Origin: Aquimarina latercula DSM 2041
GTDB lineage: Bacteria; Bacteroidota; Bacteroidia; Flavobacteriales; Flavobacteriaceae
Assembly: GCF_000430645.1 (NCBI RefSeq)
Contig: NZ_KE387185.1
Location: 1,213,780-1,277,779 of the forward strand
Reading direction: 5' to 3'
Length of the DNA stretch: 64,000 nucleotides
The stretch's first letter is position 1, and each line of letters starts with the position of its first letter. The position numbers were made by a program, and so were the translations under genes. This document shows, piece by piece, positions 1 to 64,000 of the stretch. Below the pieces are notes generated by a model that did no database searches, was not told the DNA's origin, and was given only the letters and a program-made list of their open reading frames with translations.

Positions 1-1367
1 CCCAAGGGGAAAAGGTCTTCGCTGGTACGGTGAATCAAAAAGGAAGTTTTCAATTTACCGCTAAAAAAGTAGGTGGAGAAACCCTGCTTTCCCAAATCAT
101 TAAAATGGTTCAGCAAGCACAAGGGAGTAAGGCACCCGTTCAAAAACTGGTCGATAAGATTGCCGGTATTTTTGTTCCTGTGGTATTGGGTATTTCCATT
201 ATAACATTTATCGTCTGGATGTCAGTAGGTGGCGACAATGCCTTTTCACAAGCTTTATTGACCTCTGTAGCCGTGTTGGTTATCGCTTGTCCCTGTGCCT
301 TGGGCTTGGCAACGCCTACCGCCATAATGGTGGGTATTGGCAAGGGAGCGGAAAACAATATTTTGATAAAGGATGCCGAAAGTTTAGAGCTTGGCCATAA
401 AGTGAATGCAGTAATCCTTGATAAAACAGGGACAATTACAGAAGGAAAACCATTGGTAACCGACATACTCTGGAACGATAAGCTTGAAAATCAAAATGAA
501 TACAAGGAAATTCTCTTGGCTATTGAAGGGCAATCAGAGCATCCTTTGGCAGAAGCGGTCGTTAATCATTTGAAAGAAGAAAATATTGAACAAGCAGAAA
601 TCTCTTCTTTCGAAAGCATTACAGGAAAAGGTGTAAAGGCACAATCAGAGAATGATTCAAAATATTATGTGGGCAACCATAAACTAATTGTCGAAAAGAA
701 TATTCAAATCGACGCTACTTTAATGCAAACAGCAGAAAGTCTCGAAGAAAGAGCAAAAACAGTCATATTCTTTGGTAACGAAAATCAAGTGCTCGCGATA
801 CTGGCCATTGCAGACAAGATTAAAGAAACTTCGAAAAAAGCTATAGCTATGCTTCAAGAAAGGGGCATCGAGGTCTATATGCTCACGGGAGATAACAATA
901 AAACCGCATCAGCTGTTGCAAAACAAGTAGGAATAACAAATTACCGAGGCGAAGTAATGCCTTCCGACAAAGCATCTTTTGTTGAAAAATTACAGGCAGA
1001 CGGAAAGATAGTCGCAATGGTTGGTGATGGCATCAACGATTCGCACGCTTTGGCGCAGGCCAATGTGAGTATTGCAATGGGCAAAGGTTCGGATATAGCA
1101 ATGGATGTAGCAAAAATGACCTTGATAACATCAGATTTGCAGTCTATTCCAAAAGCACTGAAACTATCCCGGAAAACCGTTCTTGGGATTAGGCAAAACC
1201 TGTTTTGGGCATTCATTTACAACATCATTGGTATTCCAATTGCAGCAGGAGTTCTTTATACTGTAAACGGGTTTTTATTAGACCCGATGATTGCAGGTGC
1301 AGCAATGGCATTCAGTAGTGTATCTGTAGTTGCAAATAGCTTAAGACTTAAACGAGTAAAACTTTAA
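1..1367 (+). CDS. copA: Copper/heavy-metal P1B-type ATPase, 3' part (start outside window)
   Basis: This is the C-terminal part of a cation-pumping P-type ATPase that exports Cu+ or a similar soft metal across the inner membrane. The open frame runs in from the window edge, reading Q-G-E-K-V-F-A-G-T from base 3. The GTG at 30 is therefore only an internal codon and the N-terminus is missing. Visible family marks are the membrane metal-site motif CPCALG, the phosphorylation motif DKTGT, a later GDGIND hinge motif and two C-terminal membrane segments. The CPC motif fixes the P1B class; copper is inferred, because the N-terminal metal-binding domains are not visible. A small CxxC metal-binding protein follows 20 nt downstream, which fits a copper or mercury resistance pair. 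Confidence 0.93.
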   Translation, partial: QGEKVFAGTVNQKGSFQFTAKKVGGETLLSQIIKMVQQAQGSKAPVQKLVDKIAGIFVPVVLGISIITFIVWMSVGGDNAFSQALLTSVAVLVIACPCALGLATPTAIMVGIGKGAENNILIKDAESLELGHKVNAVILDKTGTITEGKPLVTDILWNDKLENQNEYKEILLAIEGQSEHPLAEAVVNHLKEENIEQAEISSFESITGKGVKAQSENDSKYYVGNHKLIVEKNIQIDATLMQTAESLEERAKTVIFFGNENQVLAILAIADKIKETSKKAIAMLQERGIEVYMLTGDNNKTASAVAKQVGITNYRGEVMPSDKASFVEKLQADGKIVAMVGDGINDSHALAQANVSIAMGKGSDIAMDVAKMTLITSDLQSIPKALKLSRKTVLGIRQNLFWAFIYNIIGIPIAAGVLYTVNGFLLDPMIAGAAMAFSSVSVVANSLRLKRVKL

Positions 1368-1387
1368 TAATAAAAAAAATCAATACA

Positions 1388-1600
1388 ATGAAAACTTTAA
1401 AATTTAAAACAAATATCAATTGTGGTGGGTGTGTATCAAAAGTAACCCCTTTTTTAAACACACAAGAAGGTTTAGAAAGTTGGGAAGTAGATACTGCCAA
1501 TCCTAATAAAATCCTAACTATCGAAAGCGATGGTGCAACCGAAGAAGATGTAAAGGCGACTTTGCAAAAAGTGGGATTTAAAGCAGAATCAATAGATTAA
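1388..1600 (+). CDS. Small heavy-metal-associated (HMA) domain protein, CopZ-like
   Basis: This 70-residue protein is the size of a single HMA ferredoxin-like fold. It carries the metal-binding C-G-G-C motif at about residues 12-15, just after the first strand, as in copper chaperones of the CopZ/Atx1 type. It probably delivers or sequesters the metal handled by the ATPase 20 nt upstream, with which it should be co-transcribed. The usual M-x-C-x-x-C signature is altered to N-C-G-G-C, so the exact metal is uncertain. Confidence 0.85.
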   Translation: MKTLKFKTNINCGGCVSKVTPFLNTQEGLESWEVDTANPNKILTIESDGATEEDVKATLQKVGFKAESID

Positions 1601-1671
1601 CTAATTTTCTTTAAAATCTGGCAAGCTTTAAAAAAGAAGGTTCTTTCAAAGTAAGTTTAAATAAATAATTT

Positions 1672-2316
1672 ATGAAAGTAGTTGAAAAAAGTAAATTCTA
1701 TAAAGTCAAGTTATTGTGGTATCGAATTCGTCATGGATTATTTTTATTTACTTTGAGAAATGCATTGTTACGAATTGGAATTGATATAGAACCTTATTAT
1801 TGGTTCAAGGAAGTGAAGAACGGTTGTGACGAACCGAAAATACCAGATAGCTTCAAGGACTATGAAATGGTTTATCTTGAATTAGAAGATGTTTTGATCA
1901 TGGATAACAACATGGGGTTGAATTCCAATCAATTGAAACTTGATATGAAAAGGGGGCAATTGTGCATCGGGCTCAAACGAGAGAATGAGATTGCCACTCT
2001 ATTATTTGTTGAACTGGAGGATTTTGTATTTAAAAAGAGGACTTTTACACTTAAAGATAATGAAGGTTATTTGTTAAATGTTTATACCTTTCAGGCTTAT
2101 CGAGGAAAAAATTTAGCACCTTTTTTAAGACATCATTGTTATAAACTATTAGAAGAACATGGAATAAATCATCTTTATAGTATAATCACATATTTTAATT
2201 CATCTTCTTTAAAAGTTAACAAGAAATTGAACGCAAAAAAACTGAACCTTTATTTGTACATAGGACTATTCAAAAAGCGACATTGGAACTATCTTTTAAA
2301 GGATTATTCGAAATAG
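1672..2316 (+). CDS. GNAT-like N-acyltransferase (tentative)
   Basis: This 214-residue protein has no signal peptide. The C-terminal half (about residues 135-195) reads like a GNAT core: a strand, then Y-R-G-K-N-L-A-P-F-L resembling the acetyl-CoA-binding R/Q-x-x-G-x-G/A loop and helix, then a strand and a helix with N-x-x-S-L-K-V-N-K-K, where GNAT proteins keep an Asn followed by an aromatic or basic stretch. The N-terminal half is basic and aromatic and I do not recognise it. No substrate can be proposed. It lies 71 nt after the HMA gene and just before the decayed region, so it may be island cargo. Confidence 0.5.
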   Translation: MKVVEKSKFYKVKLLWYRIRHGLFLFTLRNALLRIGIDIEPYYWFKEVKNGCDEPKIPDSFKDYEMVYLELEDVLIMDNNMGLNSNQLKLDMKRGQLCIGLKRENEIATLLFVELEDFVFKKRTFTLKDNEGYLLNVYTFQAYRGKNLAPFLRHHCYKLLEEHGINHLYSIITYFNSSSLKVNKKLNAKKLNLYLYIGLFKKRHWNYLLKDYSK

Positions 2317-2401
2317 ATTTTAACATCTTTTTTCATCCTAAAACCTCATTCTAACAGAAGGATAAATTTAGACATAACTATATTTTGAAAACTACTTTTT
2401 G

Positions 2402-3186
2402 ATGCTTTTTGTTATATTTTTTTTATTGATTGTCATTGTTATCATTTATTTGTTTTCAATAGTAAAAAGAAAAAGTTTAGAATCATTTTCAGAGCACTAG
2501 CACAAGTTATTAATGGAGAATGTTCTCTATTACCGAAATCTTTCAGAAGACAGGCAACTTATTTTTCAGCAACGAATGATGCTATTTTTAAGTGAGGTCT
2601 ATATTGATGCTGTGCAGTTTGAATTAGAAGAATTGGACAAGATTTTAATTGCAGCAAGCGCTGTAATCACTGTTTTTGGCTTCAAAGAATGGTACTACAC
2701 AAATTTAAGTGGCATCCTTTTGTATCCAGATAATTTTAATGAGGATATGCAATTTGGAAGTAAGGATAACTCAAGGAATATTGGTGGAATCGTTGGGAAT
2801 GGAAGGTTCGAGAAACAGATGATACTTTCCAAAAAAGCATTGTACCACGGCTTTAAAAATACAACCGATAAAAGTAATACAGGAATACACGAATTTGTAC
2901 ATCTAATAGATAAGTTGGACGATAGAACAGACGGTGTGCTAGAACGGCTATTAGAACATCAATACGCAATACCTTGGTTAAATTTAATCCATAAAGAAAT
3001 GGAAGCGATAAATGATAACCACTTTGATATCCGAAAATATGGTGACATTAATCAAGTTGAATTCTTTGCCGTTGCTTCAGAGTTTTTTTTGAACGTCCAG
3101 GTTTGCTTAAAAAGAAACATCCTGAATTATACAAGATGTTGGTTAAATGTTTTAATCAGAAATTAGTAAGCCTATCTCAAAAGTAG
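2402..3186 (+). pseudogene. MtfA-type zinc peptidase, broken by a nonsense codon and a frameshift
   Basis: Read through from the ATG at 2402, the frame encodes an N-terminal membrane segment and basic stretch, then TAG at 2498-2500, then in the same frame the body of an M90/MtfA-like peptidase with the zinc motif H-E-F-V-H. In relatives the position of the TAG is usually Trp, so a TGG to TAG change is likely. Near the 3' end a run of eight T (3083-3090) shifts the frame. Adding one T restores the expected ending E-R-P-G-L-L-K-K-K-H-P-E-L-Y, which then stops at TAG 3184-3186. The piece starting at ATG 2513 looks like a 217-residue ORF but lacks the anchor and has a scrambled C-terminus. Two independent lesions argue for real decay rather than a sequencing slip. 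Confidence 0.8.
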
Positions 3187-3212
3187 TTTACACATAAAAG
3201 GGAGTAGTTTAC
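3182..3212. repeat. Short direct repeat next to the recombinase gene
   Basis: AGTAGTTTAC occurs at 3182-3191 and again at 3203-3212, 21 nt apart (two helical turns), immediately beyond the 3' end of the tyrosine recombinase pseudogene. Position and spacing would suit recombinase arm or attachment-site elements, but no matching copy elsewhere in the window was found to prove an att site. Confidence 0.35.
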
Positions 3213-3223
3213 TTCGGAATAGG

Positions 3224-4405
3224 TCAAAAGTTAACAACGCTATCTAAAGCATCATCTGCTTCTTTATGGATAAAATTTGCCTGATAATTCAATGCGGTTT
3301 TCAAATCACTATGTCTATATAGTTTTTGTAACATTAAAGGATGAATGGAATCACCGGCAATATTGCCAAAAGTATGTCTGGCGATATACATTGTTATCTT
3401 CTTGTCTATTTTAGCTTTTTTGGCAATAGATTTTAAGTTGTCGTTGAATTTCTTAGTTGCCGTTTTTCTTTTATTATAAATGTCTTTTGCATCATCGAGA
3501 TTGGCCTTTTTCAATTCAGGGAAAACAAAATCGGTAGCATATCTTTTATCATCTCTGTAGAAATCCAAAATTCTTAGAACTTTATCTGGAATTTTTAAGG
3601 ACAGTAGTTTTGAGTTTTTATTCATTCCGTTATGAAGCATATTGTCATATATGTCAGACCACTTTGTCCAGAGTATATCTGTAACCCGCATTCCTGCAAA
3701 ATTGAAGCTGAATAGCCAAACATTTCTTGTGTGAATTTCATTACGGGTTAGATAATCTAAGGCTTTAATGGCTCTTACTTCAATAATGCTCAACCCTATT
3801 TTTGTAATCTCAGGAAACTTGATTTTAATTTGGTCACCACCAAAAGGATACAATTCCCTGCTGACTATTTTTAGCTTTATAGCTCTGTTGAACAACAAGC
3901 TGATTAAAACAAGGATATTCATTATTGAAGTTTCTGAAAGGCCGTGCTTAACTTTGAGGTATATCATCAATTTTTCAAGAAATCGCTCATCAATTTCTTG
4001 AAATGAAAGTTGTTTGGATTTGTGATATTTTACGATATAACTAATCAACGCGCTGTCCGTGGATAGACAGTTTAACTTTTCGGCAACTTACAGTTCGTCC
4101 AGATGCTCTTGCGCCAGTTCAAAGAAAGTTGAGGAATTCCCTGAGGCATCTTTATATTCGGATTGTAAATCAATAAGTGCCTTATTGGCATCAGAAAGTT
4201 GTTGTGATAATAGCTTGTTTAGGCTATTGGCATTTGGATTTGATTTTTTTACCCTAAGATTTTTTTCGTCCCATTCCTCTATATCAATATAATGACCAAC
4301 ATATTGATAGGTAGAACGACGGTTTTTTGAAATTCGAATAGCTAATGGATATTGACCTTAACTGTTCGGTTTTTTACAAAGAACTATTTTTGCATTTGAT
4401 GACAT
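3224..4405 (-). pseudogene. Tyrosine recombinase (phage-integrase family) with two in-frame stop codons
   Basis: From ATG at 4405 the minus-strand frame stays open for about 394 codons apart from two TAA codons, at 4360-4358 (codon 16) and 4090-4088. Both fall where Lys (AAA/AAG) is expected by family. The N-terminal arm-binding domain is readable (K-N-R-R-S-T-Y-Q-Y-V-G-H-Y, then W-D-E-K). After the second stop come the SAM-like core-binding domain and the catalytic domain, with the box I Arg (A-G-M-R-V-T-D), A-R-H-T-F, R-H-S and the Tyr nucleophile in N-Y-Q. A TTG at 4048 could start only the C-terminal two thirds, which would lack the arm-binding domain. It is best read as a dead integrase of a former mobile element. 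Confidence 0.85.
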
Positions 4406-4437
4406 AATTGACTTGTTTTGAGTACGAAAGTCAAATT

Positions 4438-4458
4438 AGGTACAACATAGGTACAACA
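4438..4458. repeat. Tandem 10-mer upstream of the recombinase pseudogene
   Basis: AGGTACAACA is present twice with one base between (4438-4447 and 4449-4458), 33 nt upstream of the recombinase start codon. It could be a regulator or recombinase binding site. I cannot assign it further. Confidence 0.4.
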
Positions 4459-4517
4459 AATGCTGAAATCAACTGATGTGAAATGACTTTAAAGAAAATG
4501 ACAAAGCGTATAAATCA

Positions 4518-4785
4518 TTGAAAATGAATGTTTTTGAGTTTCTTTGGTGCAATATGTCAGCAGAACAATTATTATTAGAAGTATTTCGAGCTCCCACAAC
4601 CAGAAATTATTTTGTTGCTAACAAAATAGGAGAGGTACTAGATTTAATTGCGATTAGCGAACTTGAAGATGATTCAAGTATTATAACTCAAAAGTTAAAG
4701 AGTTGATTGATTTGAACTTAGATAAATTGTCTAAAGAAGATCCGTTAAGAGAAGTAATGGAAAAGCTAATTAGAAAATATAGGTG
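4518..4785 (+). pseudogene. Unrecognised small helical protein, apparently frameshifted
   Basis: The first frame from ATG 4518 (a possible second start is the ATG at 4554) gives 62 residues and stops at TGA 4704-4706. From about 4694 the next frame continues with protein-like sequence (V-K-E-L-I-D-L-N-L-D-K-L and E-V-M-E-K-L-I-R-K-Y) until TGA at 4783-4785, so a single-base lesion near 4690 is likely. The product would be about 89 residues, acidic and helical, and I recognise no family. It sits directly before the HNH nuclease remnant and overlaps its frame, so the two may once have been a two-gene unit. Confidence 0.4.
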
Positions 4786-5413
4786 ATATTAAATATTCTT
4801 TAATAGATAAAAAATATGTTTATAATAATGATAATCTGGGTTTTTTCGAAGATGATGTAGCTGTTAAAGGGGATTGGGATAGGCAAAATAATGTTCAAGT
4901 AAATTTTAAGCTAAACATTAAGAAATTGTATTTCAGATTTCAAAAAGAGAGATGTGCTTTTTGTAGATGAATAATTGATTTTAATGGTCACTATGAACAC
5001 CTGGAACATGTTATTTCTAAAGATACTTATCCTGGATGGATGTTTCTTTCAAAGAATTTAGTTGTTAGCTATGCGCCTTGCAATGGAGCTAAAGGGAAAG
5101 AGATACCCTTGTAACAGGATATAGTCAGCTACAATACCCAAACAGAGGACTTGACTTTATAACTTTAAATCCTCATTTCGATGATTGGAATCAACATATA
5201 AAATTAAAACAAGGTTTGTTCTTGATTGCAAAAATAGTAAAGGTGTTGAAAACAATAAAAGAATATAAACTAACAAGAGTCGATGTAATACATTATCATT
5301 ATAAATTTAAAAAAATTAAAAAAGATTCATTGGGCAAAAAAGCTGCTAAATTCGCTTATGAAGTAAACCCTAATTCTGATACTTATCAAAACATTATGAA
5401 TTCAATTTTATAA
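4770..5413 (+). pseudogene. HNH endonuclease remnant (nonsense codon and frameshift)
   Basis: The reading frame is open from 4770 and shows the HNH zinc knuckle C-A-F-C at 4953-4964, then TGA at 4968-4970. It continues in the same frame with G-H-Y-E-H-L-E-H-V, a W-M-F-x-x-K-N-L-V segment and C-N-G-A-K-G-K, the usual core of an HNH nuclease. It hits TAA shortly after 5105, and the tail (T-G-Y-S-Q-L-Q-Y-P-N, N-P-H-F-D-D-W-N) continues in another frame to 5413. Two lesions make it non-functional. An ATG start is not obvious; the original start may have overlapped the upstream gene. It may be a remnant of a defence or restriction system. Confidence 0.6.
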
Positions 5414-5931
5414 GTATTCACATTATGATTCTTATATCTACTAGATTAACCATGATACACTGAGCTAAGCTCCTTTATCAAAATGGCGGAAAATATGGCA
5501 ATATCTATACTACCGGATACCTACCTCTTTAAATAAAAAAGATAACCTGTTCATTTTTAAATTTACTTTTTTTTAAAGCAATGATCTCTATTATTCTGGA
5601 TCAAGTTGACCTCTATATCAGTTGGGTTGATGGGATTCTGATGGACTATATAGAGCTTATCTAAGAAGAAGTATTTCAAGTATGGGAAGTAAAACGATTT
5701 TTAGAATTAGACAAGAATAGTACCATGGTTTCTTAATGGAAAGTCCTGGAATCCATGATTTTCCGTAATTACTAATACTGAACTCATTTAAATTTTTTTA
5801 GAACGTAAAAAAGGGTTGAAGACATTTGTATTGCATAATATAAAACGTTCAATCCTATGTGCCATAGTACTTAACGAACATAAAATAGGATAAAATTTTA
5901 GTATCAATGAAAGTAAATAAGAGTGTAACCC
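5414..5931. other. No gene recognised (518 nt between two remnants)
   Basis: Stop codons are frequent in all six frames and no conserved motif, repeat or RNA structure was recognised. The composition resembles the neighbouring decayed sequence, so this is probably eroded coding DNA between the HNH remnant and the IS982 remnant. Confidence 0.5.
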
Positions 5932-6530
5932 TTAAGAAGCTATTAATAATATAGAATGGGTTTTTATAAATGCTTCTAATTCAAATAAATTGTTAATAGA
6001 ATGGTTAGATATTTCAATCTCTCCCGCTACTAATAAAGCTAAAATATTGAAATTCAATATTTTAGCTTTTTTTACTAAATTTAATTCGAAAACCCTTTTT
6101 TCAGGAATTCCATCCGTTGTGGTAATCAATTGTGTTTTTACTCCATAGAAATATTTTCGTTTAGAAGTGTTATATCCTTCATTCATATTGTTTCCCTTGT
6201 AATAGCTTAATCCTACTAATACGGATATTGTGACACATTTTAACAGGGGAAAGAACCAATGACATATTCCATCTCACGGCGCAGGTATTTAAAAAGTCTT
6301 ACAATACTTGAAAATATAACAGCAATAACTCTTTGAGCTTATGCAAACGTTTGGTAAAACCACTCTTGTTGATCGTCTCTACAAAAAAAAAGGCTCTTAA
6401 TGTAGAATAAAGTTAAGGTTTGATTACCTCGAAAATAAAGTGGAAAAACTATAGAGGTAGTTGGTACTTGACTATCTGAAAATTTACGACTATGTTCTGA
6501 AGTATTTGGAGTTCTTTTTGAAGTTTGATA
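5932..6530 (-). mobile_element. Degraded IS982-family transposase
   Basis: Reading right to left, successive pieces in different frames match the order of an IS982 transposase. They are S-D-S-Q-V plus L-Y-F-R-G-N (about 6500-6420), I-N-K-S-G-F-T-K-R-L-H (about 6375-6340), E-Y-V-I-G-S-F-P (near 6260), C-H-N-I-R-I-S-R-I-K-L-L (about 6237-6200) and S-K-R-K-Y-F-Y-G-V-K (6165-6130). The last piece is inside an 84-residue open frame starting at 6186. In the family the catalytic D-S-F-P motif begins with Asp; here it is Gly, and later acidic residues are also lost. Several frameshifts and stops separate the pieces. No clear terminal inverted repeats were found, so the element ends are approximate. 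Confidence 0.65.
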
Positions 6531-6627
6531 ATCAAAAATAATGAACTTATTTGTTCCTTCTTTTTTTAGGAAACTCGGGTTATTTGAATTTTAAATTAAT
6601 GATTGATGGTAATTATTCAATACTATT

Positions 6628-7296
6628 TCAAATGAAATTAGAAGCTATTTTAATCGATTTTTTGGTGTTATTTAAGATGGCTTCATAATCAAAATTATCA
6701 TTAATATCTTTAGTAATTAATTTAGAACCCATACCTACACAATAAGCGCCAGAAGAAAACCATTTTGTTAGGTTATCTTCTTCTGGAGTAACTCCACCAC
6801 TAGGCATTATATGAGTCCAAGAACAAGGAGCTTTAATGGCTTTAATAAAATCGGGACCACCAATTTGACCAGCAGGAAATATTTTTACAATCTCGGCTCC
6901 TAATTCTTCTGCATAATTAATTTCACTTAAGGTTCCGCATCCAGGTAACCAGGCAACTTTTCTTCTATTACATACTTTAGCCATATCAGGATTCAGAACA
7001 GGGGAAACAATAAAATTAGCGCCATTTTGGATAAAAATGGAAGCTGTGCCTGAATCTACTACTGATCCAATGCCTAGTATCATATCCGGTAATTCTAGGT
7101 TCACCCATTTTATTAATTTTGAAAAAATTTCATGAGCATGATCTCCTCTGTTAGTAAATTCAAACACACGAGCACCTCCATCATAACAAGCTTTCAAGAC
7201 CTTTTTTGTTATAGTAATATCTTCGTGATAAAATAGAGGGACAATCTTTGTATTTCCCATTGTTTGCGCAACTTTTATTCTAGTATATTTTGCCAT
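6628..7296 (-). CDS. eda: 2-keto-3-deoxy-6-phosphogluconate (KDPG) aldolase
   Basis: This 222-residue class I aldolase splits KDPG (or the galactonate form) into pyruvate and glyceraldehyde 3-phosphate, the last step of anhydro-galactose breakdown. The Schiff-base Lys is K138 in I-V-K-I-F-P, and the proton-shuttling Glu is E46 in F-E-F-T-N-R. The G-G-V-T-P phosphate-binding loop is present near residue 168. The gene starts 2 nt after the stop of the sugar kinase, so the two are one operon. They lie far from the other anhydro-sugar genes, which are at 58-62 kb. No shared direct-repeat site was found upstream of this operon. Confidence 0.9.
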   Translation of the reverse strand: MAKYTRIKVAQTMGNTKIVPLFYHEDITITKKVLKACYDGGARVFEFTNRGDHAHEIFSKLIKWVNLELPDMILGIGSVVDSGTASIFIQNGANFIVSPVLNPDMAKVCNRRKVAWLPGCGTLSEINYAEELGAEIVKIFPAGQIGGPDFIKAIKAPCSWTHIMPSGGVTPEEDNLTKWFSSGAYCVGMGSKLITKDINDNFDYEAILNNTKKSIKIASNFI

Positions 7297-7298
7297 GT

Positions 7299-8303
7299 TT
7301 ATCTTTTTATTCTTCCTGTTAGATTTCCATCTATTACCGATACTATTTCCTCTTCGTTTACCAAATTAGCATCTCCTTCGATAGTATGTTTTAATGCGCA
7401 GGATGCGTTAGCAAATTGTAATGCTTTCTGATCATCATAATGTAATAGTCCATGAATCAACCCAGAGGCAAAGGCATCTCCAGTTCCGATTCTATCGACA
7501 ATATGAGTAATTTCTAATTCGCTAGTTTCATAAAAACCATTTCCATCACACATACGAGATTTTATCCTATGCCAATTGGCGTTTAAGGATACTCTGGTTT
7601 TGTCAAAAACCTTTTTTATGTAAGGAAACTTCTCCTGTAAATACTTACAACTTTTTATAAAATCATCTGTATCATTGGTAAATTCTGTGTTTAATAATTC
7701 ATTGATTTCATTCGGGCCACCAATAAAAATAGTTGATAAACCTGATAATTCAGATAGTGCTTCTTTGGCATCAATGCCATAATTCCAAAGGTTTTTCCTG
7801 TATGCAGGATCTGCAGAAACAGGGATCTTTTTTTTCTTGGCTACTAAAAGCGCATTTTTTAATCCTTTATAAGCTTCTTCCGATAATGCAGGTGTGATTC
7901 CTGTCCAATGAAACCAGTTACAGTACTCTAAAATTTGCTCCCAGTCCAGATCAGACCAGTCGATTTTAGAAAATGCAGAATGTGATCTATGATAGCTAAT
8001 AGTACTTGGTCGCATGACAGCACCGACTTCAAGAAAGTATAAACTTAAAGGATCTTCTGAGGTCTGCACAAAATTAGTGTTAACTCCATAAGTATTCAAA
8101 TAACTTGTGGCTGCTTTTCCAAGAAAGTCATTAGAGACCGCAGAAACATGATTTACTCCATTTCCTAATTGTGAAAGAGATATCGCTACATTCACCTCTG
8201 TTCCACCAAAATAATATTCCAATTGATTCGATTGGATGAGTTTTTTATTGCCAGGAGGTGAAATCCTCATAATAATCTCACCAAAGGTTACAACTTTTTT
8301 CAT
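7299..8303 (-). CDS. kdgK: 2-keto-3-deoxygluconate kinase (PfkB family)
   Basis: This 334-residue ribokinase/PfkB-fold enzyme is expected to phosphorylate 2-keto-3-deoxy-D-gluconate to KDPG for the aldolase encoded immediately downstream. The N-terminal substrate region has G-E-I-I-M-R-I-S and G-G-T-E-V-N-V-A near residues 8-40. The C-terminal signature D-R-I-G-T-G-D-A-F carries the catalytic base D276. The family also contains galactonate and fructose kinases. The substrate is inferred from the pairing with Eda and the agar/porphyran context. The short upstream region (8304-8429) has no obvious operator. Confidence 0.86.
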   Translation of the reverse strand: MKKVVTFGEIIMRISPPGNKKLIQSNQLEYYFGGTEVNVAISLSQLGNGVNHVSAVSNDFLGKAATSYLNTYGVNTNFVQTSEDPLSLYFLEVGAVMRPSTISYHRSHSAFSKIDWSDLDWEQILEYCNWFHWTGITPALSEEAYKGLKNALLVAKKKKIPVSADPAYRKNLWNYGIDAKEALSELSGLSTIFIGGPNEINELLNTEFTNDTDDFIKSCKYLQEKFPYIKKVFDKTRVSLNANWHRIKSRMCDGNGFYETSELEITHIVDRIGTGDAFASGLIHGLLHYDDQKALQFANASCALKHTIEGDANLVNEEEIVSVIDGNLTGRIKR

Positions 8304-8429
8304 CGAAAGGGTTTTGTTGTTCTCAAAGTAATTTATAGTAAACTAATTCGGTATTTTAGAACAAAATGTTGTACTTACTTTTTATGATTTCAAAATTACA
8401 TTTTTAAATGTAGAAAATACATTTATTTC

Positions 8430-8480
8430 AAAATAAAAACCCGCTTCGATATTGTTATACAACTTTATAATCGAAACGGG
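8430..8480 (-). terminator. Intrinsic terminator after the GH16 agarase gene
   Basis: Arms at 8440-8450 and 8470-8480 form an 11-bp stem (CCCGCTTCGAT with ATCGAAACGGG, one G-U type mismatch). On the minus strand it is followed by a T-rich tract (GTTTTTATTTT). It lies 33 nt after the stop codon at 8514. Confidence 0.8.
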
Positions 8481-8513
8481 ATTGAGGCAAATTTTGAGTA
8501 TATTAGAAGTTAA

Positions 8514-11072
8514 TTAGTTTCTAATTAATCTTAGTGTTTTAGTCTCTTTTTTAGGGTGTTTTATAGATAGGAAATAGATTCCTTTCGATAAATTCTCAAT
8601 ATTAATGGTATGATTTTGATTCAAAGGTGTATTCATATGTGCTGTTCCTTTGATATCATAGATACGAATGTGATATTCTAGTTCAGCATCTAAACCATCT
8701 AGAAATACTTCTCCCGATGATGGGTTTGGATACATTTCAAGTTTATCCAATTCTTTGGTTAATTCTTCATCATTACTTCTATTAACATCTCTAGTAAGTA
8801 TGATTTTGTCTAAATTCCATTGCCAAGGAGTATTACTCGACGCTAATATTCTTATAGTGTGTTGTCCTACTGTAAGATTAACAACACCTCCATTTAGTGA
8901 TTCGTAGTTTTCCCAAGATCCATTGTTAGGGGTGTTAGTGGTAGATGCCAGAACATTATCTGCTAATAACTGAATTTGTGCTCCGTTAGATGGTGTAGAA
9001 ATAAGATATTCAACATTGTAGAATCCTGCAGTAGTAATATTAACTGTGTACTCCGCCCAATCACCATTATTAACATAATTAATGGTAGTAGCTCTTCTAT
9101 TTACTCCTAATCCAGAACCGCCTATAGAAGTATCGTTAAAAGTTCCACCAGTACTAGTGAAATCTTCAGCTTCGATAATTAAATTACTAGTAATGCTACC
9201 AGTGGCTGTAAAATTCATGGATCCTAAATTAAAACTACCACGATCCATAAATACTCTCATTATTTGTTGACCAGCAGGAAGAGATACGTTTGGAATTGTT
9301 TTGTTTATAAAAGAACCCCAATTTCCGGTTGAATTTACAGATTGAAGTCCAGTAAGATCCGCACCATTAAATTCTATATGAAAAACTCCGTTGTTATTTA
9401 AAGAAGCTACCTGAGCATCAATAGTGTAAGTTCCTGCTGTGGCTACATTAACAGTGTATTCTAGCCATTCTCCATTAGCAATCCATCCGATATTACCTGC
9501 AGGCGTTTTAAATTCAGTATCTACATCAGTATTTTGTCTTGGTCCCGTTCCATTATTGCCAGATCCCAAATCTTTATACGCTATTCCTTGGCCTCCATTG
9601 TCAAAATCAACAGAGTTGATAGTTCCTGGTATAGGATGAGGACTGCCACCAAAAGGAGCCTGTCCATCTCCTGTAGAACCTCCTGTTACAGTAATGATAG
9701 TAGTATCTGTAAAATTACCATCTGTTGTATTTACAGTTATGGTAGCCGTACCATTAGAAACTGCTGTAACAACACCACTTTGGGTTACCGTTGCCACAGA
9801 TGTATTATTAGAGGTAAATGTCATAGTTTTGGTAGATGCATTCGCAGGGGTTACCGCTCCTGTTAAATTGCCTGTTGTTCCAGCCACAAGAGTAAGATTT
9901 GCAGGTGTTACATTTACTCCCGTTACAGGTACATTTGTTCCTCCACCTACAGGTTTATAAACGCGTATCCAATCTACTTTCATCTTATTTTTAGCAGGAT
10001 CACTTAAATCTGCATCAGTAGGCGTACGACCAGCTACTACATGCCAGTCTTGTGATTCTACATTGATAATAATATCCATTTCCTTGTAAAATCCATTTCC
10101 TCCTTGAAATTCAAATGGATCAATAATGCTTACTGAAGAAGTATTACTAGCTTGTTGTAAAGTTTGAAAAGAATAAGAGTTTCCTGTCGCAAATTCTGTC
10201 ATTTGCTGAAAACCTGTAGCATCAAAATCTAGCTGGCCATTTGTCATAGTTGGGTATGTATATGTCCAAGTACCATTTCTATTAGTTGCAACGGCCTTAT
10301 CATATAGTACTCTTACCAACTGACCATCTATATAGTACTCAAAATGAAATGGGCTAATCCAATTCACTCCGATGCGGACATATCTTCTATTTCCATTATT
10401 CCAGTGGTGCTCTCCCCAAACAGAAACATCTGATTGGCTCCACCAACTACTAAAATCTCTTGGTTGATAATCTGTAAATGGATTTCGAATAAAAGAATGA
10501 TGACTTAAATGAATAAATTCAGAGAAGAATTCGTTTCCTTGCTCATCACCTCCATAGCATTCTATGATATCAATTTCTTGTGTGTCGTCAGGACTTAAAA
10601 GCCAAACGTCTGAGGCGAGTACGATATCGGCTACGCTTACACTAGCTTCTACAAAAACTGGAAACTTAACACGTGTATTACCAGTGATACATCCCGAATT
10701 TACCCCTGGGACACCAAGCTTTGCTGTGCTGGGATTTCTGGAAGCTCTAAGTACTAGATCACTTCCGTCTACCGAAACATGGTTGTACTGCCAATAGGTG
10801 GTACCTGGACCATCCCAGGCATTATGATAAAAGTTATACCATTTATTATTACCGAAGTTAGATAATTGATTGGTTTCGTTAAAGGTATAATTAAAATCAT
10901 CTGATGGGGCTGGCTGAAGCTCCCAAACATTTCCTTGTCCTGCATTGGCAGGTACAGGTATTCCATTCCAATCTTGCGCAATGGAAGAAATAGTGCATAA
11001 AAAGAATAAAAATAATAGTTGAGTTTGATTTTTTACAAATGAGTTATTTGTAAAGTGTGTTAGAAAATTCAT
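8514..11072 (-). CDS. Secreted GH16 beta-agarase with two CBM6 modules and T9SS signal
   Basis: This 852-residue endo-acting enzyme should cut the beta-1,4 bonds of agarose outside the cell. The order is: signal peptide (to about residue 33, ending S-I-A-Q), GH16 catalytic domain (about 35-375), bacterial Ig-like domain (about 378-465), a first CBM6-like domain (about 480-625), a second CBM6 (about 630-770) and a T9SS type A sorting domain (about 775-852, with Y-P-N-P). The GH16 motif E-I-D-I-I-E gives nucleophile E166 and acid/base E171, with D168 between. The neighbouring H-L-S-H-H and D-Y-Q-P segments are typical of agarases of subfamily GH16_16. Its closest relative in the window is the lipoprotein at 29160-30356. 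It has its own promoter with the shared direct-repeat site about 290 nt upstream and its own terminator. Confidence 0.9.
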   Translation of the reverse strand: MNFLTHFTNNSFVKNQTQLLFLFFLCTISSIAQDWNGIPVPANAGQGNVWELQPAPSDDFNYTFNETNQLSNFGNNKWYNFYHNAWDGPGTTYWQYNHVSVDGSDLVLRASRNPSTAKLGVPGVNSGCITGNTRVKFPVFVEASVSVADIVLASDVWLLSPDDTQEIDIIECYGGDEQGNEFFSEFIHLSHHSFIRNPFTDYQPRDFSSWWSQSDVSVWGEHHWNNGNRRYVRIGVNWISPFHFEYYIDGQLVRVLYDKAVATNRNGTWTYTYPTMTNGQLDFDATGFQQMTEFATGNSYSFQTLQQASNTSSVSIIDPFEFQGGNGFYKEMDIIINVESQDWHVVAGRTPTDADLSDPAKNKMKVDWIRVYKPVGGGTNVPVTGVNVTPANLTLVAGTTGNLTGAVTPANASTKTMTFTSNNTSVATVTQSGVVTAVSNGTATITVNTTDGNFTDTTIITVTGGSTGDGQAPFGGSPHPIPGTINSVDFDNGGQGIAYKDLGSGNNGTGPRQNTDVDTEFKTPAGNIGWIANGEWLEYTVNVATAGTYTIDAQVASLNNNGVFHIEFNGADLTGLQSVNSTGNWGSFINKTIPNVSLPAGQQIMRVFMDRGSFNLGSMNFTATGSITSNLIIEAEDFTSTGGTFNDTSIGGSGLGVNRRATTINYVNNGDWAEYTVNITTAGFYNVEYLISTPSNGAQIQLLADNVLASTTNTPNNGSWENYESLNGGVVNLTVGQHTIRILASSNTPWQWNLDKIILTRDVNRSNDEELTKELDKLEMYPNPSSGEVFLDGLDAELEYHIRIYDIKGTAHMNTPLNQNHTINIENLSKGIYFLSIKHPKKETKTLRLIRN

Positions 11073-11324
11073 GGTTTACAATAAATTACTGTTTAATTAA
11101 TAGGTTTTAAATAATATTTAGATTCGTAGAAATCTTTTTGAAATAAATTTTAGAGGATTTGGTTAAAGTGTACCACAATCCAGCTTGGAATTTGTCCAAA
11201 ATTGAGATCTATTATTAATATCTATGATTTTACAATTACCTAAAAATGGGTGGGAAGTAGATAGGTAAAAAAATCAAGGACTTGCACGTATTTTGAACAA
11301 ATAAAATTATTCGAAATGTTTTTA

Positions 11325-11385
11325 CAAAATTAAAATTTTATGTTGTTGCAGTTGTTTTATAAACATAGACAAAAACTGAACAAAA
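11325..11385 (-). promoter_or_regulatory. Promoter of the GH16 agarase with shared direct-repeat site
   Basis: On the minus strand, TTTTGTTCAGTTTTTGTCTA (11385-11366) is followed after exactly 33 nt by TAATTTTG (11332-11325), a good Bacteroidetes -7 element. The site is a direct repeat of TTTTGTYYA-like halves with an 11-bp period. Transcription would start near 11318, giving a leader of about 245 nt before the ATG. No other gene lies in the 461-nt gap 11073-11533. Confidence 0.7.
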
Positions 11386-11485
11386 CTAATTATGATGAAA
11401 ATAAAACTTGACTTGAAATGGTCATTTTTAAATTGATAGAATTATATAGTAATATACTTATGTACAATTTCACATACATCATTAA

Positions 11486-11528
11486 AAACTACCGATTGAA
11501 ATAATATTTATATTTCAATCGGTAGTTT
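11486..11528 (-). terminator. Intrinsic terminator after the GH86 gene
   Basis: A perfect 18-bp inverted repeat (arms 11486-11503 and 11511-11528, 7-nt loop) begins 5 nt after the GH86 stop codon. Its outer end supplies the T-rich tail (AGTTTTTAAT on the minus strand). Confidence 0.9.
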
Positions 11529-11533
11529 GGATT

Positions 11534-14500
11534 TTACTTTTTGATCAGTTTTAGAGTTCTGTTTCCGTTTTTAGGATTTATTATGGTTAAGAAATAAATA
11601 CCTTGAGTTAAACTTTGTATATCTATGATATGATTTTCGTTTAGTTTTTGATCTACATAAGCAGCCCCTTTAATATCATAAATTCTGATATTGTGTTGTT
11701 TTTCCTGAGATAATCCTTGAATAAATACACTGCCAGTAGTAGGGTTAGGGAATAGGTATACCTCTGGTTCTATAAGTTTGGTTGTATTATCAGGATTCAT
11801 ACGATTAGCATTGTCAGTAGCTAGTATAATTTTATCCAGATTCCATTGCCATGTTGTATTACTTGATGCTTGTATTCTAATGGTATGCGTTCCTGTTGCT
11901 AAAGTTACCGTTCCATCTACAAGAGATGTGAAGTTATCCCATGCTCCATTCGAAGGTACATTTGATGTAGCAGCAAGAGTTCCATCGACTAATAATTGAA
12001 TTTGTGCTCTACTGGAAGGCGTAGAGATCAAGTATTCGATATTATACGTTGCAGCTGTTGTTACATTTATGGTATATTCTGCCCAGTCACCGTTGTTGGC
12101 ATAATTAATATTAGAAGAGGTTCTGTTCACTCCTAAACCTGGTCCTCCAGCAAAAGCATCATCAAAAGTACCGCCAGTAGCTACAAAATCTTCAGCTTCT
12201 ATGATCAAGGATGCGCTAGGAGGTGTTACTGAGTTTCTGATAACTTCTATACTATTAGAAAGGTCGAAGTTTCCAGAAAGTCCCGATAGATTGGCTCCGG
12301 AGTTTAACCCATTAATTCCGTTTTCATAGCTTAGGTGATAGATGAAACAAGATCCATCCCCAGCTTCATCAAAGTTTACAGCTTCAGGAGTAGGAGGTAG
12401 TCCTAATATATTTTCTTGGTCATCGGTTACCACCCATTGCGAATTAGTTCCTGAATTTCCGGTAAGGGTAATTCCAGATACATTATCAGCAATTCCGTCA
12501 CCTACGGTAAATACAAAAGGACCACCAGTTATGGTTCCTCCATCTACTTGTGTGTTTCCTGTTATTCTGGTCAATGTAATTTTATCTAAGTTCCATTGCC
12601 AAGGATTAGATCCAGATGCTACTACGCGCACTGTGTGTACACCAGCAGTTAGATTAGAGATCGTACTAGATGATACTAAGGAGTTATAATCATCCCATTG
12701 TCCATTGTTAGGTACATTATCTGTAGCTACTACCGTTCCATCGATGAGTAGTTGTATTTGTGCATTATCGGAAGGTGTAGATATTTCATAATTGATCCTG
12801 TAAGCACCAGGATTACCAACATTTATAGTGTATTCTGCATAATCTCCACTATTTACATAATTGATATTATTGGCATTAGCATTCACTCCAAGTCCAGGTC
12901 CACCAGCAGATGCATCATTAAAGGTACCGCCAGTGGTGATAAAGTCTTCAGCTTCAATAATGATCTGATCTCCAGAAGGAGGAATAGAGGTGTCATTAAC
13001 AGTGATATTGCTAATAGCAGTAAAGCTGCCGTCTATAGTAGCTGCTGTTATGATAGCAGAACCCATTGCTAAGGCTGTTACCAAACCATTGTTAGAAACG
13101 GATGCAATAGAAGGATTACTAGAAGACCAAGTAATTGTTTTATCAGTAGCATTAGCAGGAGTTACTGTTGCGGTAAGTGTTGTGGTATTACCTTGATCTA
13201 AGGTTATAGATACTGGTGAAACAGAGACACCTGTTACTGCTATAGGATCCGGGCTTCCAGGTCCTTCATCAGATCTTCCTGGTTTTTTGGTAAATTCCCA
13301 AGTAACTAAATTTACTACGCATACTTCTCCAACATGACGAAAATCTAATGTAATGGTATTGTTTTGTTGGATCAAATTGGCAGGAACTGGAATTTCAAGA
13401 GTTCCAAACCATCTACTTCTATTTTGATTTCCTCCTCTCCAGTCAATCGGAGTTTCGACTTCAACACCATTAAAAACGAATTTGTCAATACTTAAAAAGC
13501 TCGTTGGGTCATCATCATCATCATTAAAAAGATTTGCGGTCACTTTTAATATTGCTTCTGCTTGATCGGGATTTTGTGGAACAGAAACCCCATTTACAAA
13601 GAAATTATTATCACCTGGTTGTATCTGGATTCGTTCATTATTGCTAACCGCAGCTCCATAAAATTTTCTTTCTATGGAGTCTTCATTTATATTGATGCTG
13701 TTCGAATAAGTATATTTTAAGATCATAGTCCCATCAGCAGCCAACTGTATCGTGTTGGGAGCAACATTATCAGAACTACTATCTAATCGTATATCTCTTA
13801 CTCCAGATAAGTATAAATGTTTTGTGGTTACATTTTGAAGACTAGGTGTGTTTCCAAAGAAATTAAGATTTATACTCTTGGCTGCAGGTTCTAGGTTATT
13901 CAGAATTAAGTAGACATCATCACCATCAATATATGCATCTACTTGAATGTCTGGATCAGTCGACTTTGTATCTACTCTAGTTCCTTTTACTTCAGACCAA
14001 AGTTCGAACCACTTGATATAATCACTCCATTCCCAATTTCCATCACGGTCATCATCTCTTAACATTTTATATTGATAGAAATATTCTGGAACACCATCTC
14101 CGTTTGAATCCGTATCGCCCCACTGCGCTTTGATTGGAGTGAATGGCATGGATAGTTCTACATAATCAGGTCTTTCTAAGAACTGCATCAACATGGAACT
14201 GAAAGGTTTCATAATTTCCCAGTCGTATCTTGTGTCATGAGGTTTAAAATCCCATGCATTATTTACACCTCCATACTCTGATATAACTACTGGTTTTCTA
14301 TTATTAACCCCGTTTTTTGATACATCATACCATTCCAACATTTCTAATGTAGCTTCTACATGACCACCTCTTCGAGTGGTTCCGCCAGTAGCATCATATG
14401 TTGGCCAATCATATAGGTGTACAGCATAAAAATCCATATTATCTCCTGCTGTGTCCATAAAACCTTTCCATAGCACATCCCACTGAAACCAAGGTTGATT

Positions 14501-15406
14501 TCTATCAATATAAAAAGAAGGTTTGTCTACCTGACTCCTAGCATAGGCTTTTGCTATTTCATCAGCCGGAGTATTACCATAAAAACCGTTTACATAGTCA
14601 ACAGATTGAAAACGTGAAAAACCATCACCATTAAACAGGTCATGAAGTCCCCATGTCATCCCACCTATTTTTGGAGCTCTGCTTCCTAGTTTCTCCTTTA
14701 TACCTTTGGTAACCAGATTATGATACTCAAAGATGTCTTCCCAACTGGACATCATAAATTGTCCTGTATTTAGTACAAAATCAGGTTCATTAACGACTTC
14801 CCAATATTTAGGCATCGGCATTTCATTGCCTGCATTTTGAGTAAAGAACTCATCCATATACTGCACTACCCATTCGGCCGAAGTTTCAATATCCTGAGGA
14901 ATCCAAATCGATCCGTTTTCTCTACCCCAAACAGAACCGCTAGGATGACCATAAGATAATGTAGGATAGGTGGGGTGAGGATTAGTTCCCATAATCATAC
15001 TTTGGATTTTATCTTTAAATTGAACACGATTTTCATCTACCAATCGGTCTTCAAAGAAGCCTCTCCAAAATTCTAACATATTGGTTAAGCTATCTCTATC
15101 GTGTTTGTTAGGTCTCTCTGTATCGGCTGGTGAAAATCCAAATAGGAAGGATGAGGTTCCATTGTCTCTACCAAAATAGACATCCAGATCATCGATTAAG
15201 TATTTTGCTTTATCCAGTTCTCCATTCCAATCACCTTCATATAGATTTGAATGAATGGTGATGTGTCTTTCCCTGCCAAAATCGGAGACTCCGTTTACCG
15301 AATGTTTTATGTCGACATTGACATCTACTTCTACGTTTTGGGCCCTGTTTGCTATAGGAAACAGCATAAAAAGCCCCATTACAATAATGAAATTGATTTT
15401 TTTCAT
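11534..15406 (-). CDS. Secreted GH86 beta-agarase/porphyranase with two CBM6 modules and T9SS signal
   Basis: This 1290-residue enzyme hydrolyses agar or porphyran chains internally; the family contains both specificities and the sequence alone does not separate them. The order is: signal peptide (to about residue 23), GH86 (beta/alpha)8 domain with the acid/base in V-N-E-P (E207) and the nucleophile in I-S-E-Y-G (E377), beta-sandwich domains to about 720, a bacterial Ig-like domain (about 730-810), CBM6 (about 820-950), a spacer domain beginning G-G-P-F-V-F-T-V-G-D-G-I, a second CBM6 (about 1080-1210) and a T9SS type A tail with F-P-N-P. The second CBM6 is very similar to that of the GH16 agarase next door. 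The upstream gap is unusually long (1150 nt), with the shared promoter site 670 nt from the ATG. Confidence 0.9.
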   Translation of the reverse strand: MKKINFIIVMGLFMLFPIANRAQNVEVDVNVDIKHSVNGVSDFGRERHITIHSNLYEGDWNGELDKAKYLIDDLDVYFGRDNGTSSFLFGFSPADTERPNKHDRDSLTNMLEFWRGFFEDRLVDENRVQFKDKIQSMIMGTNPHPTYPTLSYGHPSGSVWGRENGSIWIPQDIETSAEWVVQYMDEFFTQNAGNEMPMPKYWEVVNEPDFVLNTGQFMMSSWEDIFEYHNLVTKGIKEKLGSRAPKIGGMTWGLHDLFNGDGFSRFQSVDYVNGFYGNTPADEIAKAYARSQVDKPSFYIDRNQPWFQWDVLWKGFMDTAGDNMDFYAVHLYDWPTYDATGGTTRRGGHVEATLEMLEWYDVSKNGVNNRKPVVISEYGGVNNAWDFKPHDTRYDWEIMKPFSSMLMQFLERPDYVELSMPFTPIKAQWGDTDSNGDGVPEYFYQYKMLRDDDRDGNWEWSDYIKWFELWSEVKGTRVDTKSTDPDIQVDAYIDGDDVYLILNNLEPAAKSINLNFFGNTPSLQNVTTKHLYLSGVRDIRLDSSSDNVAPNTIQLAADGTMILKYTYSNSININEDSIERKFYGAAVSNNERIQIQPGDNNFFVNGVSVPQNPDQAEAILKVTANLFNDDDDDPTSFLSIDKFVFNGVEVETPIDWRGGNQNRSRWFGTLEIPVPANLIQQNNTITLDFRHVGEVCVVNLVTWEFTKKPGRSDEGPGSPDPIAVTGVSVSPVSITLDQGNTTTLTATVTPANATDKTITWSSSNPSIASVSNNGLVTALAMGSAIITAATIDGSFTAISNITVNDTSIPPSGDQIIIEAEDFITTGGTFNDASAGGPGLGVNANANNINYVNSGDYAEYTINVGNPGAYRINYEISTPSDNAQIQLLIDGTVVATDNVPNNGQWDDYNSLVSSSTISNLTAGVHTVRVVASGSNPWQWNLDKITLTRITGNTQVDGGTITGGPFVFTVGDGIADNVSGITLTGNSGTNSQWVVTDDQENILGLPPTPEAVNFDEAGDGSCFIYHLSYENGINGLNSGANLSGLSGNFDLSNSIEVIRNSVTPPSASLIIEAEDFVATGGTFDDAFAGGPGLGVNRTSSNINYANNGDWAEYTINVTTAATYNIEYLISTPSSRAQIQLLVDGTLAATSNVPSNGAWDNFTSLVDGTVTLATGTHTIRIQASSNTTWQWNLDKIILATDNANRMNPDNTTKLIEPEVYLFPNPTTGSVFIQGLSQEKQHNIRIYDIKGAAYVDQKLNENHIIDIQSLTQGIYFLTIINPKNGNRTLKLIKK

Positions 15407-15803
15407 GATTAATAAAATTGAGTTTAAATTATTTGTGTTATGTGGTTCGAAGGTTTTTTATTCTAATTTGGTTTAAATTTTAGCAGTGGATTTCCTTATA
15501 AAAGTGTCAATACTTTTAAAAATTGGGAAAATTGAATCAATGAGCAACCGATTTTAAATTCGGTATTACATCCGCTTCTGCTAAGTTTTGTTACACATCG
15601 ATGATTACATTAAATTGTAAATGTCTACGGTTTTTTCGTGGATATAATTGTGATGTCAATCTAATGCCAATTGCTTTTTCTAAAGCAACTAGAAGTGTAC
15701 TTCTATCAAGTAAAGTTCGTATAAAATAGGTTTTAAGTATTGGTTTAAAGAGCGATACTGGTTGAGTTTATATTTTAGTTTACATATGATATTATTAATT
15801 GGT

Positions 15804-15823
15804 TAGACAAAAAATGATGCGAG
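15804..15823 (-). promoter_or_regulatory. Weak extra copy of the shared site inside the GH86 leader
   Basis: Plus-strand TAGACAAAAAATGATGCGAG resembles the SusC-promoter copy of the site, with the half TTTTTGTCTA intact on the minus strand. At 33 nt downstream lies TAAACTCA, a poor -7 element, so it is a binding-site candidate rather than a promoter. Confidence 0.3.
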
Positions 15824-16036
15824 TGGCATGATTATAAGAGTTAAAAGTTTCTTTAGTAGTAGCATATGTTAACATTCGTATATTCCATACATCAGATATT
15901 CAATAGAGTATTTTAGTTCAAAACATTCTTGAAAAATGTTCTGAAAGTTCAAGAATGGAGAACTAGAGTTTAAAAACCGGAAACATAAGTCTAGCTAACC
16001 AAAACTTCTCGATTTAATGGTTCGTAAAATCAATTA

Positions 16037-16097
16037 TAAAATTATAAGTTGTTAGTGGTAAAAGACTTCAAAAAACGTAGACAAAAACTGTACAAAA
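16037..16097 (-). promoter_or_regulatory. Promoter of the GH86 gene with shared direct-repeat site
   Basis: Minus-strand TTTTGTACAGTTTTTGTCTA (16097-16078) is followed after exactly 33 nt by TAATTTTA (16044-16037). The predicted transcript starts near 16030 and would carry a leader of about 620 nt before the ATG at 15406. Apart from this site and the weak copy at 15804, I see no gene in the gap 15407-16556. Confidence 0.65.
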
Positions 16098-16556
16098 CGA
16101 ATATATTCTTTGATTAAACTAGATTAATATTCAACAAAATGAAGAATTAATAAATATTTAAATATTAATACGATATTTTTTTAACTTTTTTAGTGAATAA
16201 TTACTATTGAAATGCAGTAAAAAATATTTTTATTAAAATAGGATGTAAAAAGATTAGGAAGAATACTTTTTCGTTAATATCTAATAGTAGAGGCTATGCG
16301 ATTTCGGATAAATGAGGTTTTATTTCTGATTTATTAATTGAAACATTTTGGACGAGTTGGGTATAAAGTAAATAAGCAAATTGTTTTTTAATATATCCAA
16401 AAGATATTGATTAAAGTTGAAAAATTGTCATAAGTAAGTTGAAGTTTATTAAAATCAAACTTATAGTCTCTTTATATATAGAAAAAAGTTTAATAATGTA
16501 TTTTATGTTAAGTTCTATATTCTGTAAATAACATTAAAACCCAGGGATCATTCATT

Positions 16557-18428
16557 TTATTTGACTTCCAGTTTTTCCTTATTCTTTTTCAGAGATGAGA
16601 TATTATATATCGATATCTTTTTATAACCTTCTCCTATCTCTATATTGTATTCACCTTTCTTTAAAACTTTTGGTTGATACGTGTTATTTTTTACTCTAAT
16701 TGAAGAAATCAATTCTTTTGTATAACTATCTCTGATTGTAACTACTTGATTTATCTTATTGAGTAATAATGTAGGAAGTTCAAAACCTTTTTTAATCTTA
16801 AAATTATCCGATTGAGAGATGGTTATTGGCCATCCCAGATATTGCTTACTGGTTGGATCCGTAATATCTACATTTCTTTCCCAACATTCAAATGTGATTG
16901 TTCTATTTGGTTTATTGAATTTTACAATTCCAATACCTGCGGCCCTTGTAGATAAAAGTTTTCCTTTATTAATTTCATCTTCTGTAGGATTGGCAACTGC
17001 CATGACAGTCATTTTATTTCCGAAACCATCTAGAAATCTACCTGTATAACTTGGAGCATTATTGGTAACTTTATCAATTCTTGCTCGTTCCGATGGTTTC
17101 CACCAACGTAACCATAGATTTGCTATTGCTGGTGTTGCAAAAGAGAAGCCAGCATCCCCCCAATCATCAATACCATGTTGCACAAAAGAAGCTAGATGTT
17201 GGTCTCCTGCTATCATAGGAGAGAAGCTTTTACGAATAATAGATAAGGCTTTGTTTCTAGGTGATTGAGGCCAAGCATTACTGTCAAAATCCTGAGTAAC
17301 TTCATTCGTAGATTTACCGGTATAGTTACTTACTTGAGCAAATATTGTTTGAGAAAGAACAGCTTTCATTTCGCTATCTTTCCAATCGGTAGTCCAATTT
17401 TCTAAAAATTCCAATTGTCTTTTTCCTAATAACGTGGCGTCATGGACATCTAATTTTTTAGCATTAATATCTTTTCTAAATAAGGTTTCAGTAGGACCAT
17501 TTTTAAAAATATCAGGATTTCGATTCGTTACCTCTGTTAAACCAGATTTGAATTTACGATCTTCTAAAATAGCAAAGCTTATTCCTCCCCATTTTAAATC
17601 CGTATAATACACACCAATTCCTCTGTCTATAGGAGTAGGGTCGTATGGGTCTGGTAAATGACTTGTTTGCGCTCGTTCAACTTCTTTTATATACTCTATA
17701 GGCATATAGTAACCTCCATGAACACCTCTACGAGAATCAGATTTGATACCTCCTTGTCCCCAAATATTACCTTGGCCAATATCATGATCGTCTGTTATAC
17801 AAATGGTTGGAGTATTTCGAATAATATCTCCAAAATCGCGGCCGAATTTCAACCAATGAACAAGATGTTCGCTATGTTCATATACTTGATCACCAGCAAA
17901 AAATAATAAATCTGGTTTAATTTTTTTAAAATTCTCCACAATATCATTTCGGGAAATATCACCTCCATGACTAGCAAATGATGAGTTGCATGAAAGTACT
18001 CCCATTACAAACTCTTCTTTATCAATAGGGTTTTTTCTTATAATACCTTCGTAAGTTGCTTTTTCATTGTATACAACACGATATGGAATCTCTCTAGAGT
18101 CATCCCAGTTTTCTATGCTAAATGGAGCTATATATCCTGGATAAATTATGTCTGTTTTGGCTATTTCTAACCATTTACCATCTTTTTTTATTTCTAAAGT
18201 AGCTTCAAAAGGATCATAGTTTTTTATTGGATAAAACTGTGCGGTAAGTTTAAGCTTATTCTCATGAACGGTATACATGGCAAAACAAATTCGATCTTCC
18301 AATTTATTGTATGCCATGTAAGAATAAAGATCCTTCGATTGTGCTTGTATTGCAAAAAAGGGAATTAAAAATAGTACTAAAAATAAAGTTATTTGTAATT
18401 GAATATGGGTTCGATTCTTTATTTTCAT
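16557..18428 (-). CDS. PhoD-like metallophosphatase, secreted
   Basis: This 623-residue protein has a signal peptide (to about residue 30). It has an N-terminal beta-sandwich region and then a PhoD-type metallophosphoesterase domain. Metal-ligand motifs visible are F-A-G-D-Q-V-Y-E-H, D-D-H-D-I-G-Q-G and G-D-Q-H-L-A-S-F. PhoD enzymes bind Fe/Ca and cleave phosphodiesters or monoesters. The real substrate here is unknown: the gene is co-oriented with and only 35 nt after a GH16 lipoprotein gene, in the SusCD operon direction, so a role on a substituted galactan or its oligosaccharides is inferred. The C-terminal 90 residues form a further small beta domain. Confidence 0.82.
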   Translation of the reverse strand: MKIKNRTHIQLQITLFLVLFLIPFFAIQAQSKDLYSYMAYNKLEDRICFAMYTVHENKLKLTAQFYPIKNYDPFEATLEIKKDGKWLEIAKTDIIYPGYIAPFSIENWDDSREIPYRVVYNEKATYEGIIRKNPIDKEEFVMGVLSCNSSFASHGGDISRNDIVENFKKIKPDLLFFAGDQVYEHSEHLVHWLKFGRDFGDIIRNTPTICITDDHDIGQGNIWGQGGIKSDSRRGVHGGYYMPIEYIKEVERAQTSHLPDPYDPTPIDRGIGVYYTDLKWGGISFAILEDRKFKSGLTEVTNRNPDIFKNGPTETLFRKDINAKKLDVHDATLLGKRQLEFLENWTTDWKDSEMKAVLSQTIFAQVSNYTGKSTNEVTQDFDSNAWPQSPRNKALSIIRKSFSPMIAGDQHLASFVQHGIDDWGDAGFSFATPAIANLWLRWWKPSERARIDKVTNNAPSYTGRFLDGFGNKMTVMAVANPTEDEINKGKLLSTRAAGIGIVKFNKPNRTITFECWERNVDITDPTSKQYLGWPITISQSDNFKIKKGFELPTLLLNKINQVVTIRDSYTKELISSIRVKNNTYQPKVLKKGEYNIEIGEGYKKISIYNISSLKKNKEKLEVK

Positions 18429-18463
18429 TGGTTTTCGGGTATAGAGTTTTAATGAATTAGATG

Positions 18464-19609
18464 TTAATTACAAGTTTGCCTATTCAATTGACCATATGGT
18501 GTATAGACTCTGATCCAATCCACCATCATTTTAGTGTTGGGACCAGATTTTATGTCATTACTATTCCAAAAGGCATCAACACTTCCATATCGCCACGGTT
18601 GTGAAGCCTGACTTATCAACATATGCATCTCTCTAGTAAGACCGTCTCCGCAAGTAGTATATCCTCTTGGATCTATAGCATCTTCTTCTCTCAAATCATT
18701 TACAGTTTTTACTTTTTTTCCATCTATAAAGTAGACTAATTTGGTAGGACTTTCCCATTTAACTCCAAAAATATGAAACTGCTCACTCCAAACTACATCA
18801 TTATCTCTAGAGCAATCGTTATTATCTTTTTTTCTAGACATCCAAGTATATTTTTGTGGTTGATAATCAAATCTTTCGGTCTCAGTTTGTCTAAATGTAT
18901 GGTGACTAAGATGTATTCTATCCGCAAAGTATGGTCGATCACATTCTTGACCATCTATTCTTATTCGCGGTCCATATGCCTCTACATTATCGATCTCTTC
19001 TATTTGTGTTTCTTTACTGATCATCCAAACAGCATTAGCTAATTGAGAGTTGCTTATTTTTACTTTTGCTTCTTGATAGAGTGGGTAGGTACTTGTTTCT
19101 TTTGATGAAATCATACCACAACGTAGTATTTTTTCATTTCCTGTCTCATCAATTATAGCTTGTAAAATTAGTATTCGATTTCCTGGATTTGCAGTGTCAT
19201 CTTCAAATGATACTTGATCACCAGTCCATATGGTTGGTAAAGGTTGAAAATTGTTTACATATCCCAGACGCCATTTGTTCTGAAATTCTGGAGATTGTTT
19301 CCCTCCTAGATAATCAAATTCATCAGATAACATTTCTACCCTTTGCCAGTTTTCCATTCCATTATCAACTAAAGAAGTTTCTTCTATAGCATTATGTACT
19401 GGAGTGTCAAATAAATTGGTGTCTCCAAATAAGCAATCAGATAAAACAGCTATTGAACCTAATTCCTCTTCTTCTTCTTCAACTTCCTCGTCAGGATCAT
19501 CTGAATTGTTTTCTGGAACAATGTTATCATCGTTACTACAAGCAAGGATACAACAAAGAAAAAATATGATCAATCCCGAAAGGTTACATAAACTTATTTT
19601 TCTATTCAT
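18464..19609 (-). CDS. GH16 lipoprotein, agarase/porphyranase type
   Basis: This 381-residue surface or periplasmic lipoprotein has the lipobox I-L-A-C (Cys24), followed by an acidic linker with a run of Glu (about residues 40-50). The GH16 catalytic motif is E-I-D-N-V-E, giving nucleophile E205, D207 and acid/base E210. H-L-S-H-H and D-Y-Q-P follow, as in red-algal galactanases. Cys-containing inserts (Q-E-C-D-R-P and N-D-C-S-R-D) distinguish it from the two agarase-like GH16s here, so the subfamily (a porphyranase group or another agarase group) is open. It is separated from the SusCD-binding protein genes by a strong terminator, and may depend on readthrough or its own promoter. Confidence 0.85.
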   Translation of the reverse strand: MNRKISLCNLSGLIIFFLCCILACSNDDNIVPENNSDDPDEEVEEEEEELGSIAVLSDCLFGDTNLFDTPVHNAIEETSLVDNGMENWQRVEMLSDEFDYLGGKQSPEFQNKWRLGYVNNFQPLPTIWTGDQVSFEDDTANPGNRILILQAIIDETGNEKILRCGMISSKETSTYPLYQEAKVKISNSQLANAVWMISKETQIEEIDNVEAYGPRIRIDGQECDRPYFADRIHLSHHTFRQTETERFDYQPQKYTWMSRKKDNNDCSRDNDVVWSEQFHIFGVKWESPTKLVYFIDGKKVKTVNDLREEDAIDPRGYTTCGDGLTREMHMLISQASQPWRYGSVDAFWNSNDIKSGPNTKMMVDWIRVYTPYGQLNRQTCN

Positions 19610-19663
19610 TTTCGATAAAACTTTAAATTAAATGGCAACTATAGTAGAGAAAAGGAAAATGTT

Positions 19664-19741
19664 AAAAAAAAGAGAAAGAGGCCTAAACTGTTTGTGACTA
19701 AAAAACAATTGTTTAGAATAACCCTGCACTCTTTCTCTCTT
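19664..19741 (-). terminator. Terminator or attenuator between the glycan-binding protein and GH16 genes
   Basis: AAAGAGAAAGAG (19669-19680) pairs with CTCTTTCTCTCTT (19729-19741) with one mismatch. An inner pair CTAAAC/GTTTAG lies inside. On the minus strand the hairpin ends in a run of eight T. It sits between the stop at 19792 and the start at 19609, so it should lower expression of the GH16 and PhoD genes relative to SusCD. Confidence 0.7.
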
Positions 19742-19791
19742 ATTTCAGATATTAGTTTGATAATAAATGAAAATAAAAATTGGCTAATATA

Positions 19792-21339
19792 TTATGGTCT
19801 AAGTTCAACCTCACTTACAAATAAATCATCCATGTAAATTTTAATAGGCATATTATTAAACTCATTATCTCCTCTTATAAGTAATTCCTTTTCTTCAGAA
19901 GCATTTCCAGTTACTAAAATGGAGCTATATACCCATTCTCCTGTTGGGAATGAAGCATTAAATTCTGGATTTGGACCTGTTCCAAAATCAGGAGATGGTC
20001 TTAAGTAAATTCTAAGATCAGGATTGTTAGATCCAGCAGGAGTGTTCCCTATATTTTCCACATAAACCCAAACACCAATTTCATACGTTTTACCTGATTC
20101 TATAGGTAGTTTTCCAGCTGTATGCGCAATGATCATACCTCCGTTTGCCTGCATATCAACTACTCCGCTTCTGCTACCTGTTCGTGCTCTGGAAAAATCA
20201 ACTGAAAAGTCATATAATTCCCATTTTCCACCCCAGAATTGGTAAGGCCAATTTGCATCATCAGCAGAATTTTCGAAACTGTAATCGATAGTTGTAGATT
20301 CTAAGATGTTTTCTCCTTGTTCAAAAGAATCTATAGGGATATCCATAAAACTATCCGCCTGAACTCCGTCTGTAGTGAATAATGATCCTGCAGTATAGGA
20401 AACAGATACTGTGTCATCAATGTAGATTTGGTCTCCACTTAAAGAAACTAATAAAATATTTCTTTCTGCAGGGTTCACTTGAACACTTTGGATGGTTGCA
20501 GAGATAGGAGTTCCATTATTTTCTACATTGATAGAGAATTGATCACTTACAACAGTAGCTTCATCCATTTCTCTGCTAAATTCTAATGCCAAGGTTCCAT
20601 CTCTTCTTCCTCGAACTCCATCTAAAGTAACAGGATCTGTAGAAGGGATAACTTTCACTAAGTTTGAAAAAGCAGCTATAGCTTGTCCCATAGGTCTATT
20701 GGTATTTGCATCTACGCTAATTCCATAAGTTCCCAAACGTTTATAGGTAACATCTACTTGATTAGTTCCGGTAGCTGTTTCAGGATCTCCTCCATCCAAA
20801 GTCCAATCGATATTTAATGGTTCTCCTACAAGGTCAAAAGTATAACGAACAGCCCTACTAGCAATCACCTCATTTTCGGCATTGTTGTTCATAGTTAGTG
20901 CAGCTCCCAGAGTACCATCAGGATTAATATAATTAGCCCTTAAATCTACGGCAATTGGTTCTATTACGGTTACAACAATAGTAGTATCTAATTCACGTCC
21001 TCTGAGTTCTCCATCTACGAAAGCATCTTCTTCAAAAACCTGACTTAAGGTTACGTTATGTTCACCGACTTGTGTAAAAATTGCTTTTACAACATCACTA
21101 TTTGATTGGGTAACATTAGCGACACCTTCTGGGAATGCCCAAGTTCTTGAAACTACTCCTGTAGATACATCTCCGAAAGTAAGGCTAGTATTAACTCGAA
21201 TTTGATTAGCCTGACTTTGCTCTGAAGTAAAAATTACTCGTTGACTTGGAACATCGGTATCAACATCATCATTTTGACAACTAATAATGGTAATAAAACC
21301 GATTATCAGTACTGTTATAAATTTTAATAACTTCTTCAT
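19792..21339 (-). CDS. SusE/F-position surface glycan-binding lipoprotein with PKD-like domains
   Basis: The protein is taken to start at ATG 21339 (M-K-K-L-L-K-F), 13 nt after the SusD stop. A longer frame to 21411 would overlap susD and put 24 residues before the signal peptide. Lipobox is I-I-S-C. PKD/Ig-like domains follow (around residues 35-230), then an Ig-like repeat region and a C-terminal carbohydrate-binding-module-like beta sandwich (about the last 150 residues, rich in Trp: N-W-P-Y-Q-F-W-G-G-K-W). Proteins in this position bind the target polysaccharide at the cell surface and pass it to SusD. Ligand specificity is inferred from the locus. Confidence 0.8.
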   Translation of the reverse strand: MKKLLKFITVLIIGFITIISCQNDDVDTDVPSQRVIFTSEQSQANQIRVNTSLTFGDVSTGVVSRTWAFPEGVANVTQSNSDVVKAIFTQVGEHNVTLSQVFEEDAFVDGELRGRELDTTIVVTVIEPIAVDLRANYINPDGTLGAALTMNNNAENEVIASRAVRYTFDLVGEPLNIDWTLDGGDPETATGTNQVDVTYKRLGTYGISVDANTNRPMGQAIAAFSNLVKVIPSTDPVTLDGVRGRRDGTLALEFSREMDEATVVSDQFSINVENNGTPISATIQSVQVNPAERNILLVSLSGDQIYIDDTVSVSYTAGSLFTTDGVQADSFMDIPIDSFEQGENILESTTIDYSFENSADDANWPYQFWGGKWELYDFSVDFSRARTGSRSGVVDMQANGGMIIAHTAGKLPIESGKTYEIGVWVYVENIGNTPAGSNNPDLRIYLRPSPDFGTGPNPEFNASFPTGEWVYSSILVTGNASEEKELLIRGDNEFNNMPIKIYMDDLFVSEVELRP

Positions 21340-21352
21340 ATTTGTAATTTTT

Positions 21353-23071
21353 TTAATTACCAATTTCATCATTTGTTTGTAATTCGGCTGCTGGAATAGG
21401 GAAATAGTCATGAACTACCGAGTTATAATTTTGGCTTGCTATACCAAAATCACGTCTTAATTTTTCTCTAATAAATAGTGGAGCTACACCAACACCACCA
21501 ATATCCAGAGCATCAAAATTTGCTTCTCTCCACAATTCATCTTGTACTAATTCATTCAGGACATCTCCTGCAATTCCCCATCTTACTAAATCTTTCCATC
21601 GGTGCCCTTCAAAACATAACTCCAAAGGTCTTTCTACACGTCTTAAATGTGTCATTATAGTTTCTGCAGATGGAGTTACAAAAGGCTGAACACCATTTAC
21701 TTGCTCACTTACATGAAATTGAGGAAACCCACCATTATCATCTATATATTGTCTTAATGTGATTACCCCAGCTCTTCTTCTTATTCTATCGATGAATTCT
21801 ATTGCCGTATCAATGTCACCATTTGCTTCAAGAACAGCTTCAGCATACATTAAATACACATCTGCTAAGCGAATATGTCTAAAATTGATTTCGGAACGAC
21901 TATTTCCATCTTCACTTTCCAAGTGATACCAGTTAGAATATTTTTTTGCGTAAGAACTTTGACCAAATACCCAACCAGGCTTATCATTAATAGGTAATCC
22001 ATAATATAGACCATCTCCATCTACAGGAACAATACTAGCTCCCATTCTTTTGGATTGCATATTTCCATCATTAATTGGATTGTTAGGATCGATTTCATCT
22101 CTGACAAAAAGCTCATGAAGATAATAGGTAGGAAGCACAACATTAAATGCTCCAAACTGTAATTGTCCCATAGACTGAGCTACTCCACTTGCTTCAGTAC
22201 CAGTTTCGAAGGTATTGTTATCTACAATATTACCATTGGCACCAGGATTGAATTCCACAGAGTAGGGAGTCTCAAGAATTGATTCCGTGTTGAATTCCGT
22301 TAAGTGAGAAAAGTTATCTAGATTATTTTGAGCTAAGCTATAAATATTTGAATCTATGACTTCTCTAAATTGATTAGCAGCCTGTTCCCATTGTTCTGAG
22401 TACAAATATGTTTTTCCTAATAATGCTGTAGCTGCTCCCCAAGTTATTCTACCTAAATCAGCAGAAGGCCACGCTTCTGGAAGATTTTCTTTAGCAAAAA
22501 TAAGATCGGGGATGATAACCTGATTGGTAACTTCTTCTATGGAACTAAAAGGTGTTGCTATTTCTTCTGATGTTCTAGGAACTGAAGTTCTAATAACTGC
22601 ACCACCATAAGAATGTGCTACTTGGAAATGATAAAATGCCCTTAGAAATCTAGCTTGAGCCTCGATAATTATTGCTTCTTCCGGATCATCAAATACATCA
22701 ATATTTAGTGGAAGTTGCTCTAGTACTTGATTAGCTCGGAAGATACCAATATATAGTTCATTCCATTTATCAACTACTTGTTCACTGGCATCACCAAAAT
22801 TTAAAGAAGCAAATTCAATTTGTCTGTAAAAGTTTTCAGTACCTGCTTCGTCTCCTAGAAGCATTTCAAATGCTAATCCAGATCCACTAATACCTTGAAA
22901 TTGAAGAGCACCATATACAGTAGTAAGTGCTGCGTCGAAATCATTGGAAGTTCTCCAAAAAGTTTCTTCGGTTACTGCATTTGGATTGTCTACATCCAAT
23001 TCACAGCCTGATAGGATAATGATCCCTAGGATTGCTGTGATATAAGTTTTTAAATTATTTTTAATTTTCAT
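21353..23071 (-). CDS. susD: SusD-like outer-membrane lipoprotein
   Basis: This 572-residue RagB/SusD-family protein captures oligosaccharides and acts as a lid for the SusC channel. The signal peptide ends in the lipobox I-L-S-G-C (Cys23). The N-terminal segment A-V-T-E-E-T-F-W and the helical TPR-like body are typical. The C-terminus shows the R-R-V-E-R-P-L-E-L-C-F-E-G-H-R-W-K-D-L-V-like signature that marks SusD proteins. It lies 25 nt after susC and 13 nt before the binding-protein gene: one operon led by the promoter at 26322-26382. Confidence 0.93.
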   Translation of the reverse strand: MKIKNNLKTYITAILGIIILSGCELDVDNPNAVTEETFWRTSNDFDAALTTVYGALQFQGISGSGLAFEMLLGDEAGTENFYRQIEFASLNFGDASEQVVDKWNELYIGIFRANQVLEQLPLNIDVFDDPEEAIIIEAQARFLRAFYHFQVAHSYGGAVIRTSVPRTSEEIATPFSSIEEVTNQVIIPDLIFAKENLPEAWPSADLGRITWGAATALLGKTYLYSEQWEQAANQFREVIDSNIYSLAQNNLDNFSHLTEFNTESILETPYSVEFNPGANGNIVDNNTFETGTEASGVAQSMGQLQFGAFNVVLPTYYLHELFVRDEIDPNNPINDGNMQSKRMGASIVPVDGDGLYYGLPINDKPGWVFGQSSYAKKYSNWYHLESEDGNSRSEINFRHIRLADVYLMYAEAVLEANGDIDTAIEFIDRIRRRAGVITLRQYIDDNGGFPQFHVSEQVNGVQPFVTPSAETIMTHLRRVERPLELCFEGHRWKDLVRWGIAGDVLNELVQDELWREANFDALDIGGVGVAPLFIREKLRRDFGIASQNYNSVVHDYFPIPAAELQTNDEIGN

Positions 23072-23096
23072 AATAAATTAATTATATAAGTATGTT

Positions 23097-26000
23097 TTAA
23101 AAACCAAGTTGAACACCAAATAAAATTCTTCGGGAAACCGGGTAGGTTAATTGATCTACCCCTCTTGTAAAGATTCCGTCTCCACCAATTTCAGGATCAA
23201 AACCTGTATATTCTGTAAATGTAAAAGGGTTTTGAGATGTTGCATAAATTCTAAACTTGGAAAAGAAATTTGGCAACGCATCTTTAGGAATTGAATATCC
23301 TAAGGTAATATTTCGTATTCTCCAGTATGATCCATCTTCCAGGAAAAAGTCGGATCTTGCTCTAGTACTAGCAGTAGATACATTTCCGGCTCTTCTGGCA
23401 GGAATATTGGAAGTTGGATTCTGTGGTGTCCATTGGTTAAATTGTTCTTCATGTCTACCATTGATATAAGCAGAAAGACGAGCACCGTTATAAACTTCGG
23501 CACCATACGAGAAGTAATTCTGTATAAAAAAATCAAAACCTTTATATTCAAGATTTAAATTTAAACCAGCTTCAAATTCTGCTTGTCCAGATCCTGCATA
23601 CACTCTATCATCATCATTAATAGTGCCATCTGCAGTATCTGGAACTCCATCACCATCGGTATCAACAGTAGGTTGATCAATGTAAGCAATATCTCCAATT
23701 CTCGCATCAGGAACTATTTGTTGATAGGCTAATAACTCTTCCTGAGTTTGAATCACTCCTTCGTTTTGAAGCAAGAAAAATGCACCTGCTTCAAATCCTT
23801 CTGCTAGAAATGTAGTATTATCCACATTACCTACTGTAAATACAGGAGTTCCTCCTGAAAAACCTCTACTTGTACCGTTAAGATCAGTAACTTCATTAAC
23901 ATTTCGAGTAAAAGTAGCACCAACATTCCATTTTAACCCGTAAGTTGTTTGGTCTTTATATGATAATGCAAGTTCGATCCCTTGATTAGTTAAATTTCCT
24001 GCATTTACAACGCGACTTCTAAAGCTGTTGTCTCTTGGAGCACTGGTTCCTGTAGATGGAGGAAGCCTTTCTTCTAATAGAAGATCTTTTCTGTCATTTA
24101 GGTAGTAGTCTGCGGTAAAACTAAGTTTGTTGCTAAACATGGACAGATCTATACCAACATTTCTTGATATTTTAGTTTCCCATTGAATATTGGGATCTAC
24201 CAAACGTCTTCCTATTTGACCAAAAGCTAGATTTTCAGCTTCCCCAAAAATAAAATTCACACCCGATTCTATCGTTGGTATGAATGGTGTTGGATTAGTT
24301 CCTGCCACCGTTTGATTTCCAACTTCAGCAATACTTCCTCTTAGCTTAAAGTTATTTATAAAATCGAGATTTGCATTTTTAAAGAAAGGTTCTTCGCTAA
24401 TATTCCAACCGGCAGAAACTCCGTAAAAAACCTTAAATCTATTGGATGTAGGGAAATTTGAAGAACCGTCTCTTCTTACACTGGCAGATAAAAGGTATCT
24501 ATCATCGAAATTATATTGAACCCTACCTAGTAAACCGCTCAACTTATTAGTAATGTCAAATCCACTTGGATTTATTGGTTCTTGCCCTTGACCTAAAACA
24601 GGTGTATCATTACTCGCAAGGCCAATAACACCTGTACTTAAATTTTTGGAATCGAATTGTTCATAAGATGCCAGTGCAAGAAGCTTAATATTGTGATTGC
24701 CAAAATCTACATTATAGTTTAAGGAATTTTCTATAGTATTTCTTTGTGTAAAAATAAAGCTCTCTTGTAAGATTGCATCTTCTCTAGATGCACCAGGTAC
24801 AAAATCTCCTTGTACATTGAAAAGAAGATACTGTGGTCGCAAAAAGTTTCTTCTAAAATTCCAATTGTTTCTACCTAAATTAACTTTATAAGTTAATCCT
24901 TGAAGGATTTCATAATCTAAACTAAAAGCGATATTCGAACTTCTAATACGTCTTTCATCTTCATCATTCAAGAGCCTTGTTAAAAAACTCAACAACTCTG
25001 GTTGTCCAGTTCCAACTCCTAATTGTACCACACCATTAACTGGTTGAATATTAGAAATTGGAGGCTGAAAAGGCCTTTGAGCAACTGCTTGCTCTAATAA
25101 AGCAAATGGTTCTTGAATTCTAAGTTCGTCTGTGATACCAATACTTGTAAAGATCTTTAATCGTTCCTTTGTGTATTGTCCGGTAATTCTCGTAGTCAAT
25201 CTGTTAAAACCAGAATTAATAAGTACCCCTTCCTGATCAAAATAAGAACCATTGATATTTAAGGAAAGATTTCCAACTCCTCCTGAAATATTTAAATTAT
25301 GGTTTTGTATTAATGCATTATCATTTTGAACGTCGCCCACAAAATCACTATCAAAATCAAGAGCATTTGGATTTAGAAAGAATGTATTGTTTACAGTTCC
25401 ATCGGCATCATTAACGGCTTGATCTGAAAAAAGTTGTTGACTGGTGTTCATCAGAGGCACACCAGAAGTAATATTTTGAACAGCTAGGTATGTTGAATAA
25501 TCTACTTTTAATTGTCCTTGTTTACCTTTTTTTGTGGTAATAAGAATGACTCCATTAGCGGCTCTTACTCCATAAACTGCAGCAGAGGCACCATCTTTTA
25601 GAATATCAATAGACTCTATTTGTTCTGGTGCTATATTAGGATTTCCTTGAAAAGGTATTCCATCTACTACAAAAAGAGGGCCTAAAGAACCGGGACTCAA
25701 CGAACCAATTCCTCGAATCTGTATGTTTGCCTCTTCACCTGGTCTACCATTACTGGCTTGTATGTTAACCCCAGCTATTTGTCCTTGTAAGGATTCAGCA
25801 ACATCAGATACAGGTGCTTTAGCAATAACTTCAGCACTTACACTGTTTACCGCCCCTGTTACTTCAATTTTTCTTTGGGTTCCATAACCGATAACGACTA
25901 CTTGTTCTAGTTCTTGACTGTCCTGAGCTAGAACAATGCTGATGGTTGTATTGTCTCCTATTGTTATAGACTGATTCATAAAACCTAAAGAGGAAAATAC

Positions 26001-26237
26001 TAGCACTTCGCCTTTGGAAGCTTTTATTTCAAAATTTCCATCAAAATCAGAGACGGCACCTCTATTGGTTCCCTCTATTAAAACATTTACTCCTAATAAG
26101 GGCATACCGGTCTCATCTATAATTTGTCCGGTAATATTCATTTTATCTTGCGCTTTCGTACTGACGAAACATAACATCAGTATACAGATCAGTAACCAAT
26201 GATATTTTTTGGTCGTAGTTGTTTTGTTATTTTTCAT
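23097..26237 (-). CDS. susC: SusC/RagA-family TonB-dependent outer-membrane transporter
   Basis: This 1046-residue beta-barrel importer takes galactan oligosaccharides into the periplasm together with SusD. The order is: signal peptide (to about residue 29), a carboxypeptidase-regulatory-like domain (about 33-110, with G-M-P-L-L-G-V-N-V), the V-V-I-G-Y-G-T-Q motif, a plug domain (about 120-235, with V-D-G-I-P and N-G-V-I-L-I-T-T-K-K-G), then the barrel ending in aromatic G-V-Q-L-G-F. It is the first gene of the operon. The promoter carries the shared direct-repeat site about 125 nt upstream. Confidence 0.95.
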   Translation of the reverse strand: MKNNKTTTTKKYHWLLICILMLCFVSTKAQDKMNITGQIIDETGMPLLGVNVLIEGTNRGAVSDFDGNFEIKASKGEVLVFSSLGFMNQSITIGDNTTISIVLAQDSQELEQVVVIGYGTQRKIEVTGAVNSVSAEVIAKAPVSDVAESLQGQIAGVNIQASNGRPGEEANIQIRGIGSLSPGSLGPLFVVDGIPFQGNPNIAPEQIESIDILKDGASAAVYGVRAANGVILITTKKGKQGQLKVDYSTYLAVQNITSGVPLMNTSQQLFSDQAVNDADGTVNNTFFLNPNALDFDSDFVGDVQNDNALIQNHNLNISGGVGNLSLNINGSYFDQEGVLINSGFNRLTTRITGQYTKERLKIFTSIGITDELRIQEPFALLEQAVAQRPFQPPISNIQPVNGVVQLGVGTGQPELLSFLTRLLNDEDERRIRSSNIAFSLDYEILQGLTYKVNLGRNNWNFRRNFLRPQYLLFNVQGDFVPGASREDAILQESFIFTQRNTIENSLNYNVDFGNHNIKLLALASYEQFDSKNLSTGVIGLASNDTPVLGQGQEPINPSGFDITNKLSGLLGRVQYNFDDRYLLSASVRRDGSSNFPTSNRFKVFYGVSAGWNISEEPFFKNANLDFINNFKLRGSIAEVGNQTVAGTNPTPFIPTIESGVNFIFGEAENLAFGQIGRRLVDPNIQWETKISRNVGIDLSMFSNKLSFTADYYLNDRKDLLLEERLPPSTGTSAPRDNSFRSRVVNAGNLTNQGIELALSYKDQTTYGLKWNVGATFTRNVNEVTDLNGTSRGFSGGTPVFTVGNVDNTTFLAEGFEAGAFFLLQNEGVIQTQEELLAYQQIVPDARIGDIAYIDQPTVDTDGDGVPDTADGTINDDDRVYAGSGQAEFEAGLNLNLEYKGFDFFIQNYFSYGAEVYNGARLSAYINGRHEEQFNQWTPQNPTSNIPARRAGNVSTASTRARSDFFLEDGSYWRIRNITLGYSIPKDALPNFFSKFRIYATSQNPFTFTEYTGFDPEIGGDGIFTRGVDQLTYPVSRRILFGVQLGF

Positions 26238-26321
26238 AAATGATAATAGAAACTTAGTAAAATTTAATACTTATTAATGATTTCTCATTTTTTTGAACTC
26301 AATTCACTGAAATGATCAAAA

Positions 26322-26382
26322 CAAACATATAAATCTTAAGGTTTTATTAAAAAAAAAGCAACTAGACAAAAAATAGACGAGT
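26322..26382 (-). promoter_or_regulatory. Promoter of the SusC operon with shared direct-repeat site
   Basis: Minus-strand ACTCGTCTATTTTTTGTCTA (26382-26363) is followed after exactly 33 nt by TATGTTTG (26329-26322), a perfect TAnnTTTG -7 element. The leader would be about 78 nt. The upstream half-site is the most divergent of the set. Confidence 0.75.
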
Positions 26383-26722
26383 GTTTTTTTGTGAAAAAAA
26401 GTGTTAAATATTTACTTAGATGACATAAAGGTAGTATTAACAATTTGCAATTTAATAAAGACATATATTTATTGCTGCTAATTCTTCTTTTTAATAAGAA
26501 AAATTAATTCAAAAACCCAATTATCATTGGATTTCAAGGTTTTTTAACTCTTAACATATTAGAAACAATAATATAACAAATTGTTTAAAAAAAAGTATCA
26601 CTTTTAGGATTGTATCTTTACAAAAGTTCACTTTTTTAAAAATTACTTAGAAAAATTGCTAAGTTCCTACTTGATAAAGTTTGAAAGATATCTTTTTATC
26701 ATAATTTTTCTAAACCATACAG

Positions 26723-26783
26723 TTTCGTTCAGTTTTAGTCTAGTTGGATATTTATCTTATCATTTTATTAAATATTAATTTTA
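26723..26783 (+). promoter_or_regulatory. Promoter of the small T9SS protein with shared direct-repeat site
   Basis: TTTCGTTCAGTTTTAGTCTA (26723-26742) is followed after exactly 33 nt by TAATTTTA (26776-26783). It points away from the SusC promoter, 340 nt distant. The predicted transcript start (about 26790) fixes the start codon at 26804. Between the two promoters (26383-26722) I see only AT-rich sequence. Confidence 0.7.
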
Positions 26784-26803
26784 GATCCTTAAAAATTAAG
26801 ATC

Positions 26804-27451
26804 ATGAAAAAAATTACGTTAATTTATTTACTTTTTAGTATTTCTTTAGGTTTTTCTCAGAGTGTTACATGGAACAATCCAATTAGTGCAGTTGCTCCCG
26901 GCGAAACTATTAATATGGATGTTTCCTATGATGCAGGCTCAGAAGACTTTTTCTATGTTAGTATTATATTAAGAGAGGTAGATGCTTCCTTTAATATTGT
27001 AAATGATTACAATCAGGTATTTCCTATTGATGAAAATTCTGGTCAGCAGCCAAATTCACAAAATAATGTGACGTTCGATTATACTATTGATGCTAATGCT
27101 CCTAATACATCAAGTCTGCCATCTGGGAATCAATACCTATTAATCATATTTATGTCCTATAATAATGATGGTGGGTTTGTTAATGATAATACTTCTATAA
27201 CAGTAGATTCAACACTATCTATTGATTCCTTTGATAATGAAAAAAGTATAATTGGTTTTTACCCAAACCCAGTAAAGGATGTTTTATACTTTAATAATGA
27301 ATTGATTTCAGAGCAATATACTATTATAGATTTCACAGGAAGAACTGTGAAATCGGTAAAAGGAGCGACATCATTAAATGTAGAAGAATTAACTGCTGGG
27401 ACCTATTTTATACAGACGGAAAAAGGAACAGGAAAGTTTGTAAAAATCTAA
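26804..27451 (+). CDS. Small secreted protein with T9SS sorting domain, function unknown
   Basis: The product is 215 residues from ATG 26804. A longer frame from 26744 is unlikely, because it would begin upstream of the predicted transcript start. It has a signal peptide (M-K-K-I-T-L-I-Y ... F-S-Q), one Ig/fibronectin-like beta domain of about 115 residues (V-A-P-G-E-T-I-N-M-D, then F-F-Y-V-S-I-I-L-R) and a T9SS type A tail beginning F-Y-P-N-P. There is no catalytic signature. It is a single-gene unit between its own promoter, which carries the shared site, and a strong terminator. It is therefore probably co-induced with the galactan enzymes and may be a soluble or surface galactan-binding protein (inference). 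Confidence 0.75.
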   Translation: MKKITLIYLLFSISLGFSQSVTWNNPISAVAPGETINMDVSYDAGSEDFFYVSIILREVDASFNIVNDYNQVFPIDENSGQQPNSQNNVTFDYTIDANAPNTSSLPSGNQYLLIIFMSYNNDGGFVNDNTSITVDSTLSIDSFDNEKSIIGFYPNPVKDVLYFNNELISEQYTIIDFTGRTVKSVKGATSLNVEELTAGTYFIQTEKGTGKFVKI

Positions 27452-27477
27452 TTTAGAGTTATTAGTTTTTATTGTTT

Positions 27478-27511
27478 AGTATGATTAGGTGTTTTTATGC
27501 CTAATCATACT
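27478..27511 (+). terminator. Intrinsic terminator after the small T9SS gene
   Basis: A perfect 12-bp stem (AGTATGATTAGG at 27478-27489 with CCTAATCATACT at 27500-27511) has a 10-nt loop and is followed by TCTTTTA. The remaining gap to 27804 holds a 7-bp inverted repeat TGCTTTA/TAAAGCA (27728-27750) and no recognised shared site. Confidence 0.88.
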
Positions 27512-27804
27512 TCTTTTAAATAACATTATTGCCTAACTAACTTTTGTTGTAAATGCAAGAGCATTTTTCCATTAGTAATATAATCTATAAATGAGATAAA
27601 TGTGTAGATGAAACATTTTATAGAAGAGGATGCTATTATATCTGTTAATTGAAAATAAATCTATTGATGATATTAGGATATTACAAAAGTGATTTTAGAA
27701 TAACATAGCTGTGTAATTATAGTGTAATGCTTTATAGAATATTTAAAGCAATAAATTGAATTGAGTCAGATTACCAAGTTGAATTAATTAAAAAGAAAAA
27801 GAAA

Positions 27805-29082
27805 ATGTTTAAAAAAATGTGTTCGAATACTAACCTAAAAGTCTTATCCATAGTTGTGTTGGGTCTGGTAATGTCTAATTGCTCCAACGAAGACTCTAAA
27901 CCAGATACGAGTTCTATGGATAGTGAGCCAGTTGCTGTGAATGATGCCTTAACGGTTGAAGAAGATAGTAATTCGGGAGAAGCAAATAGAATAAACGTTG
28001 CTTCAAATGATATAATTGGCGAAAACGGCGGAGATGGAGATGATTATAGTATATCTACTGAACCATCCAATGGGGCTATTACAGAAATTAGTGATGGTAT
28101 ATTTGAATATATTCCCAATTACAATTATGACGGAACTGATCGATTTACATATGTTGTTACAGATGCAGATGGAGATGAGGCTACGGCTAATGTAAACATT
28201 GTAGTTAACCCTTTTATTCCAACAGTAGAGGACTTTAATAATATAGATCCTGATTTACCATCTTTTGTATCTATTGATGATACAACACCTCTTGACAAAA
28301 AGTGGGTGAAAATGGAAACAATGTCTGATGAATTTGATGCCTGGGATGCTAATAAGTGGTTTAAGTCTACTTGGAACTACGGAGTACCAGTTTTCATGTC
28401 TAATTCTAATGAAAATTCTGGTGTTACTAATGGTAATTTATGGATAAAAGCTACTCTCAATGAATCTAATCCAGAACAAAGATGGTTCCAAACGGCAAGA
28501 ATACATTCTAGAGAGAAAACAAGCTATCCTATGTATACAGAAGCTAGGATAAAAACAGCTCATATATCTGCCTATAATACTTATTGGTTAAATAACGGTG
28601 ATATTTCTGATAGAGATGAAATTGACATTATAGAGAATAATTCTAAACCTTCTTGTAATTGTCAGCCAGACTTTCCAACAACTATGAACTCTCAGTATTT
28701 TCATGCCGATTCAAATCTAACTCCGGTTACTATTAGAAATAAAGGAAATTATAGTAATAATAATTTGTCAGATACCAATCCTCTTAAAGGAGTGCAATGG
28801 AATGAGGAATATCATATCGTTGGAGTATGGTGGAAGGATAATAAAAATGTTCAGTTTTATTTGGATGGAGAACCTGCAGGAAGTGTTGTAGTTGGTAACC
28901 ATGAAACAGGAGATGATTTTCCGAATCGTGTTTTTACCAGAGATTTAGAGATAATTTTTGATTTGTGGACTAATGAAGCTGATTGGTTAGGAGGACTTCC
29001 TCCAAAGTCTGATTTAGGGGATGATGCCATAAACACCATGAGAATAGACTGGGTGAGAACCTGGAAATTAGAAGATAAATAA
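27805..29082 (+). CDS. GH16 beta-porphyranase-like lipoprotein with VCBS/cadherin-like domain
   Basis: This 425-residue lipoprotein has the lipobox V-M-S-N-C (Cys26). Residues about 41-135 form a cadherin-like/VCBS domain (V-A-V-N-D-A-L-T-V-E-E-D, then Y-V-V-T-D-A-D-G-D-E). The GH16 domain (about 165-425) has the catalytic motif E-I-D-I-I-E-N-N, nucleophile E272 and acid/base E277. The segments S-A-Y-N-T-Y-W-L-N-N-G-D and L-D-G-E-P-A-G-S-V-V, and the absence of the H-L-S-H-H motif of agarases, resemble the PorA type of beta-porphyranase (GH16_11). It should cut porphyran at galactose / L-galactose-6-sulfate units. The porphyranase label is a resemblance call from memory. Confidence 0.82.
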   Translation: MFKKMCSNTNLKVLSIVVLGLVMSNCSNEDSKPDTSSMDSEPVAVNDALTVEEDSNSGEANRINVASNDIIGENGGDGDDYSISTEPSNGAITEISDGIFEYIPNYNYDGTDRFTYVVTDADGDEATANVNIVVNPFIPTVEDFNNIDPDLPSFVSIDDTTPLDKKWVKMETMSDEFDAWDANKWFKSTWNYGVPVFMSNSNENSGVTNGNLWIKATLNESNPEQRWFQTARIHSREKTSYPMYTEARIKTAHISAYNTYWLNNGDISDRDEIDIIENNSKPSCNCQPDFPTTMNSQYFHADSNLTPVTIRNKGNYSNNNLSDTNPLKGVQWNEEYHIVGVWWKDNKNVQFYLDGEPAGSVVVGNHETGDDFPNRVFTRDLEIIFDLWTNEADWLGGLPPKSDLGDDAINTMRIDWVRTWKLEDK

Positions 29083-29159
29083 ACTGAATAATATGTTTAA
29101 AATATTAAAAATACGCTTTTAAAACCCTGTAAATTTTAGAGAACAAAAAGCTTAACGTT

Positions 29160-30356
29160 ATGAAAATGAAAATATCGATCTTATTACTTTGTAGTGTATT
29201 TATATCATTAAAATCCTGTTCTAATGGAGATGATATTGGGAATCCTGTAACAATTACTGATCCCGATCCTGATCCTGACATCGTTGTAACGGATCCTGAT
29301 GATCAAGGTTTCGATTGGGAAGGTGTAGATATTCCGCCAGAAGCAGGCGAGGGCAAGTTTTGGAAATTAAATCAGGAAGCTTCGGATGATTTTAATTATA
29401 ATTTTACTGCCACGTCAAGCGAGGCGACATTTGGAGGAAAATGGACTAATTTTTATCACAATAATTGGGAAGGACCAGGTCCTACTAAGTGGGTTAGGGA
29501 AAATGTTTCTGTTGGAGATGGAGATCTTCAAATCAAGGCTACAAGAGTCACAGGAGAAACGAAATCTTTTGATGTAGATTGTGATGTAGATGGTGTGACA
29601 GAAACTTGGACTCTACCTACTACTAGAGCAGGTTGTATTACTTCTACCACAAGAGTAAAGTATCCTGTTTATGTAGAGGCAAGAGTAAGAGTTGCGGATG
29701 CAGTTACGGCTTCTGATGTTTGGTTATTAAGCCCTGATGATACTCAGGAAATAGATATTATCGAGGCCTATGGTGGAACTGGAGAAGATGATAGAAATTT
29801 ATGGCTAGCAGAGCGTATACACCTTAGTCATCATACTTTTATTAGAAATCCTTTTCAGGATTACCAACCAAGAGACGCAGGAAGTTGGTGGAGAAAAAAT
29901 GGAGTAAGTCAGTGGGGTGGTCAATGGGTAAGGATTGGAGTGTTTTGGAGAGATCCAAAGCATATGGAATATTACATTGATGGTGAAAAAGTAAGAGTAC
30001 TTTCAGATAATGCATTTGCAAGTAGAGATGTCAACGGTAATTGGCTTTACAGCTATCCACAACCTGTTAGCAATGGTTCTTTACCAACCGCCGCCAATGG
30101 ATTCCAAGCAGTTAATCAAGCAAGTAGTTTGGAGCAAGCGCAAAGCAATTCTTCTACCAGTGTTATAGACCCTCTTAATTATCTTAATAATGGGATGAAT
30201 TTGGATAAAGAAATGGATATTATCATTAATGTCGAAGATCAAAATTGGAATGCTTGCAATGGGCGAACTCCGTCAAATCCAGAGATCCAAAATGGAGATA
30301 ATCATACTTTTAAGGTAGACTGGATACGTATATATGAACCTAAAGAAGTTAATTGA
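29160..30356 (+). CDS. GH16 beta-agarase-like lipoprotein
   Basis: This 398-residue lipoprotein has the signal peptide ending at S-C (Cys20), followed by a Pro/Asp-rich linker with repeated D-P. The GH16 domain (about 52-395) has E-I-D-I-I-E-A-Y-G-G, nucleophile E197 and acid/base E202, then H-L-S-H-H and D-Y-Q-P. It closely follows the catalytic domain of the secreted agarase at 8514-11072 (S-D-V-W-L-L-S-P-D-D-T-Q-E is identical), but has no CBM6 or T9SS tail. The two are paralogues deployed in different places: one cell-attached, one released or T9SS-anchored. It begins 77 nt after the porphyranase-like gene and ends before a terminator. Confidence 0.87.
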   Translation: MKMKISILLLCSVFISLKSCSNGDDIGNPVTITDPDPDPDIVVTDPDDQGFDWEGVDIPPEAGEGKFWKLNQEASDDFNYNFTATSSEATFGGKWTNFYHNNWEGPGPTKWVRENVSVGDGDLQIKATRVTGETKSFDVDCDVDGVTETWTLPTTRAGCITSTTRVKYPVYVEARVRVADAVTASDVWLLSPDDTQEIDIIEAYGGTGEDDRNLWLAERIHLSHHTFIRNPFQDYQPRDAGSWWRKNGVSQWGGQWVRIGVFWRDPKHMEYYIDGEKVRVLSDNAFASRDVNGNWLYSYPQPVSNGSLPTAANGFQAVNQASSLEQAQSNSSTSVIDPLNYLNNGMNLDKEMDIIINVEDQNWNACNGRTPSNPEIQNGDNHTFKVDWIRIYEPKEVN

Positions 30357-30396
30357 TTTAGATTAGATTTTTGTTTAAAGTAAGTGACAAAAGATG

Positions 30397-30446
30397 AAAG
30401 CTTAGTAAGACTCATTACTTTTAGTTATAAACTAAGCTTTTCTTTT
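30397..30446 (+). terminator. Intrinsic terminator after the GH16 pair
   Basis: AAAGCTTAGT (30397-30406) and ACTAAGCTTT (30431-30440) form a perfect 10-bp stem followed by TCTTTTC. It separates the GH16 pair from the sulfatase pseudogene. Confidence 0.75.
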
Positions 30447-30495
30447 CAAGCTTACTGAAAATGATAGTATTAACTATAAATTTACAAAGTTATTG

Positions 30496-31896
30496 ATGGT
30501 CACAAAATATAAAAGATGCTTACTGTTATTAATCGTTTTTTTTATTCGTACAATCATGAATTCTCAAGAACGTCCAAATATTATTTTGATTATTGCTGAT
30601 GATGCGGGATATGCAGACTTTGGTTTTCAGGGGATTAAGGTGATGAAAACTACGAATTTGGACCAATTTGCCAAAGAAGGAATGCGGTTTAATCAAGCGT
30701 ATGTCACTGCTGCGGTTTGCGGACCATCTAGAGCGGGAATATTAACAGGAAAGTATCAGCAAAAATTTGGTTTCGAAGAGAACAATGTGCCAGGATATAT
30801 GAGTAATTATTATATTGATGATGGCGAAATGAGGTTGCCTCTGGATCAAAAAACAATTACTGAATATTTAAAAGATTTAGGATATTGAACTGGCCTTTTT
30901 GGGAAATGGCATCAAGGAAATGCAGATCATTTTCATCCTACCAAAAGAGGTTTTGACGAATTCTACAGTTTTAGAGGAGGAGCACGTAGTTACTTCGAAT
31001 ATGATGAGAATAATCCAATATCAAGAGTTGAAGATTTATTAGAAACAGGTTTTCGAAAATTTGGTGAGACAGAAGAATATTTAACGTACAGTTTTGCAAA
31101 AGCTACAGTCAACTTTATAGAGCAAAATAAAGAGACTCCATTTTTTGCCATGTTGGCCTTTAATTCTGTACATACTCCTATGGAAGCAACTAAAGAAGAC
31201 CTACAACAGTTCCCCGAGTTAAAAGGTAAAAGAAAACAACTTGCAGCAATGACTTTGGCTATGGATAGGGCTTGTAAACTAGTTTTTGACAAAGTAAAAG
31301 AACTGGGTTTGGAAGAAAATACTTTAATTGTATTTACTAATGATAATGGAGGCCCTTCAGATACAAATGCTTCAGACAATAAACCTCTAAGTGGAACCAA
31401 AGCCAATCATCTGGAAGGAGGGATCAGAGTTCCATATATAATGAAATGGAAGGGGGTAATACCCAAAGGTAGAAATTACGATTTTCCGATTAGTACGTTT
31501 GATTTATTGCCAACCTTTTACTCTTTGGGAGACGGTGATTTAGAGGATTTAGAAGATATTGACGGGGTGAATTTGTTTCCTTTTATTTTACAAAAAGATA
31601 AAAATCGACCGCACGAAACACTTTTTTGGAAGAAAGAAAATAGAGGTGTTGTTCGGCAAGGAGATTGGAAATTACTTAGATATCCTGATAGGCCAGCGGA
31701 GCTGTATTACCTTCCCGAAGATATTTCGGAAAATAATGATTTAGCCTTTAAATATCCCGAAAAAGTAAAAGAATTATACAAACTACTATTTCAATGGGAA
31801 TTAACATTAAAAAGACCAAGATGGCAGTTAAAACGGATGTATGAAGGTAAAGCTATAGAAAGAATGGATCAATACAGGATTAGAAAAAAGAACTAA
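30496..31896 (+). pseudogene. S1-family sulfatase interrupted by an in-frame TGA
   Basis: The frame encodes a secreted formylglycine sulfatase: signal peptide, the metal-binding [13 protein letters not shown] motif, and the activation site [11 protein letters not shown] with the Cys that becomes formylglycine. At 30886-30888 TGA interrupts the stretch D-L-G-Y-(stop)-T-G-L-F-G-K-W-H. The same frame then runs on without another stop to 31896 with normal sulfatase sequence (F-T-N-D-N-G-G, L-E-G-G-I-R-V-P). Relatives have Lys or Arg at the stop, so CGA or AGA to TGA is the simplest origin. The start is placed at ATG 30496 rather than the TTG one codon earlier. Its likely target was a sulfated galactan unit. 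It is the only sulfatase in the window. Confidence 0.85.
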
Positions 31897-31902
31897 TAAC
31901 TA

Positions 31903-31927
31903 GTTTTAAGAAATTACTTCTTAAAAC
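31903..31927. terminator. Shared terminator between convergent genes
   Basis: GTTTTAAGAA (31903-31912) and TTCTTAAAAC (31918-31927) form a perfect 10-bp stem with a 5-nt loop. It lies between the sulfatase stop (31896) and the Nudix regulator stop (31935). It is weak in G+C but could act in both directions. Confidence 0.55.
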
Positions 31928-31934
31928 CAATTAC

Positions 31935-32636
31935 TTATCCTTTAAATATAAAACTTTGATCTGTTTCCATTTCATAGTCAAACTCATATAAATAAGCACC
32001 TTTCTTGGAACTGGATTTATCTTTAATTTCTGTTTTTTTCAAAAAGTTTAGCGATAATAATTTTTTTCTAAAGTTTCTAGAATCCAGTTTTTTCTGAAAG
32101 ATCTGCTCGTATAAGGTTTGAATTTGAGGTAAAGTAAAGTGCTTCGGAAGTAACTCAAAACCAATTGGAGAAAATCTAGCCTTTTCACGTAGTCTATCCA
32201 GCGCATCTTTTACCATTTGATTATGGTCTAATACTAATTCTGGTAACTCATCTAGCGAAAACCAAAATGCACCATGTTTATTCACTAGTTCTTTATTATT
32301 CTCATCGATTCGGATTAGAGCATATTGGCCAATAGAAATACAGCGTGCTCCAGGATCTCTATCGACTGCTGAGTAGGTCTTTAGCTCTTCCATAAAAATG
32401 TTTTCCAGACCTGTAATATCTTTTAAGATTCTTAAACCAGCTTGATTAGCATTTTCATTTTGTCTGATAAAACTTCCAATCAAAGACCATGAACCTTTTA
32501 GAGGTTGTATTTCTCGCTTAAAAACAAGAAGTTTTAAAGTTTCATTGTCAAATCCAAAGATGATACAGTCTACAGCAACCAATACCTGCTCCTTATTTTC
32601 GTACCAACTATTTTGCTGATTTTTGGCAAACTCCAT
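31935..32636 (-). CDS. Nudix-type (NrtR/AraR-like) transcription regulator of galactose genes
   Basis: This 233-residue protein combines an N-terminal Nudix fold (about residues 15-150) with a C-terminal winged helix (about 160-225), the layout of NrtR and of the Bacteroidetes arabinose regulator AraR. The Nudix box around G-S-F-I-R-Q-N-E-N-A-N-Q-A-G lacks the R-E-x-x-E-E catalytic residues (it reads R-I-L-K-D-I), so it should sense a ligand rather than hydrolyse one. It is transcribed divergently from galK with 72 nt between. That gap contains a 31-bp palindrome over the galK -7 element, which is its probable operator. Control by galactose or a derivative is inferred. Confidence 0.82.
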   Translation of the reverse strand: MEFAKNQQNSWYENKEQVLVAVDCIIFGFDNETLKLLVFKREIQPLKGSWSLIGSFIRQNENANQAGLRILKDITGLENIFMEELKTYSAVDRDPGARCISIGQYALIRIDENNKELVNKHGAFWFSLDELPELVLDHNQMVKDALDRLREKARFSPIGFELLPKHFTLPQIQTLYEQIFQKKLDSRNFRKKLLSLNFLKKTEIKDKSSSKKGAYLYEFDYEMETDQSFIFKG

Positions 32637-32652
32637 AAAATATTCTTTAAAA

Positions 32653-32687
32653 AATAATAAACGTAATAATTACATTTATTATTTTTG
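32653..32687 (+). promoter_or_regulatory. 31-bp palindromic operator overlapping the galK promoter
   Basis: AATAATAAACGTAAT (32653-32667), one central base, then ATTACATTTATTATT (32669-32683) form an almost perfect palindrome with one mismatch per arm. TATTTTTG (32680-32687) is a TAnnTTTG -7 element overlapping the right arm, and the galK ATG lies 22 nt further on. Binding here would block galK transcription, and the site is placed to autoregulate the Nudix gene. Confidence 0.7.
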
Positions 32688-32708
32688 TTATAAATAAAGG
32701 TTTTAATA

Positions 32709-33857
32709 ATGAACAAAGAAAATACATTTATCCCAGAGCTCATAGTATCTTCTCCAGGTAGAATAAATTTTATGGGTGGTCATACGGATTATAACAATGG
32801 TTTTGTACTTCCTACTGCTATTGATAAAAAAATACGTTTTGAGTTTAAAAAAAATGGAACAGCGGATACTTGTAATTTCTATAGTAGAAATTATGATAAA
32901 TCCTTGAGAGTAGATCTAAATAATATTTCACCTAGCACAGAAAATTGGGAAAATTATATTTTAGGTGTACTACATCAGCTATCTAAAAGATCAGATAAGA
33001 TTCGAGGTTTTGATTGTTTCTTTTCTAGCGAATTGGCAATTGGCTCTGGATTAAGTTCGTCTGCTGCTCTAGAGTGTGGTCTTGCTTACGGTGTAAATTC
33101 ATTGTTTGAGTTAGGGCTTTCTAAAAAAGACATCACTGTATTAAGTAGAGATGCAGAGCATGAATATGTTGGTACTAAATGCGGTATAATGGATCAGTAT
33201 GCTTCTGTTTTTAGTGAAACAAACAAAATTCTATTTCTTGATTGTCAATCTCTAGAACACAGTTTAATTCCAATTGATTTAGTGGATTATAAAATACTAA
33301 TTCTAAATACCAATGTAGAACATAACCTGGCTACTAGCGAGTATAACGTTAGAAGACAACAATGCGAGGAAGGAGTGGTTTTTATAAAAAAAAGACATCC
33401 ACATGTTTCGTCTCTTAGAGACGTTAATTTAGATATGTTAGAAGAGGTAAAAGGTGAAGTAAGTCAAACTGTTTTCCAAAGATGTCAATATATTATCCAA
33501 GAAAATAAAAGAGTTTTAGCGGCTGCTGAGTTTTTAAAAAATAACGAGCTAAATGAATTTGGAGATCTTTTATATCAATGTCATGATGGAATTCGACATA
33601 AGTACGAAGTTAGTTGTGATGAATTAGATTTTTTAGTGGATTTCTCCAAAGAAAAAGAATATGTAATTGGATCCAGAATGATGGGTGGAGGTTTTGGAGG
33701 CTGCACAGTAAATATAGTGCATAAAGATTATATCAATGCGTATACAGAAGAAGTGGGTTTAGTATATAAAGAACGATTTAATATCGATTTAGATGCTTTT
33801 CAGGTAATGCCATGCAAAGGAACAAGTATCGAGTTTACAGAGTCTAAAGTATCATAG
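32709..33857 (+). CDS. galK: Galactokinase
   Basis: This 382-residue GHMP-family enzyme phosphorylates galactose to galactose 1-phosphate in the cytoplasm, the entry of the Leloir pathway. The galactokinase signature is G-R-I-N-F-M-G-G-H-T-D-Y-N near residue 17-29 and the ATP-binding loop is G-S-G-L-S-S-S-A-A. G-G-G-F-G-G-C-T near residue 325-332 is the third GHMP motif. The signature has Gly where galactokinases commonly have Glu (G-E-H-T-D). galT follows 20 nt downstream. Galactose would come from the agar/porphyran oligosaccharides via the GH2 enzyme. Confidence 0.94.
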   Translation: MNKENTFIPELIVSSPGRINFMGGHTDYNNGFVLPTAIDKKIRFEFKKNGTADTCNFYSRNYDKSLRVDLNNISPSTENWENYILGVLHQLSKRSDKIRGFDCFFSSELAIGSGLSSSAALECGLAYGVNSLFELGLSKKDITVLSRDAEHEYVGTKCGIMDQYASVFSETNKILFLDCQSLEHSLIPIDLVDYKILILNTNVEHNLATSEYNVRRQQCEEGVVFIKKRHPHVSSLRDVNLDMLEEVKGEVSQTVFQRCQYIIQENKRVLAAAEFLKNNELNEFGDLLYQCHDGIRHKYEVSCDELDFLVDFSKEKEYVIGSRMMGGGFGGCTVNIVHKDYINAYTEEVGLVYKERFNIDLDAFQVMPCKGTSIEFTESKVS

Positions 33858-33877
33858 CAAGTTAAAAAAGATATCAC

Positions 33878-34909
33878 ATGATTAACGAAAATCCTCATAG
33901 AAGATATAACATACTAACAGGAGAATGGGTTTTAGTATCTCCTCATCGTACCAAAAGGCCATGGCAAGGAAAAGAAGAAAAACAATCCATAGCCAAGAGA
34001 CCTTCTTACGATCCTAATTGCTATCTGTGTCCAGGAAATACCAGAGCAAGCGGAGCTACAAATCCGCAATATGATGAACCTTATAGTTTTGTAAATGACT
34101 TTTCTGCATTGTTGTCTGAAACTCCAAAAGAGGTTTTTTCTGAAGGGTTGCTGAAGGGAATGTCTGAAAGAGGGATTTGTAAAGTAGTTTGCTTTTCTCC
34201 TGATCATTCTTTGACATTACCCATAATGAAGGTGGAAGAGATTCAGAATGTTGTTAAGCTATGGAAAAGAGAATACGAGGAATTAAGTGAGGTGTCATAT
34301 ATTAATCATATTCAAATATTTGAGAATAAAGGAGATGTCATGGGGTGCAGTAATCCGCATCCTCATGGGCAAATATGGGCTCAGGAGTCTATCCCGCTAG
34401 AAGTTTCTAAGAAAACAGAGCAAATGAAGAAGTATTGGCTTGATAAGAATCAAAGTTTACTAAAAGCCTACTTAAAACAAGAATTAGAGACTAGAGAAAG
34501 AATAATTTTAGAAAATGATCACTTCGTTTCTCTGGTACCGTATTGGGCGATTTGGCCTTATGAAGCTATGATATTACCAAAAGAACATAAACGAAGTATT
34601 AAAGAGCTAAATGAAGAGGAAATAGCTTCGTTTGCACAAATAATAAAGGATTTGACAATTAGATATGATAATTTATTCAATTGTAGTTTTCCATATTCTG
34701 CAGGAATTCATCAAGCACCAACAGATGGAGGCCTTCATGAAGAATGGCACTTTCATATGTCTTTTTATCCTCCATTATTAAGATCAGCAACTGTAAAAAA
34801 GTTTATGGTAGGTTATGAGATGTTTGCAGATCCACAACGCGATATTACGGCAGAGCAAGCAGCAGGAACTTTAAAATCCTTATCAACGTTGCATTATACC
34901 ATTCAATAA
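33878..34909 (+). CDS. galT: Galactose-1-phosphate uridylyltransferase
   Basis: This 343-residue HIT-superfamily enzyme exchanges UMP between UDP-glucose and galactose 1-phosphate. The active-site motif N-P-H-P-H-G-Q is present near residues 158-164, and two Cys in C-Y-L-C-P-G (about 49-54) are the usual zinc ligands. A second zinc/iron-like site is suggested by H-E-E-W-H-F-H near the C-terminus. It follows galK by 20 nt and precedes a LacI-type regulator by 31 nt: one operon. Confidence 0.94.
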   Translation: MINENPHRRYNILTGEWVLVSPHRTKRPWQGKEEKQSIAKRPSYDPNCYLCPGNTRASGATNPQYDEPYSFVNDFSALLSETPKEVFSEGLLKGMSERGICKVVCFSPDHSLTLPIMKVEEIQNVVKLWKREYEELSEVSYINHIQIFENKGDVMGCSNPHPHGQIWAQESIPLEVSKKTEQMKKYWLDKNQSLLKAYLKQELETRERIILENDHFVSLVPYWAIWPYEAMILPKEHKRSIKELNEEEIASFAQIIKDLTIRYDNLFNCSFPYSAGIHQAPTDGGLHEEWHFHMSFYPPLLRSATVKKFMVGYEMFADPQRDITAEQAAGTLKSLSTLHYTIQ

Positions 34910-34940
34910 TTTTCTTTCAGTGGTCGATAAAAAGTGAGAT

Positions 34941-35969
34941 ATGAGTAATCAAATGATGACATTAAAAAAACTTGCAGAGCTGTCGAATTTTTCGGTTTCC
35001 ACTGTGTCTAAAGCACTAGCTGATAATCCTGAGATTAGTATAAAGACCAAAAATAAAATCAAAAAGCTGGCAGAATTTTACAATTATAGACCAAACATAA
35101 CTGCCAAAAACCTAAAAGAGAGAAAAACGAGAGTAATAGGAGTGATCATTCCTAATATTTTGGCACATTTTTTTGCCAAAGTATTATCCGGTATTGAAAA
35201 AGAAGCAACGGATAAAGGATACAATATTATTACCTGTATCTCTGATGAATCTTTTGAAAAGGAAGTGAAAAGTATAGAAATGCTTGCAAACGGTAGTGTT
35301 GATGGGTTTATCATATCGATATCTAAAGAGACTTTTGTAAAAGAAAATTATAAGCATTTACAAAGTGTTATTGATAAAGGATTACCTATATCAATGTTTG
35401 ATAGAGTAACAGATAAAGTCTACTGCGATAAAGTTGTTATTAACGATTTTCAATCTTCTTATATCGCTACCGAAAAATTAATCAAATCTGGGTGCAAAAA
35501 TATTGTTTTTGTTACTCCAATTCATCACACAAGTGTTGGATTAGATAGGGTTAATGGATATGAAAAAGCATTAAAAGACATATTAAAAAGAAAAGGAAAA
35601 CCTAAGGTTTTGATTATTGAAAATTACCAAAAATTCACAGATAACTTCTCAGAGTTTCTTAATGAAAATAAAGTGGACGGTATCGTTGCAGCTGATGAAC
35701 TTTCTGGAATTTACACAATGAATTTGTTAATTGGAGCGGGTCTTAGAGTTCCCGAAGATGTTTCTGTTATTGGTTTTACTGATGGAATTCTTGCGGGTAA
35801 TAGTAATCCTCCATTGACAACTATAGATCAAAGAGCGGTAGAACTTGGAAAAGTAGCTGCTAGTAATATAATTAGTAGATTAGAAGACAACCAGAAGGAA
35901 GCCATTACCTTTGAAACTACAGTACTGGAAACTTATCTAATAGAAAGAAGTTCTACAAAATTTAAGTAG
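34941..35969 (+). CDS. LacI/GalR-family transcription regulator
   Basis: This 342-residue protein has an N-terminal LacI helix-turn-helix (L-A-E-L-S-N-F-S-V-S-T-V-S-K-A-L, residues about 10-26), a hinge (N-L-K-E-R-K-T) and a periplasmic-binding-protein-like sensor domain (R-V-I-G-V-I-I-P-N to the C-terminus). It is the third gene of the galK-galT transcript, so it may respond to a galactan sugar. Its operator is not evident: no LacI-type GC-centred palindrome was found near the operons of the locus. The ATG at 34941 is used; an ATG four codons later is possible. Confidence 0.9.
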   Translation: MSNQMMTLKKLAELSNFSVSTVSKALADNPEISIKTKNKIKKLAEFYNYRPNITAKNLKERKTRVIGVIIPNILAHFFAKVLSGIEKEATDKGYNIITCISDESFEKEVKSIEMLANGSVDGFIISISKETFVKENYKHLQSVIDKGLPISMFDRVTDKVYCDKVVINDFQSSYIATEKLIKSGCKNIVFVTPIHHTSVGLDRVNGYEKALKDILKRKGKPKVLIIENYQKFTDNFSEFLNENKVDGIVAADELSGIYTMNLLIGAGLRVPEDVSVIGFTDGILAGNSNPPLTTIDQRAVELGKVAASNIISRLEDNQKEAITFETTVLETYLIERSSTKFK

Positions 35970-36188
35970 CACATCAATCTATTCCATTTCTATGGCTATT
36001 GACCAGCCAATAAACTGTTTTGTTTATATCTCCATGTTGAGGACCGTACTTATAAGATTATTGTTTTTTTATTTTACAAGATGCTTAAACGAACTTGTCT
36101 CACTATATCTCAATATGAATAAAATAATCGGACTTTTAACTTTAGAGTTCATAAATTAGTGTCTAAATTTCCAATAGAACAACTTGTT

Positions 36189-36228
36189 TTAAAGCTTTTA
36201 GTTCTATTAAAGAATAAGCTTTTTTCAT
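36189..36228 (+). terminator. Likely terminator of the gal operon
   Basis: AAAGCTT (36191-36197) pairs with AAGCTTT (36216-36222), and an inner TTCT/AAGA(A) pair extends the hairpin. The plus strand continues with T-runs. It lies 220 nt after the LacI gene. The rest of the 723-nt gap 35970-36692 contains the two promoter candidates and a possible short peptide frame listed separately. Confidence 0.5.
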
Positions 36229-36229
36229 T

Positions 36230-36304
36230 TTATCTATAATTAGCACTATTCAAAGCTTTTACATCTGCACAAGACGATTTTCCATAATTAGAAATACAAA
36301 TCAT
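36230..36304 (-). other. Possible 24-residue peptide frame downstream of a minus-strand promoter candidate
   Basis: ATG at 36304-36302 opens a frame of 24 codons (M-I-C-I-S-N-Y-G-K-S-S-C ...) ending at TAA 36232-36230. It starts 33 nt beyond the -7 candidate of the minus-directed shared-site promoter. Without conservation data it may be chance; a non-coding RNA is an equal alternative. Confidence 0.2.
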
Positions 36305-36336
36305 AAAAGTTGAGGTTGTGTTATTTATTAAAAATT

Positions 36337-36396
36337 GAAAATTACAAAGTTCTCTAACCTGTTAAAAAAAATAGACTGGACAAAAACTATACAAAA
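36337..36396 (-). promoter_or_regulatory. Minus-directed copy of the shared site with no annotated gene
   Basis: Minus-strand TTTTGTATAGTTTTTGTCCA (36396-36377) is followed after 32 nt (not 33) by TAATTTTC (36344-36337). Its core is identical over 13 nt to the copy at 36600 in the opposite orientation. It may be a promoter for a small transcript, or a second binding site for the 36693 promoter. Confidence 0.45.
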
Positions 36397-36599
36397 AGAA
36401 AATGTGTAGGATCGCCAATAAATAATTAATCACAATTTCTTCTTGGAAATAAAGGCCTTTCGTTTTGTTTTTCAATACTTCTCGGTAAAAAGCTTTGACC
36501 AAAAACTAGATTATATAGACGTCTTATTTTATTTAATTTTTCTTACAAATTGATGAGATTTTCACTGATTTCTACATATCGGTTTAGTTTTAAAACAGT

Positions 36600-36660
36600 G
36601 ATTGTATAGTTTTTGTTCAGTTGATGTATTCAATTTAAAATTGATGATATAGTAGTTTTG
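36600..36660 (+). promoter_or_regulatory. Promoter of the cytochrome/DUF1501 module with shared site
   Basis: GATTGTATAGTTTTTGTTCA (36600-36619) is followed after exactly 33 nt by TAGTTTTG (36653-36660), a perfect -7 element. The leader before the ATG at 36693 would be about 25 nt. Confidence 0.75.
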
Positions 36661-36692
36661 TTTCAATAATGTTGTGGAATAATTAATAAAAA

Positions 36693-39600
36693 ATGAAAAA
36701 AGGTTATTTTTTAATAATATTGGTTCTTTTGAATATCTATACCGGTTGTAAGCCCTCATTGCCAGAGAAAGTAGGGGATGCATATGAGAGACTTCCTAAG
36801 ACTATAGATTATAACACCCATGTAAAGCCAATTCTTTCAGACAAATGTTTTGCATGTCATGGTCCGGATAAAGCGAAGATCTCTGCTGGTTTACAATTAC
36901 ATTCCGAGGAAACTGCTTTTCTCGAATTACCAGAATCACCTAGCAAGTTTGCTATAGATCCTGGGAACTTAAAAAAATCAGAAGTTTTTCATAGAATTTT
37001 ATCTGAAGACCCTACACTGGTCATGCCTACTCCAGAATCTTATTTGAAACTCTCTCCTGAAGAAAAAGCAATTTTGATTAGGTGGATAGAAGAAGGAGCA
37101 GAATATAAGGATCATTGGGCTTTTATCACTCCAAGCAAACCTGAGATAGAAAATAAAACCTCAGAAAAAAATCCGATAGATCATTTTGTCATCAAAAAAC
37201 TATCGGAGAACAATTTAAATCTATCAAAAAAAGCTAGTAAAGAGTTGTTATTACGAAGAGTCTCTTTGGATCTTACTGGTCTACCACCAACCAAAGAGGA
37301 ATTGTTTGATTTTTTGAATGATTCAAGTCCCAATGCCTACGAAAAACAAGTTGATAGACTTTTGGCTTCAGAACATTATGGAGAAAAGATGGCAATCGAT
37401 TGGTTAGATTTGGCAAGATATGCAGATACACACGGATATTTTGTAGATCGTTATCGGGATATGAGCCCTTGGAGAGATTGGGTTATTAATTCGTTTAATG
37501 AAAATATACCTTATGATCAATTTATTACGTGGCAGTTAGCAGGTGATTTATTAGAAAACCCTACAAAAGACCAAATTTTAGCCACTGGTTTTAACAGGCT
37601 GCATCCACAGAATTTAGAAGGTGGTATTATAGATGAAGAATTTAGAATAGAGTATGTTTCGGATAGAACCAATGTGGTTGGACAAGGGATCATGGGATTA
37701 ACCGTTACTTGTGCTAAATGCCATGATCATAAATATGATCCGATTTCCCAAAAAAACTACTTTGAATTATTCAGTTTTTTTAATCAGGTAAATGAATCTG
37801 GTCAAATCCCGTGGGATTGGTCAATGCCAGTTCCTACCATGTTACTTCCCACCCAAGAAGAAGAACAAATGATGGCATACATCAATGATCTTGTAAAAAA
37901 CTCTCAAAATAAAATAAAAGAAGTTGTATACAGCGAAAAGGAAGAAGCAGATCAGTGGATTGCTAATGAAAAGTATCAAGGAGATTCATTTACAGATTCG
38001 AAACATCTGGTGGCATATTATGATTTTGAGAATTCTTCTTTACGTAACAATTTAAATTATCGAGATAAAACAGAAATGAAAACTCAGTTTGCTGGAAATC
38101 AAAAAATTGTTCTGAAAAAAGGATATAAAGGAAAAGGACTTCAGTTTGATGGTGATGCGTGGTTAGATTTAGATAAAGTGGGAGTGTTTCAGAGAAGTGA
38201 GAATTTCAGTATTGGGATACGAGTTTTTATTCCAAAGGACCTCAAAGAAGGAGTAATTTTTCATAAAGCACAAGGAACAAGATTGCATAGCTACCGTGGT
38301 TATCATCTGTCGATTACAAAAGATAATACTTTTGAGTTGTTATTAGCACACGTGTGGCCAGATAACGCTATCGTAGAAAAAACGATTAAAGAAGTACCAA
38401 GGGATCAGTGGATTCAATTAACAATTACTTATGATGGATCTAGTAAAGCTAGCGGATTAAAGTTGTATATGAATGGAGAGCATATGCAAACTAATATAGA
38501 AATAGACAACTTATATAAAGATATTATATTCCATGATTTAGAGGATTATATCTATCCTGAACCCATAGAACCTGGTTTACAAATCGGAGCCAGATGGCGC
38601 GGTAAAGGGATTGCAGGAGCAATCGTAGATGACTTAAAAGTATTTACCAAAGAGTTAACTCCTTTGGAAGTTTTAAAACTTTCTGATACTAAGCTTTTAA
38701 AGCCTTTAATTTCAAAAACATCCAAAGAACTCTCAGATACAGATAAAAAACTGCTTACCGACTACTATTTGTCCGCAAAATCCATTCCAACGCGAGAAGC
38801 AATTTCGTCGCTTCAAGAAGTTCGAACCATGCAGGCAGATAACGCAGATAATATTAAAGAGATCATGGTGATGAAAGATTCTCCAGGAATCAGAAAAACC
38901 TATCTATTAGAAAGAGGACAATACGATGCTCATGGAGAAGAAGTCTTTTCGAATACTCCAAATAGTTTACCAGCAATGTCAGAAGATTTACCGAAAAATA
39001 GATTAGGCTTAGCTAAGTGGCTAACAGACTCCAAACATCCATTAACTGCTAGAGTTGCTGTAAATAGATATTGGCAGAATTTTTTCGGAAAAGGAATTGT
39101 AGAAACCTCTGAAGATTTTGGTAATCAAGGAAGCCTACCAACACATCCTGAGTTACTGGATTGGCTAGCTACTAGTTTTATAGAGTCTGGATGGGACCTA
39201 AAAGCACTAAATAAACAGATTGTGATGTCTCAAACCTATCAGCAAGATTCTAATGTTTCTGAGGAATTAAGAGAGATGGACCCTGATAATTCATTATTGG
39301 CTCGAGGACCATCTAAACGGTTGTCTGGGGAAATGCTTCGTGACAATGCATTAGTAGCAAGTGGATTGTTGAATGCAAAAATAGGAGGCGAAAGTGTAAA
39401 ACCATACCAACCAAAAGGACTTTGGAAAATGACACACTTACCTTACAAAAGAGATGCTGGAGATAGGTTATACAGAAGAAGTTTATACACTATCTGGAAA
39501 AGAACCGCTCCCAATCCTACCATTGCAACATTCGATGCTTCGACCAGAGAAATATGTATGACTCGCAGACAAGAAACTAATACTCCTTTGCAAGCTTTGG

Positions 39601-39923
39601 TATTGCTAAATGATCCTACATACATTGAAGCTTCCAAAGTAATGGGTAAAAATATGACGGCTTTTGATTCAATTGAAGAAGGTATTAAAGATATCTATAT
39701 CCGATTAACAGGAAGACAGATATCTCAAAAGGAGTTACAGTTATTAGTTGCTCTTCAACAGGAAGAATATGATAGGTTTAACAGTGATATTTTAAAAGCG
39801 AAAGGCTGGTTGGCATCTGGAGATTTTGCTTTTGATCGAGATGATAACCTATCGATGATCGCGGCAAATGCTGTAGTAGCAAGTACCATTATGAATTCTG
39901 ATGCCGCCATAACTAAAAGATAA
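36693..39923 (+). CDS. PSCyt1-DUF1549-LamG-DUF1553 c-type cytochrome lipoprotein
   Basis: This 1076-residue protein of a layout typical of Planctomycetes and Verrucomicrobia has the lipobox Y-T-G-C (Cys19). A planctomycete cytochrome-like domain follows with heme motif C-F-A-C-H (52-56), then DUF1549 (about 155-370, containing a second C-A-K-C-H at 340-344), a concanavalin/LamG-like domain (about 430-650) and DUF1553 (about 760-1020). The function of these domains is not established. Genomically the family accompanies DUF1501 proteins and polysaccharide-degradation loci. Here it heads a four-gene run and its promoter carries the direct-repeat site shared with SusC and the galactanases. An extracytoplasmic oxidative step on a galactan unit is a reasonable guess, no more. 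Confidence 0.88.
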   Translation: MKKGYFLIILVLLNIYTGCKPSLPEKVGDAYERLPKTIDYNTHVKPILSDKCFACHGPDKAKISAGLQLHSEETAFLELPESPSKFAIDPGNLKKSEVFHRILSEDPTLVMPTPESYLKLSPEEKAILIRWIEEGAEYKDHWAFITPSKPEIENKTSEKNPIDHFVIKKLSENNLNLSKKASKELLLRRVSLDLTGLPPTKEELFDFLNDSSPNAYEKQVDRLLASEHYGEKMAIDWLDLARYADTHGYFVDRYRDMSPWRDWVINSFNENIPYDQFITWQLAGDLLENPTKDQILATGFNRLHPQNLEGGIIDEEFRIEYVSDRTNVVGQGIMGLTVTCAKCHDHKYDPISQKNYFELFSFFNQVNESGQIPWDWSMPVPTMLLPTQEEEQMMAYINDLVKNSQNKIKEVVYSEKEEADQWIANEKYQGDSFTDSKHLVAYYDFENSSLRNNLNYRDKTEMKTQFAGNQKIVLKKGYKGKGLQFDGDAWLDLDKVGVFQRSENFSIGIRVFIPKDLKEGVIFHKAQGTRLHSYRGYHLSITKDNTFELLLAHVWPDNAIVEKTIKEVPRDQWIQLTITYDGSSKASGLKLYMNGEHMQTNIEIDNLYKDIIFHDLEDYIYPEPIEPGLQIGARWRGKGIAGAIVDDLKVFTKELTPLEVLKLSDTKLLKPLISKTSKELSDTDKKLLTDYYLSAKSIPTREAISSLQEVRTMQADNADNIKEIMVMKDSPGIRKTYLLERGQYDAHGEEVFSNTPNSLPAMSEDLPKNRLGLAKWLTDSKHPLTARVAVNRYWQNFFGKGIVETSEDFGNQGSLPTHPELLDWLATSFIESGWDLKALNKQIVMSQTYQQDSNVSEELREMDPDNSLLARGPSKRLSGEMLRDNALVASGLLNAKIGGESVKPYQPKGLWKMTHLPYKRDAGDRLYRRSLYTIWKRTAPNPTIATFDASTREICMTRRQETNTPLQALVLLNDPTYIEASKVMGKNMTAFDSIEEGIKDIYIRLTGRQISQKELQLLVALQQEEYDRFNSDILKAKGWLASGDFAFDRDDNLSMIAANAVVASTIMNSDAAITKR

Positions 39924-39930
39924 GACGATT

Positions 39931-41436
39931 ATGTGCAATCACCACGATACCTTACGATCTGATAATAAAGATCTACAGCAAGTAGAAAAAATGATGGATA
40001 GAAGAGCTTTTCTAACCAAAACATCTTTAGGTTTTGGTGCTTTGGCTTTAGGTTCTCTTCTAAATACCGATAAGGCTTGGAGCGCTGTTAAAAATAACGT
40101 TCAGCCAGATTTAGGAATGTTTAACAGAAATGATTTAGGATTGCCACATCATGTTCCAAAAGCAAAGAGAGCTATCTATTTGTTTCAGAGTGGTGGTCCT
40201 TCACAAATTGAACTTTTTGATTATAAACCAAAACTAAAAGATTTATTTGGTCAAGAATTACCAGATTCAGTAAGAAAAGGACAACGACTTACGGGTATGA
40301 GTGCTGATCAAACCTCTTTACCCATTGCCCCATCTATTATAGATTTTAAACAATATGGCGAGTCCAGAGCTTGGGTGAGTAGCGCCATGCCATATTTGTC
40401 AGAAGTAGTGGATGATATCTGCTTTATAAAATCCATGCAAACCGATGCGATTAATCATGATCCTGCAATTACCTTTTTTCAAACAGGTAGTCAACAGCCA
40501 GGAAGACCTTCTATAGGTTCGTGGATTAGTTATGGTTTAGGTTCTGATAATGAAAACTTACCCACATTTATCACCTTAGTTTCAAAAAACGGAGGAGGAC
40601 AACCGCTATATGCTCGACTTTGGGGAAATGGTTTTCTGCCTACAGAACATCAAGGAGTACAATTTAGAAGCGGTAAAGATCCCGTATTGTATCTCACAGA
40701 TCCTGAAAATTATGATGGCCATAACAGAAGGAATATGTTGGATTATTTAGGAAAATTGAACGAAGTACAACATAGTTTTTATGGAGATCCAGAAATTAAT
40801 GCTAGAATGTCTCAATACGAGATGGCTTTCCGTATGCAAACATCGATACCTGAAGTGACTGATATGAGTGATGAACCGGAGTATATTTTCGATATGTATG
40901 GAAAAGATAGTCGCGATCCAGGTACGTATGCTGCAAATTGTCTTTTAGGAAGGAAATTGCTAGAAAAAGGAGTCAAATTTGTACAGTTATATCATCAAGG
41001 TTGGGATCAGCATATCGGTTGCCCTAAAGGGGTTTTAGGAAATGCCCGAAAAACGGATCAAGCAAATGCTGCCTTGATCAAAGACCTGAAACAACGAGGT
41101 ATGTTTGAAGATACTTTGTTGATTTGGGGTGGAGAATTTGGACGCACAGTATACTCACAAGGAAAGCTTACTGCTACAGATTATGGTCGTGATCATCACC
41201 CTAAAGCATTTACCATGTTTATGGCAGGAGCAGGTGTAAAACCTGGAATCACCTTCGGTGAGACTGATGATTTCAGTTATAATGTGATTAAAGATCCAGT
41301 GCATACACACGATTTCCAGGCTACATTACTTCATCTTTTCGGGATTGATCATGAACGATTAACCTATAAATACCAAGGAAGAAGATTCAGATTAACGGAT
41401 GTGCATGGACATATAGTAAAAGATATACTAAGTTAA
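39931..41436 (+). CDS. DUF1501 protein (sulfatase-like fold), Tat-type signal
   Basis: This 501-residue protein begins 7 nt after the cytochrome-DUF1553 gene. The N-terminus M-D-R-R-A-F-L-T-K-T-S-L-G-F-G-A-L-A-L (starting near residue 22) is a twin-arginine-type signal. The rest is a DUF1501 domain, related to the alkaline phosphatase/sulfatase superfamily, with candidate metal-binding stretches L-Y-H-Q-G-W-D-Q-H, G-G-E-F-G-R-T and D-H-H-P-K-A. No formylglycine C-x-P-S-R motif is present, so it is not a classical sulfatase. It is the standard partner of DUF1549/DUF1553 proteins. Confidence 0.88.
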   Translation: MCNHHDTLRSDNKDLQQVEKMMDRRAFLTKTSLGFGALALGSLLNTDKAWSAVKNNVQPDLGMFNRNDLGLPHHVPKAKRAIYLFQSGGPSQIELFDYKPKLKDLFGQELPDSVRKGQRLTGMSADQTSLPIAPSIIDFKQYGESRAWVSSAMPYLSEVVDDICFIKSMQTDAINHDPAITFFQTGSQQPGRPSIGSWISYGLGSDNENLPTFITLVSKNGGGQPLYARLWGNGFLPTEHQGVQFRSGKDPVLYLTDPENYDGHNRRNMLDYLGKLNEVQHSFYGDPEINARMSQYEMAFRMQTSIPEVTDMSDEPEYIFDMYGKDSRDPGTYAANCLLGRKLLEKGVKFVQLYHQGWDQHIGCPKGVLGNARKTDQANAALIKDLKQRGMFEDTLLIWGGEFGRTVYSQGKLTATDYGRDHHPKAFTMFMAGAGVKPGITFGETDDFSYNVIKDPVHTHDFQATLLHLFGIDHERLTYKYQGRRFRLTDVHGHIVKDILS

Positions 41437-41447
41437 TTTTTCCTTTT

Positions 41448-42560
41448 ATGGATAAAGAAAATTCAAGACGAAAATTTATTAAGAATACGGCCTTATTAAG
41501 CGCTGGTGCAATAACTGCTCCTGCTTTTCATATAAATAAAAAGAGCACTTCAAAAATGGGCGATATTATAGGTCATGGAGATTATCAATACAAAATTGTT
41601 AGAGATTGGGCAGATGTTAGTGCGGTAAGGAATCCAATTCTTAACTGTCACGAAATGCAAATAGATAGCAAAGGCAGATTAATAATGATGGGAGATCATA
41701 CAGATAATAATATTTTGATTTTTGATAAATCAGGGAAGCTTTTGGATTATTGGGGTACGTCATATCCAGGAGGACACGGTCTTACTTTGTTTGATGAAGG
41801 AGGAGAAGATGTATTATTTCTTACGGATTCCGGATGGTTTCTGGATAAAAATGGGAAATGGATACATCATAATGGGAGAGTGACAAAAACTACAACCGAT
41901 GGGAAAGTAATTTTTGATATTGGACATCCTCAAACTATTGGAATTTATAAACCTGGAGATCATTTTTGTCCTACCGAAACTGCAATAGCACCTAATGGAG
42001 ATATTTATGTAGCAGATGGATATGGAATGGATTATATCATCCAATACGATGCTAATGGAAAGTATATAAAACATTGGGGTGGTAAACAAAATGAGGATCC
42101 AAATTATAGATTAGATAATGCTCATGGAGTGGCTATAGATTATCGTGATGCATCAAACCCACTGGTAGTATGTACATCTAGAAATGAAGAATCTTTTAAG
42201 TGGTTCACATTAGAAGGGAAATATGTGAAAACGTTGCATTTACCGAATATGCAAGTCTGTAGACCTGTTTTTGATGATCAAAATTTATATGCAGGTGTTT
42301 GTTGGTCGCAACCTGAAGTTGGGCAAACTACCTGGAAAGATCATACCGGTTTTGTAACCATTTTAGAAGATGATAAAGTTGTATCTAATCCAGGAGGGAC
42401 AAAACCTTCATATGTAAATGGAGAATTACAGAAATCATATCAGCTTGAGCATAAGCCAATTTTGCACGGTCATGATGTGTGCATTGATGAGGATAAGAAC
42501 CTATATATCGGTCAATGGAATGCAAATGGTACACCTCCATTAAAATTGGAAAGAGTTTAA
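41448..42560 (+). CDS. NHL-repeat beta-propeller protein, Tat-type signal
   Basis: This 370-residue protein has S-R-R-K-F-I-K-N near the N-terminus, a twin-arginine-like signal. It contains repeated NHL/peptidyl-alpha-hydroxyglycine-lyase-like blades such as H-E-M-Q-I-D-S-K-G-R-L, P-T-E-T-A-I-A-P-N-G-D-I-Y-V-A-D-G-Y-G and H-G-V-A-I-D-Y. A propeller of this type may be a lyase or a binding scaffold. The gene lies 11 nt after the DUF1501 gene, so it belongs to the same unit. Export by Tat suggests a cofactor or metal is inserted before export. Confidence 0.8.
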   Translation: MDKENSRRKFIKNTALLSAGAITAPAFHINKKSTSKMGDIIGHGDYQYKIVRDWADVSAVRNPILNCHEMQIDSKGRLIMMGDHTDNNILIFDKSGKLLDYWGTSYPGGHGLTLFDEGGEDVLFLTDSGWFLDKNGKWIHHNGRVTKTTTDGKVIFDIGHPQTIGIYKPGDHFCPTETAIAPNGDIYVADGYGMDYIIQYDANGKYIKHWGGKQNEDPNYRLDNAHGVAIDYRDASNPLVVCTSRNEESFKWFTLEGKYVKTLHLPNMQVCRPVFDDQNLYAGVCWSQPEVGQTTWKDHTGFVTILEDDKVVSNPGGTKPSYVNGELQKSYQLEHKPILHGHDVCIDEDKNLYIGQWNANGTPPLKLERV

Positions 42561-42635
42561 GAAAAGTAAAATAATATTCTCAAACGATGAAGTTGGGTTT
42601 GGGAGCTATGGTAATAAAAATATATAAGAATATTC

Positions 42636-44000
42636 ATGAACGAAGTATCTGATTTTGTTTTGTTTTTTGGAAGATTTCATCCACTAGTAGTACACTTACC
42701 AATTGGGTTTTTATTTTTTGCATTTATACTAGAAATAGTAGCGAAATACCAGAAAAAAGAGCTATTGAAAGAAGCTGTACCATTAGCCTTATTTTTTGGA
42801 GCATTCAGTGCTATTATTGCTTGTGTATTGGGATATATGTTGTCATTAAGTGGCGATTATGAAGGTGAGGCTTTGGATAAACATTTTTGGTTTGGTATAG
42901 CAACTACAGTTATAGCTGTTCTCGCCTGTGTATTGAAAACGAAACGAGCTAGAAACATTGTAAGAGAATCTGTTAGATTAAATATAGCTACACTTACTTT
43001 TATTGTTTTGTTATTAAATATTACCGGACACTATGGAGGTCATCTAACTCATGGTTCGGATTATTTAACAGCCTATTTACCTTTTAGTGAAAAAGAAAAT
43101 AAGGAGGCACTTAACATAAACTCTATTGAAGAGGCACAACTATTTGCTCATGTCGTTCATCCTATTCTGGATAATAAGTGTTTGAGTTGTCATAATTCTT
43201 CCAAGAAAAAAGGAGGCCTTTCATTTGCGGATCAGGTTTCAATTCTAAATGGAGGAAAAAGTGGTGTTGCCTTAGTTGCAGGTAATAGCGATCAATCAGA
43301 GTTGATTAAAAGAGTTCATTTAGATCCTGATGACAAAGAATTCATGCCGCCTGAAGGAAAAACTCCTTTAACTAAAGAAGAGATAAAAATAATTGAGTAT
43401 TGGATAGATAATTGTCAAGCGGATTTTACAGCAACAATAGGAACGGTAGATACTCCAGAAGAAATTAAAAAATTATTAATAGAACAACTTCAATTCGGAG
43501 ATGATCATTCTGCCGGGGCAATGATGAGTGTAGCTTCACCAGTATCAAAGGAAATTATAGTAAGCTTACTACAAAAAGGTGTGAACATAAGGGAAATTGT
43601 ATCAGAAACAAATAGGTATGATGTTTCTATATTACCTAAAAACACGAAAGAATTAGATGCAGAGGTGGTAAATGAAATTCTGGAAGAACTTTCAAAGATC
43701 AAAGATAATATTGTTTGGCTATCACTACCTTCCCAAGGAATTTCAGATACAGACCTTAAAGTAATTGGTAGTTTTAGAGGTTTACAAAAGCTTGCTTTGC
43801 AACAAAATAACATCTCTGATATAGGTATTCAATATCTAACTAGTTTAGAGCAATTAGAAAGCATAAACTTGCATAGTAATTCTTTAATAACGAATAAAAG
43901 TATTGAACACATTTCTAAGTTCAAAAAACTAGTAAAAATATACCTATGGAACACTTCTGTTAAAAAAGAAGATAGCATAAATAAGAAAGTAGTTTTGTGA
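42636..44000 (+). CDS. DUF2231 membrane protein with cytochrome and leucine-rich repeats
   Basis: This 454-residue protein has an N-terminal DUF2231-type membrane domain of four or so helices (about residues 8-145, with H-P-L-V-V-H-L-P-I-G and G-H-Y-G-G-H). A planctomycete-type cytochrome segment follows with heme motif C-L-S-C-H (about 184-188) and F-M-P-P-E-G as distal loop. After a linker come leucine-rich repeats (about 350-450). It would pass electrons from the periplasmic module to the membrane. It is 75 nt after the propeller gene and ends the run, convergent with the molybdoenzyme gene (39 nt between stops). Confidence 0.82.
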   Translation: MNEVSDFVLFFGRFHPLVVHLPIGFLFFAFILEIVAKYQKKELLKEAVPLALFFGAFSAIIACVLGYMLSLSGDYEGEALDKHFWFGIATTVIAVLACVLKTKRARNIVRESVRLNIATLTFIVLLLNITGHYGGHLTHGSDYLTAYLPFSEKENKEALNINSIEEAQLFAHVVHPILDNKCLSCHNSSKKKGGLSFADQVSILNGGKSGVALVAGNSDQSELIKRVHLDPDDKEFMPPEGKTPLTKEEIKIIEYWIDNCQADFTATIGTVDTPEEIKKLLIEQLQFGDDHSAGAMMSVASPVSKEIIVSLLQKGVNIREIVSETNRYDVSILPKNTKELDAEVVNEILEELSKIKDNIVWLSLPSQGISDTDLKVIGSFRGLQKLALQQNNISDIGIQYLTSLEQLESINLHSNSLITNKSIEHISKFKKLVKIYLWNTSVKKEDSINKKVVL

Positions 44001-44039
44001 AAAATTAAATTCACTTAAAATAGATCCTATATTTTTACA

Positions 44040-46337
44040 TTATTCTTTCTTCAATATTTTAATCACTACAGACTTACTAATGGGAGTATTACTTTTATCA
44101 GCGTAATGGTTATAGGGAACTAGGATATTAGTCTCTGGAAAATACGTAGCAATATTTCCTTGTGGGATATTATAGGAGATTATCTTAAAGTTTTCTGCTT
44201 TCCTAGGAACATTGTCATAGTTGCTAGTAAGATCAACAATTTCTAAAGGAACTAGATGAAACTTCTCAATGTCCTTAGGATTCATTAAAACAACTCTTCT
44301 TTCATTAAAAATACCTCGATAGCGATCATTCATGCCGTAAATTGTGGTATTAAATTGGTCGTGAGAGCGAATAGTCATCATTAAAAATTCATCTTCTTGT
44401 AACTGATGATCTGGTACAGAACAATTACTAAATTGAGCTTTTCCATTAGGTAATTTGCTAAAATCTAATTCACGAACATTATTAGGAAGATAAAAGCCTG
44501 ATCCTTTAGATTTTTCTTCTATTCCTTTAAAACCAGCAATAACTTCTTGTAGTTTTGCTCTTATGGATGTATAATCTTCGCTTAATGGTAGCCAATCTAC
44601 GGGATGATTTCCTTTAAAATAAGCATCTGCAATGCCGCCGATGATTTCGGGTTCGCTTTTAAGATTATCTGAAGCAGGAGATAGCATTCCTTTTGATCTA
44701 TGTACCTTTCCCATACTATTTTCTACGGTAAAAAATCGTGTTTTCCCATCTTTTAGGTCAAATTCAGATCTTCCTAGAGTTGGCAGTATTAATGCTGTTT
44801 TCCCAGCCGTAGTATGGGTGCGGTTTAGTTTCGTGCTTACTTGCACAGTTAACTCACAATTTTGTAAAGCATCTGCAGCATACTTTGTATCCGAAACAGC
44901 AGATACAAAGTTTCCGCCCAACGCAAAAAATACTTTTGCTTTTCCTTCATGCATTGCTTTTATAGAATGTACAGTATCAAGTCCTGCTTTAGTAGGTGGT
45001 GTAAAACCAAAGACATTTTCTACAGCATTATTAAAAGCTGGAGATGCATGATGTATAATTCCTACAGATCGATCTCCTTGTACATTACTGTGCCCTCTAA
45101 CAGGACATGTTCCTGCACCGGGTTTACCCAAACTTCCTTTCAACAATAATAGATTCACACATTCTTTAATGTTGTCTACACCATTTTTATGTTGAGTAAG
45201 TCCCATAGCCCAACAAATAATAATCTTATTTTTATGGGCTAATAGTTCCACCACTTGGTCGACTAAAGAAGATGATACTCCTGATTGTTTGATCATTTCT
45301 TGTTCGTCAAAATTTTGCAGATGTTCCAAAAATGACTCATATCCTTGCGTGTAAGTTTGGATAAACTTATGATCAAACACTTTTTTTGTTTGTTGATCTA
45401 ATACAGCAAGTTTGATAAGAATAGCTTTTAATAATGCTACATCCTGATTGATCTTTACTTGCAAATGAATATCGGTTAGTGCTTCTCCTCCCGCAATAAG
45501 ACCTTTTACTTCCTGAGGATTTTTAAATCGAATAAGCCCTGCTTCTTCAAGTGGATTGATACTGATTACTTTTCCACGTTGTTCTTTGCATTTTTGCAAT
45601 GCCGACAGCATTCTAGGATGATTAGTTCCAGGATTTTGTCCAATAACTAAAACAACTTCTGCTTTTTCGAAATCATCTAGTGTAACGGAACCTTTACCAA
45701 TACCTAAAGTTTCACTAAGTGCTACGCCACTAGATTCATGACACATGTTGGAGCAATCCGGCATATTATTAGTGCCAAAAGCACGTATAAAAAGTCCATA
45801 TAAAAAAGCAGCTTCGTTACTGGATCTTCCAGAGGTATAAAAGATGGCTTCATTAGGATTTTTAAGTTGATGTAAGTGTTCAGCAACAAGTGCGTAAGCT
45901 TTCTCCCAGCTAATCGGTTGATAATGTATACTATCTGGATATAAAACCATGGGTTCTGTAATCCGTCCACTTTTCCCGATTTGATAATCGGTCCATTGTG
46001 AAATTTCTTCCACGGAATATTTTTTAAAAAAAGCAGCATCTACTTTTTTATTGGTTGCTTCTTCTGCTAATGCTTTTGCACCGTTTTCACAATATTCTGC
46101 AACTTTAGAAGGTTTATCAGGATCTGGCCATGCACAACCAGGACAATCGAAACCCTCTTTTTGATTCATCTGAGCAAGTCCTTTTAATGATTTCACAACA
46201 CCCATTTCTTTAAAAGCATGTTGTAGGGCTACTTTTACAGCCTTAGTTCCAGCAGCATAAGTAGAAGGTTCTTTTACTGTTAAATCAGAAAACTCAGTAG
46301 ATCCAGTGATAGAAATATTTCGTTTGGAATTAGCCAT
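44040..46337 (-). CDS. FdhF/YdeP-family molybdopterin oxidoreductase
   Basis: This 765-residue cytoplasmic molybdopterin enzyme of the formate-dehydrogenase-like YdeP group has no signal peptide. C-P-G-C (65-68) with C83 near the N-terminus resembles the reduced iron-sulfur ligand set of the group. S-N-M-C-H-E-S-S (C199) is at the position of the molybdenum ligand. G-A-G-T-C-P-V-R-G-H-S-N-V-Q-G-D-R is the usual pterin-binding signature. The substrate is not established for the family. Its closeness to the P450/formaldehyde genes suggests formate oxidation, which is inference. It is transcribed divergently from the AraC-type regulator. Confidence 0.82.
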   Translation of the reverse strand: MANSKRNISITGSTEFSDLTVKEPSTYAAGTKAVKVALQHAFKEMGVVKSLKGLAQMNQKEGFDCPGCAWPDPDKPSKVAEYCENGAKALAEEATNKKVDAAFFKKYSVEEISQWTDYQIGKSGRITEPMVLYPDSIHYQPISWEKAYALVAEHLHQLKNPNEAIFYTSGRSSNEAAFLYGLFIRAFGTNNMPDCSNMCHESSGVALSETLGIGKGSVTLDDFEKAEVVLVIGQNPGTNHPRMLSALQKCKEQRGKVISINPLEEAGLIRFKNPQEVKGLIAGGEALTDIHLQVKINQDVALLKAILIKLAVLDQQTKKVFDHKFIQTYTQGYESFLEHLQNFDEQEMIKQSGVSSSLVDQVVELLAHKNKIIICWAMGLTQHKNGVDNIKECVNLLLLKGSLGKPGAGTCPVRGHSNVQGDRSVGIIHHASPAFNNAVENVFGFTPPTKAGLDTVHSIKAMHEGKAKVFFALGGNFVSAVSDTKYAADALQNCELTVQVSTKLNRTHTTAGKTALILPTLGRSEFDLKDGKTRFFTVENSMGKVHRSKGMLSPASDNLKSEPEIIGGIADAYFKGNHPVDWLPLSEDYTSIRAKLQEVIAGFKGIEEKSKGSGFYLPNNVRELDFSKLPNGKAQFSNCSVPDHQLQEDEFLMMTIRSHDQFNTTIYGMNDRYRGIFNERRVVLMNPKDIEKFHLVPLEIVDLTSNYDNVPRKAENFKIISYNIPQGNIATYFPETNILVPYNHYADKSNTPISKSVVIKILKKE

Positions 46338-46503
46338 TTTTGTGAAATGAAGAAATTAATGAAATGGAAGATACAATTATCAGTATAATAAATAATCTAT
46401 TTGTAAAAATAAATAGTTCCGGTATATCGATTTCACAAAGGTAAGGGATGGTTGAGAATAGTAATTACACTATTTTTGCAATAAGTTAATTTTTATTGTC
46501 GTA

Positions 46504-47397
46504 TTGAAACCAGTTTCAGAACATCCTAAAATAGAAGTTTCACTAGAAAAAATAGAAACTTCGCAACACGCTTCTTTTCATACAGGAGTGTACAAACAAC
46601 CTTATTTTAGTGGTAACTGGCATTATCATCCCGAATTTGAATTATTATTGATTGTTAATGGGCAAGGTAAACGATTAGTAGCAGATCATGGTGAAGATTT
46701 TGAAGTAGGAGATTTGGTTTTGCTTGGGGGGTATTTACCTCATGCATGGATTCCGGATGCCCGATTTCTAGAGGAGAGTTCTGAAGAGTACTGTGAATCT
46801 ATTTACGTTCAATTTCGAAAAGATATTTTTGGATCTCATTTTGTGGATGTGCCTGAACTCAAAGGAGTTCGTAAAGTGCTTCAGGCATCCGAACGAGGTA
46901 TTAAAATTATTGGAAAGCATAGAACCAAGATTGCTGAGTTGCTTCAAGAAATTCCAAAGCTTTCTCCTTTAGATCAATTGCTAAAACTAATTAAAATACT
47001 GGATCTCATTAATCTTTCAGGATATCAGGTGTTAGCATCAGAAAATTATTTGAAAAATAGTTTCTATTTTAAATCAAATAGGATTTTAAAAGTTCACGAA
47101 TTTATAATGGAACATTATAAACAAGAGGTCTCTCTAGAAAAGTGTGCTGAAATGGTAAACATGACGGTATCTGCTTTTTGCAGATATTTTAAAAGTGAAA
47201 CTACCTTTACCTTTACCAATTACTTAAATAAAATACGAATAGATTTTGCCAAAAAATTATTGATTAATACAGATATGCCAATCAAAGAAATTGCTTTTGA
47301 ATGTGGATATAATTCTGTTCCTTATTTTAATAGACAGTTTAAAAAAATAGAAAAGATATCACCTTATACGCTACGGAAATCTGCTAAAGATGGATAG
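46504..47397 (+). CDS. AraC-family transcription regulator with cupin sensor
   Basis: This 297-residue protein has an N-terminal cupin (W-H-Y-H-P-E-F-E-L, then G-D-L-V-L-L-G-G-Y-L-P-H) and a C-terminal AraC double helix-turn-helix (about residues 195-295, with I-A-F-E-C-G-Y-N-S-V-P-Y-F-N-R-Q-F-K). The first usable start is TTG at 46504; no ATG lies in frame upstream. It is divergent from the molybdoenzyme gene and convergent with the P450 operon, so either may be its target. AraC proteins often bind direct repeats, so it is also a candidate for the shared promoter site, though its own gene lacks one. Confidence 0.88.
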   Translation: MKPVSEHPKIEVSLEKIETSQHASFHTGVYKQPYFSGNWHYHPEFELLLIVNGQGKRLVADHGEDFEVGDLVLLGGYLPHAWIPDARFLEESSEEYCESIYVQFRKDIFGSHFVDVPELKGVRKVLQASERGIKIIGKHRTKIAELLQEIPKLSPLDQLLKLIKILDLINLSGYQVLASENYLKNSFYFKSNRILKVHEFIMEHYKQEVSLEKCAEMVNMTVSAFCRYFKSETTFTFTNYLNKIRIDFAKKLLINTDMPIKEIAFECGYNSVPYFNRQFKKIEKISPYTLRKSAKDG

Positions 47398-47416
47398 TGG
47401 TTTTTTAAAGTGTTTT

Positions 47417-48676
47417 TTATTTTTTTAAGATTAGATTTGCAAGGTTTAGCTTTAAAGAAGAATCCCTAAGATTGGTTTTATTGATTTTTAAGTGTTCCTT
47501 AATGGATTTAGTGCCTAACACATATGCTTTCGCATTATTGATAGCATCTACTGCCAATAATTCATCATTAAGAAAGTACCAAATGGAAAATTTATAAGTG
47601 GTTTCCTCTTCATTTCTAATAATTGCTTCATTGCAATCAAAAGGTAAGCCTATCATTTGTAGTTTAATATCATATTGATCTGACCAAAACCATGGGATCG
47701 AATTATAAACTACTTCTTTTCCGCAGATTGAAGCTGCTGCAATTTTTGCTTGATCTACGGCATTTTGTACAGACTCTAGACGTATAAAACGATTATAATG
47801 AGGGTTGTGATGAAACGCACAATCTCCAATGGCATATATATCTTTATCGTTTGTTTGGCAAGCTTGATTTACTTTTATACCCTTTTCAATTTCTATTCCT
47901 GCATCTTTTGCTAGCTCAGTATTTACAATAACTCCAGTACCTAATATAATTAATTCGGCTTCATATGAATTGTTGTCATTACAGTTGATGATGTTTGTAT
48001 CGCCTTTAGATGTAATTGAAGAAACATTTTTGTTGGTATGAATTTGAACTCCATTTAGTGTATGTACATCATAAAAAAATTGACTCATTTCAGGTGATGT
48101 TACTCTCGCTAATATTCTGGATTCGCGTTCTAAAAGAGTAACAGAAGTTCCAAGTTTTCTTAAGGAGGCAGCAATCTCTAATCCGATATATCCTCCACCA
48201 ACAATGAGTACTCTTTTGTTTGCATCCTCTTTTACTTTCCTGCGAATCGTAGTAGCATTATTAGCCGTTCTAAGAGTATGTACTTCGGTTGCTTGTTCTA
48301 AACCTTTAATAGGGGGTATTAGCGGTCGTGCACCTGTAGCAATTACAAGCTTGTCATATTGATGTATTGCCCCATCTTCTGTAATAATAGTTTTATGAAT
48401 ACGATCAATTTTCTTTACGGAAATATTGAGATATAGCGTAATATTTTCTTTTTCATAGCTCTCCAATGACTTTAATAAATTATTATTTGCCTCTTCTGCT
48501 GAGGTTAAATAGGATTTCGACAATGGAGGTCGATGATAAGGAGTTTCTGGATCCTTGTCGAATATAATTATAGAACCAGTCCATCCTTCTTTTCTAAGAG
48601 AAAATGCAAAATTAATTCCCGCATGACTTGCTCCAATAACCAAACATATTGGAGCTTTTGTGTTTTCGTTAGGCAT
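47417..48676 (-). CDS. NAD(P)H-dependent ferredoxin reductase of the P450 system
   Basis: This 419-residue FAD enzyme of the putidaredoxin-reductase type carries electrons from NAD(P)H to the 2Fe-2S ferredoxin. The N-terminal FAD site reads V-I-G-A-S-H-A-G (about 13-20), and the NAD(P) site is V-G-G-G-Y-I-G-L-E (about 160-168). The second FAD motif is D-I-Y-A-I-G-D-C. It is the last gene of the operon P450-ferredoxin-reductase and lies 43 nt after the ferredoxin. Homologous three-component sets in Zobellia and Formosa demethylate 6-O-methyl-D-galactose from porphyran. Confidence 0.9.
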   Translation of the reverse strand: MPNENTKAPICLVIGASHAGINFAFSLRKEGWTGSIIIFDKDPETPYHRPPLSKSYLTSAEEANNNLLKSLESYEKENITLYLNISVKKIDRIHKTIITEDGAIHQYDKLVIATGARPLIPPIKGLEQATEVHTLRTANNATTIRRKVKEDANKRVLIVGGGYIGLEIAASLRKLGTSVTLLERESRILARVTSPEMSQFFYDVHTLNGVQIHTNKNVSSITSKGDTNIINCNDNNSYEAELIILGTGVIVNTELAKDAGIEIEKGIKVNQACQTNDKDIYAIGDCAFHHNPHYNRFIRLESVQNAVDQAKIAAASICGKEVVYNSIPWFWSDQYDIKLQMIGLPFDCNEAIIRNEEETTYKFSIWYFLNDELLAVDAINNAKAYVLGTKSIKEHLKINKTNLRDSSLKLNLANLILKK

Positions 48677-48719
48677 AGTAATAATTGAGGTAATTAATGT
48701 AGGACAGGTTGTTATAAGT

Positions 48720-49028
48720 TTATTGGGCTACTGTGACTATCAATCCGTCCAAACTATCATGAATTTCTAATTGACAACACAATCGGCTGAATTCGTTTGC
48801 ATTGTCATCTAGTTCTAACATATCCTTTTCGATCTCTCCAGGAGCACCTGTTTTTTCGAAATGATCTGGATGAATAAATACATGACAGGTAGCGCAAGAA
48901 CAAACACCACCGCAATCTCCGTCAATTCCTTTGATATCATTATCAACAGCTAGCTGCATTACAGATCCTGAAGTTCCTTCTACCGAAATGGTTTCGTTTT
49001 CACTAGTGATAAAAGTTATTTTAGGCAT
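48720..49028 (-). CDS. 2Fe-2S ferredoxin of the P450 system
   Basis: This 102-residue adrenodoxin/putidaredoxin-type ferredoxin has the cluster pattern C39-x5-C45-x2-C48 with the fourth ligand most likely C85 in R-L-C-C-Q. C84 and C43 are extra cysteines. It sits between the P450 (35 nt upstream) and the reductase genes, so it should be the electron shuttle from reductase to P450. Confidence 0.93.
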   Translation of the reverse strand: MPKITFITSENETISVEGTSGSVMQLAVDNDIKGIDGDCGGVCSCATCHVFIHPDHFEKTGAPGEIEKDMLELDDNANEFSRLCCQLEIHDSLDGLIVTVAQ

Positions 49029-49063
49029 ACTTATATTTTTTAATTATTTTTTTGAAAAGAGAG

Positions 49064-50221
49064 TTATTTGTTAAACGTTACAATTAAGCTATTAAAACCT
49101 ACTTTTCTTTTAAATTCTCCAAGCTCCTCGATATTTTCTTGAGCGTCAATAATATTTATAGAAGCTACTTTTTTAGTTAAGACTTGTAAGAGTATTTTCA
49201 TTATTTGACGAGCATGTGTGGCTCCTAAGCATTTGTGATGACTAAATCCAAAACTTACGTGAGGATTGATTTTTCTGTCCAGTACTACTTCATTTGGATT
49301 TTCAAATACCGTTTCATCTCTATTAGCCGATGCCCAACATAAAGAAATACGAGCATCTTTTTTTACAGCGTGTTCGCAAACTGCTGCATCTTGAGTAGCT
49401 ACTCTTCCCATTTGTGTTAATGGCGCAAAATATCGTATCAACTCTTCTACAGCTTTGCCAATGATCTCAGAATCATCTTTCAATAATTGTAAAGACTCTT
49501 TATGTTCAGCAAAATAGGCGATCGTATTTGTGATGGAATTAATTACTGTATCTCTTCCTCCGGCAAAGGTTAGGATCATAACTCCCTTTACTTCTTCTTT
49601 TGTGAGTTTTCTATTGTCGATCTCTGAGTTTAATAAAATAGAGTATAGGTCGTTACCCGGATTTCTTATTGCCTTTTCAATTTGCGCATCTATATAATCA
49701 TATAAGATGTTTGCCTTGCTACTATCTAATGCGCTGCCTTCACTTCTAAATACATGTGTTCCCCAAGAGATCCAAGTTTTAGATTCTTCATGTGGAATAT
49801 TAAGCAATAGTGTTAAGGCTCTTGATTGTAAGCATAAAGCAAATTCTTCTACAACTTCTACAGAACCATCCTTAGTAACTGCTTCATCAACTATATCTTC
49901 AATGATGTTAGCCAATTCAGCTTGATAATCTGGAAGTAGAGGTCTTTTAAACCAATCTTCAATAAGATCTCTATAGGTTTTGTGCATTGGAGGGTCTACT
50001 TCAAATGGAATTTGACGTGTATCTCGGATATTAACTTCTGATGGAATTACAATTCGTCCTGGAACAGCTCCAGACTGATATGTTTTCCAATTATGAGCAC
50101 ATTTTCTAACATCTTTAAGGCGTAATACCATAGTAACAGGATCATCCTGATCATTCATTTCGCCATATCCTTTTTCTTGTCGAGCTTTGTCAAAAGGATC
50201 AGAAAATTTACTATTCTTCAT
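49064..50221 (-). CDS. Cytochrome P450 (CYP236A-like), 6-O-methyl-galactose demethylase
   Basis: This is a 385-residue soluble class I P450. The heme ligand is C331 in F-G-F-S-H-H-K-C-L-G. The I-helix oxygen-binding motif is A-G-G-R-D-T (about 220-225) and the K-helix E-x-x-R is E-L-I-R. Together with the adjacent ferredoxin and reductase, and in a porphyran locus, it matches the known CYP236A oxidative O-demethylases of marine flavobacteria. Those convert 6-O-methyl-D-galactose to D-galactose and formaldehyde. The function is by context and recalled family resemblance; the set could not be compared to a reference here. Confidence 0.88.
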   Translation of the reverse strand: MKNSKFSDPFDKARQEKGYGEMNDQDDPVTMVLRLKDVRKCAHNWKTYQSGAVPGRIVIPSEVNIRDTRQIPFEVDPPMHKTYRDLIEDWFKRPLLPDYQAELANIIEDIVDEAVTKDGSVEVVEEFALCLQSRALTLLLNIPHEESKTWISWGTHVFRSEGSALDSSKANILYDYIDAQIEKAIRNPGNDLYSILLNSEIDNRKLTKEEVKGVMILTFAGGRDTVINSITNTIAYFAEHKESLQLLKDDSEIIGKAVEELIRYFAPLTQMGRVATQDAAVCEHAVKKDARISLCWASANRDETVFENPNEVVLDRKINPHVSFGFSHHKCLGATHARQIMKILLQVLTKKVASINIIDAQENIEELGEFKRKVGFNSLIVTFNK

Positions 50222-50312
50222 AAGATGAATTATTTAGTGAAACAAAGTAAGTGAGATACGTTTGTAGGTAGTTAGCTTATTTTGATAAATAATTAAACTA
50301 TTTTAACATATT

Positions 50313-51125
50313 CTATTTAGAAGTATGAAGGACATTATTGAAAAAAAATATGGTGTCTTTTATATGAGTTTCCCAATAGCTCCATTCATGTTTTCCAAGA
50401 TGTTCTTGATAGGTGTGCGCTATTTTTAATTCTTTTAATTGATGATGTAATTTTCGATTACCTTCAATTAGGAGGTCATCTACACCACAATCAAACCTTA
50501 GTTTAGGAAGGTGTTCTTTATAGGTTAAGATGGTTTGATAGATAGATTCATTTTCTTTCTCTTCTTGAGAATATGCATTCAAGGATTCTTCTACAAAAAG
50601 TTTCATTTCTTCTAGTATTGTTATAGTGGATAATCCAGATACTGCATCAAATTTTTGATGGTTTTTGATTCCTAATCGCAAAGCACCAAATCCTCCCATG
50701 GATAGACCAGCTATACATAATTTTGAGTCGGCACTAGCTTGTGGGATCAATTCTATAACAGCATTTATAACATCCTCGGTAATCCATTTCTCATAATCAG
50801 CATGTGTATGCAGAAGATATCCGCTACCATCACCCCATAATCCATCTGATGGCATTGCGATAATCATGGGTTCTATTTCACCGTTTTGAATCCAGGATTC
50901 CATTTTTAAATGAATACCAGTTTTCTGCGACCAAATCCAATGACTTCCATAAACACCATGCAATAAAATAGTTATCGGTAAATCTTTCAGATTTTTACCC
51001 GAAGGTACATATACGGTAATATCTCCTCTTTGTTTAAGATAACCACTTTTTACTGTAATGTGCCTTAGGTGATTGGCTTCAAAGCGAGGATCTGATATTT
51101 CTGTTGTTCTAAATTTTGATGGCAT
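50313..51125 (-). CDS. Esterase D/S-formylglutathione hydrolase-like hydrolase
   Basis: This 270-residue alpha/beta hydrolase of the esterase D group has the nucleophile elbow G-L-S-M-G-G (S142). Likely acid D217 or D218 is in G-V-D-D-L, and the His is in G-K-H-E-W. The oxyanion region is L-L-H-G-V-Y-G. It has no signal peptide, so it is cytoplasmic. It starts 8 nt after the alcohol dehydrogenase stop and lies 91 nt before the P450 gene. The pairing suggests hydrolysis of a formyl-thiol ester made by the dehydrogenase from the formaldehyde released by the P450. Deacylation of a sugar is the alternative. Confidence 0.78.
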   Translation of the reverse strand: MPSKFRTTEISDPRFEANHLRHITVKSGYLKQRGDITVYVPSGKNLKDLPITILLHGVYGSHWIWSQKTGIHLKMESWIQNGEIEPMIIAMPSDGLWGDGSGYLLHTHADYEKWITEDVINAVIELIPQASADSKLCIAGLSMGGFGALRLGIKNHQKFDAVSGLSTITILEEMKLFVEESLNAYSQEEKENESIYQTILTYKEHLPKLRFDCGVDDLLIEGNRKLHHQLKELKIAHTYQEHLGKHEWSYWETHIKDTIFFFNNVLHTSK

Positions 51126-51133
51126 ATCAATTT

Positions 51134-52264
51134 TTATTTTAATGCTTCAAAAACAATGACACCTTTCGCATTTTTTCCGGCTAGCATATCATCAAAAGCT
51201 TGTTGTAATTCTTCGAATTTGTAGGTTGAGGTTACCATTTCATCTAATAATAAATCGCCTTTATCATAGAGCTCCAAAATCTTAGGAAAGTCGATATGGG
51301 GTCTGCATTTACCATATAACGGATTGATATATATTTTATCCCATTCGAATAATTGCATATCGATTGTTACTTCTTGTTCGATACCACTTACCTGAACTGC
51401 AGTTCCAGCATTACGAATCATTCCTAGAGGTGCAGCACCTAATTCTGGTATAGCGGTGCATTCAAATGCAAAATCGGCACCTCTTTTGCCCACAATCTCT
51501 TTAACTTTTATAGTAGCTTTTTTTAACCCTTTATCAGATTTTTTTGCTAATACAAAATGAGTAGCACCAAATTGCTTTGCCATTTCTAATCTTGTTTCAT
51601 TAATGTCTATAGCTACAATTTTAGCTGCTCCGGATATTTTAGCTCCCTGAATTACATTAAGACCTACGCCACCAGTTCCAATAACAGCTACAGTCGATCC
51701 AGGAGTTACTTTTGCGGTATTTACAGCAGAACCATATCCAGTCATTACTCCACAACTAACAATAGATGCAGAACTGAAAGGAATTTCGGTTTGATATTTT
51801 ACGACAGCTTGTTCTCTTACAACGGTATGTGTGGATAAGGTACCAATATTGAAAGAGCGTTCGATGCCTTTATTATTAAAAGTAGTACTCTCTAATCTTG
51901 CATGTCCTTCTGAAACTTCTCCATCTGGTAATGCGTCTCCCGCAACTACTGGAGAATTATTCTCACAAATGTGTTGATTTTGTTCTTGACATTGAAAGCA
52001 AGTTCCACAAGGAATTGCCCAGTTAAGAATTACATGATCTCCTGGTAAAATAGAGGTTACGTTAGGTCCAATATCGGTTACAATTCCAGCACCTTCATGA
52101 CCTAATATAACTGGTCTACCCCAATGCAGAGAATCATAATCGGTATGACACACCCCTGCTGCCATTATTTTTACAACAACTTCATCACCTTCTGGTTTAT
52201 GTATTCTTATATCTTCAATAGAGAAATTTCCATTTCCATTAGTAATCGCTGCTTTTGCTAACAT
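51134..52264 (-). CDS. Zinc-dependent alcohol dehydrogenase, formaldehyde-linked
   Basis: The start is taken at ATG 52264 (M-L-A-K-A-A-I); a longer frame from 52291 adds only a hydrophobic nonapeptide. The protein is 376 residues of the MDR superfamily, class III-like. The catalytic zinc ligands are in A-G-V-C-H-T-D and G-H-E-G-A-G. The structural zinc loop C-G-T-C-F-Q-C-Q-E-Q-N-Q-H-I-C is complete, and the NAD site is G-T-G-G-V-G-L-N. It heads the pair with the esterase. Related dehydrogenases occur beside the methyl-galactose P450 in Zobellia and Formosa. Formaldehyde (as a thiol adduct) is the inferred substrate. Confidence 0.85.
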   Translation of the reverse strand: MLAKAAITNGNGNFSIEDIRIHKPEGDEVVVKIMAAGVCHTDYDSLHWGRPVILGHEGAGIVTDIGPNVTSILPGDHVILNWAIPCGTCFQCQEQNQHICENNSPVVAGDALPDGEVSEGHARLESTTFNNKGIERSFNIGTLSTHTVVREQAVVKYQTEIPFSSASIVSCGVMTGYGSAVNTAKVTPGSTVAVIGTGGVGLNVIQGAKISGAAKIVAIDINETRLEMAKQFGATHFVLAKKSDKGLKKATIKVKEIVGKRGADFAFECTAIPELGAAPLGMIRNAGTAVQVSGIEQEVTIDMQLFEWDKIYINPLYGKCRPHIDFPKILELYDKGDLLLDEMVTSTYKFEELQQAFDDMLAGKNAKGVIVFEALK

Positions 52265-52356
52265 TTCTAAAAGTATAATTGTTAGCTGCAAATTAGCGTT
52301 TAGTAAATGCTAATTATTAAACTGTTTTAGCAATTGATTGTATTATATATTCTCAA

Positions 52357-53967
52357 TCAATAATTAGATATAAATTCCACCAAGTTGTCATTTCTTTCGA
52401 GATGTAACTTTTTACGCAATCTATATCTGGAAGTATGAACACTTTCTACTGATATGCCAAGTAATGAAGCCATATCTTTACTTGAAAAGTTCAGTTTTAT
52501 CAAGGCACATATTTTTAGATCCGTTTGGGTTAATGTTGGAAAGTTAGATTTTAAATTTTTATAAAAACCTTGGTTTATATTGATAAACCTTGCTTCGAAC
52601 TCTTTCCAGTTACTTCCCATTCCGGATTGAATGGATTTAATGATTTTATTTACAGAGTTTAAATTTAAATTATCTTTATTTTCTGCTAATGAATTTTTCA
52701 AGCCAACAATAAATTCATCTTTTTCGATAAGCTGAAGAGCTGATTTCGCTAATTCTTTATTTTTTAGTTCTATTGCTTTTTTACTTTCATTTAGCTTCAA
52801 TCGTTGTTTTTGTTTTAATAAGCGTTGTTCTCTCTTGTGTTTTCTTTTTAAATTTTTAAAGGTCATAACGCCAACAATAATTAAAAAGAAAAGTGTGACA
52901 AATAATAGTGAAGCACTAAGCAGAGATATTTTTTGTCTACTCTCTAATTCAGATAAACGCTGCTCTTTAAGGATTTTTTCTTGCTTTTCCTTTTGTAATC
53001 GATATTGATCTTTAATTTCAAATAAGTACTCATTGTTTTTACTATTAATACCAAATATTTTGTTTTCTAGATCAATAGCTTCCTTGATATGAGAAAATGC
53101 ACGTTGGTAATCTTTAGAGTCATAGTATAATTGGGATACTTCTTTGTGATTAATAATTTGGTAGTTCATATGACTATTATGTACATAGGATACCTCAAGT
53201 GATTTGTTATAATGAAATTTACTTTGCTTGTAGTCTTTTTTAAGATGATATAATCTAGCAAGAAAGTAATGAATAATCACTAAATAAGATTCGTTATTTT
53301 CTTTAAAATATTCTTGTGATTTTAAAAGTATTTCTTCAGCCTTTTCAAATTGCCCTTCATTTGCTAATAGAAAACCTCTTTCTGATTCTAAAAAATAGTT
53401 TCGAATTCCTTCATTTTTAGCCTTAAAATATAAATAGCAACTGTCGAGATAAGTTCTTGCAGTCTCATAGTCTTTATTATATCGGTAAAAGTTGGCTATA
53501 GAAAAGTAGTCACTAATGGTGTAATCTATGCTAAAACCTTTTTGAGAAGAAAGCTCTTTGCTAATAGTAAGAGCATTACCAAAATTTTCTAATGCCTTTG
53601 TGTTTCGATTATAAAAACTATATAGCCATCCAAGAGATTGATATACTCTGGATTTGGAGAATGAATCATTACTATTTTCCGCAAGAAATAATGCTTTCCA
53701 ATAACCATCATACGCTTTTCCATAATTAAGATTATGTCCATACAATTCAGAAAGCTCGTTGATGCTATTGATTAAATTGAACGTGTCTTTTTTGAACGTA
53801 AAAAACTCAATACTTTTTTCATAGTTATGCACAGCTTTTTCAAAGTTTACAAACCTGTTTTCTCTAGCTTTTTCGAGATATTGATTTTGCTTATATAGTT
53901 GTTGCGACCATGAGATACTAACGCAAAACGTTATAAAAATTATTGAAATTGGGGTTCTTTTAAACAT
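52357..53967 (-). CDS. TPR transcription regulator with LuxR-type DNA-binding domain
   Basis: This 536-residue protein has a signal peptide (ending near S-W-S-Q), then tetratricopeptide repeats (about 30-320). One membrane helix follows (about 338-360, S-L-L-F-V-T-L-F-F-L-I-I-V-G-V-M), then a basic coiled coil and a C-terminal LuxR-like helix-turn-helix (L-T-Q-T-D-L-K-I-C-A-L then D-M-A-S-L-L-G-I-S-V-E-S-V-H-T-S-R). This is the common Bacteroidetes sensor that spans the inner membrane and carries its DNA-binding domain on the cytoplasmic side. It is divergent from the GH2 gene with 295 nt between, so it may control the sugar-catabolic operon and is another candidate for the shared promoter site. 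Confidence 0.88.
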   Translation of the reverse strand: MFKRTPISIIFITFCVSISWSQQLYKQNQYLEKARENRFVNFEKAVHNYEKSIEFFTFKKDTFNLINSINELSELYGHNLNYGKAYDGYWKALFLAENSNDSFSKSRVYQSLGWLYSFYNRNTKALENFGNALTISKELSSQKGFSIDYTISDYFSIANFYRYNKDYETARTYLDSCYLYFKAKNEGIRNYFLESERGFLLANEGQFEKAEEILLKSQEYFKENNESYLVIIHYFLARLYHLKKDYKQSKFHYNKSLEVSYVHNSHMNYQIINHKEVSQLYYDSKDYQRAFSHIKEAIDLENKIFGINSKNNEYLFEIKDQYRLQKEKQEKILKEQRLSELESRQKISLLSASLLFVTLFFLIIVGVMTFKNLKRKHKREQRLLKQKQRLKLNESKKAIELKNKELAKSALQLIEKDEFIVGLKNSLAENKDNLNLNSVNKIIKSIQSGMGSNWKEFEARFININQGFYKNLKSNFPTLTQTDLKICALIKLNFSSKDMASLLGISVESVHTSRYRLRKKLHLERNDNLVEFISNY

Positions 53968-54130
53968 AACTTTTTCATCAAGTAAGCTTAAGGCGCTTTT
54001 GGGTTATAATTGAAATATTATTTTATTTCTTCTTTGTTTACTGGCATATTCTTTATTAAAGCCCGAATACTTTACGTAATTCACATAAAGTAACAAAAAT
54101 ATAGAAGCATTAAAGTTGTGTTTTAAGAGG

Positions 54131-54159
54131 TCTAGGCAAAAATAGTGTTTTTGTCTAGT
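54131..54159. repeat. Inverted pair of shared half-sites between the TPR-LuxR and GH2 genes
   Basis: CTAGGCAAAAA (54133-54143) and TTTTTGTCTAG (54149-54159) form an 11-bp inverted repeat with one mismatch and a 5-nt spacer. On the minus strand CAAAAATA at 54094-54101 reads TATTTTTG, a -7 match at 31 nt (not 33). It may serve the TPR-LuxR gene at 53967. Confidence 0.45.
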
Positions 54160-54179
54160 ACTTTTCAACCTAAAATACC

Positions 54180-54240
54180 ACTTGTTCAGTTTATGTCTAG
54201 TGTGTTTTAAATCAAGATTCTGATGTATATGTGATATTTG
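54180..54240 (+). promoter_or_regulatory. Promoter of the GH2-GH117-anhydrosugar operon with shared site
   Basis: ACTTGTTCAGTTTATGTCTA (54180-54199) is followed after exactly 33 nt by GATATTTG (54233-54240), a -7 element differing from TAnnTTTG only at its first base. The leader before ATG 54263 would be about 16 nt. The downstream genes to at least 63632 are close and co-directional. Confidence 0.7.
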
Positions 54241-54262
54241 TCGAACCTTAATTTTTATAATT

Positions 54263-56803
54263 ATGAAGAAGGCTTTAAGATCTATTCTTAAAATTAGCGT
54301 TATTCTTGGTTTTTTCTCATCGAATGCTCAAAATTATTCAGAAATCGGTAATCACGATTTTAATCAACATTGGGAGTTTAAATTAGTAGAAAATACTGGA
54401 ATATATGATACTGAACAATATGATAATTGGACAAAAATCAGCATTCCACACGATTGGAGTGTAGATTTTTCTTTTGATGCAGATAAGGGAGAAGGAGCCA
54501 CTGGATATTTGCCTGGAGGAAAAGGTTCGTATAGGAAGGAATTTATTATAAGTGAAAAAAAAGAAACTACTACTTATCTATTATTCGATGGAGTTTATAA
54601 TAATAGTAAGTTTTATCTGAATGATAAATTATTAGGTTTTCATCCTTACGGGTATTCTCCTTTTTATTTCGATATCACAGATGATTTAAACACGACTACA
54701 GGAAAAAACCAACTTAAAGTTGATGTCAATCGCAAGAAATATGTGGACAGCAGATGGTATACTGGTTCCGGTATATATAGAAATGTAAAACTAATTCGAA
54801 AGAACAATTTGCATATTCCGGTTTGGGGAATCTTTATAACTACTCCCAAGATTACAGATGAAAAAGCAGTAGTGAAAATTGCTTCTTCCATAAAAAATAA
54901 ATTTACAGAAGATCAAAAGTTTGATCTAATGATTAAAATTTATGATGATAAAGGTGATATGGTTTCTGAATTCAGTGAATCCAAGAGCATAGATTCCCAG
55001 AATGATTTGAAGATTGAAAGTACCATCGAAATATCCAATCCTTATCTATGGAAACTAGATTCCCCAAGATTGTATAAAGCTGTTGTTTCCATTGTTCAGA
55101 ATAACAATATTGTAGATAAGAATACTATAAAATTTGGTGCTCGCGAGATTGAATTTGATGCAGATAAAGGTTTCTTTTTAAATAAAGAGCATACCAAAAT
55201 AAAAGGGGTTTGTTTACATCACGATGGAGGTATTGTTGGAGCTGCTGTACCGAAGGACGTTTGGAGAAGAAGATTGCAGAAATTAAAAGAAGCAGGTTGT
55301 AATGCGATAAGAATTTCACATAATCCAGGATCAGAGGAATTTTTGGAGCTATGTGATGAAATGGGATTTTTAGTACAAGACGAATTTTTTGACGAATGGG
55401 ACAATCCCAAAGATAAAAGATTGAACATGAATGAAAGAAGCGTGGATGATATCACTCGTGGTTATACAGAATATTTTCAGGAGTGGGCAGAAAAAGATCT
55501 TAAAAATACCATATTGGCACATAGAAATCATCCTTCAATTTTTCAATGGAGTATAGGAAATGAAATAGAATGGACATACCCTAGGAATGCCGATGCAACT
55601 GGCTTTTTTAATAATATGGACTGGAGCGGAAACTACTTTTGGGAGGAACCCCCACATTCTACAGCACAGATTAAAGAAAAATTGGAAACACTTCCACGTG
55701 GGAAATATGATATTGGAAAAACAGCTAAGAAACTAGCAGCGTGGACTAGAGAATTAGATACCACAAGATATATAACAGCTAATTGTATTTTACCTTCTGC
55801 TAGTCATCTGTCTGGTTATGCTGATGAACTTGATGTTGTAGGATATAGTTATAGAAGAGTACTGTATGACTATGGACATAGGAATTACCCCGACAAGCCT
55901 ATTATGGGAACTGAAAACTTAGTGCAATGGCATGAGTGGAAGGCTGTTGAGGATCGTCCATTCATCTCCGGGACATTCTTGTGGACAGGAATTGACTATA
56001 TGGGAGAATCTAATGGGCAATGGCCAAGAAAAGCAACGCCAAGCGGGATGTTAGATGTTGCGGGATTCGAAAAACCATCCTATCATATGATGAAAACCCT
56101 TTGGAATGATGAACCTCATATTTATGTAGCAACACAAAAACTAGAAAAATCAATCTTTAAGGAAGACGAAAAAACAGGAGAGCCAGTAGAAAAAGAAAAA
56201 GGAGCTTGGAAAAAAGCTTTATGGGTATGGCACGATGTAAATGAACATTGGAATTATGAAGATCGGCAAAAAGTAGTCATAGAAGTGTATTCTAATTATG
56301 ATGAGGTAGAGTTATGTGTCAATGAACAAAGTTACAAGACAAAAAAACTAGAAGATTTCGAAGATAGAATCTATAAATGGATCATTCCTTTCCAGAAAGG
56401 AGAACTAAAAATCATTGGAAAAAAAGATGGCGAGATTGAAGAAATCAAGACAGTAAAAACTACTGGTGAACCCAAAAATATTAAACTAATAACTGATAAA
56501 ACCGTGATGCAATCGGATGGATATAGTGTCGCTCACATAATTGCACAATTGGAAGATGTTGACGGAAATCCTGTTAAAAATATAGAAGATAAGATAATGT
56601 TTTTTGTGGATGGAAATGTTAGCATACTGGGGGTAGATAATGGATCTGCTTTTAGTGTTCAGGATTATAAATCAAATTCAGTTAAAACCAATAACGGAAA
56701 ATGTTTACTTCTTATTCAGTCCCAAAAAGATAAAGGAGATATCACAATATCTGCTACATCAGAAAAGCTAACCAGTAATAAGTTAACCATAAATATTAAG
56801 TAG
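54263..56803 (+). CDS. GH2 exo-beta-galactosidase, secreted to the periplasm
   Basis: This 846-residue protein has a signal peptide (to about residue 23). The N-terminal sugar-binding jelly roll (about 30-180, with I-P-H-D-W and G-G-K-G-S-Y-R-K), Ig-like domain (about 190-300) and TIM barrel (about 300-600) follow the GH2 order. The acid/base is E434 in G-N-E and the nucleophile E551 in G-T-E-N-L. C-terminal beta domains follow. It should remove beta-linked galactose (possibly 6-O-methylated) from the non-reducing end of agar/porphyran oligosaccharides. The substrate is inferred from the GH117 gene 40 nt downstream. Confidence 0.9.
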
Positions 56804-56843
56804 ATTCTTGTACTTTACAGTATCTAACCATAGCATATATCAT

Positions 56844-58124
56844 ATGAAGCTAAATCATAAAATCGTATTTCATTTATTAGCAACTGTACTTGTTATCGGT
56901 TGCAATCAACCTGACAAACAAGAAATTGTGGAAGAGGAAAAAAATAAGCCTTGTGAAACTGTACTTGATGTATCTCCAGAGAAATTAGATCGCTTTGGAA
57001 TCACCAATAAAGAATACTTAAGCGCAGCTTCAAAAAGAGCACTTCAGTGGAAGTATTTTGAGAATGACTGGTATCGAGTTTTCAATCCAATGAAACCGTT
57101 GAAAGGCGATTTAGCTTATGAAGAAGGTGTTGTTCGTAGAGATCCTTCCGCAATCATTAAAGTAGATGGGTTGTATCATGTTTGGTATTCAAAAAGTGTG
57201 GGTCCAACAGATGGATTTGGTGGGGATATTGAAAACGATAAAGTTTTTCCTTGGGATCGTTGCACCGTATGGCATGCAACCTCCGAAGATGGATGGACTT
57301 GGAAAGAAGATAAAGAAGCTGCCGTTCCTTTAGGAGAGAAAGGATCTTATGACGATAGATCCATTTTTACGGTAGAAATTATGGAATGGGATGGGATGTA
57401 TTATCTATGTTACCAAACCATCAAGTCACCATATGATGTTCGTACCAAAAATGAAGTTGGTTTAGCACGGTCTTCATCTCCTTTTGGTCCTTGGACAAAA
57501 AGTAAAGAACCTGTTCTAAAACCAGCTGATAATGGTATTTGGAAAGGGGAAGAACAAAATCGCTTTATGGTAGAAAAGAAAGGAGATTTTGATTCGCATA
57601 AAGTTCATGACCCTTGTATTCTTCCTTACAAAGGAAAATTCTATTTGTATTACAAAGGAGAGCAAATGGGAGAAGAAATATTATATGGAGGACGTCAGAT
57701 TCGACATGGTGTTGCTGTAGCAGATAATCCAAAAGGGCCTTACGTAAAATCTAAATACAATCCTATTTCCAATTCTGGACATGAAATATGTGTATGGCCA
57801 GTAGATGGTGGAATAGCTTCTTTGATTACTACGGATGGACCCGAACGAAATACATTCCAATGGTCACCAGATGGGATCAATTTTGAGATTCGTGGTGCTG
57901 TAAAAGGAGCAAATATGCCTCATGCTATTGGTCTGAATAGAACTATTGAAGCTACAACAGACAATCCAACTGCAATTTTTGATTGGGGATTATCTCACAT
58001 GTATAATAGTTGGAACTACCAGAGTATTATGCGTTTTGACTCTTATCGAAAAACATCGCATGTAGCACAAGGGGCTAAAGCGCCAGATGGGGAAAAGAAA
58101 AAAGACAAGCAAAAAGATAATTAA
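56844..58124 (+). CDS. GH117 alpha-1,3-(3,6-anhydro-L-galactosidase)
   Basis: The start is ATG 56844 (M-K-L-N-H-K), which begins the lipoprotein signal ending V-I-G-C (Cys20). A TTG at 56808 would give a spurious extension. The 426-residue protein is a five-bladed propeller of GH117. Recognisable parts are R-R-D-P-S-A-I-I (family catalytic Asp), W-D-R-C-T-V-W-H-A-T-S-E-D-G-W-T-W, H-D-P-C-I-L-P-Y and W-G-L-S-H-M-Y-N-S-W. It releases 3,6-anhydro-L-galactose from neoagaro-oligosaccharides. The adjacent dehydrogenase and cycloisomerase genes support that product. Confidence 0.92.
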   Translation: MKLNHKIVFHLLATVLVIGCNQPDKQEIVEEEKNKPCETVLDVSPEKLDRFGITNKEYLSAASKRALQWKYFENDWYRVFNPMKPLKGDLAYEEGVVRRDPSAIIKVDGLYHVWYSKSVGPTDGFGGDIENDKVFPWDRCTVWHATSEDGWTWKEDKEAAVPLGEKGSYDDRSIFTVEIMEWDGMYYLCYQTIKSPYDVRTKNEVGLARSSSPFGPWTKSKEPVLKPADNGIWKGEEQNRFMVEKKGDFDSHKVHDPCILPYKGKFYLYYKGEQMGEEILYGGRQIRHGVAVADNPKGPYVKSKYNPISNSGHEICVWPVDGGIASLITTDGPERNTFQWSPDGINFEIRGAVKGANMPHAIGLNRTIEATTDNPTAIFDWGLSHMYNSWNYQSIMRFDSYRKTSHVAQGAKAPDGEKKKDKQKDN

Positions 58125-58137
58125 TAAGTAGACAAAA

Positions 58138-59154
58138 TTGAAAGCAACGATATATAAAGGCAATAAAACCTTTAGTGTAATTGATAAGGAGGTAGCAGTA
58201 CCTAAAGAAGGAGAAGTTCGTATCAAAGTAGCATATTCTGGAGTATGTGGAACCGATGTGCATATCTATCATGGTATGATGGATAAAAGAGTAAATATTC
58301 CAGAAACAATAGGTCATGAAATGTCAGGTACTATTGATGCTATTGGTGAAGGAGTAACAGGATACGAATTAGGTGATAAGATTGTGGTAAGACCATTAGA
58401 TGATCGCGCAGTAAAACCTTCAGATAAAGGTTTTAATCATATCTGTGAAGAGCTTAAGTTTATTGGGATTGACAGTTCTGGTTCTATGCAACAGTTTTGG
58501 AACGTACCTGCTTTTACATTACATAAATTAAAAGAAGAGACCGATCTAAAATTAGCGGCATTGATAGAACCATTATCGGTAGCGGTACATGATGTTCGTT
58601 TGAGTGAACTAAACGAAGGAGAAACTGCTATTGTTTTAGGAGGAGGACCTATTGGGTTATTAGTCGCAATGGTAGCCAAAGATGCTGGTGCAAATGTTAT
58701 TATTTCGGAAGTAAATCCAGTTCGTATAGTGAAGGCAAAAGAATTAGGTTTTGATACAGTGAATCCTGTGGAAGTCGACTTGGTAGCTTATGTAAGAAGT
58801 AATACTGAAGGTCGATTAGCAGACGTGGTATTTGAAGTAGCAGGCGTTCAACCAGCGTTGGATGTAATGACGGAAGTGGCTGGTATAAGAGGAAGAATTG
58901 TTATGGTAGCTATCCATGGAGAACCAAAACCAGTGAATTTGTTTAAGTTTTTTTGGAAAGAACTAAAACTCATAGGAGCAAGAGTTTACGAAAAAGAAGA
59001 TTACGAAAAAGCAATTCAATTGATAACAGCCAATGAACTTCCTTTTGAAGAACTAATTACCGATGTTCAACCCTTAACCAAAATTCAAGAAGTTTTTGAA
59101 AATATAGATAACAATCCTGATGGACTTAAGGTATTAATGGATTGCCAACAATAA
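58138..59154 (+). CDS. MDR-family dehydrogenase, probably 2-keto-3-deoxy-L-galactonate 5-dehydrogenase
   Basis: This 338-residue protein with TTG start at 58138 (next codons K-A-T) lies 13 nt after GH117. The catalytic-zinc ligands are C-G-T-D and G-H-E, and the NAD site is G-G-G-P-I-G-L. The segment where most zinc alcohol dehydrogenases keep four structural-zinc cysteines contains only one (H-I-C-E-E-L-K-F), so structural zinc is probably absent. In the anhydro-galactose routes known from Vibrio, Postechiella and Streptomyces, a 5-dehydrogenase acts on 2-keto-3-deoxy-L-galactonate and an SDR then reduces the diketo acid. This gene and the next fit those two steps. Confidence 0.78.
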   Translation: MKATIYKGNKTFSVIDKEVAVPKEGEVRIKVAYSGVCGTDVHIYHGMMDKRVNIPETIGHEMSGTIDAIGEGVTGYELGDKIVVRPLDDRAVKPSDKGFNHICEELKFIGIDSSGSMQQFWNVPAFTLHKLKEETDLKLAALIEPLSVAVHDVRLSELNEGETAIVLGGGPIGLLVAMVAKDAGANVIISEVNPVRIVKAKELGFDTVNPVEVDLVAYVRSNTEGRLADVVFEVAGVQPALDVMTEVAGIRGRIVMVAIHGEPKPVNLFKFFWKELKLIGARVYEKEDYEKAIQLITANELPFEELITDVQPLTKIQEVFENIDNNPDGLKVLMDCQQ

Positions 59155-59173
59155 AATTAACCACATATAATTA

Positions 59174-59944
59174 ATGAGTATTTTAAATAAATTCAGTTTA
59201 GAAGGTAAAACAGCCTTAGTAACAGGCTGTAAAAGAGGTATTGGAAAAGCTATGGCCATTGGTTTAGCCGAAGCTGGAGCTAATATTATTGGTGTTTCTG
59301 CAAGTCTTGAAAAAGAAGGAAGTGATGTAGAAAACGCAGTCAAGAAATTAGGAAAAGACTTTAAAGCATATCAATGTGATTTTTCAGATAGAAAATCTTT
59401 GTATCAATTTATCAAAGAAGTAAAATCAGATGTTCCAGTAATAGATATACTCGTTAATAATGCAGGAACAATTTTAAGAGCACCTGCAGCAGAACATCCA
59501 GATGAATATTGGGATAAAGTAATAGAAGTAAATCAGAATGCTCAGTTTATCCTTACTAGAGAAATAGGGAAAGAGATGGTAGAAAGAGAGAATGGAAAGA
59601 TTGTATTTACAGCTTCATTATTAACCTTTCAAGGAGGAATTACTGTACCGGGGTATGCGGCAAGTAAGGGTGCAATAGGACAAATGACAATGGCATTTGC
59701 CAATGAATGGGCATCAAAAGGGATTAATGTAAATGCCATAGCTCCTGGATATATAGCAACTGATAACACAGAAGCGCTTAGAAATGATCCTAATCGAGCT
59801 AACTCAATTTTAGCAAGAATCCCTGCTAATAGATGGGGAAATCCTGAGGATTTTGCTGGTCCTGTAGTGTTCCTTTCTTCCGAAGCTGCCAATTATATGA
59901 ATGGATCCATCATGGTTGTTGATGGTGGATGGATGGGTAGATAA
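59174..59944 (+). CDS. SDR-family oxidoreductase, KduD-like
   Basis: This 256-residue classical short-chain dehydrogenase has the coenzyme site T-G-C-K-R-G-I-G (about 17-24), N-N-A-G (about 95-98), and catalytic S148, Y161 and K165 (Y-A-A-S-K). It resembles 2-keto-3-deoxygluconate/gluconate 5-dehydrogenases of the KduD type. It probably reduces 2,5-diketo-3-deoxy-L-galactonate to 2-keto-3-deoxy-D-gluconate, feeding the kinase at 7299-8303. It follows the MDR gene by 19 nt. Confidence 0.82.
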   Translation: MSILNKFSLEGKTALVTGCKRGIGKAMAIGLAEAGANIIGVSASLEKEGSDVENAVKKLGKDFKAYQCDFSDRKSLYQFIKEVKSDVPVIDILVNNAGTILRAPAAEHPDEYWDKVIEVNQNAQFILTREIGKEMVERENGKIVFTASLLTFQGGITVPGYAASKGAIGQMTMAFANEWASKGINVNAIAPGYIATDNTEALRNDPNRANSILARIPANRWGNPEDFAGPVVFLSSEAANYMNGSIMVVDGGWMGR

Positions 59945-59975
59945 TTAAATTAAAAACACCTCAAAAAAAGAAAAG

Positions 59976-61424
59976 ATGAAAGCAAAAGAATATCAACTTT
60001 TTATTAACGGAGGATGGGCGAATGCTACATCTGGAAGTACTGCTAATATTACCAGTCCAATCGATGAAAGCATTGTCGGCACAGTGCAAATGGGTGTGGA
60101 GGAAGATGCAAAAATTGCACTAGAAGCAGCTGAAAAAGCACAAAAAGAATGGAGAAAAGTTCCTCCAAGAAAGCGTGCAGAACTCATGCGAAAGTTTGCT
60201 GCCGAAATAAGAGCTAATAAACAATATCTGGCGGAATTATTAACCAGAGAACAAGGTAAAATTATTTCTTTAGCAGAAATAGAAGTAGAAGTTACCGCAA
60301 CTTTTATTGAATATGCTTGTGATTGGGCGAGACATATAGAAGGCGATATTATGCCTTCTGATAATGAAAACGAACATATTTATATACATAAAATTCCTAG
60401 AGGAGTAGTTGTTGCAATTACTGCTTGGAACTTTCCTTTAGCTTTGGCTGGAAGAAAAATAGGTCCAGCTCTGGTAGCTGGAAATGCAATTGTCGTAAAG
60501 CCAACACAGGAGACTCCTTTAGCTACGTTAGAATTAGGTTTTATTGCCGAAAAAGTAGGCTTGCCTAAAGGGTTATTGAACGTTGTTACTGGTTCAGGAA
60601 GGGTACTTGGTAATGCATTGGTTGAAAATCCAATTACCAAAATGGTTACCATGACTGGTAGTACACCTGCAGGTCAACAAATTTTCAAAGCTGCGGCACA
60701 AAATCTTACACATGTACAATTAGAACTTGGAGGAAAAGCTCCGGCTATAGTATTTGCAGACGCAAACTTAGATCAGGCGGCAGAAGCCGCGTTCCACTCC
60801 AGATTTGATAATTGTGGACAGGTGTGTACCTGTAATGAACGTATGTATGTACATGAAGATATATATGATGCATTTATGGAGAAATTTATGGAACATCTAA
60901 AGACTTACAAAGTAGGAAATCCATTAGATAGAAGTGTGTCCATGGGACCAAAAGTAAATGCTTCAGAATTGAAAAATATGGAGCATTTAGTAGAAGTGAG
61001 CGTAAAAGAAGGAGCTACCGTTGCAACTGGAGGAAAAAGGCCAGATGGTTCTGAATTTGAAAAAGGACATTGGTTCGAACCTACAGTACTTACAGACGTA
61101 ACCCAAGATATGACTATTGTACACGAAGAATCATTCGGTCCTATATTACCTGTGATTAGGTTTTCAGAGTTTGATCAAGTGATCGGATATGCAAATGATT
61201 GCGAATATGGATTAGCGGCTATGATTTTTACCAAGGATATGGCAACCATATTGCGATGCAATGATGAATTAGAGTTTGGTGAAATCTATGTAAACCGAGG
61301 TCATGGAGAACAACATCAAGGATTCCATAACGGATATAAACTGTCAGGAAGCGGAGGAGAAGATGGAAAGTACGGATTCGAGCAGTACCTAGAAAAGAAA
61401 ACCTTTTATATGAATTATAAATAA
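59976..61424 (+). CDS. Aldehyde dehydrogenase, probably 3,6-anhydro-L-galactose dehydrogenase
   Basis: This 482-residue NAD(P)-dependent ALDH-superfamily enzyme has the catalytic Cys C284 in G-Q-V-C, the general base E250 in L-E-L-G-G-K, and the coenzyme segment T-A-W-N-F-P. It is close in type to lactaldehyde/succinate-semialdehyde dehydrogenases. Operon position between GH117 and the cycloisomerase points to oxidation of 3,6-anhydro-L-galactose to anhydro-galactonate, the first step of the pathway. Confidence 0.86.
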
Positions 61425-61438
61425 AAGAGGTTTCATTA

Positions 61439-62533
61439 ATGGATATTCAAATAAAAGATATAAAAGTTAGATTATTCGAAGTGCCTCTTCCAGAAGTACT
61501 TTCTGATGCCAAACATGGAGATCATTATCATTTTGAGTTAGTTACTACCACCATTACCCTAAATGACGGAAGTCAAGGCACTGGATATACTTATACCGGA
61601 GGTAAAGGAGGTAGAGCTATAAAAGCTATGATAGAGTATGATTTTAAAGAAGCTCTAATCGGAAAAAACGGTGCTGATATTGAAGGAATCTATGATTTTT
61701 TAGAATGGCATATCCACTATGTAGGAAGAGGAGGAATTGCTTCTTTTGCCATTTCTACCATAGATATAGCTTTGTGGGATATACACTGTAAAAAACTTGG
61801 AGAGCCACTTTGGCAAGTTGCTGGAGGAGCAAATAATACTTGTAAATCGTATTGTGGAGGTATCGATTTGCAATTTCCACTACCCAAGTTATTACAAAAC
61901 ATGGATACCTATTTGGCCAATGGTTTTAATGCGTTAAAAATCAAAATCGGAAGGGAAAATTTAGATGAAGATATTGAGCGCATAAAAGCAGTAAGAGAGC
62001 ATATTGGTCCTGATATTACTTTTATGGTAGACGCTAATTATTCTATGAGTATTGATAAAGCTATTGAAGCGATCAATAGATTCAAAGAATTCGATATTAC
62101 TTGGTTTGAAGAACCTATTATTCCCGACCATTATAAAGGTTATGGAGAAATAGTAGAAAAAACAGGTTTCCCTCTAGCAATGGGAGAAAACTTGCATACT
62201 ATTCACGAGTTTGAGTATGCATTTGAGCAATCTAAATTGTCCTTTGTGCAACCAGATGCTTCTAATTGTGGAGGTGTCACAGGATGGTTACGTGTTGCCA
62301 AATTGGCAAAACAACATAACATTCCTGTGTGTTCACATGGAATGCAAGAATTGCATGTAAGTTTGGTTTCTTCTCAAGAAAATGCTGGATGGTTAGAGGT
62401 GCATAGTTTTCCAATAGATGAATATACAATCAGTCCATTGATTGTAGAAAACTATAGAGCGGTAGCTCCTGATATTCCTGGAATTGGTGTTGTCTTCAAT
62501 TGGGGAAAATTAGAGCCGTTTGAACAATTCTAA
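61439..62533 (+). CDS. Enolase-superfamily 3,6-anhydro-L-galactonate cycloisomerase
   Basis: This 364-residue mandelate-racemase-subgroup enzyme has the Lys base in L-K-I-K-I-G. Metal ligands lie in V-D-A-N-Y, F-E-E-P and A-M-G-E-N, and the His is in C-S-H-G-M-Q. It opens the anhydro ring of 3,6-anhydro-L-galactonate to give 2-keto-3-deoxy-L-galactonate. The assignment rests on the subgroup plus the gene order GH117-MDR-SDR-ALDH-this gene. It starts 14 nt after the ALDH stop. Confidence 0.85.
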
Positions 62534-62579
62534 TAAGATTCACATGAATTATTTAATAACCCACACATTTTAATAGTCA

Positions 62580-63632
62580 ATGAAAGTAGAAAAAAGAAAT
62601 TTTGGTAACATAGGAAACGATGAGGTATTCCTATATGAATTGTCTAATGATAATGGCGTGGTAGTAAAAATATCGAATTACGGAGCAACGATTACGGCAA
62701 TTCTTACACCAGATAATCAGGGTGCCTCTAGAGAGATTACCTGTGGTTTTGAGAATATTGATGGTTATTTTTCCGAAGAGTATAAGAATAACGCTCCGTA
62801 TTTCGGTGGTACAGTAGGGAGGTGTGCTTCTCGGATTCATGAAGGTAAGTTTACACTAGAAGGCAAAGAATATTCATTAGTTGGTAATGATAGGGGAAAT
62901 CATTTACATGGAGGAACTCAAGGATTTGATAGAAAAATATGGACGGTAGAAAGTTATGATAATATGAAGGATAAAGTTATCGTCATCATGAGTTTACAAA
63001 GCCCAGATATGGAAGAAGGATATCCAGGAAATGTAAAAATTAATACACGTTTTACACTTACTAATGAAAATGAATTGATTATATCTTATAAGGCGAATAC
63101 GGATAAAGCCACTCCAATTTCGTTAACCAATCATTCTTATTTTAATTTATCTGGCTTCCAAGAAACTGTACATGATCATAAAGTTACCATTCATTCAGAT
63201 GCCTTTTTAGAAGGTGATGAGAAAGGAGTAGCACAAGGAGGTGTGATAAATGTGGATGGAAGATTAGAGGATTTCAGGAATGGGAAGTTTTTTAAAGAAG
63301 CTTTAGATCATATGGAAACCGGGTTTGATCATTATTTTTTATTCCCAAAAGATTTTGAATTAAGAAAAGTGGCTTCTTTTGAGCATAAAGGATCCGGAAG
63401 AACCATGGAAGTTTTAACCACAGAACCAGGAATGTTGTTCTATTCGGGTTATTTCACTTCGGATGTTCTAAAAAGAGAAACTGGAGATCAATATGGACAA
63501 TACAAGGCCTTTTGTTGTGAAACCCATCGATATCCGAATGGAGTAAATTTAGAAGATGCTCCTAAAACGATTACCTATCCTGAAGAACCATTTACCAGTA
63601 CTACGATTTTCAAATTTTCTACAATCGAGTAG
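62580..63632 (+). CDS. galM: Aldose 1-epimerase (galactose mutarotase)
   Basis: This 350-residue beta-sandwich enzyme of the GalM family interconverts alpha- and beta-galactose. The conserved G-N-H-L-H-G-G motif (near residue 101-107), L-T-N-H-S-Y-F-N-L (about 182-190) and Y-K-A-F-C-C-E-T-H-R-Y-P-N-G (C-terminal catalytic Glu) are present. It has no signal peptide, so it is cytoplasmic. It prepares galactose from GH2 action for galactokinase. It lies 46 nt after the cycloisomerase, at the end of the anhydro-sugar operon. Confidence 0.93.
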   Translation: MKVEKRNFGNIGNDEVFLYELSNDNGVVVKISNYGATITAILTPDNQGASREITCGFENIDGYFSEEYKNNAPYFGGTVGRCASRIHEGKFTLEGKEYSLVGNDRGNHLHGGTQGFDRKIWTVESYDNMKDKVIVIMSLQSPDMEEGYPGNVKINTRFTLTNENELIISYKANTDKATPISLTNHSYFNLSGFQETVHDHKVTIHSDAFLEGDEKGVAQGGVINVDGRLEDFRNGKFFKEALDHMETGFDHYFLFPKDFELRKVASFEHKGSGRTMEVLTTEPGMLFYSGYFTSDVLKRETGDQYGQYKAFCCETHRYPNGVNLEDAPKTITYPEEPFTSTTIFKFSTIE

Positions 63633-63687
63633 TAAATAAGATATATAAAATTAACAGCGCAACACTCAACTTTTAAAATTAATAATT

Positions 63688-64000
63688 ATGACTATAGGAA
63701 TATTATTTGCGGTCCTCGCTGGATTAATGCTTGGATTATATGCATTGCCAGAAAAATATACCAAAGGATACGAGTTTGAAAATACTTGGGGAATGATGTT
63801 TTTTATCAATATGCTCATTATTCCAATCGCCGCAGGTTTTTTATTAGTGAATGATTTTGATGTTATCGTTTCTAATATACCTACAGATATTCTTTGGAAA
63901 ATGGGATTAGCCAGTATTCTTTGGGGTATTGGTGTGATGATGTGGGGAAAAGCAATTAATTACATTGGCTTGTCTCTAGGTTTTTCAATTTTTATTGGCA
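63688..64000 (+). CDS. RhaT-like sugar permease, 5' part (cut by window end)
   Basis: From ATG 63688 the frame stays open to the window edge. It gives 104 residues with three to four membrane segments (I-G-I-L-F-A-V-L-A-G-L-M-L-G, then F-F-I-N-M-L-I-I-P-I-A-A-G, then L-A-S-I-L-W-G-I-G-V-M-M-W-G). The N-Y-I-G-L-S-L-G-F-S-I pattern recalls the RhaT/DMT-superfamily L-rhamnose permeases. A role in importing galactose or anhydro-galactose is inferred from the operon, 55 nt after galM. Confidence 0.72.
   Translation, partial: MTIGILFAVLAGLMLGLYALPEKYTKGYEFENTWGMMFFINMLIIPIAAGFLLVNDFDVIVSNIPTDILWKMGLASILWGIGVMMWGKAINYIGLSLGFSIFIG

Follow-up and report, generated by a model that had tools for sequence, protein, structure and literature searches.

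Introduction

AraR and XylR are described as sugar-responsive members of the NrtR family of Nudix-related transcription factors (PMC3878776). BtAraR of Bacteroides thetaiotaomicron (BT0354; structures 5bs6, 5dd4, 5ddg and 5deq) is an arabinose repressor that is released from DNA by L-arabinose (PMC4666351). XylR (BT0791) is the corresponding Nudix-related regulator of xylose utilisation in Bacteroidetes (PMC3878776, PMC4666351), but it belongs to a separate branch reported to be 33% identical to BtAraR (PMC4666351), and it is on this description that it is set apart from the regulator considered here. SoNrtR and other ADP-ribose-responsive NrtR proteins share the same two-domain build (3gz5 matches our regulator at E=2e-20), but they act on NAD genes in response to a nucleotide effector, and the space for ADP is closed in BtAraR (PMC4666351). 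For marine Bacteroidetes growing on agar, porphyran and carrageenan, control of the central galactose pathway is little described in the literature examined. In work on carrageenan use in Zobellia the regulator named is of the AraC type, and galactose is expected to be handled by the Leloir pathway (PMC5698469); gal loci carrying regulators of other families are described (PMC5507952). A paper on Aquimarina ERC-38 names galactokinase and uridylyltransferase, and neither "regulator" nor "nudix" occurs in its main text (PMC10163077).

The window analysed here is a stretch of 64,000 nt from Aquimarina latercula DSM 2041, in which a Nudix-type regulator gene lies back to back with galK. GalR, GalS and other LacI-type repressors perform galactose-relieved repression of Leloir genes, the same task that we propose below, but have an unrelated fold and operator. 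We consider it probable, at about 0.68, that the regulator is a galactose-relieved dimeric NrtR-family repressor of galKT and of its own gene, acting on a palindrome centred at position 32668. The earlier note on this DNA had anticipated that a galactose-responsive member would be new, and none appears among the matches listed in open PMC full text; the effector in our case is a prediction.

A diverged NrtR-family regulator beside galK and galT

The regulator (31935..32636, minus strand, 233 aa) is assigned by homology and Pfam to the AraR/NrtR family and has its characteristic layout of a Nudix-like sensor domain followed by an NrtR winged helix. BtAraR (5bs6) matches it at E=7.1e-69 across residues 6-221 of 233, amounting to full-length homology and in agreement with the earlier placement in a family known for arabinose in Bacteroides, and the NUDIX (30.3 bits), AraR_C (50.5 bits) and NrtR_WHD (84.9 bits) profiles each exceed their Pfam cut-offs, which confirms the Nudix-type designation. 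The Nudix box reads GSFIRQNENANQAGLRILKDITGL, where the RE..EE core has become RI..DI through replacement of three Glu by I70, D73 and I74; the loss of catalytic residues noted from the letters is thus real, and a dead Nudix box is a feature shared with BtAraR. In the tree, the regulator falls within a 53-row clade with moderate support (SH-aLRT 86), outside the separate 32-row clade that holds BtAraR (SH-aLRT 92). Either galK or galT adjoins 34 of the 53 rows and an arabinose-context label is found on none. With this moderate clade support, the protein appears to belong to a sister lineage of AraR within the NrtR family. Both clades exclude seven Chitinophaga rows (V36, G48, F129, K179), which match neither type. 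The genome also encodes a more distant family member (L003), 37% identical and flanked by ORFs resembling aconitase and ribose-phosphate pyrophosphokinase by eye, and similar members of 34-38% identity recur in many genomes of the genus.

The gene for galactokinase (galK, 32709..33857, plus strand; TIGR00131, 301.6 bits against a cut-off of 226.65) is followed by that for UDP-glucose--hexose-1-phosphate uridylyltransferase (galT, 33878..34909, plus strand; NF008724, 509 bits against 448) and by a LacI-type regulator gene identified by profile match (34941..35969, plus strand). Arabinose catabolic genes are not linked to the regulator, galK and galT being present instead, and the regulator-galK pair is a recurring unit in several genera. 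A relative of the LacI-type gene occurs within 4 kb in only 4 of 18 divergent loci from Aquimarina, Salinimicrobium, Christiangramia, Gramella, Tenacibaculum and one Bacteroidota MAG, and hence this gene is not a general partner of the operator described below.

A conserved palindrome at a fixed distance from a predicted galK -7 box

The ORFs at 31935-32636 (minus) and 32709-33857 (plus) leave a divergent gap of 72 nt, as had been stated previously. The predicted operator within it (32650..32686) consists of two 18-nt arms (32650-32667 and 32669-32686) around A32668, with 17 of the 18 positions paired (94%); the single mismatch sets C32662 against A32674, and position 32662 is T in the close relatives G009 (L004) and G065 (L153). 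The earlier description of two 15-bp arms (32653-32667 and 32669-32683) was right as to the palindrome itself but not as to its extent, since only 14 of those 15 positions pair and the true repeat is longer. The conserved 25-bp core, AATAAACGTA-N5-TACATTTATT, covers 32656-32680. The right arm overlaps TATTTTTG (32680..32687, plus strand), as reported earlier, by 4 nt when the shorter arm is taken and by 7 nt for the full arm. From its fixed offset and its consensus, TATTTTTG is taken as the -7 box (TAnnTTTG) of a predicted galK promoter and starts 12 nt from the operator centre. In flavobacterial sigma-A promoters TAnnTTTG forms the -7 box and occupies -12 to -5 (PMC9723704), which places the operator centre at about -24. 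A mirrored -7-like box, TATTTTTT, is present on the regulator side at the same offset of 12 (32649..32656, minus strand), and a full TAnnTTTG is found at this mirrored place in L002, L007, L156, L162 and L068. The araM operon controlled by BtAraR carries a tandem operator pair, whereas here a single operator sits between divergent promoters.

Taken alone, the palindrome is only moderately unlikely, as dinucleotide shuffling of the gap reaches its score 13 times in 5000 and four palindromes scoring at least 13 occur within the 64-kb window; it is judged to be real because of its conservation. This was assessed in 40 divergent regulator-galK gaps, comprising 22 loci from 21 genomes of the genus (including L011, whose galK is decayed) and the 18 further loci introduced above, with the same-strand arrangements L073, L076, L089, L091, L112 and L115 kept outside the set and a gap scored as keeping the operator at 12 or more of 14 matches to the pattern with position 7 free. 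The operator is kept in 36 of the 40, and the same 36 have TAnnTTTG exactly 12 nt to the galK side of the centre; the exceptions (L049, L053, L056 and L084) score 11 and are without the box. Five pairs of gaps are identical, and of the resulting 35 distinct stretches 31 retain both operator and box. Conservation in related gaps was the test by which the earlier note proposed that its palindrome could be refuted, and on these counts the palindrome stands.

A second operator-like site, mostly with TTGT on its left, is seen in L046, L051-L055, L057, L058, L060, L067, L069 and L071, about 716-959 nt past the regulator start, just after the regulator and before the next gene, which encodes a TIM-barrel protein in most cases. 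These sites 3' of the regulator occur in Salegentibacter, Christiangramia, Salinimicrobium and Gramella.

Co-occurrence of operator and regulator in the genus

At a threshold of E up to 1e-50, 21 of 66 genomes of the genus carry the regulator. The 25-bp site AATAAAYGTA-N5-TACATTTATT is found with no mismatch in 20 of these 21 and in none of the 45 regulator-free genomes (Fisher 5e-16, kinship ignored), and in the remaining regulator-bearing genome, G056, it lies beside the regulator with one mismatch. Every regulator-bearing genome has galK, as do 27 of the 45 others (48 genomes in total); none of these 27 has the site, and so galK alone does not bring it along. The co-occurrence is not fully independent evidence, since the regulator moves together with its operator and galK as a single cassette. 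In G014, a regulator copy broken by stops (C1:1197361-1198028, L180) lies beside a perfect site and an intact galK, and an intact regulator on C7 (L011) lies beside a site with two mismatches and a decayed galK, a split arrangement of the kind that control in trans would allow. Family, operator, conservation, promoter position and the link to the regulator are the points that the sequences themselves show.

Residue 179 and the outer base of the operator

The operator in the solved BtAraR complex is GTGT-N7-ACAC, the outer G of which (G7) is read by Lys179 (PMC4666351). The centre-matched letters of the galactose-type site are ATGT-N7-ACAT, with ACGT on the left in the window itself, such that the TGT-N7-ACA spacing is common to both and the outer G.C is replaced by A.T. 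On the protein side, R180, N181, K184 and K204 are kept, but K179 has become S186; R205 is K212. The relation was followed in 80 loci, the best of 589 confirmed stretches when ranked by their similarity to galactose-type queries; by context, 24 of them have galK/galT only and 23 arabinose genes only, and 33 with neither or both were set aside. Lys179 is absent in 22 of the 24 galactose-context loci of this set, and G at position 7 is found in 30 of 58 half-sites where residue 179 is Lys and in 7 of 72 where that residue is something other than Lys or Arg (Fisher 1.5e-7, kinship ignored); loci that lack Lys179 have A or T at the outer position in most cases. Counted by locus (n=57, with 11 rows taken from the divergent-gap set), residue and base agree in 34+15 cases and disagree in 8. 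One member of the galactose clade, L074, has Lys179 and a site of the form GTGT..ACAC. Tests on independent pairs, applied to residue 179 against base 7 and to residues against gene context, hold only one to three pairs and cannot reach significance, and the residue-base link is a lead rather than proof because the tree shows roughly one event seen many times. Both this link and that between residues and gene context come down to roughly a single deep split in the tree.

The sugar pocket

The arabinose-contacting residues R34, R86 and H131 of BtAraR are kept as R41, R93 and H138, as are the wall residues Y5, G47 and F49, whereas F36, G48, V92 and F129 are replaced by I43, S55, C99 and L136. 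These four residues sit near C2, C4 and C5 of arabinose in BtAraR (PMC4666351). The replacements follow gene context within the same best 80 of 589 stretches. Of the 24 galactose-context loci, 23 have Leu at position 129, 19 have Ser at position 48 and 23 have V/I/L at position 36; of the 23 arabinose-context loci, 22 have Phe at 129, 22 have Gly at 48 and 21 have F/M at 36. A wider wall at C5 fits galactose, because L-arabinopyranose is galactopyranose without C6. Counter-examples are also present: in Parabacteroides (L112 and L115), galK directly precedes a regulator with an arabinose-type pocket, and L105, beside araA/D/B, has Y36, S48 and L129. The gene order of the two Parabacteroides loci is epimerase-MFS-galK-AraR-type regulator-transketolase, and a GH51-like stretch lies near that of L112. 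As the protein itself fills the phosphate and base spaces in BtAraR (PMC4666351, section 14), galactose 1-phosphate and UDP-galactose look less likely as effectors, though F36, one of the residues that fill these spaces, is changed here. Gene context and pocket changes together point to free D-galactose as the most likely effector.

An agar/porphyran locus and a patchy outer regulon

The window contains Pfam porphyranase domains, a GH16 domain, CBM6, sulfatase genes and two relatives of a beta-agarase-D-like protein, and for this reason reads as an agar/porphyran locus. A sulfatase-like gene at 30493-31896 is split into two ORFs (30493-30888 and 31150-31896, with the sulfatase match coming from the second) and may therefore be broken.

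A motif scan of the genome allowing up to two mismatches finds three places: the regulator-galK gap of the window, the corresponding gap in L002, where a second such pair lies outside the window with a regulator 73% identical to the first, and a third operator-like site in the window at 8403..8427 (minus strand, two mismatches), which the earlier note does not mention. The centre of this third site lies 112 nt before the ATG of a PfkB sugar kinase gene (7299..8303, minus strand), whose closest solved relative is 2-keto-3-deoxygluconate kinase, with TAATTTTG at 8391-8398 on the minus strand; a KHG/KDPG aldolase gene is encoded next to it (6628..7296, minus strand; NF005499, 344.9 bits against a cut-off of 275). 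Among the 23 kinase loci scored of 30 retrieved, the site reaches 15 of 16 in G000, 14 in G009 and 13 in G065, and 9 to 12 in the other 20. It is taken as no more than a possible operator.

A count of extra sites, defined as those with up to two mismatches outside the regulator gaps, gives 28 for the 21 genomes that carry the regulator and 18 for the remaining 45 (binomial 5e-5, kinship and genome size ignored). Nineteen of the 28 were examined, namely the window's own and 18 others mostly chosen for low mismatch and thus not random, and 12 of these 18 precede genes for glycan enzymes or sugar transport; six do not, two of them being intragenic. The genes preceded include GH16-type or beta-agarase-D-like genes (L163, L164, L165, L169, L172 and L177), a GH3 gene (L168), genes for heparinase-like or lectin-domain proteins (L167 and L171), and genes for a sodium symporter (L170 and L182) and a glucose/galactose-type MFS carrier (L174). 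Not all of these labels are strong: L165 matches GH16, and L171 heparinase, at scores below the Pfam cut-off, and the L169 and L172 proteins are labelled by N-terminal likeness to L165 alone. None of the 18 control sites in the 45 regulator-free genomes precedes a recognised glycan or sugar-transport gene and 10 are intragenic, the neighbours having been scanned for five genes and otherwise judged by orientation and N-terminal letters.

A genus-wide regulon that includes the sodium symporter and the GluP-like MFS carrier was considered and rejected. A site of at least 13 of 16 is present at 2 of 19 symporter copies (11+8) in regulator-bearing genomes, and the best among 22 copies from other genomes scores 12 of 16; the corresponding values for the carrier are 1 of 6, and 12 for the best of 12 others. 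None of the four transporter copies examined in the A. latercula genome has a good site. As the symporter and carrier orthologues of most regulator-bearing genomes are without such a site, the core comprises the regulator and galKT, with a patchy outer part. Genes for agarases, other glycoside hydrolases or transporters seem to have joined the regulon in some genomes, and the spread from a sugar-utilisation context to polysaccharide genes resembles that known for BtAraR.

Discussion

From these features we infer dimerisation, DNA binding, repression and the response to a sugar. The dead Nudix domain would sense a sugar of the galactose pathway, most likely free D-galactose. When free of sugar, a dimer would occupy the palindrome with its centre about 24 nt upstream of the galK transcription start and reach two -7 elements, that of galK and the mirrored one on the regulator side, so that galKT and the regulator would be blocked. 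Galactose freed from agar or porphyran would enter the cell, bind in the pocket around R41, R93 and H138, and turn the winged helices off the DNA, as L-arabinose does in BtAraR.

Two rival readings concern the effector. A conventional AraR that has kept its response to L-arabinose and neighbours galK by accident would be in keeping with BtAraR as the closest solved relative and with the three polar arabinose-binding residues being kept. L-arabinose and D-galactose also have the same ring configuration at C2-C4. The separate clade, with galK or galT at 34 of its 53 rows and no arabinose context, and the changes at F36, G48 and F129 around C2, C4 and C5 of arabinose nevertheless make an arabinose sensor improbable. 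Galactose 1-phosphate, UDP-galactose or another algal sugar such as 3,6-anhydro-L-galactose could be the effector instead, given the porphyranase, GH16 and KDG-type kinase genes of the locus and the third site before the kinase, and given that Ile here replaces F36, the residue filling the phosphate space of BtAraR (PMC4666351). Such an effector appears rather unlikely, as the regulator-galK pair recurs as a unit across several genera, the kinase site is kept only in three close genomes, and Tyr5 and Gly89, which help to close the nucleotide space in BtAraR (PMC4666351), are retained.

Other readings concern the palindrome itself. It might be owned by the LacI-type regulator that follows galT, or by a Crp-like factor, for which a palindrome at Bacteroides sugar operons is described (PMC3878776). 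Ownership by either is very unlikely and was rejected, in view of the rarity of LacI-type relatives (4 of 18 loci, as against the operator in 14 of 18), the absence of the perfect site from all 45 genomes without the Nudix-type regulator, most of which presumably have a Crp-like factor, and a spacing equal to that of the BtAraR DNA complex. The near-exclusive A and T content of the palindrome and its occasional recovery in shuffled gaps would suit a terminator, an RNA hairpin or a chance product of AT-rich DNA, but its position between two divergent starts and the conservation of its letters at a fixed distance from the -7 box in 36 of 40 gaps leave such an origin with a negligible probability, and it too was rejected.

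Beyond the single locus, a galactose-sensing repressor on this palindrome may exemplify a wider class of Nudix repressors across Bacteroidota, derived from a stock shared with AraR. We propose this only tentatively, at somewhat less than even odds. Its pocket would have changed from F36 to I/V, G48 to S and F129 to L, giving room for the CH2OH of galactose, and its DNA contact would have been rewired by the loss of both Lys179 and G7. Degraders of red-algal galactans might then have enlarged the galactose regulon by drawing in agarases, symporters and perhaps genes of the anhydrogalactose branch. A candidate galactose regulator is now at hand together with an operator of fixed promoter position, a short list of residues expected to set the choice of sugar and of DNA, and in G014 a genome with a split pair, and the predicted pocket makes the solved arabinose sensor a template for a galactose sensor.

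The gap of the second regulator-galK pair (L002, 1421-1500) is itself a 71-nt palindrome with fully paired 33-nt arms around a 5-nt centre. The first aligned codon of its regulator is ATA where relatives have ATG, with no in-frame start in the 60 nt before it, and in the close relative L006 the left arm is less symmetric (28 of 48 positions paired, against 36). The palindrome looks like a templated copy of the galK-side arm that also altered the start codon. The gaps of L007 and L156 likewise hold long near-perfect palindromes that extend past the core, and as their letters differ from those of L002, copying of arms may recur.
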